A DNA stretch of 35,100 bases, taken from the NCBI GenBank assembly GCA_020054815.1, contig JAIHAN010000011.1:1-35100 (forward strand), in the 5' to 3' direction. The notes below the pieces were generated by a model, which worked only from the letters and a program-made list of their open reading frames with translations, was not told the origin of the DNA and made no database searches. The stretch is from Peptococcaceae bacterium. GTDB taxonomy: Bacteria; Bacillota; Peptococcia; DRI-13. The translations under genes were made by a program, and so were the position numbers. This document shows, piece after piece, positions 1 through 35,100 of this stretch (position 1 is the first letter of the stretch; every line of letters begins with the position of its first letter).

Positions 1-2583
1 ACCGCGCCGACCATGGCTGACATCAAAAAGGACCTGTTAGAGTTCCTGGGGCAGAAAGTAATTGTGGCCCATAATGCAGCCTTTGATCTTGGCTTTTTGG
101 AAAAAGCCTTAGGATTTCCTCTTCCGAATTTATACATCGATACCGTGGAATTAGCCAAACTGCTTTTACCCCATACACCATCGTACAGCTTAAGAAATCT
201 GGTAAGAACTTATCAGTTGAATCAGGAACCTGCTCACCGGGCCCTGCCGGATACCAGGGCTCTGGAAAAATTATTTTACGCCTTAACAGATACCCTAAAA
301 AAACTTCCGATTTATGCACTCCAGGAGATATGTTCTTTCCTGCAGGATAACCCCCAGGGCTTGTCCTGGTATTTGCAGGAAATCCTCAAAGACCAGGTGA
401 GGCATTATGATTTTACACAACAGCTGGAAACAGCCTGTGTAGAAGAAAATGAAAAGAGTAGTACGGCAAAAAATAAACGTGCCTTCCAGTGGAGTGTGAA
501 GGCCCTGGAAGAAATGTTTCTACCGGGAGGATATATTGCCGGGCAGCTACTCAATTATCAAACTCGAACACCACAAATCCAAATGTTAAAGGCCGTAGCC
601 AAAGTATTAGAACAAGAGCGCCACCTACTGGTTGAAGCCGGGACGGGAGTTGGTAAATCCCTGGCCTATCTCGTACCTGCTTTAGCCTGGGCTGTTTCCC
701 AGGGAGAAAAGATCGTAGTGGCCACCCACACCATCGCCTTACAGGAACAACTGGCCCGTGGTGAAATAAAATTTTTAGAAAAAGTCCTGCCTTTTCATTT
801 TAGTGCCGCAGTTCTAAAAGGGAGAAACAACTACCTGTGCCTTCATAAATGGCGAGAATTCAAGGAAGCTGTACAGGGTTTAAGCTGGCCGGAAAAACTT
901 CTGATGTCCAGGATTAGTCTTTGGCTTAGGGAAAACGGTACAGGCGACAGGGATTCTATAAACTTAAGAGGCTGGGAAAAGGAGTTTTTTCAGCAAGTTT
1001 CTTCAGTCAAAGATACTTGTTTGGGAAGTAACTGTCCCTTTATCGGGGATTGTTTTTACCAGCGGGCTAAGCAAAAGGCCATGGAAGCAGATTTGATAAT
1101 TGTGAACCATTCCCTGCTCTTATCTGATTTAAAATTAGGTGAGGCCCTCTTACCCAAATATCAGTATTTAGTGGTGGATGAGGCCCACCATTTAGAAGAG
1201 GAAGCTACAAAACAATTCACTGAAACTTTTTCTCTTTATGCATTACAGAAAAGAATAGGCGCCCTGTTGAAAAAGGACAATTACCGCAAATTTGGTTTGT
1301 TTTCATTTATCCAGTCCCTGTTAACCAAGGAAATGCAGGACTTAGGTCACATCCAGAACCGCCTGGCAGATGCTCAACACCTGGCTGAAAATATAAATAG
1401 GCAAATCCATGATATTCTTTGTGTGCTGGAGGAGAATCCTTCCCTTGAACTAAGCCGTGTGCAGGAAGGGGTTAAACACGCTGCCTGGTGGGAAACGCTG
1501 AGTATTCTTTTTGCTAACCTGCGCTCAAACATTGTGGGGCTCTTAAAGGACCTGCAAAGTCTTTATGATTACATTGCTGCAGAATTAGATTACGCCACCT
1601 GGGAAATTCCTTTACGCCAGTTGAAGACACATATCAACGAAAGTGTCGTGGAGGCTCAGGTAATCGAAAATTTCTTTGCTGCCGGAGGAGAAGAAAAAGT
1701 TTACTGGTTTGAAAGGGATTATGCCCTTAAAGATCTCCGTCTCCACATTACCCCTATCAAAGTTGCCCAGCAACTTTATGATCATTTGTTCATTTCCAAG
1801 ACCAGCACAGTCCTTACTTCTGCCACCTTAACCGTTGATGGAAGTTTTGCCTTCCTCATTGAACAGTTGGGTTTACCCGAGGAATTGGTGGATACCCTGC
1901 AGATACCTTCGCCCTTTTATTATGATGAGCAGTCCCTGCTCCTGGTGGACAGCAGCTTACCCGATCCGGGCAAAACCAGTGAAGAACTGTATTCTTTAGC
2001 CATTCAGGAAGCTTTGTTAAAAATTTTACTGGTTACGGGCGGCAGAACCCTTGTTTTGTTTACTTCCTATAAGCAGCTCCGCCTAATGTTCGATGTCCTT
2101 CATGACCCTCTGCAACAGGCAGGATTAGAATTATTCGCCGACGGCATCAATGGCAGCAGGTCATTGCTCGTTGAGGAGCTTAAAGTAAACCCCCAGGCGG
2201 TGGTTTTTGGAGCCAATGCTTTTTGGGAAGGAATTGACCTGCCCGGCGCCGCTTTAACGTCCGTAATTATGGTCAAATTGCCCTTTGCCCCGCCCAATCT
2301 TCCCCTGGTAGAAGCCAGGGTTGAGGCTTTGACCCACGAAGGCAAAGATGGTTTCTATGGTTACAGTTTGCCCCAGGCCGTATTAAGATTTAGACAGGGT
2401 TACGGCAGGCTTATCAGAACTGTGGAGGACTGGGGTGTGATTGTTGTTCTGGATAACAGGATCGTCAAGAAACGTTACGGAAAAAAATTTATTAACTCCC
2501 TGCCGCAACAGAAATACTATGCAGGAGATACCGGCTTTGTCGTTGAACAGGTTCGTAAATGGTTCAAGACCTCCGGGGGATAA
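1..2583 (+). CDS. dinG: DinG-family 3'-5' exonuclease / ATP-dependent helicase, 5' end cut by window
   Basis: Superfamily 2 helicase of the DinG/XPD type fused to an N-terminal DnaQ-like (DEDDh) exonuclease, expected to act in DNA repair. The reading frame is open to base 1, and the first exonuclease motif (DxE) is missing, so the true start lies upstream. Counting from the in-frame ATG at 13, exonuclease motifs are visible as HNAAFDLGFL (about residues 20-29) and HRALPDTRAL (about 76). The helicase part has a Walker A (EAGTGVGKS, about 206-214), a DEAH box at 389-392 and a motif VI-like RFRQGYGRLIRT near the C terminus. Four cysteines (276, 336, 341, 347) sit between Walker A and DEAH, where XPD-type helicases bind a 4Fe-4S cluster. 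The 856 visible residues fit the family minus its first few dozen. The gene ends 77 bases before the TTG start preferred for psd. Confidence 0.93.
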   Translation, partial: TAPTMADIKKDLLEFLGQKVIVAHNAAFDLGFLEKALGFPLPNLYIDTVELAKLLLPHTPSYSLRNLVRTYQLNQEPAHRALPDTRALEKLFYALTDTLKKLPIYALQEICSFLQDNPQGLSWYLQEILKDQVRHYDFTQQLETACVEENEKSSTAKNKRAFQWSVKALEEMFLPGGYIAGQLLNYQTRTPQIQMLKAVAKVLEQERHLLVEAGTGVGKSLAYLVPALAWAVSQGEKIVVATHTIALQEQLARGEIKFLEKVLPFHFSAAVLKGRNNYLCLHKWREFKEAVQGLSWPEKLLMSRISLWLRENGTGDRDSINLRGWEKEFFQQVSSVKDTCLGSNCPFIGDCFYQRAKQKAMEADLIIVNHSLLLSDLKLGEALLPKYQYLVVDEAHHLEEEATKQFTETFSLYALQKRIGALLKKDNYRKFGLFSFIQSLLTKEMQDLGHIQNRLADAQHLAENINRQIHDILCVLEENPSLELSRVQEGVKHAAWWETLSILFANLRSNIVGLLKDLQSLYDYIAAELDYATWEIPLRQLKTHINESVVEAQVIENFFAAGGEEKVYWFERDYALKDLRLHITPIKVAQQLYDHLFISKTSTVLTSATLTVDGSFAFLIEQLGLPEELVDTLQIPSPFYYDEQSLLLVDSSLPDPGKTSEELYSLAIQEALLKILLVTGGRTLVLFTSYKQLRLMFDVLHDPLQQAGLELFADGINGSRSLLVEELKVNPQAVVFGANAFWEGIDLPGAALTSVIMVKLPFAPPNLPLVEARVEALTHEGKDGFYGYSLPQAVLRFRQGYGRLIRTVEDWGVIVVLDNRIVKKRYGKKFINSLPQQKYYAGDTGFVVEQVRKWFKTSGG

Positions 2584-2660
2584 ATTTCAACTTTTACTTT
2601 AACGGTTCTGTAAAAGATGGTAAAATGAAGGCAAATTATAGAGAAGAAAGGAACAGAGCA

Positions 2661-3317
2661 TTGGATAAAAGAAAATGGATCATCGTACCGGACGCTATGC
2701 CTATGCTTGCTCTTGGCATCGCGTTAACTTTAATCATATATTTCTGGCTGGGGTTTCCGTGGGCATTTATACCTTTTCTTTTCGTGATATTTACGTTGTA
2801 CTTTTTCCGTAATCCTGAACGGTGTGTGGAGTGTAAGACCGAAGATGTCGTATCCCCTGCCGACGGTGTGATTTTGGCGGTGGAGGAAGTTAGGGAAGAT
2901 AGATTCTTAAATGGTCCGGCGGTGAAAGTAAGTATTTTTTTAAATATCTTTAACGTGCATGTCAATAGAAGTCCTATTGCCGGCAAAGTGGCCTATGTTT
3001 TTTACCAGGCCGGAAAATTTCTTCCCGCTTTTAAAGGCCACGCCTCTCATTTGAACGAAAGAAATTATGTTGGCATTGTTAGTGAGAATAATCCCCGCAA
3101 TAGAGTTTTGGTTGTGCAAATTACAGGTTTTATTGCCCGCAGAATTGTTTGCTGGGTAAAAGAGGGGGAGGTATTACAACAAGGTGAAAGGTTTGGTCTT
3201 ATAAAATTTGGCTCCTGTACCGAAGTATATTTACCAAAAGGGAGTCATATATTTGTGCAAAAGGGACAAAAGGTTAGAGGAGGAGAGACTATTATCGGGA
3301 GGTTCTATAATGAGTAA
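2661..3317 (+). CDS. psd: Phosphatidylserine decarboxylase proenzyme (short form)
   Basis: Converts phosphatidylserine to phosphatidylethanolamine, the step after PssA, whose gene follows. The protein begins with a hydrophobic segment (about residues 9-40 from the TTG start) and carries FNVHVNRSP and a GHASHLNERN stretch with conserved histidines. FGSC near the C terminus supplies the Gly-Ser self-cleavage site (Ser about 185) that generates the pyruvoyl group. The length of 218 residues suits the short, archaeal-like family (TIGR00164 type). The start is a choice: TTG 2661 has a GAAGAAAGGA site 8 bases upstream and gives the usual N terminus. The in-frame ATGs at 2625 and 2559 have poorer sites, and 2559 would overlap dinG. 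The stop overlaps the pssA start by 8 bases, so the two are translationally coupled. The family is clear; the start is less so. Confidence 0.9.
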   Translation: MDKRKWIIVPDAMPMLALGIALTLIIYFWLGFPWAFIPFLFVIFTLYFFRNPERCVECKTEDVVSPADGVILAVEEVREDRFLNGPAVKVSIFLNIFNVHVNRSPIAGKVAYVFYQAGKFLPAFKGHASHLNERNYVGIVSENNPRNRVLVVQITGFIARRIVCWVKEGEVLQQGERFGLIKFGSCTEVYLPKGSHIFVQKGQKVRGGETIIGRFYNE

Positions 3318-3813
3318 AAGGTTAATACCTAACATAGTTACCCTGGCCAATCTGTTTTTTGGGATAACATCCCTATGGTTAACTATGGAGAGTCAGTATA
3401 AAGAAGCGGCAGTGTCCATTTTATTTGCTATGGTTCTGGATGGGATGGATGGCCGCTTAGCCCGGCGTCTTCACGTCACTTCTGACTTTGGCAAAGAGTT
3501 AGATTCCTTGTCAGACTTAGTTTCTTTTGGGGTGGCACCTGCCCTGTTAACATATGGCAGTATTCTAAACAACCTGGGTTACTGGGGGTTATTAATTGCC
3601 ATTATCTTTGCTCTCTGTGGTGCCATAAGACTTGCCAGGTTTAATGTTTTAAACATTAAGACACATTTTGTGGGTGTGCCTATTACGATTTGCGGGCCGC
3701 TTATGGCAATTTTTGTGCTCCTCTCTAATAGATTGCCCCTCGAGTTTTATGTCATCATGTCCATCGTGTTGTCTTATCTTATGGTTAGCAATATTAAAGT
3801 ACCGAAGTATTAG
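3310..3813 (+). CDS. pssA: CDP-diacylglycerol--serine O-phosphatidyltransferase
   Basis: Integral membrane enzyme that joins serine to CDP-diacylglycerol to make phosphatidylserine, the substrate of Psd encoded just upstream. The CDP-alcohol phosphotransferase signature DGxxAR-x8-Gxxx-D-xxx-D is intact, with metal-binding aspartates at about residues 44, 47, 65 and 69, inside the first third of a 167-residue protein with several hydrophobic segments. The ATG at 3310 overlaps the psd stop by 8 bases and has GGGAGG about 7 bases upstream. An in-frame ATG further upstream (3208) lies deep inside psd and adds a non-homologous tail, so it was not used. A strong hairpin terminator starts at the stop codon, ending the psd-pssA operon. 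Confidence 0.95.
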   Translation: MSKRLIPNIVTLANLFFGITSLWLTMESQYKEAAVSILFAMVLDGMDGRLARRLHVTSDFGKELDSLSDLVSFGVAPALLTYGSILNNLGYWGLLIAIIFALCGAIRLARFNVLNIKTHFVGVPITICGPLMAIFVLLSNRLPLEFYVIMSIVLSYLMVSNIKVPKY

Positions 3814-3840
3814 AGGTGGTGGTTTGCCACCTCTTTTTAT
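3812..3840 (+). terminator. Rho-independent terminator of psd-pssA
   Basis: An 8-bp perfect stem AGAGGTGG/CCACCTCT (3812-3819 with 3827-3834) and a 7-base loop are followed by a T-rich run. The left arm begins within the pssA stop codon. Confidence 0.9.
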
Positions 3841-3853
3841 TTGGCATTAGTCG

Positions 3854-3900
3854 CCCTTGTCACACATATATATTATTGGGGACATCATTGGGGACAAGGG
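3854..3900. repeat. Inverted repeat with GGGGACA motifs
   Basis: CCCTTGTC (3854-3861) is repeated inverted as GACAAGGG (3893-3900) around a 31-base spacer containing TTATTATTGGGGACAT. A related TTATTATTGGGGATAT string occurs at 4600-4613. The element sits directly before the ribosome site of the next gene. It resembles degenerate short dispersed repeats of Clostridia, but no second full copy is present to prove that. Confidence 0.4.
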
Positions 3901-3908
3901 GTGATATT

Positions 3909-4454
3909 ATGCTCTTTTTTTGCTTGCTGTCATTGTTAATGGGTATATTTTTTAATGAGGAAGTACTCCTTTACCGGTTAAGCAAGAATCTTTCCTATCC
4001 CCACGAGGGGTGGCTCTTAGTCAAGCATGATAAAGGGGTATTTTTCTTTGTCTTCGTCATTTTTGCCGCCATTTTTAAATCCTGGTTATGGTGTTCTGTC
4101 TTGATCACATCCTGTGGGGCCTGGTGGCTAATTCCCGCTGGGATATTTATTATGGCTAATTTTCTGGTGGTTTCCCTGGTAAAAGGGCTTTATTATTCTG
4201 CCTGGCTCTCTTTTCTTGGGATGACTATAGCCCACAATGCCCTGTGTTTTCAAGGGTCTTTCACCATGGCTATTGTCTTTTTTTTATTTACGCGCAATTT
4301 TACCTGGAGCGTGCATATCTGGCGTGTTAGTTTGGGGCTGGTGACTTTAGCTCTTGTGCCCTGGCCTCAAGGCCTTTATTGGAGTACTCTTCTCGTTCTT
4401 TGCTACTTATTTTCCAAAAAACGGTCACCTTTTATCTTAAACTTAATAAGATAA
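3909..4454 (+). CDS. Hypothetical multi-pass membrane protein
   Basis: I do not recognise this 181-residue protein. It is very hydrophobic, with about five or six likely membrane segments (roughly residues 1-15, 40-60, 63-85, 90-110, 115-135 and 145-172), few charges and a basic C-terminal tail (SKKRSPF). The ATG at 3909 is preceded by AAGGGGTGA at good spacing. A longer frame from 3816 would start inside the pssA terminator and is unlikely. The gene lies between psd-pssA and a 25-residue SpoVM-like gene that begins 34 bases downstream, so the two may be co-transcribed. The ribosome site, the hydropathy pattern and the following terminator suggest a real gene, but no function can be assigned. 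Confidence 0.7.
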   Translation: MLFFCLLSLLMGIFFNEEVLLYRLSKNLSYPHEGWLLVKHDKGVFFFVFVIFAAIFKSWLWCSVLITSCGAWWLIPAGIFIMANFLVVSLVKGLYYSAWLSFLGMTIAHNALCFQGSFTMAIVFFLFTRNFTWSVHIWRVSLGLVTLALVPWPQGLYWSTLLVLCYLFSKKRSPFILNLIR

Positions 4455-4488
4455 ATAGAGAATCTGGTGTGATGGAGGGTGACAGTTC

Positions 4489-4566
4489 ATGAAAGACATT
4501 AAAGCTTTATATTTTATTCCGCTGCCTAACTTTTTAAAAAACATCTTAAAAAAGGTCATTAAATAA
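4489..4566 (+). CDS. 25-residue amphipathic peptide, candidate SpoVM
   Basis: Small frame with ATG at 4489, a GGAGGGTGA ribosome site 7 bases upstream and a TAA right at the start of a strong terminator hairpin. The peptide is basic and amphipathic. Residues 8-24 (YFIPLPNFLKNILKKVI) line up with residues 4-20 of Bacillus subtilis SpoVM as I remember it (YTIKLPKFLGGIVRAML): Tyr, Ile, Leu, Pro, Phe, Leu and Ile coincide, including the proline known to matter for SpoVM membrane-curvature recognition. SpoVM is a 26-residue peptide that anchors the SpoIVA coat base to the forespore membrane. Differences are four extra N-terminal residues, KN in place of GG and no C-terminal GSFRKD tail. It is too short for a database score to be decisive. 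It might instead be an unrelated membrane-active peptide. Confidence 0.55.
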   Translation: MKDIKALYFIPLPNFLKNILKKVIK

Positions 4567-4605
4567 ACAGGGGTGACTGGAGATCACCCCTGTTTATTTA
4601 TTATT
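4565..4605 (+). terminator. Terminator after the SpoVM-like gene
   Basis: A 12-bp perfect stem AAACAGGGGTGA/TCACCCCTGTTT (4565-4576 with 4584-4595) and a 7-base loop are followed by ATTTATTATT. The stem overlaps the stop codon of the small gene. Confidence 0.88.
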
Positions 4606-4735
4606 GGGGATATTCCTGTCCCTAAAGAATAACCCAAGCTCCGGCAGGTGTGTCCCCTTTCCTTAGTAGTATTCACCAAAAGATTGTTTCCCGCATATAA
4701 AAAGCTACTACAAGCATTTTAAGGAGGTAGCGGAT

Positions 4736-4831
4736 ATGTTAAAGGACCACAGTCTATTAACTATGAGGGTTGCCCTTATTTTAATTGGTGCGGGTGTGTT
4801 TTTAGGTCTTTTAACCTTCATCCTGCCTTAG
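4736..4831 (+). CDS. 31-residue single-span membrane peptide
   Basis: Frame from ATG 4736 to TAG 4831 with an excellent AAGGAGGT ribosome site 8-9 bases upstream. The product has a short charged N terminus (MLKDHSLLTMR) and one hydrophobic segment (VALILIGAGVFLGLLTFIL, residues 12-30), so it should be a small membrane peptide. I do not recognise the family. It ends one base from the stop of the convergent TIGR04086-like gene. No clear promoter is visible in the 100 bases upstream. The strong ribosome site is the main support. Confidence 0.55.
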   Translation: MLKDHSLLTMRVALILIGAGVFLGLLTFILP

Positions 4832-4832
4832 T

Positions 4833-5258
4833 CTAGCGGGAAGCAAGGCCGATACCGATGATTCCCCCTAAGGCACCGGCTGCAAAAGAAAAGGCAAACT
4901 TCTTCCCTAAGACATAAAGAGAAAAACCAGCCGGGTTCCAGACAAGTCCAATGATTATGAGCAGTACGAAATAGGTAAAGCTTATGGCCAGGCCATGGAT
5001 TAGACCCTTAGAACCTGCTGCCCGGGCACCAATAGTGGCCCCCAGGAACATGCTGACAAAGAAGATAAAAGTGGAAAAACTGGTTAACAGGTTTTCAGAC
5101 AGCGATGTAAATTGAAGAATTAGGCTGATGATTAAACCTAATACAATTGTTATGATAAGAGACCAGATGATACCTTTGATAACTGAACGGAACTGTAAAC
5201 CCTCGCCAGTATGATAATTTTCTCTCAACTGCCTCACCCCCAGCGATCTTTTTAACAT
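4833..5258 (-). CDS. TIGR04086-like putative membrane protein
   Basis: Small integral membrane protein with four hydrophobic segments (roughly residues 28-50, 60-80, 86-108 and 118-138) and Gly/Ala-rich helices (FLGATIGARAAGSKG, GALGGIIGIGLAS). Size and pattern match the Firmicutes family TIGR04086 (Bacillus YrzE-like), whose function is unknown. The ATG at 5258 has AAGGA almost touching it, a poor spacing. The TTG at 5228 is preceded by GGGGGTGAGG at 5-6 bases and may be the true start, giving 131 residues that begin just before the first membrane segment. The gene stands alone on the minus strand and converges on the 31-residue peptide gene. Confidence 0.75.
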   Translation of the reverse strand: MLKRSLGVRQLRENYHTGEGLQFRSVIKGIIWSLIITIVLGLIISLILQFTSLSENLLTSFSTFIFFVSMFLGATIGARAAGSKGLIHGLAISFTYFVLLIIIGLVWNPAGFSLYVLGKKFAFSFAAGALGGIIGIGLASR

Positions 5259-5338
5259 ATCCTTATGCTGGATACCTGTAAATATGAATTAATTAACAAT
5301 GAGGTGAAAAATAAAACAATTATGGAAGGAAATGTAAA

Positions 5339-6520
5339 ATGAGCGTAGAAAACAATAATGAGAATTTATTTTTGTGGAGGGTTAGGGCAGTGTTGAGTTT
5401 AAAGGAAAAACTTGCTGTATTCCGTTTAAGGAATATGTCCTTTTTTTACCGACTGTTAGGTAGGTACGATGTGTCCATAGATTATTTGCGTAAAGTAACG
5501 CAAACCGAACATGCTTCGGACAGCGACTGGTGGCATTTGGGTCTTTTATTATCCCAGTCAGAGAAATGGGAGGAAGCAGTTCTGTCCTTTGAGAAGGCTG
5601 TTCAAATCAGCCGACGTAAGGCCCAATATGTTTTCTGGCTAGGGACTGCCCAGGAGAACTTAGGAAACACGGCACAGGCCGAGGTCCTCTATGATGAGGC
5701 AGTCCTTGGCAATTATGGTACTGCCCTGGCCGCTAAAGGACATATCTTAATGAAAAAAGAACTCTATGACGAAGCCCTGGAGTTGTTCCGGGAATATTTG
5801 AAAACCAGACACAAAGATACTGAAGTGTTAAATGCAGCGGGTTTATGTTGTTTTTATCTGGGAGATACAGACAAAGCAGGACGTTATCTGGGACAAGCCC
5901 TGGCCTTAAAGCCGCGTGACCAGGCCATTTCACATAATTTAGCCCTGACTTATATCAGGCAGCAGAAGTATCCAGAGGCTTTACAAATATATGAAAATAT
6001 GGACCAGCATCATGACAAAGAGATTTGTAAAAGCATGGCTTTTTGCTACGGATGTGTAGAAAAATGGGAAGAAAGCCTGCAGTATTACCGGAAAGCCCTG
6101 GAAGTTGATCCTGACGACCCGGAAACAAAACTTAACATGGCCAGTATTTATGCCAAAAATGGGGAATTTACCAGAGCATTGGAAATACTTAAGGATTTGC
6201 TGCTGTCTAATCCCCAGGATACGGATATTTTAAATAACCTGGCCTGGACCTACGAAAACCTCCAGCTCCTGGAGGAAGCCGAGCACAATTATTTGCGAAG
6301 TCTTGCTTTATCACCCGGCAATCCTTATGTTATCTACAATTTAGCTTGCTGCCTCAAAAAACAGGAAAAGTACTTGGAAGCCATTGATACCCTGGAACAG
6401 CTGGGCAAGATGAAGGACTGGCAAAAAATTGCCTGGACAACTATAGCGCAAATTTATGAAGGCCTAGAGGCCAAATCCCTGGCCGTGGATTATTATAATA
6501 AAGCGTTAGGTTTAGAATAA
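5339..6520 (+). CDS. Tetratricopeptide repeat protein
   Basis: A 393-residue protein made almost entirely of TPR helices. About ten 34-residue repeats run from residue 60 to the end, with typical W/L-G-Y-A-F-A-P positions, for example EKWEESLQYYRKALEVDPD and EEAEHNYLRSLALSPG. The first 55 residues are charged and carry no signal peptide or membrane span, so the protein is probably cytosolic. TPR arrays bind partner proteins, and no catalytic domain is attached. The ATG at 5339 is preceded by GGAAGGA at suitable spacing. It lies upstream of folE with a 51-base gap and no terminator between them, so they may share a transcript. The partner cannot be told from sequence. Confidence 0.85.
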   Translation: MSVENNNENLFLWRVRAVLSLKEKLAVFRLRNMSFFYRLLGRYDVSIDYLRKVTQTEHASDSDWWHLGLLLSQSEKWEEAVLSFEKAVQISRRKAQYVFWLGTAQENLGNTAQAEVLYDEAVLGNYGTALAAKGHILMKKELYDEALELFREYLKTRHKDTEVLNAAGLCCFYLGDTDKAGRYLGQALALKPRDQAISHNLALTYIRQQKYPEALQIYENMDQHHDKEICKSMAFCYGCVEKWEESLQYYRKALEVDPDDPETKLNMASIYAKNGEFTRALEILKDLLLSNPQDTDILNNLAWTYENLQLLEEAEHNYLRSLALSPGNPYVIYNLACCLKKQEKYLEAIDTLEQLGKMKDWQKIAWTTIAQIYEGLEAKSLAVDYYNKALGLE

Positions 6521-6571
6521 TCTTTGATTGTGATAGAATAAGATGGAAGATCTTTAGAAAGAGGTTAGTAA

Positions 6572-7132
6572 ATGGACAACGCAAAAATCCAAAAAGCGGT
6601 CAGGATGATTCTCGAGGCTATCGGCGAGGATCCGGAAAGGGAAGGTTTGCGGGAAACCCCTTTACGGGTAGCGAAGATGTGTGAGGAGATATTCTCGGGA
6701 ATGAAAGAAGACCCCGGTATGCATTTGGAAGTGTGTTTTACGGAAGAACATGAAGAAATGGTCCTGGTCAAAGATATCCCCCTTTACTCTTTTTGTGAAC
6801 ATCATCTCTTACCATTCTTCGGTAAAGCCCATGTAGCCTATATACCGCGCAAGGGTAAAATAACGGGCCTGTCGAAGCTGGCCCGTGTCGTAGAGGGATA
6901 TGCCCGGAGGCCCCAGCTTCAGGAACGCTTAACCACTCAAATAGCTGATTCCATCATGAAGGTTCTAAACCCCCTGGGCGTTATCGTGGTTATTGAAGCG
7001 GAACACATGTGTATGACTGTGCGTGGGGTTAAGAAGCCTGGCAGTAAAACCATCACTTCGGCGGTAAGAGGATTATTCCGCAGCAATAATGCCACCAGGG
7101 CCGAGGCTCTCTCACTTATCAGGGGGAAATAA
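6572..7132 (+). CDS. folE: GTP cyclohydrolase I
   Basis: Converts GTP to 7,8-dihydroneopterin triphosphate, the first step to folate and, through QueD, to queuosine-type deazapurines. The 186-residue length is standard for type I enzymes. The zinc ligands are all visible: Cys75 and His78 in [19 protein letters not shown] and Cys147 in [10 protein letters not shown]. The signatures [23 protein letters not shown] and [14 protein letters not shown] are also intact. The ATG at 6572 has AGAAAGAGG upstream. No other pterin or folate gene is adjacent; a small YpmA-like gene follows after 25 bases and then surE, suggesting a loose housekeeping operon. Confidence 0.97.
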
Positions 7133-7157
7133 ATTTGAAAACTTCAAGGAGGATTTT

Positions 7158-7334
7158 ATGGAAATAACTGAAGAAAAGTTAGAACTTGTGGCCACCAAAA
7201 GTTTTGCAGAATACGAAGAAATGTATAAAGTCATTGATTTTCTCAATAAAAATCTGAAAGAAAAAAGAGTTATGCTTGGGCTTAAAAAGGATAAAGAAAA
7301 GAAAAGGCTATACATTAATATTTACGAGTTCTAA
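7158..7334 (+). CDS. Small YpmA/DUF4264-like protein
   Basis: A 58-residue protein with no membrane segment. The core EMYKVIDFLNKNLKEKRVMLGLKKDKEKK followed by a short beta-like tail resembles Bacillus YpmA and the DUF4264 family, whose function is unknown; the match is from memory. ATG 7158 has a very strong AAGGAGG site 7 bases upstream. An in-frame ATG at 7089 lies inside folE and was not used. It sits between folE and surE in the same direction, with 25 and 36 bases to its neighbours. Confidence 0.75.
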   Translation: MEITEEKLELVATKSFAEYEEMYKVIDFLNKNLKEKRVMLGLKKDKEKKRLYINIYEF

Positions 7335-7370
7335 CCTACATGGCCTCATCCAGCAAAACAGGAGGAAGAT

Positions 7371-8147
7371 ATGCACATTTTAGTGACCAATGACGATGGT
7401 ATTATGGCGCCGGGCCTTTTAGAACTGGCCAAAACAATGACAAAACTGGGAGAAGTTATTGTAGTAGCACCGGCGGAAGAAAAAAGTGCTACCGGTCATG
7501 GCATCACCGTTCACCAGCCCCTGCGGATCAAAGAGTTTCACTTACCCGGTATAGGGCAAGCCTGGGCCGTAACCGGCACACCGGCGGATTGTGTAAAACT
7601 TGGTCTTAAAGAACTGGTCTCTAAGGAATGCAGCCTGGTCATTTCCGGCATTAATAATGGCCCTAACCTGGGGACCGATGTCTTGTATTCAGGGACAGTC
7701 TCTGCAGCCATTGAAGGTGTACTTTTAGGTATACCTTCGATAGCGGTTTCCCTGGCTTCCTATGAAGCAGATGATTACAAACTCTCCGCAGAGGTAGCTT
7801 TATTTGTGGCAGAACAACTGTATGCCAACAAGGAGACTTTGCCGCCGGATACCCTTCTGAACATTAATGTACCCTCCGTGCCCAGAGAGCGGCTTAAAGG
7901 TTACAAAGTCACCAAACTGGGGATTCGTGAATATGAAAATGTTTTTGATAAACGTACTGACCCCAGGGGGCGGCCCTATTACTGGCTGGCGGGCGACATC
8001 ATTCCTTCACGGGAAGAAGACCCGGAAATTGATTTGGTGGCTGTGGAATACAACTTTGTATCAGTAACACCTATCCATTTTGATTTAACCAACTATCGAA
8101 TTATCAATAAAGTGAAAGAGTGGGGAATTGAAGCGGTAAAACCCTAA
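7371..8147 (+). CDS. surE: 5'/3'-nucleotidase SurE
   Basis: Metal-dependent phosphatase of the SurE family, which removes phosphate from nucleoside monophosphates and is linked to stationary-phase survival. The N terminus ILVTNDDGIMAPGL holds the metal-binding Asp pair (residues 8-9). SATGHGITVHQPLRI, GTPADCVKLGL and SGINNGPNLGTDVLYSGTVSAAIEG match the conserved family blocks. At 258 residues it has normal length. ATG 7371 is preceded by CAGGAGGAAG. A bidirectional hairpin follows the stop, shared with the convergent spoVB gene. Confidence 0.97.
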   Translation: MHILVTNDDGIMAPGLLELAKTMTKLGEVIVVAPAEEKSATGHGITVHQPLRIKEFHLPGIGQAWAVTGTPADCVKLGLKELVSKECSLVISGINNGPNLGTDVLYSGTVSAAIEGVLLGIPSIAVSLASYEADDYKLSAEVALFVAEQLYANKETLPPDTLLNINVPSVPRERLKGYKVTKLGIREYENVFDKRTDPRGRPYYWLAGDIIPSREEDPEIDLVAVEYNFVSVTPIHFDLTNYRIINKVKEWGIEAVKP

Positions 8148-8169
8148 AAGCCTGATTAAACAGGCTTTT
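8146..8169. terminator. Bidirectional terminator between surE and spoVB
   Basis: The stem AAAAGCCTG/CAGGCTTTT (8146-8154 with 8161-8169) and a 6-base loop are followed by T-rich sequence on the plus strand and by T residues (from AAAA) on the minus strand. The loop includes the stop codon of the convergent spoVB gene, so one hairpin serves both. Confidence 0.88.
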
Positions 8170-9682
8170 TTATTATATTTTGTTTCACCTGCTCTATAAT
8201 CAGACGGATATATTTATCACCGGTCAAGAACATCGCCAGGTAAAAAATACCGGCAAAAAGGAAAGCCAGAGTTAATAAGACCATGAGATTTTGCTCAATT
8301 ATGGGTGCAAAGGTGAATAATAAAAATATTAGAATTATGCTGCTCAAAAAAAGCCTCAGGTACAGAGTGTAATTGAGTCTAAACTTGGTTTTGTTTTTAA
8401 CAACACACAGATTGATAAAACAGGCAATAACGTAGCTTAAAATATAACTGAGGGCGATAGCCACTTTGGCCATGTCCGGTTGGGCACAAAAATAATAAAT
8501 TCCGGAGATACGGATGAGACCCCCTAATAAAGTGGTGAGAAAAATAATTTTTACGTAACCCAATCCCTGTAAGATACCTGACATGGTTTGTGACAAATAT
8601 AAGAAGATACAGCCGCAGGACATAATTTTCAGCAATAGGCCGGCCCGTGTTACATTAAATAACAATTGGGTGAGGGCGGGACCCCAAAAAAATAAAACCA
8701 GTATACTGGGGACTCCTGCCAGCAGGGTGATTCCGATAGCGTCTGTCGTGCGCTGGCTCAATAATTTGGCCTGTTTTCGGCTCTGGGCCTCAGCAATGGC
8801 TGGTACTAAGGTAGTGGCCAGGGAGAAGGTTAAAATAGAAGGGATGGTGATGAGGGTAAACACAACCCCTGTTAGTTCACCGTAAAATGAGGTGGCCTGG
8901 GAAAGAGAAAAGCCTGATTTCATTAACTGCTGTGGAATTAAACTGGCCTCTACGGTCATACAAAGCGTTATTACCAGCCTGGTGATGGTAACCGGTATCC
9001 CGAAAGAAAATAATTTGTGCAAGACTTTCAAGGAAGGCCAGACAATGAGCCAACTAACGGCCACATTTCGCCTGTACCTGTGCCAGATGTAGACTAAACC
9101 CGCAATTTCACTGAGTAAAATGCCGCCGGCCAAACCAACCGCCGCCCAGGTTAAACCATAGGGAACCAGAACAGTTACTAGAGTCAGACCCGTTACGAAA
9201 CGTACAACCTGTTCCACAAGCTGCGTCAAGGCCGTTGGTCTCATATCCTGGGTACCCTGAAAATAGCCGCGGAAACCTGAAGATACTGCCACCAGAAGGA
9301 GAGAGGGGGTAAGTACCAGGAAGCAGGGGATGACCCGGGGATCAGCGTATAATTTACTAATAAGAAGAGGGGAAAAAAGGATTAAAAGAAATGCTCCGCC
9401 GGTAGACAAAAGGATGAGGAGGGTTAGGGCCATTCCTAATATTTTTTGGGATTCTTCTTCATTATTTGTTTCTGCAACGCTCTTGGATACAGCCAGGGGG
9501 AGTCCTGCGTTGGTGATGACCATGGCTGTGATATAGAGGGGAAAAACCATGTTAAAAACGCCCACTCCCTCGGTGCCGATGATCCTGACAATGATAATTT
9601 GATAAATGAACCCTATTATTTTCACCAAGCCGCTGGCCATAACCAGGATAAAAGCTCCCTTCAGAAAAGAATGTTTAGCCAT
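8156..9682 (-). CDS. spoVB: Stage V sporulation protein B-type flippase (MATE/MOP superfamily)
   Basis: Polytopic membrane protein of 508 residues with about 12-14 hydrophobic segments, in the polysaccharide-transporter branch of the MOP flippase superfamily. The N terminus MAKHSFLKGAFILVMASGLV, followed by GFIYQIIIVRIIGTEGVGVFNMVFPLY and ITNAGLPLAVSKSVAE, is typical of SpoVB and its close relatives, which act in spore cortex synthesis, probably by moving lipid-linked precursors. Length is close to Bacillus SpoVB (about 518). ATG 9682 is preceded by GGAGGAG at good spacing. A sigma-E-like promoter is visible about 30 bases upstream. Sporulating Clostridia often carry several paralogues (SpoVB, YkvU, MurJ-like), so the exact orthologue is not certain. 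Confidence 0.82.
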   Translation of the reverse strand: MAKHSFLKGAFILVMASGLVKIIGFIYQIIIVRIIGTEGVGVFNMVFPLYITAMVITNAGLPLAVSKSVAETNNEEESQKILGMALTLLILLSTGGAFLLILFSPLLISKLYADPRVIPCFLVLTPSLLLVAVSSGFRGYFQGTQDMRPTALTQLVEQVVRFVTGLTLVTVLVPYGLTWAAVGLAGGILLSEIAGLVYIWHRYRRNVAVSWLIVWPSLKVLHKLFSFGIPVTITRLVITLCMTVEASLIPQQLMKSGFSLSQATSFYGELTGVVFTLITIPSILTFSLATTLVPAIAEAQSRKQAKLLSQRTTDAIGITLLAGVPSILVLFFWGPALTQLLFNVTRAGLLLKIMSCGCIFLYLSQTMSGILQGLGYVKIIFLTTLLGGLIRISGIYYFCAQPDMAKVAIALSYILSYVIACFINLCVVKNKTKFRLNYTLYLRLFLSSIILIFLLFTFAPIIEQNLMVLLTLAFLFAGIFYLAMFLTGDKYIRLIIEQVKQNIIKKPV

Positions 9683-9712
9683 AATACTCCTCCAAAGTTT
9701 TACACTTAAAAA

Positions 9713-9740
9713 TAACTATGTCATTACGGAGAAAAATATC
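9713..9740 (-). promoter_or_regulatory. Candidate sigma-E promoter of spoVB
   Basis: On the minus strand GATATT (9740-9735) and CATAGTTA (9720-9713) are separated by 14 bases, resembling the sigma-E pattern of an ATA-containing -35 and a CATA-n-n-n -10. Bacillus spoVB is expressed under sigma-E. The match is partial and was judged by eye. Confidence 0.4.
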
Positions 9741-9744
9741 ATCA

Positions 9745-9945
9745 CTATTTCCGGGGGAGCCATGTAAAAGCATAAAAAAAGACTGCCACATGCAGCATTC
9801 TCAGTTTTAACCATAAATTTTTCAATGGAGCGGGGAAGAGATGCCCCTGCACCTTACAGATAACCCACCAGTCACCTGTTAAGAAAAGTACAGAAAATAT
9901 GTTAAAAGGAAGAAAAAGGGAAATAATATAAGCAAACAGAGCCAT
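9745..9945 (-). CDS. Doubtful small membrane protein
   Basis: The 429-base gap between spoVB and the EF-G gene holds one minus-strand frame. From ATG 9945, with GGAAGG 2 bases upstream, it would encode about 66 residues with a hydrophobic N terminus (LFAYIISLFLPFNIFSVLFL), a Cys-containing middle and a C-terminal aromatic stretch (VAVFFYAFTWLP). The frame extends upstream to ATG 10050 without a ribosome site. Nothing about it is recognisable, and the spacing of the site is poor. It may be chance. Otherwise the gap holds only the spoVB promoter region and the leader of the EF-G gene. Confidence 0.25.
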   Translation of the reverse strand: MALFAYIISLFLPFNIFSVLFLTGDWWVICKVQGHLFPAPLKNLWLKLRMLHVAVFFYAFTWLPRK

Positions 9946-10111
9946 AACCTTCCATTTGGTAAAATTGCCGTAAATTTGATGTAATTTTATGATTAACAAA
10001 AAGAAGGATTTTTTAAACTTGTGATTAATATTATTAGTTAAATAAACCACGTTTGTCCTTATTGCCTACAGACGAACGTAATAAAAAATTCTTCCAAAGG
10101 AGGGGCTCATA

Positions 10112-12151
10112 TTGCGAACCTATGACAGTAAGAAACTCAGAAATGTGGGCATATTAGCTCATGGAGGTGCGGGTAAAACCTCTTTAACCGAGGCCATACT
10201 GTTTAATGCCGGTCACACCACTCGTTTAGGTAAAGTTGATGACGGAAATACGGTTACGGATTATCTTCCCGAGGAAATCAAACGTAAAGTTACTGTTAGT
10301 ACAACCCTTGCTCCTGTAGAATGGAAGGACACAAAGATCAATATTCTGGATACACCCGGTTATGCTGATTTTATAGGTGAAGTCAAAAGTGCAATGAGGG
10401 CTATTGATAGTATTATCATGGTGGTGTGTGGTGCTTCCGGCGTGGAAGTCCAAACCGAAGTACACTGGGATGCCGCTGAAGAGGCTAAAATACCTCGTTT
10501 GGCCTTTATCAATAAACTGGACCGGGAAAATTCCAATTTTTACCGGGTGTTAGACGATATGCAGCAGCGTTTCGGCAACCATGTGGTGCCTATTATGCTG
10601 CCTATCGGTGCGGAAGACAGTTTTACTGGCGTTGTCGATATTCTCAAACAAAAAGCTTACAAATTTGAAGGAACTAAAGTAAAAGAAGAGCCCATTCCCG
10701 ATAACCTGAAAACTGAGGTGGAGAAATACAGAGAGGCTTTAATGGAAGCTGCGGCTGAAGGCGATGACGAGCTTCTCATGAAATATTTGGAGGGAGAGCC
10801 CCTTACCGATGAAGAGATTTACACTGGTTTGAAGGCCGGTGTCATGAATGCTAAAGTAGTCCCCGTCTTTTGTGGTTCTGCCTTGAAAAATATCGGTATT
10901 CAACCTCTCATGGACGCTGTTTTGGAACTGCTGCCCTCTCCTGTGGATCATGCGGAGGGAAAAGACTTAACCAAAGAACCTCTGGCCGCTATTGTTTTTA
11001 AGACCCTGGCTGACCCCTTTGTTGGTAAACTCAGTTTTGTGAAAGTTGTCAGCGGTATCTTGAAAGGTGATAGTACGGTTTACAATGTCAATAAGGAAAA
11101 AGAGGAACGCTTTGGTTCATTAATGGTCATGCGGGGTAAAAACCAGGATACAGTGACGGAAGCCTATCCCGGTGATATTGTAGCTATTGCCAAGCTGGCT
11201 GTCACTGTAACGGGTGATACACTGGGTATAAAAGACAAAACTCCAATTCTCCCGGGTGTTAACTTCCCTGCTCCCACCTACTCTGTAGCTGTAGAAGCAA
11301 AATCCCGTAATGATGAAGATAAAGTAGGTAATGCACTCTACAGGTTATTAGAGGAAGATCCCACCTTAAGACTGGAGAAGAATACGGAAACCAAACAAAC
11401 AATTCTCACCGGTATGGGTGAGCAGCACCTGGATATTATCATGGAAAGGCTGCAACGAAAATTCGGGGTAGAAGTAAATCTTTCTACGCCGCGTGTACCT
11501 TACCGTGAAACCATCCGCGGCACTGCTGAATATGAATACAAACACAAGAAGCAGTCGGGCGGACATGGACAGTACGGACACGTTAAGCTGCGTTTTGAAC
11601 CCCTTCCTGATAAAGAATTTGAGTTTGCTGAAACCATTTTTGGCGGTGCTGTGCCTAAGAACTACCATCCTGCTGTAGAAAAAGGCGTGCGGGAAGCTAT
11701 GTTAGAAGGAATCCTCGCCGGATATCCCATGACAAACATCAAGGTAACTCTCTATGACGGTTCTTATCACGAAGTTGACTCTTCCGAAATGTCCTTCAAG
11801 ATCGCTGCCAATATGGCCTTTAAGAAGGGTGTAGAGAAGGCAAGACCCGTTTTAATGGAACCTATTATGAACGTTGAAGTCTATGTACCCGAACAGTTCA
11901 TGGGAGATATTATCAGTGATTTGAACGGTAAGAGAGGACGCATCATGGGTATGGAACCAAAAGGAAAATGGCAGGTAGTAAAAGCTCAGGTTCCCCTTTC
12001 CGAAATGTATCGTTACGCTATTGATTTAAAATCCATTACCCAGGGACGCGGTCATTTTAGTATGGATTTCTCCCATTATGAAGATGTACCACAGCAAATT
12101 GCCAAAGAAATTATTGAAGAGGCCATGAGAAACCAGGAAAAAACCAGTTAA
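10112..12151 (+). CDS. Elongation factor G-like GTPase (EF-G-2 type)
   Basis: Translational GTPase of 679 residues, slightly shorter than canonical EF-G. G1 is AHGGAGKT (16-23), G3 is DTPG (80-83) and G4 is NKLD (134-137). Domains II-V follow, with the C-terminal SxxMSFKIAANMAFKKG and GQYGHVKLRFEP blocks. The switch I region reads DYLPEEIKRKVTVST instead of the canonical EQERGITI motif, and the P-loop has Gly-Gly where canonical EF-G has Ile-Asp. Both are marks of the EF-G-2/EF-G-like subfamily (as in Thermus EF-G-2) rather than the main fusA product. Paralogues of this type have GTPase activity, but their cellular role is unsettled. TTG 10112 is preceded by AAAGGAGGGG. The gene is alone, not in the usual rpsL-rpsG-fusA-tuf cluster, and ends in a strong terminator. 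Confidence 0.88.
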   Translation: MRTYDSKKLRNVGILAHGGAGKTSLTEAILFNAGHTTRLGKVDDGNTVTDYLPEEIKRKVTVSTTLAPVEWKDTKINILDTPGYADFIGEVKSAMRAIDSIIMVVCGASGVEVQTEVHWDAAEEAKIPRLAFINKLDRENSNFYRVLDDMQQRFGNHVVPIMLPIGAEDSFTGVVDILKQKAYKFEGTKVKEEPIPDNLKTEVEKYREALMEAAAEGDDELLMKYLEGEPLTDEEIYTGLKAGVMNAKVVPVFCGSALKNIGIQPLMDAVLELLPSPVDHAEGKDLTKEPLAAIVFKTLADPFVGKLSFVKVVSGILKGDSTVYNVNKEKEERFGSLMVMRGKNQDTVTEAYPGDIVAIAKLAVTVTGDTLGIKDKTPILPGVNFPAPTYSVAVEAKSRNDEDKVGNALYRLLEEDPTLRLEKNTETKQTILTGMGEQHLDIIMERLQRKFGVEVNLSTPRVPYRETIRGTAEYEYKHKKQSGGHGQYGHVKLRFEPLPDKEFEFAETIFGGAVPKNYHPAVEKGVREAMLEGILAGYPMTNIKVTLYDGSYHEVDSSEMSFKIAANMAFKKGVEKARPVLMEPIMNVEVYVPEQFMGDIISDLNGKRGRIMGMEPKGKWQVVKAQVPLSEMYRYAIDLKSITQGRGHFSMDFSHYEDVPQQIAKEIIEEAMRNQEKTS

Positions 12152-12162
12152 GTCAGGCACCA

Positions 12163-12194
12163 AAAAAGGGAGTGCAACACTCCCTTTTTCTTTT
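12163..12194 (+). terminator. Terminator of the EF-G-like gene
   Basis: A 12-bp stem AAAAAGGGAGTG/CACTCCCTTTTT (12163-12174 with 12178-12189) and a CAA loop are followed by CTTTT. It lies 12 bases after the stop codon. Confidence 0.9.
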
Positions 12195-12269
12195 GGATAT
12201 GACAATGATTTGTCTAAAATACTATGATATAATTATTTCCGCGCGCTTCACATCCCCACGGCTGGGTAC

Positions 12270-12293
12270 AAAAAAACACCTTGTACAGGTGTT
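12270..12293 (-). terminator. Terminator of tRNA-Trp
   Basis: Read on the minus strand, AACACCT/AGGTGTT (12293-12287 with 12281-12275) pair around a 5-base loop, followed by five further T residues (seven in all counting those in the stem). It starts about 14 bases after the encoded CCA of the tRNA. Confidence 0.85.
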
Positions 12294-12306
12294 GTATTTA
12301 AAGTTT

Positions 12307-12382
12307 TGGCAGGGGCAGTAGGACTTGAACCCACAACCAACGGATTTGGAGTCCGCTACTCTACCAATTGAGCTATACCCCT
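12307..12382 (-). tRNA. tRNA-Trp (CCA anticodon)
   Basis: A 76-base cloverleaf on the minus strand. The acceptor stem AGGGGTA pairs with TGCCCCT (one G-T pair), with discriminator G73 and an encoded CCA at 12309-12307. The D arm (TAGCTCAATTGGTAGAGTA) and T arm (GTGGGTTCAAGTCCTAC) are canonical. The anticodon loop is CTCCAAA, giving anticodon CCA for the UGG tryptophan codon. It has its own promoter and terminator and so is a single-gene unit. Confidence 0.97.
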
Positions 12383-12400
12383 GCGCGTGTTACGTTTAAT

Positions 12401-12429
12401 ATTATAGGTGAAACAGGCTATGATGTCAA
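12401..12429 (-). promoter_or_regulatory. Consensus sigma-A promoter of tRNA-Trp
   Basis: On the minus strand a perfect TTGACA (12429-12424), a 17-base spacer and a perfect TATAAT (12406-12401). The predicted start point near 12394 lies about a dozen bases before the 5' end of the tRNA. Both hexamers match the consensus 6 of 6. Confidence 0.93.
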
Positions 12430-12530
12430 TAAAACATTATTAACAATTGATGGTATTATAACATGAACCAACACGAAGCTTAGTAAGTGGTAGACAAGTA
12501 TGTGGTCAAAGCATTATAGGAGGCAGATGG

Positions 12531-12962
12531 ATGATTTTACTTAGTTTAGCTCTCATGCACACTGGTTTCTATCTCCTGGAAATACTGATAGTGCCCCCGG
12601 TAGTCTTTAAGGTATCGCCTTTACTTATCTGGTTTATCTTTAGTATTGTACTAGTCATATCTTTTAATCTTAGTATAAAACTATGGAAATGGTATGACCG
12701 TATTCTCAATATTTTTTCTAAAAAATTGCGGGTGGTTGATATTTTGACCTGGGCTATTGCCTTTTGGGTATGTCTCGATTTATTCAGGGATGAGTACCTT
12801 AGGCTGGGACAGGTTTTATTAAAAATTGGTACGGAGAATGTTATTCTCTCTTATTTACCGCTCTATGCCAATTTCTATACCTGGGGAGGTTTAACATCTT
12901 TAGGATTTATGATTATTGGTCTCTTACGCATTTTTATCGATACTAATATTTTACTGGATTAA
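12531..12962 (+). CDS. Hypothetical membrane protein
   Basis: I do not recognise this 143-residue protein. It has about four membrane segments (roughly residues 5-25, 30-52, 72-90 and 115-137) with a short basic loop (KLWKWYDRILNIFSKKLR) between the second and third. ATG 12531 follows ATAGGAGGC at suitable spacing. A second membrane protein gene starts 12 bases after its stop, in the same direction and with its own strong ribosome site, so the two look like a small operon of their own. There is no enzyme motif, signal peptide or known domain that I can name. Confidence 0.75.
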   Translation: MILLSLALMHTGFYLLEILIVPPVVFKVSPLLIWFIFSIVLVISFNLSIKLWKWYDRILNIFSKKLRVVDILTWAIAFWVCLDLFRDEYLRLGQVLLKIGTENVILSYLPLYANFYTWGGLTSLGFMIIGLLRIFIDTNILLD

Positions 12963-12974
12963 GGGGGGAAAGTA

Positions 12975-13376
12975 ATGAGTAATAAATTCTGGTGGTCGTA
13001 TTTCCTGGAAACTTTGGGGGCCGGAATGGTTATTTACGGGTCTGCATCAGCCTGGGGTAAAAAGGGCTTAAACATAATCAACGGTGTAGAAGACTGGTTT
13101 GGTGCCGTTACCTTATTTTTAGGTCTTGTTACTTTATATAATCTTTACCTGGCCAAAGAAAGAGAAAGGCATTCTCTTTTAGCAATCGGTATAATCGTAC
13201 CTCTTACTGCCGCCTTAAGTTTTTTTACTATGCCCGTCCGTTATCATATTGGTGGATTCAATTTGGCTACCAGTATTCAACTGGCTTTTCCAGGCATTTA
13301 TATTGCTTTTGTGGGTGGCCTCATCATACTGGTGGCAGGATTAGGTTTATATCTTAAAAAAGGGCAGTCTAAATAA
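12975..13376 (+). CDS. Hypothetical membrane protein
   Basis: Unrecognised 133-residue protein, second gene of a pair. It has four hydrophobic segments (roughly residues 8-25, 40-58, 68-86 and 103-126). The first contains small residues (GAGMVIYGSASAWG), and there is a charged loop (YLAKERERH) after the second. ATG 12975 is preceded by AAGGGGGGAAAG. Sharing topology and a 12-base gap with the preceding gene suggests the products act together, perhaps as a membrane complex, but this is inference. A long palindrome and a hairpin terminator follow. Confidence 0.75.
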   Translation: MSNKFWWSYFLETLGAGMVIYGSASAWGKKGLNIINGVEDWFGAVTLFLGLVTLYNLYLAKERERHSLLAIGIIVPLTAALSFFTMPVRYHIGGFNLATSIQLAFPGIYIAFVGGLIILVAGLGLYLKKGQSK

Positions 13377-13390
13377 ATTTTGTACGGGGG

Positions 13391-13435
13391 AATGTAAATT
13401 AGTTGAGGTGCCAGGCACCTTAACTAATTTACATA
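13391..13435. repeat. Long near-perfect palindrome (REP-like), GGTGCC-A-GGCACC core
   Basis: Bases 13392-13412 and 13414-13434 are 21-base arms that pair at 20 of 21 positions, the exception being a G/T (13405-13421), around a single central A. The core GGTGCC-A-GGCACC with AT-rich outer arms resembles short palindromic repeats that are scattered between genes in Bacillota and mobilised by REP-associated tyrosine transposases. No T-run follows directly, so it is not a plain terminator. No transposase is in the window. Confidence 0.7.
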
Positions 13436-13450
13436 AATTTAACATAAAAT

Positions 13451-13479
13451 AAGAGGAGCGTCGCTCCTCTTGCTTTTTT
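13451..13479 (+). terminator. Terminator after the membrane-protein pair
   Basis: A 9-bp perfect stem AAGAGGAGC/GCTCCTCTT (13451-13459 with 13463-13471) and a 3-base loop are followed by GCTTTTTT. An A-rich stretch on the left could let it work for the convergent radical SAM gene too. Confidence 0.85.
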
Positions 13480-13490
13480 GAGGGAAGATA

Positions 13491-14366
13491 CTATAGCATC
13501 CGGTTATAGTCTACAGGCAAGGCCTTGATATTGGCACGGCTCAGATAATATTCCAGCTTTTGCAGGATCAGGTTTCTTTCCTGATTAAGGACTCCGGCCA
13601 GGCTAAAATAATTGGAAACGTGATTAGCCCGGTACACGCAGTTGTCCAGGTCAACATGCTGCATGAATAGATGTAATTCCTTTAGGGTTTCCCAGGGAGT
13701 CAAGAAGGTAAATTTGCCTTCTTTGATTTTGCGTAAAAGGGGAGCCCCTTCCTCCAGCAATAAAGTTAAAGAAGCCAGGTAATGAGGATTAATCTCCGAA
13801 ACCACCCGCGCTGTTTCCAGGGCATGTTCCTCCCACAGTTCCCTGCCCCCGAGCCCGGAGATAATGGTTGCCGAGAGCTTAAGACCGCTCTTTTTAACTT
13901 TTTGGCCGGCCTCAACCATTTCCTGTGGAGAAGCACCTTTATGCACGAGTTTTAAAACCTGTTCACTGCCGCTTTCAATCCCTAAGTAGACAAGGCCTAA
14001 CCCTTCTTGATATAGGGTTTCCAGTTCAGCAGGGGTTTTGCCAAGGATGTCTTTCGGTCCCCCGTAAATACTAACCCGCTTCAGCGAAGGAAACTTTACA
14101 TATAATAGCTTAAGGGTCTTGACAAGGGTTTCCGTAGGCAGGGCCAGGGCATTGCCATCGGCCAAAAAGATTCTTTTAGTATGGGGGTATTCTTGAGAAA
14201 CAGTGTTAATCAGTTCACTGATTTCCGGCCAGTCTTTCTGCCGGAATCTTTTTTGTTTGTACATGGTACAAAAAGTACAAGCGTTATGGGAACAGCCAAT
14301 AGTGACCTGTAAAATTAAACTGTAGGCTTCACTGGGCGGCCGGTACAGCGGGTAATCATAATTCAC
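13491..14366 (-). CDS. Radical SAM protein (COG1032-like)
   Basis: A 291-residue radical S-adenosylmethionine enzyme. The cluster-binding cysteines are Cys25, Cys30 and Cys33 in GCSHNACTFC, a C-x4-C-x2-C spacing rather than the classical C-x3-C-x2-C. This spacing is known from a group of uncharacterised radical SAM proteins with a GCSxNxCxFC motif. Later blocks such as RIFLADGNALALPTETL, RVSIYGGP and LVYLGIESGSEQVL fit the SAM-binding TIM barrel and match Elp3/MiaB-type oxygen-independent coproporphyrinogen oxidase relatives. GTG 14366 has GGGAGG 10 bases upstream. It stands alone on the minus strand. The substrate is unknown. Confidence 0.85.
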   Translation of the reverse strand: MNYDYPLYRPPSEAYSLILQVTIGCSHNACTFCTMYKQKRFRQKDWPEISELINTVSQEYPHTKRIFLADGNALALPTETLVKTLKLLYVKFPSLKRVSIYGGPKDILGKTPAELETLYQEGLGLVYLGIESGSEQVLKLVHKGASPQEMVEAGQKVKKSGLKLSATIISGLGGRELWEEHALETARVVSEINPHYLASLTLLLEEGAPLLRKIKEGKFTFLTPWETLKELHLFMQHVDLDNCVYRANHVSNYFSLAGVLNQERNLILQKLEYYLSRANIKALPVDYNRML

Positions 14367-14504
14367 GAAAAGCTACCTCCCGTTCATTTATTATAATCTA
14401 AAATTGATTTCACTGCTCACTTGGAATCATTTACATAAAGGCAAATTGGCATGCCATGTCGAATAACACAAAATCATTATATTTGCGTGAAGAGGAGATG
14501 TAAA

Positions 14505-14696
14505 GTGTTGATTCGTCTAATTTACGAGGATGAAGAGGTTATGAAAATAAAAGAAAGTATACAGAATTTAAATGTAAAACAGCTCCGTTTTCTGGAAGAA
14601 ATTATCCGCAGGGAAAGAATGAAACGAAAAAAGGATGTTTTTAACCAGTGGGTAAAAGAGTTAAACGAGTACGTAACAGATAAGAAGGAAGAATAA
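14505..14696 (+). CDS. Small charged hypothetical protein
   Basis: About 63 residues, rich in Lys, Arg and Glu and mostly helical (MKIKESIQNLNVKQLRFLEE, then RRERMKRKKDVFNQWVKELNEY). There is no membrane segment. The start is uncertain: GTG 14505 and TTG 14508 follow GAGGAG at 7-10 bases, while ATG 14541 follows GAAGAGG at close spacing and would remove 12 residues. Upstream residues in the same frame do not look coding. I do not recognise the family. It is followed, 31 bases later, by a promoter for the next gene, so it is probably a separate unit. Confidence 0.55.
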   Translation: MLIRLIYEDEEVMKIKESIQNLNVKQLRFLEEIIRRERMKRKKDVFNQWVKELNEYVTDKKEE

Positions 14697-14727
14697 CCTG
14701 CATATTATGTGAAACAACTTCTGGTCA

Positions 14728-14757
14728 TTGACGAAGTACGGAAAGTAAAGATATAAT
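14728..14757 (+). promoter_or_regulatory. Sigma-A promoter of the UPF0173 gene
   Basis: TTGACG (14728-14733, 5 of 6) and TATAAT (14752-14757, 6 of 6) are separated by 18 bases. The predicted start near 14764 gives a leader of only about 20 bases. Confidence 0.82.
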
Positions 14758-14783
14758 GGTAGAAAAAACCAGGAGTGATGGCC

Positions 14784-15476
14784 TTGTTAAATTTAATTTT
14801 TCATGGACATGCTTGTTTTAGGTTAGTGAACAGTACATATGATGTGATCATTGATCCCTTTATCACCAATAACCCGCTGGCTGATGTAACGGTAAAGGAT
14901 CTTCATCCCACACATATCCTGGTAACACACGGCCACGGTGACCATTTAGGTGATGCCATAGCTCTTTCTAGGGACACGGGTGCCCCCATCATCGCTCCCA
15001 ATGAACTGGCCCTTTACTGCCAGTCCAAAGGCGCTAACATTCATCCCATGCATATCGGAGGTTCTTATCAATTTTCTTTCGGCAGGGTTAAATTAACACC
15101 TGCCTGGCACGGTTCGGCCGTGATCGATGAAAAAGGCATTACTTATACCGGTACACCCTGCGGATTTCTTGTGCACATGGACAATAAGTATATTTATCAC
15201 GCCGGAGATACGGGACTTTTTGGCGATATGAAGCTGATCGCGGAGATGTACCCTCTCGCCTGTGCCCTTTTACCCATTGGCGATAATTATGTCATGGGTC
15301 CTGATGATGCCTTACGGGCCGCGACCATGCTCCAGGCCAAACTGACAGTTCCTATGCATTACAATACATTTCCTGTCATAGCCCAGGACCCCGACCAGTT
15401 TGTGAAAAAACTCAAGGATTTGCATTTAAAAGGTCAGGTCATGAAACCAGGGGACAAAATAATACTCAACGATTAA
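14784..15476 (+). CDS. UPF0173 metal-dependent hydrolase (UlaG/metallo-beta-lactamase fold)
   Basis: Cytosolic metallo-hydrolase of about 230 residues, close to Bacillus YtkL and the UPF0173 family. The metal motif HGHGDH (about residues 49-54) is intact. The further ligands are expected in the AWHGS, HAGDTGLFGD and MHYNTFP blocks, all present. The physiological substrate is not known. I chose TTG 14784 because AGGAG lies 8 bases upstream and it gives the usual short N terminus before FHGHACF. GTG 14775 and ATG 14778 are in the same frame but almost overlap the ribosome site. It has its own promoter and terminator, so it is a single-gene unit. Confidence 0.9.
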   Translation: MLNLIFHGHACFRLVNSTYDVIIDPFITNNPLADVTVKDLHPTHILVTHGHGDHLGDAIALSRDTGAPIIAPNELALYCQSKGANIHPMHIGGSYQFSFGRVKLTPAWHGSAVIDEKGITYTGTPCGFLVHMDNKYIYHAGDTGLFGDMKLIAEMYPLACALLPIGDNYVMGPDDALRAATMLQAKLTVPMHYNTFPVIAQDPDQFVKKLKDLHLKGQVMKPGDKIILND

Positions 15477-15477
15477 A

Positions 15478-15508
15478 AGATAGCGCTCAGCTATCTCTTT
15501 TATTTTAA
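15478..15508 (+). terminator. Terminator of the UPF0173 gene
   Basis: The stem AGATAGC/GCTATCT (15478-15484 with 15490-15496) and a 5-base loop are followed by CTTTTATTTT. It lies immediately after the stop codon. Confidence 0.83.
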
Positions 15509-15611
15509 TGGATTTACCAAAGACCAACATAATAAAATCACAAATTTCCAACAACTTTCGCCGGGAAAGCAGGAATAATCTCACTCCTACCGAAGAGAGT
15601 AAAAGAAGGGA

Positions 15612-16706
15612 GTGATTACCATCGACCAGATCTACGCCGTGGCCTTACATCAGATTTTTGGGCTGCAGTTTAATAAACATTTCCTTCCACTATATGAGTA
15701 CTATGGTTCCTGGCAGGAGATGTGGGAAAGGGGACACCAAGCTCCGCCACCGGGGAATATGCCTTTACACATGTGGGAAAAGTTTCTGGAGCGCCGTAAA
15801 ACCCTTAATCCTTTAGCCCTGGTGCAAGAATTAGAGAGGAAGAAAATTAAGGTTGTTACCCGCTTAGAAGAAACATTTCCGGCTACCTTGTTGCAAATTG
15901 CCAATACACCGTGTATGCTATATTATCGTGGTGATATTAACATTTTACAGAAAAAAGCCCTTGCCGTTGTTGGTGCCAGAAAAGCCAGCCCTTATGGTTT
16001 AACTCAAACCAGAACCATCGTGCAAGAATTAGCGCAGCATGACTTGGTGATTGTCAGCGGCCTGGCCCGGGGGATTGATGGTGCAGCTCACGAAGCAGCC
16101 CTTACCGCCGGTGGAAAGACAGTTGCCGTATTAGGGTCAGGAGTGGATATACCGTATCCCCGCGAGAATAAAGACCTTTATCATAAAATTGGCGAGGCCG
16201 GTTTATTGCTCAGCGAATTTCCTCCCGGTACCCAGCCCCTGGATATCAATTTCCCGGTACGAAACAGGATCATCAGTGGGTTAAGTTCAGGTGTTTTTAT
16301 TGTGGAGGGACAGGCTAAAAGTGGGTCTCTGATTACATGCGACTATGCCCTGGAACAGGGTAAAGAAGTATTCGCCCTGCCTGGTCCTGTTACCAGTCCT
16401 TTGAGCCTGGGCCCCTTACGCCTGATCCAGCAGGGTGCTAAACTTGTCATCTATGCCCAGGATATTTTGGAAGAATTGGGCTATGAATATACATATAATT
16501 TATTTAACAGGCATCAGGAAAAACTAATAAATATAACCCGTGAAGAAAAAGAACTTTTAAATATAATTGCCTGGGAACCGCTCCATATTGACAGTATTTT
16601 GGCCAGGTGGGATATACAAAGGGGAGATGTTTACGAAATTTTGTTAAAACTTGAATTACAGGGTTTAATAAAACAGCTTCCAGGAAAATATTATGTAAAG
16701 ATATAA
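15612..16706 (+). CDS. dprA: DNA-processing protein DprA (Smf)
   Basis: Single-strand DNA-binding protein that loads RecA on incoming DNA during transformation. It is also widely kept in non-competent bacteria. The Rossmann-like core is complete: ALAVVGARKASPYG (about residue 117), VSGLARGIDGAAHEAAL, VAVLGSGVDIPYP, FPVRNRIISGLSSGVFIVEG and GSLITCDYALEQGKEVFALPG. A C-terminal winged-helix-like region follows (DSILARWDIQRGDVYEILLKLELQGLI). Length is normal at 364 residues. GTG 15612 is the best start available, but its GAAGGGA site almost touches it, so initiation may be weak. topA follows after about 34 bases with no terminator, the common Firmicutes arrangement. Confidence 0.95.
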   Translation: MITIDQIYAVALHQIFGLQFNKHFLPLYEYYGSWQEMWERGHQAPPPGNMPLHMWEKFLERRKTLNPLALVQELERKKIKVVTRLEETFPATLLQIANTPCMLYYRGDINILQKKALAVVGARKASPYGLTQTRTIVQELAQHDLVIVSGLARGIDGAAHEAALTAGGKTVAVLGSGVDIPYPRENKDLYHKIGEAGLLLSEFPPGTQPLDINFPVRNRIISGLSSGVFIVEGQAKSGSLITCDYALEQGKEVFALPGPVTSPLSLGPLRLIQQGAKLVIYAQDILEELGYEYTYNLFNRHQEKLINITREEKELLNIIAWEPLHIDSILARWDIQRGDVYEILLKLELQGLIKQLPGKYYVKI

Positions 16707-16740
16707 AATCAAATGATGGTTTTTATTTGAGGTGATAGAT

Positions 16741-18828
16741 TTGACAAAAGTTTTAGTCGTTGTGGAATCTCCAGCCAAAGCCAAAACTATTAGCAAGTTT
16801 TTGGGAAGAAATTATACCGTACGGGCCTCTATGGGTCATGTGAGGGATCTCCCCAAAAGCCAATTCGGGGTAGATGTGGAGAATGATTTTTCCATAAAAT
16901 ACATTACGATTCGCGGCAAAGGGGAGCTTTTGCAAGAATTAAAAAACACTGCTTCCAAAAGTGATAGAATACTGTTAGCCACTGACCCCGACCGGGAAGG
17001 GGAAGCTATAGCCTGGCACCTGCAGCATGTCTTAAAAATACCCGAGGATGCCAAATGCCGTATTGAATTTAATGAAATAACAAAAAAGGCGGTTACCGAA
17101 GCTGTTAAAAAACCCCGTCAAATTGATCGCGACCGGGTCGAGGCCCAGCAAGCCCGCCGGGTCTTAGATAGGTTGGTTGGCTATAACCTCAGTCCCTTGC
17201 TCTGGCGGAAAATTAAAAAGGGTTTAAGTGCCGGACGGGTCCAGTCTGTCGTTGTTCGTCTTATCTGCGACCGGGAAGAGGAAATCAATAGTTTTATTCC
17301 TGTAGAGTTCTGGTCTGTGACTGCCAGGCTAAATAAAAATAAAACGGCCTTCGAAGCCAAACTGGTTAAAATTAACGAGGATAAAGCCGAACTTAAGAAT
17401 GAACAAGAAGTTAATGAGATTATTAAAAAAATAGGTAAGAACAACCTGACTGTAGATTCTATCAAGAAACGCCAGCAAAGGCGTAATCCCGCACCTCCCT
17501 TTACCACCAGCAGTTTACAGCAGGAGGCTGCCCGCAAATTAAATTTTACGGCCAAAAAGACCATGATGATAGCCCAACAGCTCTATGAAGGACTGGACTT
17601 GGGTAAAGAAATTGGTTTGGTTGGTTTAATCACTTATATTCGAACCGATTCCACCCGGATTAGTGAGGAGGCGCAAAAAGAGGCCCAAGAATATATCCTG
17701 GGAAAGTACGGAAAAGATTATCTTCCTGAAAAACCCCGGGAATATACAACCAAGGGGAAAATTCAAAATGCCCACGAGGCCATCAGGCCTACTTATGTGC
17801 AGAGGACACCGGAAGAAATTAAAAAATTTCTTTCTAATGATCAATATAAACTGTATAAGCTCATCTGGGACCGGTTTATCGCTTCCCAAATGGCCTCGGC
17901 TCTCCTTGATGTAACGACAGTAGATTTGAAGTACGATAATTTTACCTTCCGGGCAACGGGGTCTATTCTCGTCTTTCCCGGTTTTACTAAAGTGTATATA
18001 GAAGGCCGGGATGACAGTGAAAAAGATGAGAACAATATTTTACCGCCCCTGGAGGTAGGGGAAGAAATCAAGGTGAGTAAAATTGTTCCCAAGCAGCACT
18101 TTACCCAGCCGCCACCCCGCTATACCGAGGCCACCCTGGTGAAGACACTGGAGGAAAAGGGAATAGGACGCCCCAGTACGTATGCGCCTATCCTGGATAC
18201 TATTGTGACCAGGGGCTATGCGGTAAGGGAACAAAAACAGTTTCATCCCACGGAACTCGGCTGTGTCGTCGTTGATCTGTTAAAAAAATATTTTCCGGAA
18301 ATTATTGACGAAGAGTTTACTGCTCAAATGGAAGAAAAACTTGATTCCATTGAGGAGGGAAATGTGGAATGGAAAAAAATCCTCCTCGACTTTTATCAAC
18401 CGTTTTTGCAGGAATTAGAGTCTGCAGATAAGGAGATTGGCCGTATCGCCGTTGTAGATGAAGAGACAGAAGAAAAATGCGAAAAATGCGGGCGCAATAT
18501 GGTCATTAAATTTGGACGTTATGGTAAATTCCTGGCCTGCCCCGGATTTCCCGAGTGCCAGAACACCAAGCCTCTCTTGGAAGAAACAGGAATAACCTGT
18601 CCCCAGTGCCAGCAGGGGAAAGTTGTGCTGAGGCGCAGTAAAAAAGGGAAAAAGTTTTACGGCTGCAGTAGTTACCCGGAATGCCAGTATGTTTCCTGGG
18701 ATGAACCTACCGCAGAAAAGTGTCCCCGCTGCACCAGTTATATGGTCAAGAAACAGGGTAAAAAAACGGGGGAAAGACTGGTCTGTTCTAATGAGAATTG
18801 CAAATATGTCCAAACTATGGATAAGTAA
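16741..18828 (+). CDS. topA: DNA topoisomerase I (type IA)
   Basis: Relaxes negative supercoils. From TTG 16741 the protein has 695 residues. It opens with the Toprim domain (VVVESPAKAKTISKFLG) with its acidic DPDREGEAIAWHL motif, followed by the cleavage domain with the active-site Tyr at about residue 299 in LITYIRTDSTR. Three C-terminal four-cysteine zinc modules start near CEKCGRNM, CPQCQQGK and CPRCTSYM, the last ending in CSNENC. TTG 16741 is preferred because GAGGTGA lies 6 bases upstream. GTG 16732, in frame, lies inside that site. It sits in the dprA-topA-trmFO-xerC order typical of Bacillota. Confidence 0.97.
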   Translation: MTKVLVVVESPAKAKTISKFLGRNYTVRASMGHVRDLPKSQFGVDVENDFSIKYITIRGKGELLQELKNTASKSDRILLATDPDREGEAIAWHLQHVLKIPEDAKCRIEFNEITKKAVTEAVKKPRQIDRDRVEAQQARRVLDRLVGYNLSPLLWRKIKKGLSAGRVQSVVVRLICDREEEINSFIPVEFWSVTARLNKNKTAFEAKLVKINEDKAELKNEQEVNEIIKKIGKNNLTVDSIKKRQQRRNPAPPFTTSSLQQEAARKLNFTAKKTMMIAQQLYEGLDLGKEIGLVGLITYIRTDSTRISEEAQKEAQEYILGKYGKDYLPEKPREYTTKGKIQNAHEAIRPTYVQRTPEEIKKFLSNDQYKLYKLIWDRFIASQMASALLDVTTVDLKYDNFTFRATGSILVFPGFTKVYIEGRDDSEKDENNILPPLEVGEEIKVSKIVPKQHFTQPPPRYTEATLVKTLEEKGIGRPSTYAPILDTIVTRGYAVREQKQFHPTELGCVVVDLLKKYFPEIIDEEFTAQMEEKLDSIEEGNVEWKKILLDFYQPFLQELESADKEIGRIAVVDEETEEKCEKCGRNMVIKFGRYGKFLACPGFPECQNTKPLLEETGITCPQCQQGKVVLRRSKKGKKFYGCSSYPECQYVSWDEPTAEKCPRCTSYMVKKQGKKTGERLVCSNENCKYVQTMDK

Positions 18829-18859
18829 TAGCAATGGTGTAGATTAAGGAGGGCTCTTT

Positions 18860-20167
18860 TTGGATGCGGTAACCGTCATCGGGGCAGGACTTGCCGGAAG
18901 TGAAGCGGCCTGGCAAATTGCCCAAAGAGGAATTAAAGTCAAGTTATATGAGATGCGCCCGGATAAAATGACACCGGCTCACCATACTCCCTATTTCGCC
19001 GAATTGGTCTGCAGCAATTCACTGCGGGCCAACAATCTGGAAAATGCCGTAGGCCTTTTAAAAGAGGAAATGCGAGAGCTTCGTTCTCTGATTATGCTGT
19101 GTGCCGATGAAAATGCCGTGGCCGCGGGGGGAGCTTTGGCTGTTGACCGTACAGGATTTGCCCGGGCGGTAACGAAGAGGCTCGCGGAACATCCCCGTGT
19201 AGAAATCATCAGGGAAGAAGTGAAAATGCTGCCCCGGGATGGAGTCACTGTGCTAGCTTCGGGTCCTCTTACCAGCGAGTCATTGACCGATGATCTGCGA
19301 AAGATCACCGGAACTGACTATCTTTATTTTTATGATGCTGCCGCCCCTATTGTAGATGGGGAAACTATCAACTATGACAAGGTTTTTTGGGGCTCCCGCT
19401 ACAATAAGGGAACTGCCGATTATCTCAATTGTCCCATGAATCAGGAAGAGTATGAGCGATTCTACCAGGCCTTGATCTCGGCAGAAGTGCATAAATTACA
19501 TGAATTTGAAAAAGAAATTTATTTCGAGGGTTGTATGCCGGTGGAAGTTATGGCTAGCCGGGGACCCCAAACCCTTTTGTTTGGCCCCCTCAAACCTGTG
19601 GGGTTGGCAGACCCAAGGACCAATACGCGTCCTTATGCCGTCGTCCAGCTCAGGAAAGACAATGCCGCGGGAACCCTTTTCAACCTGGTGGGTTTTCAAA
19701 CCCATTTAAAATGGGGAGAACAGCAGAGAGTTTTCCGGATGATACCGGGCCTGGAAGAGGCAGAATTTGTACGTTACGGCGTCATGCACCGCAATACCTA
19801 TATCAACGCGCCACAAATACTGGAAATCACAACTCAATTGAAAATAAGACCTGATATTTTGATTGCCGGGCAGATATCGGGGGTGGAGGGCTACGTGGAA
19901 TCTGCAGCATCCGGATTAATCAGCGGTATTAATGCAGCACGTCTGGCCCGTCAGCAAGAACCACTGATCCCGCCGCGTAATTCGGCCATTGGTTCTTTGT
20001 TGTATTACATTACACATGCTTCAACAGAGGGCTTTCAACCTATGAATATAACCTTTGGTCTCATCCCGCCCTGGCCGGAAAAAATCAAAGACAAGAAAGC
20101 AAAAAATCTCCGGATTGCCAATCGGGCTCTGGAAGAAATAAGAAAATGGAAAAACGAGGTTATTTAA
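18860..20167 (+). CDS. trmFO: Methylenetetrahydrofolate--tRNA-(uracil-5-)-methyltransferase TrmFO
   Basis: Makes 5-methyluridine at tRNA position 54 with methylenetetrahydrofolate and FADH2 (formerly Gid). The FAD-binding N terminus [18 protein letters not shown] is intact. Cysteines known to be catalytic in the family are present as Cys51 ([13 protein letters not shown]) and Cys225 ([15 protein letters not shown]). The 435-residue length is normal. TTG 18860 follows AAGGAGG at about 7 bases. It lies 31 bases after topA and 13 bases before xerC, as in the Bacillus subtilis topA-trmFO-xerC-clpQY-codY order. Confidence 0.97.
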
Positions 20168-20180
20168 GGGAGAGAAAAAG

Positions 20181-21086
20181 ATGCTTTTACTACCTCTCGT
20201 AGATACCTTTTTGCAGTATCTGCAGGCGGAAAAAAATATGTCCTCTAAAACCGTCAAAGCCTATAACAGTGACTGGCAGGATTTTCTAAGCTTTTTAGAG
20301 GAGGAAATAAAACTAAGTTCTCACACCGTACATGTGGAAGATGTTGATCACGGAGTGGTAAGAAAATACCTGGCCTTTTTAAATTATAAGGGGTTAACCA
20401 AGACGACTATGGCCAGGAGACTTGCCTCACTAAAAAGTTTCTTCCGTTACCTGTTGCGGAAGGAAATTATTTTGCAAAACCCCCTGGTTCATGTGGCTAC
20501 GCCTAAAATACCCAAAAAGTTACCAAAATATTTAGAACAAAAGGAAATGACCAGAGTTTTGGAACAGCCTTCCGCGGCTACGGAAACAGGCATACGTGAC
20601 AAAGCTATCCTTGAACTGTTGTATGGTGCCGGTATACGAGTCAGTGAACTGGTGATGCTGGATACGGAGCACCTGGATTTAAGATACGGGTTTGTCCGTG
20701 TTTTCGGCAAAGGAAGCAAAGAAAGGCTTGTGCCAATAGGCAAACCGGCCGTAGAGGCCCTGGAGCAATATCTCAAGGTGGCCCGCCCTCTCTGGGCCAA
20801 CCCGGATAATCCCGCCTTATTTGTCAACCAAAAAGGCGGGCGTTTGAGTGACAGGTCAGTCCGGACATTTGTCCAAAAATATTGTCAGGCAGCCCATACC
20901 AGGGAATATATTTCTCCCCACGGTTTCCGGCATAGTTTTGCTACCCATTTACTGGATAACGGGGCAGATTTGCGGGTTGTCCAGGAATTATTGGGTCATA
21001 GTAAAATTTCCTCAACGCAAGTGTATACCCACGTTTCTCGCAGTAAATTACGAAAAGTATATCATCTGGCCCATCCCAGGGCTTAG
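20181..21086 (+). CDS. xerC: Tyrosine recombinase XerC
   Basis: Site-specific recombinase that resolves chromosome dimers at dif with XerD. The 301-residue protein has an N-terminal SAM-like core-binding domain (residues 1-100) and a C-terminal catalytic domain. The catalytic residues are visible: Arg153 (GAGIRVSEL), a Lys in [11 protein letters not shown], His247 and Arg250 ([12 protein letters not shown]), His273 ([11 protein letters not shown]) and the nucleophile Tyr282 (VYTHVS). ATG 20181 has AAGGGAGAG upstream. The context inside topA-trmFO-xerC-hslV favours XerC (CodV in Bacillus) rather than XerD or a phage integrase. Confidence 0.96.
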
Positions 21087-21099
21087 AGGAGGGAAAAGC

Positions 21100-21630
21100 G
21101 TGTTTCACGGTACTACTATAGTTGCGGTCAGGAAAGACGACCAAACGGCTGTAGCCGGCGACGGTCAGGTAACCCTGGGACAAAATACTATTATGAAACA
21201 TACGGCCAAAAAGGTAAGACGCCTTTACCAGGGGAAGGTTGTGGCCGGTTTCGCCGGTTCGGTAGCCGATGCTTTTATGCTTTTTGAAAAATTTGAGAAA
21301 AAGCTGGAGGAATACCGGGGAAACCTTTCACGGGCCTCAGTGGAATTGGCTAAAGAATGGCGTATGGACAGATACATGCGTCATTTGGAAGCCATGTTGA
21401 TTGTGGCTGACAGTACCAACTTATTAATCATCTCCGGCACAGGGGAAGTCATAGAGCCTGATGACGGCATTGCTGCCATAGGTTCGGGAGGAGCCTATGC
21501 CCTGGCTGCGGCTAAGGCTTTAACCAGACACACCAGTCTAACGGCGGCAGAAATAGTCAGGACGGCTATGGAAATAGCCGCTTCCATTTGCGTTTATACA
21601 AATGAAAATATTATTATTGAAGAAGTATAA
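21100..21630 (+). CDS. hslV: ATP-dependent protease subunit HslV (ClpQ)
   Basis: Proteolytic core of the HslUV machine. From GTG 21100 the protein has 176 residues. The short propeptide MFHG precedes TTIVAV, where Thr5 becomes the N-terminal nucleophile after processing. The blocks [28 protein letters not shown] and IAIGSGG match the family. GAGGAGGG lies about 6 bases upstream of the GTG. Longer in-frame starts lie inside xerC and were rejected. hslU follows after 14 bases and encodes the ATPase partner. Confidence 0.97.
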
Positions 21631-21644
21631 AGAGGGGATTAAAA

Positions 21645-23033
21645 ATGTTAGAAACTTTAACGCCACGAGAGGTAGTCAAAGAGATTGACAAATACATCGT
21701 GGGACAAGAGAAAGCCAAAAAGAGCGTGGCTATTGCCTTAAGAAACAGGTACAGGCGGAGCCAGCTACCTCCTGAATTAAGAGAGGAAGTAATGCCCAAA
21801 AATATTTTGATGATTGGCCCCACTGGTGTAGGGAAAACCGAAATCGCCAGAAGACTGGCTAAATTAGTCAATGCTCCTTTTATCAAAGTGGAAGCTACCA
21901 AATTCACGGAAGTGGGGTACGTGGGTCGTGATGTAGAATCCATGATCCGTGATTTATTAGAAGTTTCTATTAGAATGGTCAAACAAGAGAAAGTCCGTCA
22001 AGTTGAAAAAAAAGCTTCCGAGATTGCCGATGACTTGCTGGTGGAAATTATGGTGCCATTACCTCCCGCTGATCAGGCCATGAAGAATCCTTTTGAGGTC
22101 CTATTTGGTAACAATCCAGCTCCTGCAGAACAAAAAAAACCCCAGGAGGAAAATATTTTACGGGAAAGGAAAATAATAAAAGAAAGACTACTAAAAGGCG
22201 AATTGGATCAGGAGTATGTGGAAATAGAAGTTGAAGACGCCATGGCTCCGCCCCTGGATATGTTTGTAGGGGGAAATATGGAGGAAGTGGGACTGAATTT
22301 TCAGGACCTCTTTGGCAGCATGTTCCCCAAAAAGAAGAAAAAGAGGAAAGTCACGGTAAAAGAGGCCAGGAAAATCTTAACACAGGCTGAAGCACAAAAG
22401 CTTATCGATATAGAGCAGGTAACAGCAGAAGCTATCAATAATGCCGAACAAAATGGTATTATTTTTCTGGATGAAATCGATAAAATAGCAAGCCGGGAGT
22501 CGTACGGACCAGATGTATCACGAGGGGGTGTCCAGAGAGATATTCTGCCTATTGTTGAAGGTTCCACTGTGATGACAAAGTACGGACCGGTAAAAACAGA
22601 CTATATCTTGTTTATTGCCGCAGGCGCTTTCCATGTCACCAAACCATCGGATCTTATCCCCGAACTCCAGGGACGTTTCCCCATTCGGGTAGAATTAGAC
22701 AGCCTTAGTTGTAAAGATTTTAAGCTTATTTTGACCCAGCCGCGCAACTCTCTGATCAAACAATACACTGAATTATTAAAAATTGAGGGCATTTCGCTTG
22801 AATTTACTGAAAATGCTATTGATGAAATAGCAGATATTGCGTATACTGTAAACGACCAAACTGAAAATATTGGTGCACGACGGCTTCATACCATTATGGA
22901 GAAGTTACTTGAGGACATTTTGTTTAATGCCCCCGATCTGGAAGACAAGCATATCTTAATTGATAGCGACTATGTCCGGGAAAAACTGCAGTCCATTGTC
23001 AAGAACGAAGACCTAAGCCGTTACATTTTGTAA
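21645..23033 (+). CDS. hslU: HslU (ClpY) AAA+ unfoldase
   Basis: ATPase ring that unfolds substrates for HslV. The Walker A is GPTGVGKT (residues 58-65), and the Walker [13 protein letters not shown] lies near 271-282. The inserted I domain occupies roughly 110-240, and its tail contains a very basic PKKKKKRKV run. The pore-loop-like sequence [17 protein letters not shown] is present, as are the C-terminal sensor motif NIGARRLHT and the ending LSRYIL that docks into HslV. The 462-residue length is standard. ATG 21645 follows AGAGGGGA. Confidence 0.97.
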
Positions 23034-23054
23034 TTAAAAACAGGAGGAAGATAA

Positions 23055-23840
23055 ATGAAAAGTTTATTGGAAAAAACCCGTACTATTAACAAACTGCTGC
23101 AAAAAACAGCCGGCAATCCCGTGGAATTTACAGAGATGGCGAAAGTATTAAGTGATTTAATAGATGCCAACATCTATATTGTGGGCAGACGCGGTAAAAT
23201 TTTAGGTTATGCTTTTATGGATGGTTTCCAGTGCAAAACCATCGAAGATATTGTCGTCAATACGGAAAGGTTCCCGGAAAGCTATAACGAAGATCTTCTG
23301 AGGATTACCCAAACCCAGGCCAATCTGAAAAAAGAGAAAGCGGAATGTGTTTTTGGTGTGGCCAGTGAAGGAGGGTGTCTCTTTGAAGGTAAGATTACCA
23401 CAGTTGTTCCCATCATGGGCGGCGGTGAAAGACAAGGAACCCTGCTTTTGGCTAAGTTTGACCAGGACTTTAACCACGAAGATTTAATTCTGGCGGAATA
23501 CGGGGCTACTGTGATAGGTATGGAGATTCTCCGGGCCAAAGCTGAAAGGATTGAAGAAGATGCCCGGCGGAAAGCTGCGGTACAGATTGCCATTGGAACT
23601 CTCTCCTATTCGGAATTAGAAGCTATTGAGCATATCTTTGCGGAGTTAAAAGGTAAAGAAGGGCTGTTGGTTGCCAGCAAGATTGCCGATAGAGTAGGCA
23701 TAACCCGTTCCGTCATCGTTAACGCCCTCAGAAAGTTTGAAAGTGCCGGCGTGATTGAATCAAAGTCTTTAGGGATGAAGGGTACTTACATCCGTATCTT
23801 AAACGAAAACCTATTAGATGAGCTGGCTAAATTACGCTAA
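23055..23840 (+). CDS. codY: GTP- and branched-chain amino acid-sensing transcriptional repressor CodY
   Basis: Global regulator of nutrient status. The 261-residue protein has an N-terminal GAF-type ligand domain (about 1-155) and a C-terminal winged helix-turn-helix. The recognition region [44 protein letters not shown] is nearly identical to that of Bacillus CodY as I know it. ATG 23055 has CAGGAGGAAG upstream. It is the last gene of the hslV-hslU-codY block and is followed by a strong terminator. In Bacillus subtilis CodY represses the flagellar genes that lie next to it; here they start about 180 bases downstream. Confidence 0.97.
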
Positions 23841-23845
23841 ATATC

Positions 23846-23880
23846 AAAAGACTGTAGAACAAAAATCTACAGTCTTTTTT
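23846..23880 (+). terminator. Terminator after codY
   Basis: A 12-bp stem AAAGACTGTAGA/TCTACAGTCTTT (23847-23858 with 23866-23877) and a 7-base loop run into T residues. It separates the codY operon from the flagellar operon. Up to flgB (23881-24022) I see no convincing promoter pair: a TATAAT at 24006-24011 is too near the ribosome site. Confidence 0.9.
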
Positions 23881-24022
23881 TGCGTTTTTCTTAACTAACA
23901 GTCTAGCAAAATCATACATTTATCAATTAGAATAAAAAGGAATTTTGCATTATAAGGCGAATTTAGTATCAGATGTCAAATCTTTTATCTTTAAGTAAAA
24001 CTTTGTATAATAAGGTGGTTTT

Positions 24023-24415
24023 ATGTTAAAAACAAACACCATGAATCTCCTGGAAAAAGCTTTGACCGGCAGTTCATTGCGTCACAGCGCTATCGGCAAT
24101 AATATTGCCAATGCCAACACACCGGGCTATAAAAAAATTGAAGTAAGTTTCCAGCACGTTTTAGAAAATACATTAGAACCCCGGCAGACTCTCAAAACCA
24201 CAAGCAAAAAACATTTGCCCATGGCTAACGAGGAGTTGCAACCCTTTATACAGGAAAACAGGGAAACAACTTTACGGAATGATGGCAACAACGTGGACAT
24301 CGACATGGAACTTTCTGCTCTGGCTGAGAATAACCTGTACTTTAACAGCCTGACCCACTTGCTGTCTTCACAGCTGGCACTCTTAAGACAGTCTATTTCG
24401 GAAGGGAGACGCTAA
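24023..24415 (+). CDS. flgB: Flagellar proximal rod protein FlgB
   Basis: Rod subunit, first gene of the flagellar operon. The 130-residue protein carries the rod/hook N-terminal motif SAIGNNIANANTPGYKK (about residues 22-38) and a C-terminal amphipathic helix (NSLTHLLSSQLALLRQSI). It has no signal peptide, as expected for type III export. ATG 24023 is preceded by AAGGTGG. flgC follows two bases after the stop. Confidence 0.96.
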   Translation: MLKTNTMNLLEKALTGSSLRHSAIGNNIANANTPGYKKIEVSFQHVLENTLEPRQTLKTTSKKHLPMANEELQPFIQENRETTLRNDGNNVDIDMELSALAENNLYFNSLTHLLSSQLALLRQSISEGRR

Positions 24416-24417
24416 GC

Positions 24418-24867
24418 ATGAATCTCTTTAATTCCCTGAAAATAAGCGCATCAGGGCTAAGTGCTGAAAGGCTGCGGATGGATGTGATATCTGCCAACAT
24501 TGCCAATGCCAATACAACCCGTTCCCCCCAGGGGGGGCCTTACCGGAGGCAGGTGGCCTTACTGTCACCGGGTATGTACAACACCAATAATTTCAAAAAG
24601 ACTTTGCAGAATGCCATGCAAAATAATTTCCCCTATTCCGGTGTCCGGGTAGAGAAAATTGTCACCGACCCTACGCCCAATAAAAGAGTGTATGATCCCA
24701 AACACCCCGATGCCTCTGCCGACGGCTACGTGGAGTATCCCAACGTCGATGTCATGAAGGAAATTGTGGAGTTGATCACTGCCTCCCGGGCCTACGAAGC
24801 CAACGTCACCACCTTAAATGCCACGAAGAACATGGCTTTGAAAACACTGGAAATCGGAAGAGGTTAG
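24418..24867 (+). CDS. flgC: Flagellar rod protein FlgC
   Basis: Rod subunit of 149 residues. The N-terminal family signature is ISASGLSAERLRMDVISANIANANTTRSPQGGPYRRQ, and the C terminus ends in the conserved helix VDVMKEIVELITASRAYEANVTTLNATKNM. ATG 24418 lies two bases after flgB, with a GGAAGGGAG site inside the end of flgB. It is part of the tightly packed rod-gene set flgB-flgC-fliE. Confidence 0.97.
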   Translation: MNLFNSLKISASGLSAERLRMDVISANIANANTTRSPQGGPYRRQVALLSPGMYNTNNFKKTLQNAMQNNFPYSGVRVEKIVTDPTPNKRVYDPKHPDASADGYVEYPNVDVMKEIVELITASRAYEANVTTLNATKNMALKTLEIGRG

Positions 24868-24877
24868 GAGGTAATAT

Positions 24878-25174
24878 ATGGAGATTAATAAGATTACTTC
24901 AACACTGACTACCCCTCTCCTGGATAAAGAAACTCCCAAAAATTCCCCTTCGGAACAAAATTTTGGAGCTCTTTTGGCCGAGTATCTCGGCAAAGTAAAT
25001 CAGGCCAATCTCCAGGCAGAAAAACTCAGCCAAGATTTAGCCTTGGGCAAGAACGTAGAATTACATCAAGTCATGCTGGCAACGGAACAAGCAAGTCTCG
25101 CTTTACAGTTAACAGTACAGATACGTAATAAAGTCATCGAAGCATATCAGGAAGTAATGAGAATGCAGGTGTAA
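24878..25174 (+). CDS. fliE: Flagellar hook-basal body protein FliE
   Basis: Adaptor that links the MS ring to the rod. At 98 residues it has normal size. The C-terminal block ELHQVMLATEQASLALQLTVQIRNKVIEAYQEVMRMQV is characteristic of FliE. ATG 24878 follows GTTAGGAGGT at good spacing. It lies 10 bases after flgC and 15 before fliF. Confidence 0.96.
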   Translation: MEINKITSTLTTPLLDKETPKNSPSEQNFGALLAEYLGKVNQANLQAEKLSQDLALGKNVELHQVMLATEQASLALQLTVQIRNKVIEAYQEVMRMQV

Positions 25175-25189
25175 TCTTGAGGTGATAAA

Positions 25190-26731
25190 ATGGGTTTTTG
25201 GGCGCAGCTTACGGAACAAGTAAAAAACTTGTGGCGCAAATTTAGTTTATGGCAAAAAATCATGCTCAGCGGTGTGGGTGGCATTGCTCTAATTGTCATC
25301 ATTGTCATGAGCTATTATGCTCAGCAGCCGAAAATGGAGCCGCTGTTTACCAATCTGGATCCTAGAGATGCCAGTGCCATTACAGCAAAGCTGAAAGAAC
25401 AGAAAGTGAATTATAAATTAGCGGATGACGGGAAAACCATTCTGGTTCCGAAGGAGGATAAATATCAACTGCGCCTGGATGTGGCAGGAAAGGTTAACTT
25501 AGGCGGGGTAGTGGGATTTGAGTCCTTTAACGAGACCCGTTTTGGGGAAACGGAAAACGATAAACGAGTAAAGTTTTTAGTGGCTTTACAGGGCGAACTC
25601 ACCAGGACCATTGAGGAATTAGACGAAGTAGACTCTGCCAAAGTACATATCGCTCTTCCCCAGCCAAGCCTTTTTATTAAAGACCAGAAAGAAGCCACCG
25701 CTTCCGTTCTCTTGCGCCTGAAACCCTATGCGCAGCTAAAACCTGAACAGGTTAAATCTATTTTGGCTTTTGTCAGTCATAGTGTGGAAGGCTTAAAACC
25801 GCAAAATGTTACGGTGATGGATGTAAACGGCAACCTGCTTTCAGAAGGGCTTGCCGACGGACCGGGTGCCAATCTCTCCCGTATTTCGGCCAATCAACTG
25901 GCTATAAAACAACAATATGAACAGGATTTAGCCCGTTCTATCCAGAGTATGCTGGAAAGAATGCGGGGACCGGGCAAGGCCGTAGTAAGGGTTAATGTCA
26001 CCATGGATTTCGACCAGGTGGAGAAACGTTCTGAAACTTACGGCGATGCCGTATTAGTGAGCGAGCATGCCAAAGAGGAGTCATCTAAGGGAAGAACCAA
26101 TGGCACAGGCGGCAACCCTGCCGATGCCAATATGGGCGGGCCCAGTTACGGAAATATGGGTTCATCCGGTGACTCGGAATACCAGTCCAGTGAAAGAACC
26201 CGTAATTATGAAGTCAGCAAAACCGTAGAAACAAAAGTGGCAGCCACGGGAAAAATTACGAAGGTTTCCGTTTCCGTATTGCTGGACGGAGAAATTCCCC
26301 AGCAGGAACAGGAGCAAATTTCCAATGCTGTGAAAATGGCGGCAGGTGTTGACTTAAGCAGGGGAGACCAGGTTTCGGTGGTGGCTCTGCCTTTTAACAA
26401 CGAACTGTCGAAAAAACTGGAAGAGGAAATGGCCCTGGCCGAAAAAGCTAAGCAAAGAAATGAATATATCAAAATAGCTTTAGCTTCTTTAGGAGCCCTG
26501 TTAACCCTGGGACTTATCTATTTTATCGGCCGCAATCTGGCCAGGCAAAAAAAACAGGTTCCTGTCAGCGGATTTCAGCAAGTTGCCGCTATGGGTGATC
26601 TTGAAGTAGATTTATCCTTATCGCCGGAGGCCTTGGAAAAGAAGGCGCTGCGTACGCAAATAGAGAAACTTGCCCAAACGAATTCAGAAGATGTAGCACA
26701 AGTACTAAAAACATGGTTAGTGGAAGAGTAG
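25190..26731 (+). CDS. fliF: Flagellar MS-ring protein FliF
   Basis: Forms the membrane-embedded MS ring, the base on which the motor is built. The 513-residue protein has two membrane segments, about residues 24-44 and 425-446. The large periplasmic-type part contains the ring-building motifs (MEPLFTNLDPRDASAI, HIALPQPSLFIKDQKEATASVLLRL). A Gly/Ser/Asn-rich loop lies around 300-335. The cytoplasmic C-terminal tail (about 480-513) is the FliG-binding region. ATG 25190 has TTGAGGTGA upstream. The fliG start follows 11 bases after the stop. Confidence 0.97.
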   Translation: MGFWAQLTEQVKNLWRKFSLWQKIMLSGVGGIALIVIIVMSYYAQQPKMEPLFTNLDPRDASAITAKLKEQKVNYKLADDGKTILVPKEDKYQLRLDVAGKVNLGGVVGFESFNETRFGETENDKRVKFLVALQGELTRTIEELDEVDSAKVHIALPQPSLFIKDQKEATASVLLRLKPYAQLKPEQVKSILAFVSHSVEGLKPQNVTVMDVNGNLLSEGLADGPGANLSRISANQLAIKQQYEQDLARSIQSMLERMRGPGKAVVRVNVTMDFDQVEKRSETYGDAVLVSEHAKEESSKGRTNGTGGNPADANMGGPSYGNMGSSGDSEYQSSERTRNYEVSKTVETKVAATGKITKVSVSVLLDGEIPQQEQEQISNAVKMAAGVDLSRGDQVSVVALPFNNELSKKLEEEMALAEKAKQRNEYIKIALASLGALLTLGLIYFIGRNLARQKKQVPVSGFQQVAAMGDLEVDLSLSPEALEKKALRTQIEKLAQTNSEDVAQVLKTWLVEE

Positions 26732-26742
26732 GGGGAAAGGAG

Positions 26743-27756
26743 ATGGCTAACAAGCAACAGCGTTTAACAGGGCGACAGAAAGCAGCCATCCTTCTCATTA
26801 GTTTGGGACCAGAGAAGTCGGCCCGTGTTATGAAACATCTAACGGAAGAAGAAATAGAACAGTTAACCCTGGAAATAGCCAATGTGAGAAAAATTCAAGG
26901 AGAGCAGTTAGATGCCGTTCTAGAGGAATTTAACCAGATCTTTATGGCTTCCCAGTATATTGCCCAAGGCGGTATAGATTATGCCAAACAGATTCTGGAG
27001 CGGGCCCTGGGTACGGAAAAAGCCTTTAGTATTATCAACAGGCTTTCCTCCAACCTGCAGTTGCGACCTTTCGACTTTGTGCGCAAGACTGACCCCAGTC
27101 AGCTCTTGAACTTTATCCAAAACGAACATCCTCAGACTATCGCTTTAATCATGTCGTATTTGGACCCGCAGCAGGCCGCTGTCATTCTTTCGGCTCTGCC
27201 CACTGACCGCCAGTCCGATGTGGCCCGGAGGATTGCCATTATGGACAGGACTTCTCCGGAAATCATCAGGGAAGTGGAAGGTGTCTTGGAAAAGAAATTA
27301 GCCACTCTGGGCACCCAGGACTATACCATCGCCGGCGGCATCAATGCCATCGTACAGATTTTAAACAATGTGGACAGGGCTACGGAAAAAACTATTCTGG
27401 AAACCCTGGAGGTACAGGACCCTGATTTATCCGAAGAGATTAAGAAACTGATGTTTGTCTTTGAAGACATTACGAAAATGGATGACAGAAGCATTCAAAT
27501 GGTACTGCGGGAAGTTGACAGTAAAGACCTGGCTCTGGCCCTCAAAGGTTCCAGTGAAGAAGTTGCCAGTAAAGTTAAAAAGAATATGTCCAAACGGGCG
27601 GCGGAGATGCTGGACGAGGATATTGCCTTCCTGGGTCCGGTGCGCCTAAGAGACGTGGAAGAAGCGCAGCAGCGTATTGTTAATGTTATACGAAGACTGG
27701 AAGAAGCCGGCGAAATCATCATATCCCGTGGTGGAGGAGATGAGCTGATTGTCTAA
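26743..27756 (+). CDS. fliG: Flagellar motor switch protein FliG
   Basis: Rotor protein that contacts MotA and sets rotation direction. The N terminus LTGRQKAAILLISLGPEKSARVMKHL binds FliF, and the middle HPQTIALIMSYLDP carries the EHPQ motif. The C-terminal domain has the charged torque helix (KRAAEMLDEDIAFLGPVRLRDVEEAQQRIV). From ATG 26743 the protein has 337 residues. An in-frame ATG at 26713 lies inside the end of fliF and adds no family sequence. fliH overlaps the stop by 8 bases. Confidence 0.97.
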   Translation: MANKQQRLTGRQKAAILLISLGPEKSARVMKHLTEEEIEQLTLEIANVRKIQGEQLDAVLEEFNQIFMASQYIAQGGIDYAKQILERALGTEKAFSIINRLSSNLQLRPFDFVRKTDPSQLLNFIQNEHPQTIALIMSYLDPQQAAVILSALPTDRQSDVARRIAIMDRTSPEIIREVEGVLEKKLATLGTQDYTIAGGINAIVQILNNVDRATEKTILETLEVQDPDLSEEIKKLMFVFEDITKMDDRSIQMVLREVDSKDLALALKGSSEEVASKVKKNMSKRAAEMLDEDIAFLGPVRLRDVEEAQQRIVNVIRRLEEAGEIIISRGGGDELIV

Positions 27757-28465
27757 GATCATAAAGGCAAATTTCGTAAAAAATGAATTGCGCACCAGGT
27801 TACCTGTTGCCAATAATGAGGACATTCCTTTAACCCGTGATACCGCCCAGGCTATTTATCTGGAAACAAAAGTGATGATTGAAGAACTAATTGCCGAAGC
27901 TCAGCAGAAAGCTGATGAAATTACGCTGAAATCCAGGAGTCAGGCTCAAATGATCCTGGAAACAGCCCATCAGGAAAGCCAGGACATTAAAAACAGGGCT
28001 TATGAGGAAGGCTACCGCCTGGGATATGAAAAAGGTTTGGCAGAGGCCCGGCATGAGATAAAAGAACTGCACGGGCATGCCCAGGAATTAATCGGTGCCT
28101 TACAACAAGAAAAACTGAATATGCTAAAAGCATATGAATCTGAGCTGTTAGATTTAGTTATGCTGATAACAGAAAAAATCTTAGGTGTAATCGTTGAGGT
28201 CAAACCGGAAATTATTAACGGTGTGATCTCCCGTACTTTAAGCCAAACTGCGGAAAACGGGAAGATTATGGTCAAAGTGAATCCTTTCCATATACCCTAT
28301 TTAAATATCTCCCGTGAGCATGATAATGTTGTGATCCAGGAAGATGTATCGGTTAAACCCGGGGGATGCGTCATCATTTCCGAAAATGGCATTATCGATG
28401 CCCAATTGGAAGGTCAGATCGCTCTCTTAAAACAGGCTTTACGGGATGTGGCCGGTACATGCTAG
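27749..28465 (+). CDS. fliH: Flagellar export stator protein FliH
   Basis: Regulates and anchors the FliI export ATPase. The 238-residue protein has a long coiled-coil region (about 40-130), rich in Ala, Glu and Gln, including the GxxxG-like stretch EEGYRLGYEKGLAEA. A C-terminal FliH/V-type E-subunit domain follows (VKPEIINGVISRTL, VKPGGCVIISENGIIDAQLEGQI). TTG 27749 overlaps the fliG stop and has GGTGGAGGAG about 9 bases upstream. fliI overlaps its end by 7 bases. Confidence 0.93.
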   Translation: MSKIIKANFVKNELRTRLPVANNEDIPLTRDTAQAIYLETKVMIEELIAEAQQKADEITLKSRSQAQMILETAHQESQDIKNRAYEEGYRLGYEKGLAEARHEIKELHGHAQELIGALQQEKLNMLKAYESELLDLVMLITEKILGVIVEVKPEIINGVISRTLSQTAENGKIMVKVNPFHIPYLNISREHDNVVIQEDVSVKPGGCVIISENGIIDAQLEGQIALLKQALRDVAGTC

Positions 28466-29775
28466 AATTCGCCAGATTAAAACAAGCCGTCAAAGAAACT
28501 AAGACCATACAGTTTAAAGGCCATGTCAGCGAAATCATCGGTTTGATCATCCATGCTGCCGGCCCCAGGGCCAGCATCGGTGAGTTGGTATATATTGATA
28601 ACGACCTGGAACTTATCCCAGCGGAAGTGGTGGGTTTTCGCGAAAAGAAAACACTGCTGCTGCCTCTGGGGAATTTAAAAGGTATCTCGCCGGGCAATAA
28701 GATTATTGCAACCGGTGGTTCTTTAAAGGTAAAGGTTGGCCCTCATATAGTGGGACGCGTTCTTAATGGTTTGGGAGAACCCCTTGATGACAAAGGAAAA
28801 ATTTCCTGGGATCTTGAGTATCCCCTGGATGCGGCACCGCCCCACCCTTTAAAACGAAAAAGAATCGTTGAGCCACTGCCTCTGGGAGTGAGAGCCATCG
28901 ACGGCCTGTTGACCTGTGGCGACGGGCAGCGCTTGGGAATCTTTGCCGGAAGCGGTGTGGGCAAAAGTACTCTCTTAGGCATGGTGGCCAGGAACAGCGA
29001 CGCCGATGTCAATGTCATTGCCCTGATTGGGGAAAGAGGCAGAGAAGTTCGCGAATTTATGGAAAATGACCTGGGCGAAAAAGGCCTGGAACGTTCCGTA
29101 GTTATCGTGGCCTCTTCCGATCAACCCGCCCTGGTCAGAATAAAGGGAGCCTTTGTGGCCACAGCCATTGCTGAATATTTTAGGGATCTGGGGGCCAGAG
29201 TCATTTTGATGATGGATTCCGTAACCCGTTTTGCCATGGCCCAGCGTGAAGTTGGATTGGCCATCGGGGAGCCCCCCGCTACCAAAGGATATACTCCCTC
29301 CGTATTTGCCTTATTGCCAAGACTGTTGGAAAGAACCGGTACATCGGAGAACGGAAGCATCACAGGTTTGTACACAGTCCTGGTGGACAGCGACGATATG
29401 AACGAGCCCATTGCCGACGCTGTACGGGGGATACTGGACGGGCATATCGTGCTCTCCAGGCAGCTGGCCGCTTTAGGCCATTACCCGGCTATAGATGTGT
29501 TAAACAGCATCAGCAGGGTAATGTATAATATTGTAGAACAGGAGCATTTTGATGCCGCCGGCAGGTTTAAGGAACTCCTGGCTGTTTACAGTGAAGCCAA
29601 AGATTTAATTGATGTGGGAGCATACCAGCAAGGGACGAACAAGAAAATAGATTTAGCCATAAGTCTGATCGATGCACTCAATGATTTTTTAAGACAAGGG
29701 ATCGACGAAAGAAGCGGTTATGAGGATACTTTGCAGCAGTTAATGGCTATCCGGGATAGAATAAACATTTTCTAA
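28459..29775 (+). CDS. fliI: Flagellum-specific export ATPase FliI
   Basis: Cytosolic ATPase of the flagellar type III export system, a relative of the F1 beta subunit. The Walker A is AGSGVGKS (163-170) and the Walker B region is VILMMDSVTRFAMAQREVGLA. The signature PPATKGYTPSVFALLPRLLERTG is intact. From ATG 28459 it has 438 residues, the standard length. Longer in-frame starts lie in fliH and were rejected. It overlaps fliH by 7 bases, consistent with coupled translation of the ATPase and its stator. Confidence 0.97.
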   Translation: MLEFARLKQAVKETKTIQFKGHVSEIIGLIIHAAGPRASIGELVYIDNDLELIPAEVVGFREKKTLLLPLGNLKGISPGNKIIATGGSLKVKVGPHIVGRVLNGLGEPLDDKGKISWDLEYPLDAAPPHPLKRKRIVEPLPLGVRAIDGLLTCGDGQRLGIFAGSGVGKSTLLGMVARNSDADVNVIALIGERGREVREFMENDLGEKGLERSVVIVASSDQPALVRIKGAFVATAIAEYFRDLGARVILMMDSVTRFAMAQREVGLAIGEPPATKGYTPSVFALLPRLLERTGTSENGSITGLYTVLVDSDDMNEPIADAVRGILDGHIVLSRQLAALGHYPAIDVLNSISRVMYNIVEQEHFDAAGRFKELLAVYSEAKDLIDVGAYQQGTNKKIDLAISLIDALNDFLRQGIDERSGYEDTLQQLMAIRDRINIF

Positions 29776-29787
29776 AAGGAGGAGACT

Positions 29788-30219
29788 ATGTTCAAGTTTC
29801 GCTTAGCCAGTATTCGAAGGCTCTATGAATACAAAGAGAAGAGATGCCAGGAAGAAGTGGGACAATGTATAGCCAGGCTGAGGCTGGCCGAACAAAAGCA
29901 GGGCGAACTTGAACAAACGGTGAAAGAAATCCAAAAGGAGCTGGCGCGTGTCCAGGAAGGAAATGTGTCGTTGACGGCGGTAATGGTTAACAGTTATTAC
30001 CTTGAACATTTGCAGGAACTTTTAGCAATGCAAAAAAACCTCGTAGCTCAAAGATCTACTGAACTTAGAGAAGCTCAAGGAAGGTTAAGAGAAGCTGTGA
30101 AGAACCGGAAGATTATGAACAAAATTCAGGAAAAACAATACCGGCGTTTCTTGCTGGAAGAAAACAGAAGAGAACAGATTTTTATCGATGAACTGGCATT
30201 AGCCGCTAGGAGAAGATAA
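29788..30219 (+). CDS. fliJ: Flagellar export chaperone FliJ
   Basis: Small coiled-coil protein of 143 residues that works with FliI in export, like the gamma subunit of F1. The sequence is a nearly continuous charged helix (RLYEYKEKRCQEEVGQCIAR, then LAEQKQGELEQTVKEIQKEL and RREQIFIDELALAARRR). Similarity is weak in this family, so the call rests on size, coiled-coil character and position right after fliI. ATG 29788 has AAAAGGAGGAG upstream. Confidence 0.9.
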   Translation: MFKFRLASIRRLYEYKEKRCQEEVGQCIARLRLAEQKQGELEQTVKEIQKELARVQEGNVSLTAVMVNSYYLEHLQELLAMQKNLVAQRSTELREAQGRLREAVKNRKIMNKIQEKQYRRFLLEENRREQIFIDELALAARRR

Positions 30220-30224
30220 TTCTC

Positions 30225-30773
30225 ATGCAAGGACAACAGAGTATTTCGTTAAAATTAATAATTTTGTGTCTCATTGCCATTGTATTGGGCGGGTTATGGG
30301 CCGCTGACAAAGCCGGGTTAATTGATTTACGCATTGCCCTGCAAAAAATACCGGTCCTTAGTAAATATGCAAAAGAGCCTGCCCCTGTTCCCAAAATCCC
30401 TGTTATTTCACCCATTGAGCAGGAAAATCAAAAACTGAGAAGTGACCTTAAGGATTTTGAAACTAAGCTTACTGCTTTTGAGAATGAAAAAACAAAATTG
30501 TTAGAGCAGATTTATCAGCTGCAGCAGGAACTGACTGAACTCCGGGCTTATAAAGAGAAAAACGAAAATAAAGCGATTCACGCCAAACAACTGGCTCTTT
30601 ATTACAGTGAAATGAAACCGGAAGCTATTGTCAAGGTCATGGAAAATTTAGATGATGATACTGTGATTACCATACTTCCTTTGCTGAATAAGGAACAAAC
30701 GGGAAAAATACTGGCATTAATGGAACCCCAGCGGGCAGCACGAATCACGCAGCTGTTATTGGGGAACCAGTAA
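30225..30773 (+). CDS. ylxF: YlxF/MotE-like flagellar protein with MgtE-N domain
   Basis: A 182-residue protein with one N-terminal membrane anchor (about residues 9-27), a coiled coil (about 60-115, ENQKLRSDLKDFETKL onward) and a C-terminal MgtE intracellular N-like domain (ALYYSEMKPEAIVKVMENLD, NKEQTGKILALMEPQRAARI). This layout and the position between fliJ and fliK match Bacillus YlxF and the MotE group of motility proteins. Its exact role is not established; stabilising motor or export parts is suggested for relatives. The stop overlaps a possible ATG for fliK (TAATG). Confidence 0.88.
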   Translation: MQGQQSISLKLIILCLIAIVLGGLWAADKAGLIDLRIALQKIPVLSKYAKEPAPVPKIPVISPIEQENQKLRSDLKDFETKLTAFENEKTKLLEQIYQLQQELTELRAYKEKNENKAIHAKQLALYYSEMKPEAIVKVMENLDDDTVITILPLLNKEQTGKILALMEPQRAARITQLLLGNQ

Positions 30774-30808
30774 TGAGTGATAACAAACTCTGGAAAGGAG
30801 GTGAGAAT

Positions 30809-32086
30809 GTGTTAAACGTAAATAATGTTTTATTGGGGCAGCTGGGACAAACTGTTAAAATCCAGGAAAATGTGCAGGTGGAAACTGGCGGGGACTTTCT
30901 TGGTATGCTGTTTTCTATCCTTTCCAATGGGAATATGACAGCCAATCAGGATGAACGAAAAGAGAGACTGCAGGAAGTAAATGCTCAACCGGATGGAGCC
31001 ACCTTTATTCAGCCGGCTTTGCTGTTTCACAACCCATATCTTGTTGAGGACGTCCAGATGCCGGGAATGAATAAAGGTATGGACTTGCTGCAGGGAGAAA
31101 CGGCAGCTTTTAAAGGTACTGAGTTCCACCCTGCGGCTCTAGGTATTTTCCCGGAGTATCCTAAGGCGCTTCCGGTTTTAACCGCTGAAACCATACCGCC
31201 CAGGCAATTCCCGGTTACAATGAAGGAAAATCCCATACCTACCCAGAATCCGGTCCCTCATCTGTCCAGCCTGGACAATAGCCTGCTAAACCCTCAGTTA
31301 GTTCAGCAGCTAGGTATAAACAGGATGGAAGTGAAGAAGGAAAATGAGAAGGGCGAGGCTCTGGTTTTTACCGCTGGACAGGTTGAAAAGAGGGAAGTGA
31401 TACTTGTTACCCGGCAGGCAGCTGTGAACACCGCGAAAGTCTCACCGGAACTTCTTAAACCTTTAGTTCCACCCCTTGGACAAACGGAAAAATTACAGGA
31501 AGCCACTAACCAGCCGGAACTAAAAGGCGACAATAATCTGGTATGGAAAGACACAACACTAACGGCTCTACCGGTCGATGGTGCCCCTCCGTCTGAAGAA
31601 ATACCCCAGCATCCTGTGAAAGTACCTGTCCAGGAATTTCCCAAAGAATTCCCCAAGGTAGTGTTTTCCCGCCTTGTTTCTGGAGGAAAAAACGCCGCCA
31701 GCGAAGTGGTTATTCACCTGGAACCACAGGATTTAGGCAAGATGGTGGTAAAATTGCTTAGCGAAGAGGGGGTCGTCTCCGTAAGAATTATTGCGGAACA
31801 CCCAATGACCCGGGACATCCTGGAAAACGGTTTGCAAGCCTTACGTCAGTCTTTCTCCGAACAAGGGCTTAAGCCTGGCAGGATGGAGATAGAACTGGGC
31901 GGCCAGTCCTTAAGCCAGCAGCAGTTTTACCAACAACACCAACAACAGCAACCATCCTGGAACAGAGGAAACTATTCCGCGCAGAACTGGTCACGGGCCG
32001 ACAGCGGCTACTTTTCCGAAAGTGAACAACCAGGGGAACCAAGGATGCAAATGATGAGTCGCGGATCAGTAGATTATACGGTGTGA
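30809..32086 (+). CDS. fliK: Flagellar hook-length control protein FliK
   Basis: Exported molecular ruler that stops hook growth and switches export specificity. The long N-terminal and middle part is poorly conserved and Pro/Gln/Glu-rich. The C-terminal hook-length domain is clear (EVVIHLEPQDLGKMVVKLLSEEGVVSVRIIAEHPMTRDILENGLQALRQSFSEQGL). It is followed by a glutamine-rich tail (QSLSQQQFYQQHQQQQPSW). I chose GTG 30809, giving 425 residues, because AAGGAGGTGA lies about 5 bases upstream. The in-frame ATG 30773 overlaps the ylxF stop and would add 12 residues without a good site. flgD follows 12 bases later. Confidence 0.92.
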   Translation: MLNVNNVLLGQLGQTVKIQENVQVETGGDFLGMLFSILSNGNMTANQDERKERLQEVNAQPDGATFIQPALLFHNPYLVEDVQMPGMNKGMDLLQGETAAFKGTEFHPAALGIFPEYPKALPVLTAETIPPRQFPVTMKENPIPTQNPVPHLSSLDNSLLNPQLVQQLGINRMEVKKENEKGEALVFTAGQVEKREVILVTRQAAVNTAKVSPELLKPLVPPLGQTEKLQEATNQPELKGDNNLVWKDTTLTALPVDGAPPSEEIPQHPVKVPVQEFPKEFPKVVFSRLVSGGKNAASEVVIHLEPQDLGKMVVKLLSEEGVVSVRIIAEHPMTRDILENGLQALRQSFSEQGLKPGRMEIELGGQSLSQQQFYQQHQQQQPSWNRGNYSAQNWSRADSGYFSESEQPGEPRMQMMSRGSVDYTV

Positions 32087-32098
32087 AGGAGTGAGGAT

Positions 32099-32569
32099 AT
32101 GACGGTAACCGCCGCAACAAGTGTGCAAAACACAAATTCCCAAACTGCTCTCAAGGATAAAACCTTGGGTAAAGATGATTTCTTAAAGCTGCTCGTCACC
32201 GAGCTGCGTTACCAGGACCCCATGAAACCCATGGAAGATAGGGAGTTTATTACCCAGATGGCCCAGTTTTCTTCGCTGGAGCAGATGCAGAACATCAATA
32301 AATCCCTGGAAACAGGCCTCATGGCCCTGGCAGAAGCGCAAAACGGTTTGGAAACAAAATTAACAGGGATAATGCAACAATTAGGTTATCTCATGGCCGG
32401 AAATGAACTGAAGCAAGGGCTGAACCTCCTGGGACACGAGGTTACTTTTAAGAAAGGTACGGAAGAGCTGTCAGGCATAGTAACAGCATTGAAACAGAAA
32501 GACGGGCAGTACGTGGCTGTGGTAGACGGAGAAGAGGTGACACTGGATAAAATTACATTAATCAAGTAG
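32099..32569 (+). CDS. flgD: Flagellar hook capping protein FlgD
   Basis: Scaffold that caps the growing hook. The conserved N-terminal block LGKDDFLKLLVTELRYQDPMKPMEDREFITQMAQFSSLEQMQNI is complete. The C-terminal part is short (156 residues in total), with a beta-rich segment that may correspond to a reduced hook-cap domain, as in Bacillus FlgD. ATG 32099 has AAGGAGTGAGG upstream. Confidence 0.95.
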   Translation: MTVTAATSVQNTNSQTALKDKTLGKDDFLKLLVTELRYQDPMKPMEDREFITQMAQFSSLEQMQNINKSLETGLMALAEAQNGLETKLTGIMQQLGYLMAGNELKQGLNLLGHEVTFKKGTEELSGIVTALKQKDGQYVAVVDGEEVTLDKITLIK

Positions 32570-32577
32570 GTGAGATC

Positions 32578-32961
32578 ATGGTAGACAAGCCCTTTATCAT
32601 ACCCCAACCCATACAACCTGTAGGCAAACCAGCGGTCCCCAGACAAACACCTGCGGGTGTAAAAACACCCTTTAACCAGGTGCTGCAAGAAGAACTGCAG
32701 AAAGGGGAAGAACTGAAATTTTCCCGCCATGCCCAGGAGAGACTGGATTTGCGGAAAATCAAACTCACTCCCCAGCATCTGGAAAGGCTTAACGTGGCGG
32801 TGCAAAAAGCCCAGGCCAAAGGCGCCAGGGAATCCCTGGTTTTAATTGACGACCTGGCTTTTGTGGTCAGCATTAAAAACAAGACGGTGATCACGGCTGT
32901 AGATGGTGAAAGTCGCAAAGAAAACGTCTTTACCAACATTGACAGTGCCGTCATCATCTAA
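32578..32961 (+). CDS. TIGR02530-type flagellar operon protein
   Basis: A 127-residue protein whose C-terminal half (FSRHAQERLDLRKIKLTPQHLERLNVAVQKAQAKGARESLVLIDDLAFVVSIKNKTVITAV) matches the TIGR02530 flagellar operon family of Firmicutes and some other phyla. The N terminus is Pro/Gln-rich and probably flexible, which would suit an exported or chaperoned protein, though this is inference. The function is unknown. It always sits near flgD and flgE, as here. ATG 32578 follows TAGGTGAG, 8 bases after flgD. Confidence 0.87.
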   Translation: MVDKPFIIPQPIQPVGKPAVPRQTPAGVKTPFNQVLQEELQKGEELKFSRHAQERLDLRKIKLTPQHLERLNVAVQKAQAKGARESLVLIDDLAFVVSIKNKTVITAVDGESRKENVFTNIDSAVII

Positions 32962-32968
32962 AACAGAA

Positions 32969-33020
32969 GGGCTGGACCTCTCAGAGGAAGCCCGAAACCG
33001 ATGATTGACAGAAATCGGTT
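32969..33020 (+). promoter_or_regulatory. Structured leader of flgE (two hairpins)
   Basis: Hairpin 1 is GGGCT...AGCCC (32969-32973 with 32989-32993), with an inner CCTC/GAGG. Hairpin 2 is AACCGAT/ATCGGTT (32996-33002 with 33014-33020) with an 11-base loop, followed by CTTTT. The flgE ribosome site AAAGGAGGT begins about 20 bases later. Hairpin 2 could act as a weak terminator or attenuator. It does not match the c-di-GMP-I riboswitch or any other leader class I know. Confidence 0.5.
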
Positions 33021-33056
33021 CTTTTGAGTTTCTAATTTAAAGGAGGTCATTTATTT

Positions 33057-34286
33057 ATGATGCGTTCACTTTTTGCCGGCGTTTCCGGCTTGAAAAACCA
33101 CCAGACCCGTATGGACGTTATTGGCAACAATATTGCCAACGTCAACACCGTCGGCTTCAAAAAGAGCCGGGTTACCTTTCAGGATATGCTGAGCCAGACC
33201 CTGCGGGGGGCTTCTACCCCTCAGGGAAATAGAGCAGGTACTAACCCCATGCAGGTGGGCTTAGGTATGTCTCTAGCTTCCATTGATGTGATTCATACTC
33301 CCGGCAGTCCTCAGTCCACAGGCAAGAATACGGATCTCTCCATTGAGGGTGAAGGCTTCTTTATGCTAACCAGTAATGGAAATGATGCATTTTATACACG
33401 AGCCGGTAATTTTGATTTCGACTCAAACAAAAATTTCTATAGTACCTCAAACGGTATGCTTGTCAAAGGCTGGATGGCCGACCCGGTAACAGGGGTGATA
33501 GATACCGATGCTGATGCTAGAGGAATTAACCTTGCTGCCCTTGCGTTTTCTGAACCAAACGCCACAACGCGTGCCGAGTTCGCCAAAAACTTGGATACCA
33601 GGGCTACAATAGGCGATACTTTTACCGTTCCCATAACTGTTTATGACTCAAAGGGAGATATACATGTTCTGAAAGTAATATATGAAAAGACTGCAGATAA
33701 TGAATGGACTGTTGATGCGGAAATTGACTCCCTTGGGCTTCATGACAACGTATGTACATTAAACTTTAATACGGACGGGACATACCTGAATACAGTTCCC
33801 GCTACAGTTTCCATAACAGATCCAATAACTGGTGCTGATAACCTTTCAATTACGTTGGATTTCAGTAAAATGACTCAGTTTGCCGGTGAATATACAGTCA
33901 GTCCCTTTAGTCAGGACGGTTATGGACCAGGAGACCTCCAAGGGATTAGCGTAGATACAACGGGTACAATCACAGGTACCTACTCCAATGGACAAAATAG
34001 AGAATTGGCACGAGTGGCTATTGCAACTTTTGCTAACCCGGCTGGTTTGATGAAAGCCGGGAATAACCTCTTCCAGGAGTCAAACAACTCTGGACTTGCT
34101 CAGATAGGTATTCCTGGTACGTCAGACAGGGGCATCATCAAGCCCGAGACCCTGGAAATGTCCAACGTGGATTTATCCCAGGAATTTGTGGATATGATCA
34201 TTACCCAGCGGGGTTTCCAGGCCAATTCCCGGGTAATTACAACTTCTGACCAGATTCTAGAAGAACTGGTGAACCTGCGTAGATAA
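33057..34286 (+). CDS. flgE: Flagellar hook protein FlgE
   Basis: Forms the hook, the universal joint of the flagellum. The N terminus (GVSGLKNHQTRMDVIGNNIANVNTVGFKKSRVTFQDM) and the C terminus (SNVDLSQEFVDMIITQRGFQANSRVITTSDQILEELVNLRR) form the conserved D0/D1 coiled-coil domain. LSIEGEGFFML marks the start of the hook core. The central part (about residues 105-350) is the surface-exposed variable domain. The total of 409 residues is normal. Starts ATG 33057 and 33060 are adjacent; AAAGGAGGT lies 9-12 bases upstream. The central part looks richer in A/T and less like its neighbours in codon choice. The gene is set apart from the packed operon by structured DNA on both sides. Confidence 0.96.
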   Translation: MMRSLFAGVSGLKNHQTRMDVIGNNIANVNTVGFKKSRVTFQDMLSQTLRGASTPQGNRAGTNPMQVGLGMSLASIDVIHTPGSPQSTGKNTDLSIEGEGFFMLTSNGNDAFYTRAGNFDFDSNKNFYSTSNGMLVKGWMADPVTGVIDTDADARGINLAALAFSEPNATTRAEFAKNLDTRATIGDTFTVPITVYDSKGDIHVLKVIYEKTADNEWTVDAEIDSLGLHDNVCTLNFNTDGTYLNTVPATVSITDPITGADNLSITLDFSKMTQFAGEYTVSPFSQDGYGPGDLQGISVDTTGTITGTYSNGQNRELARVAIATFANPAGLMKAGNNLFQESNNSGLAQIGIPGTSDRGIIKPETLEMSNVDLSQEFVDMIITQRGFQANSRVITTSDQILEELVNLRR

Positions 34287-34297
34287 GAATAAATAAG

Positions 34298-34334
34298 AAA
34301 GCCCCCACCCTTACTACGGGGTGGTGGGCTTTTC
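34298..34334 (+). terminator. Hairpin after flgE, weak or partial terminator
   Basis: GCCC-CCACCC and GGGTGGTGGGC pair with one bulge (34301-34310 with 34319-34329), around a TTACTAC-containing loop, followed by only four T residues. Since flbD starts 16 bases later in the same direction, it probably lowers read-through or protects the flgE mRNA rather than ending the operon fully. Confidence 0.7.
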
Positions 34335-34349
34335 AGAAAGAGGGCTAAG

Positions 34350-34547
34350 ATGATTACATTAACCAGACTTAACGGCGATATCATCACGGTTAATGCCGAG
34401 CTGATTGAAACAGTGGAAGCCACTCCTGATTCCATAATTACGCTGACTACGGGTAAAAAGTTTGTGGTCAAAGAATCGGTAGAGGAAATCATTGCAAAGA
34501 CTGTCACTTACAAGCAAGCTATCTACCATAGAGCAGTTTCCCTGTAG
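34350..34547 (+). CDS. flbD: FlbD/SwrD family flagellar protein
   Basis: A 65-residue protein of the FlbD family (SwrD in Bacillus subtilis, where it supports flagellar torque and swarming). The signature MITLTRLNGDIITVNAELIETVEATPDSIITLTTGKKFVVKESVEEI is complete. It is unrelated to the Caulobacter regulator also called FlbD. The AAGAGGG ribosome site overlaps the end of the post-flgE hairpin region. motA follows after 14 bases. Confidence 0.93.
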   Translation: MITLTRLNGDIITVNAELIETVEATPDSIITLTTGKKFVVKESVEEIIAKTVTYKQAIYHRAVSL

Positions 34548-34561
34548 AAAGAGGGGGTTTC

Positions 34562-35100
34562 ATGGATCTCGCAACGATTATTGGCGCAGTATCAGGAATC
34601 ATCTTAATTGTAGCCTCAATTCTTGTGGAAGGTGAACTATCCTCCTTTTGGAGTTTGTCTTCGGCGATGATTGTGTTGGGTGGCACCATGGCCGCTACCC
34701 TCATCAATTATCCCCTTTCCCAAATTGTCAGTGTGATGAGTATAGTGAAAGTTGCTTTTAAGGGAGAGACCCAGAAACCTGCAGAGGTGATCGTCACCCT
34801 GGTAAAACTGGCGGAAAAAGCCAGAAGAGAGGGGCTTCTAGCCCTGGAGGCGGAAGCGGAAGAGTCTAAAGACGAATTCTTGAAGAAAGGTATCCAGTTG
34901 ATTGTAGACGGTACTGATCCTGAGCTTGTCCGTAATATCCTGGAGACGGAGATAAGTTTTGTGGAAGAGCGTCATAAAACGGGAGCAGGCATCTTTGAAG
35001 CCATGGGTGCCAGCGCACCGGCCTTCGGTATGCTGGGAACCCTGATTGGCCTTATTCTCATGCTGCGTGACCTCAACGACCCCAGTAAATTAGGCCCCGG
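34562..35100 (+). CDS. motA: Flagellar motor stator protein MotA, 3' end cut by window
   Basis: The first 179 codons of a MotA/TolQ/ExbB-type proton channel subunit. ATG 34562 follows AGAGGGGGT. Two membrane segments lie at about residues 4-22 and 33-50, then a cytoplasmic loop with the charged stretch LAEKARREGLLALEAEAEE, which contacts FliG. A later block (EAMGASAPAFGMLGTLIGLILML) is the start of the conserved third membrane segment. About 80 more residues are expected beyond base 35100, followed probably by motB. MotA (proton) versus MotP (sodium) cannot be told from this part. Confidence 0.95.
   Translation, partial: MDLATIIGAVSGIILIVASILVEGELSSFWSLSSAMIVLGGTMAATLINYPLSQIVSVMSIVKVAFKGETQKPAEVIVTLVKLAEKARREGLLALEAEAEESKDEFLKKGIQLIVDGTDPELVRNILETEISFVEERHKTGAGIFEAMGASAPAFGMLGTLIGLILMLRDLNDPSKLGP

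Follow-up and report, generated by a model that had tools for sequence, protein, structure and literature searches.

Palindromes Linked to Y1 Transposases

Elements of the IS200/IS605 group such as IS608 encode a HUH/Tyr transposase of the Y1 family (TnpA), which cuts DNA strand-specifically at sites selected by guide sequences, and carry palindromes at both of their ends. REPs are also short palindromes, often located at gene ends and tied to a Y1 RAYT gene (TnpAREP); their hairpins carry a GTAG or CGTC tag at the foot, and in a REPtron a full-length RAYT gene is flanked by the same palindromes. A third kind of system is the TIRtron, whose transposase (TIRYT) is treated as subclass 2.1 in a survey of RAYT-like genes (Di Nocera et al., 2013, PMC3733652; PMC6006769). 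In the available parts of these two reports, the transposase of TIRtrons is RAYT-like and combines a Y1 domain with a DnaA-like or other helix-turn-helix tail. Its gene stands between terminal inverted repeats that in many cases contain the motif GGGGWSAS, and for some TIRtrons solo copies of the end repeats are known elsewhere in the genome. Some of the repeats are self-complementary, in part or throughout, and in some cases repeat and gene overlap (PMC3733652; PMC6006769, same parts). Subclass 2.1 is the second largest RAYT-like subclass of the survey and, in the portion of that text that is available, its genes have no REP-like sequences beside them (PMC6006769).

Here we describe a palindrome from a Peptococcaceae bacterium that very probably is a solo copy of the hairpin found at the ends of a small element related to IS200/IS605. 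The transposase of this element would be a TIRYT-type RAYT, combining a Y1 domain with a DnaA-like helix-turn-helix tail.

The Palindrome and Its Fold

The window, that is the whole stretch of 35,100 nucleotides that was analyzed, lies on contig C83 of a 2.7 Mb assembly that is 80.75% complete (G000). It was compared with one congener, a sister species whose 3.8 Mb genome is a single contig (G001). The palindrome extends over 43 bases, from 13392 to 13434, and comprises two arms of 21 bp around a one-base loop (A13413), as indicated by its sequence, its fold and related copies. The only pair that departs from Watson-Crick rules is a G·T pair (13405/13421), and the core, GGTGCC-A-GGCACC, occupies 13407–13419. 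A first-pass annotation made from the sequence alone had described the length, the arms with their single irregular pair and the core correctly, and had set the limits slightly too wide (13391–13435).

It is the only palindrome in the window with arms of at least 21 bases, at most one mismatch and a loop of at most three bases. Under the same limits on mismatch and loop, 30 dinucleotide shuffles of the window gave arms of 14 at two places in total and arms of 12 at 14 places (a count that would include the places of any longer arms). As RNA, the palindrome folds with a free energy of -27.5 kcal/mol (z -8.1), a value that none of 200 shuffles equaled. The palindrome is well beyond chance. Its location after a stop codon would suit an ordinary intrinsic terminator or a fortuitous palindrome, but a T-run is absent directly after it, as the first reading had remarked, and a separate terminator-like hairpin (GAGGAGCG..CGCTCCTC) with a T-run of its own follows at 13450–13479 on the forward strand. 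Chance, for its part, is excluded by the shuffles together with the copies found at several unrelated sites, and both of these explanations are hardly credible.

A RAYT Gene Bracketed by the Hairpin in the Sister Species

The absence of a Y1 transposase from the window, already stated in the first-pass annotation, was confirmed; the single PF01797 match of the 80.75% complete G000 assembly is located on contig C62, and this only Y1 gene has a different end type. The annotation had also suggested a search for a Y1 gene with this palindrome on either side. G001 contains such a gene, as one of its five Y1 genes (281 aa, RAYT type) is bracketed by two copies. Both ends of this element are 51-bp direct repeats, 88% identical, that read CAGTATTGTTAAGAnAATGTTAAwTAGTTkA ahead of the core. 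The intact element carries an asymmetric unit, a tandem hexamer box and then the hairpin, at both ends and in the same orientation, and the end of the gene (SIVKRMLNS-stop) is itself the box of the right end, with the stop codon TGA adjoining the core.

The protein contains a Y1_Tnp domain (E 1e-13, above the cut-off) and a C-terminal stretch resembling Bac_DnaA_C (E 5e-5) that scores 23.6 bits, under the Pfam cut-off of 31.5; against REP_Tyr_transpos it reaches 73.9 bits, the cut-off being 80. At E up to 0.01 its sole solved relative is TnpAREP 4er8 (E 0.008); the alignment pairs Y119 of the RAYT with position 115 of the 4er8 chain. Y115 is the catalytic residue of E. coli TnpAREP (PMC8266576, in the available part). 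When the protein was compared with genome_contigs, a collection from which the window's own or very near genomes may be absent, 35 stretches fitted a pattern and no relative was confirmed among them.

Twelve copies of the palindrome from both genomes were aligned. Five of the six pairs of the core stem are invariant in all of them, and the sixth pair is broken in one copy. The two hexamers of the box lie 11 bases apart in 11 of the 12, one of these 11 being the RAYT's own tail, and since this spacing is kept, the solo copies resemble the end of the element; in the twelfth (G000, contig C76) the box is rearranged. In 11 of the 12 copies the box stretch resembles the RAYT tail V-K/N-x-x-L-x-S, with a stop in place of the tail L in the window copy and two copies without the final stop. 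In the window, the inner hexamer reads TGTAAA (13428–13433, reverse strand, inside the arm) where most aligned copies have TGTTAA, and the outer one reads TGTTAA (13439–13444, reverse strand), 11 bases from the inner hexamer. Together they are the counterpart of the last codons of the G001 RAYT.

Other Y1 Genes as Comparison

The scan of Y1 genes covered 45 loci (38 genes after merging seven duplicates), which represent 30 of the 39 places of one Y1 search and all of three others. The core GTGCC-N-GGCAC was found at three of the 38 genes, in G001, G100 and G171. The genomes G100, G171, G008 and G333 had been picked for a match to the core or to the longer pattern; in G008 and G333, the Y1 genes found lack the core. 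In G100, the RAYT has two core hairpins on each side and its ends are 62-bp direct repeats, 89% identical. In G171, a core hairpin lies 27 bp past the stop codon, on the 3′ side only, and the RAYT tail differs. The hairpins of these two further genomes of the phylum (GTGCC-A/T-GGCAC) have only the core in common with the window copy, as their arms and box are different. Additionally, the reading frame of the G100 RAYT (L141, 1167–1961) extends into the right hairpin. At 15 of 30 Y1 loci, including the sole one of G000, GGGGAC or GGGGTCAGG inverted repeats stand on both sides and are similar to those of the known TIR type. Leaving aside the RAYT of G001, the 14 others showed no such inverted pair or no recognized frame.

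Alternatively, the palindrome could be a repeat of another mobile family, such as REPs of the CGTC type or the MITEs of a DDE transposase, and flank the RAYT by coincidence. The available part of PMC3733652 reports CGTC REPs without a dedicated transposase, and only one of the five Y1 genes of G001 has the hairpin, but the core adjoins three RAYT genes in three genomes, on both sides in two of these, and in G001 the tail of the transposase overlaps the hairpin. A coincidence of this kind appears very improbable.

Copies of the Palindrome and Their Distribution

The annotation had called for a count of copies in the genome. The exact core GGTGCC-N-GGCACC occurs at five places in G000 and eight in G001, and a control with the reversed pattern gave none in either genome. 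Judged by arms and box, four of these exact cores in G000 and six in G001, some of them degenerate, are of the window type. Two more copies of this type were found, one on contig C166 of G000 without the loop base and one at the right end of the G001 RAYT with one changed base beside the loop, which brings the totals to five in G000 and seven in G001. The remaining exact cores (a single one in G000, two in G001) carry a different box, AACTTAGT, and were left out of the alignment and of the count of window-type sites. These copies (L004 at G000:C79:1267, L026 at G001:2801814 and L027 at G001:3600230) form a second type in which the same core is combined with the AACTTAGT box; by eye, a terminator-like hairpin stands on the box side in all three, and no transposase was found for them.

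Outside the genus, seven of 44 genomes of the class have one core each, and the reversed pattern was found in one of 46. When 398 sampled genomes of the phylum were screened for GTTGAGGTGCCNGGCACC, allowing one mismatch, seven matched, G000 included, and five contained the reversed control, once each. As the control is almost as frequent, single matches are no evidence. The earlier suggestion of similar palindromes dispersed in Bacillota genomes was not confirmed for the longer form. Several matches were seen only in G000 and in G171, a member of another family of the phylum with 38 matches, 19 on each strand. Most of the G171 copies seen among loci L095–L115 consist of GTTGACAAAGTTGAC and GTGCCWGGCAC, and read on the other strand this repeat places CGTC at the base of the core. 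CGTC REPs show the same feature, and the likeness may be fortuitous. A scan of a wide contig collection with the palindrome pattern returned three stretches from unrelated organisms, the window's own or very near genomes being possibly absent there. The three Rfam matches with E values of 1 or less scored far under their gathering thresholds.

Comparison of Sites Between the Two Species

Five of the six window-type sites, the window's own included, are common to both species, which indicates that most of the spread of the family preceded the separation of the species. The window region is 93% identical to its G001 counterpart over 2500 bases. The two palindromes have 40 of their 43 bases in common, and two of the three differences compensate each other; as this is the same 93% as in the surroundings, there is no extra constraint on the palindrome, and since it is present at the same site in G001, the window copy is an old insertion. 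There is no sign of recent movement. In the first-pass annotation, a single-copy sequence conserved at this site in relatives was to point to a local regulatory role; conservation at the site was indeed found in G001, and the sequence is not single-copy.

A comparison with empty sites, also proposed there, was possible at two places. Where G001 has hairpin, gene and hairpin at the RAYT site, G000 (contig C60) has one hairpin and no gene, between flanks that are 97.3% identical over 1102 bases and 99.2% over 1193. At the first of the positions that distinguish the two G001 ends, the lone G000 hairpin is like the left end; the following three such positions, which finish with the loop, are like the right end. 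The base after the loop agrees again with the left end and the following arm with the right end, save six extra bases in G001. This mosaic fits recombination between direct repeats, which would leave such a hairpin, plus a few private changes; alternatively, the gene may have inserted into a hairpin. At the second place, the copy at G001:792205 sits in 129 bp that are absent from G000; the difference is wider than the unit, and a deletion in G000 would explain it as well. Separately, about 1 kb beside a shared palindrome in G000 (L132, contig C166) is absent in G001 (L052, 84501). This stretch, between the palindrome and the next matching flank, was considered as a transposase insertion and rejected, since its long frame, as read from the translation, apparently encodes a fumarase-type protein.

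The pairing of the hairpin was assessed in the 12-copy alignment against 500 shuffles, which ignore the kinship of the copies. It was found that 86.5% of the cells pair (2/500 shuffles as high), that both sides changed in eight cells (3/500) and that the covariation score is 0.100 (3/500), compared with at most 0.036 for slid partners. Two of the five pairing measures, pairs with a double change and further pair types, were not unusual (72/500 each). We see in these values a hairpin symmetry that appears to be upheld, whether by selection or through hairpin repair from a template, without extra conservation.

Surroundings of the Window Copy and a Possible Role in RNA

Upstream of the palindrome lies an open reading frame of 133 aa without a Pfam match (12975–13376, forward strand), in whose 3′ UTR the palindrome would fall. 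Its stop codon, 15 bases, the palindrome, 15 bases and the terminator-like hairpin (13450–13472, then its T-run) follow one another, and a convergent frame (13491–14366, reverse strand) encodes a radical SAM protein. The very stable RNA hairpin 15 bases past a stop codon that was first predicted is consistent with this arrangement and with the computed fold. In a transcript, the hairpin would sit between the stop codon and an intrinsic terminator, where an effect on the mRNA is possible. At six of nine independent sites (both box types pooled, mechanical open reading frames), or five of nine leaving out the RAYT's own stop, the palindrome either contains a stop codon or has one no more than 15 bp away, which makes a transcript effect conceivable; such effects have been proposed for REPs (PMC3733652, in the part available).

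A terminator-like hairpin similar to that of the window also adjoins the copy at G000:C60:4990. The two regions (window 13383–13471 and L001 1477–1565) are alike over about 88 bases, the GAGGAGCG terminator included, and both also occur in G001. A larger mobile unit of this extent was considered and dropped, as the other copies do not have it.

An element kept by the host in the 3′ UTR (an RNA hairpin or a site bound by a protein, with the function of protecting or terminating the mRNA of the frame at 12975–13376) would agree with the position between stop codon and terminator, the recurrence of nearby stop codons, the conservation of the window copy in G001 and the paired changes of the alignment; the RAYT would then have merely inserted into one such hairpin in G001. 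However, the palindrome is no more alike between the species than its surroundings, box and hairpin stand at both ends of the RAYT with the gene's tail forming part of the box, the same core adjoins RAYTs in G100 and G171, and no Rfam match attains a gathering score. Such a host element is an unlikely explanation, and we retain the solo end hairpin of a RAYT element as the origin of the palindrome.

Proposed Mechanism

The single-stranded end unit of the element would fold and then be bound and cut by the transposase. Solo units might arise from processing by the transposase or, in the manner of solo LTRs, from recombination between the directly repeated ends that deletes the gene. The window copy would have been made before the two species split and would now be passively inherited; as RNA, it would fold into a very stable hairpin located after the stop codon and ahead of the terminator. 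More speculatively, the ends may be bipartite, with the Y1 domain reading the GGTGCC-N-GGCACC hairpin and the DnaA-like tail reading the tandem TGTTAA hexamers, which lie about one helical turn (11 bases) apart. Recombination between the direct repeats would then easily remove the gene, and the solo hairpins left behind, in many cases close to where genes end, would be a bacterial counterpart of solo LTRs. If true, this tentative model would give a purpose to the orphan helix-turn-helix tail of subclass 2.1 transposases.

The copies, the bracketed RAYT of G001 and the comparison of sites support the initial suggestion that the window palindrome is a non-autonomous relative of a RAYT element, of which movement was not seen. 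Against it stand this lack of observed movement and the low copy number, the absence of a RAYT with these ends from the assembled part of G000, the fact that GTTGAGGTGCCNGGCACC is barely commoner by genome than its reversed control (7 vs 5 of 398), and the two neat RAYT cases outside the genus that share the core alone with the window copy. One genus offers the gene, both ends, solo copies and a gene-less site for comparison, which is a direct substrate for tests, and the comparison of G001 with G000 suggests a simple route to palindromes without a transposase.

Comparison With REPtrons, TIRtrons and IS200/IS605

A search of the open-access literature for the core sequence gave no match with GGTGCCAGGCACC, and its 11-base forms led to papers that, by title, concern vertebrate or medical topics and one Pseudomonas gene. 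In that literature no description was found of a variant that combines palindromic direct-repeat ends with a DnaA-like tail, and a subscription paper may have one.

With IS200/IS605 elements such as IS608, the G001 element shares the family of its transposase and the palindromes at both ends, but its two ends are long, near-identical direct repeats. From the REPs it differs in the foot of the hairpin, as no unpaired GTAG or CGTC is present in the 12-copy alignment and a tandem box of TGTTAA hexamers is found instead, and in its few copies. The full-length RAYT flanked by the same palindromes that characterizes a REPtron is present in G001 and absent from the assembled part of G000. Regarding the TIRtrons, the G001 gene has the RAYT-like Y1 domain and a helix-turn-helix tail (its DnaA_C-like stretch scoring below the cut-off), and by this tail it probably belongs to subclass 2.1; no gene is present at the corresponding G000 site. 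In common with some TIRtrons, the end repeat also occurs alone at other places in the genome. Whereas TIRtrons have inverted GGGGWSAS repeats, the RAYT of G001 ends in directly repeated units of box and hairpin, 51 bp long and without the motif, in which the hairpin core alone is its own inverse.

The result is modest but clean, as the kind of element is already known from REPtrons and TIRtrons and the variant lies in ends that are palindromic direct repeats, combined with a transposase that has a DnaA-like tail. The element would work like a REPtron or a TIRtron; it is not a GTAG/CGTC REP, and its direct, palindromic ends set it apart from the TIRtrons as described.
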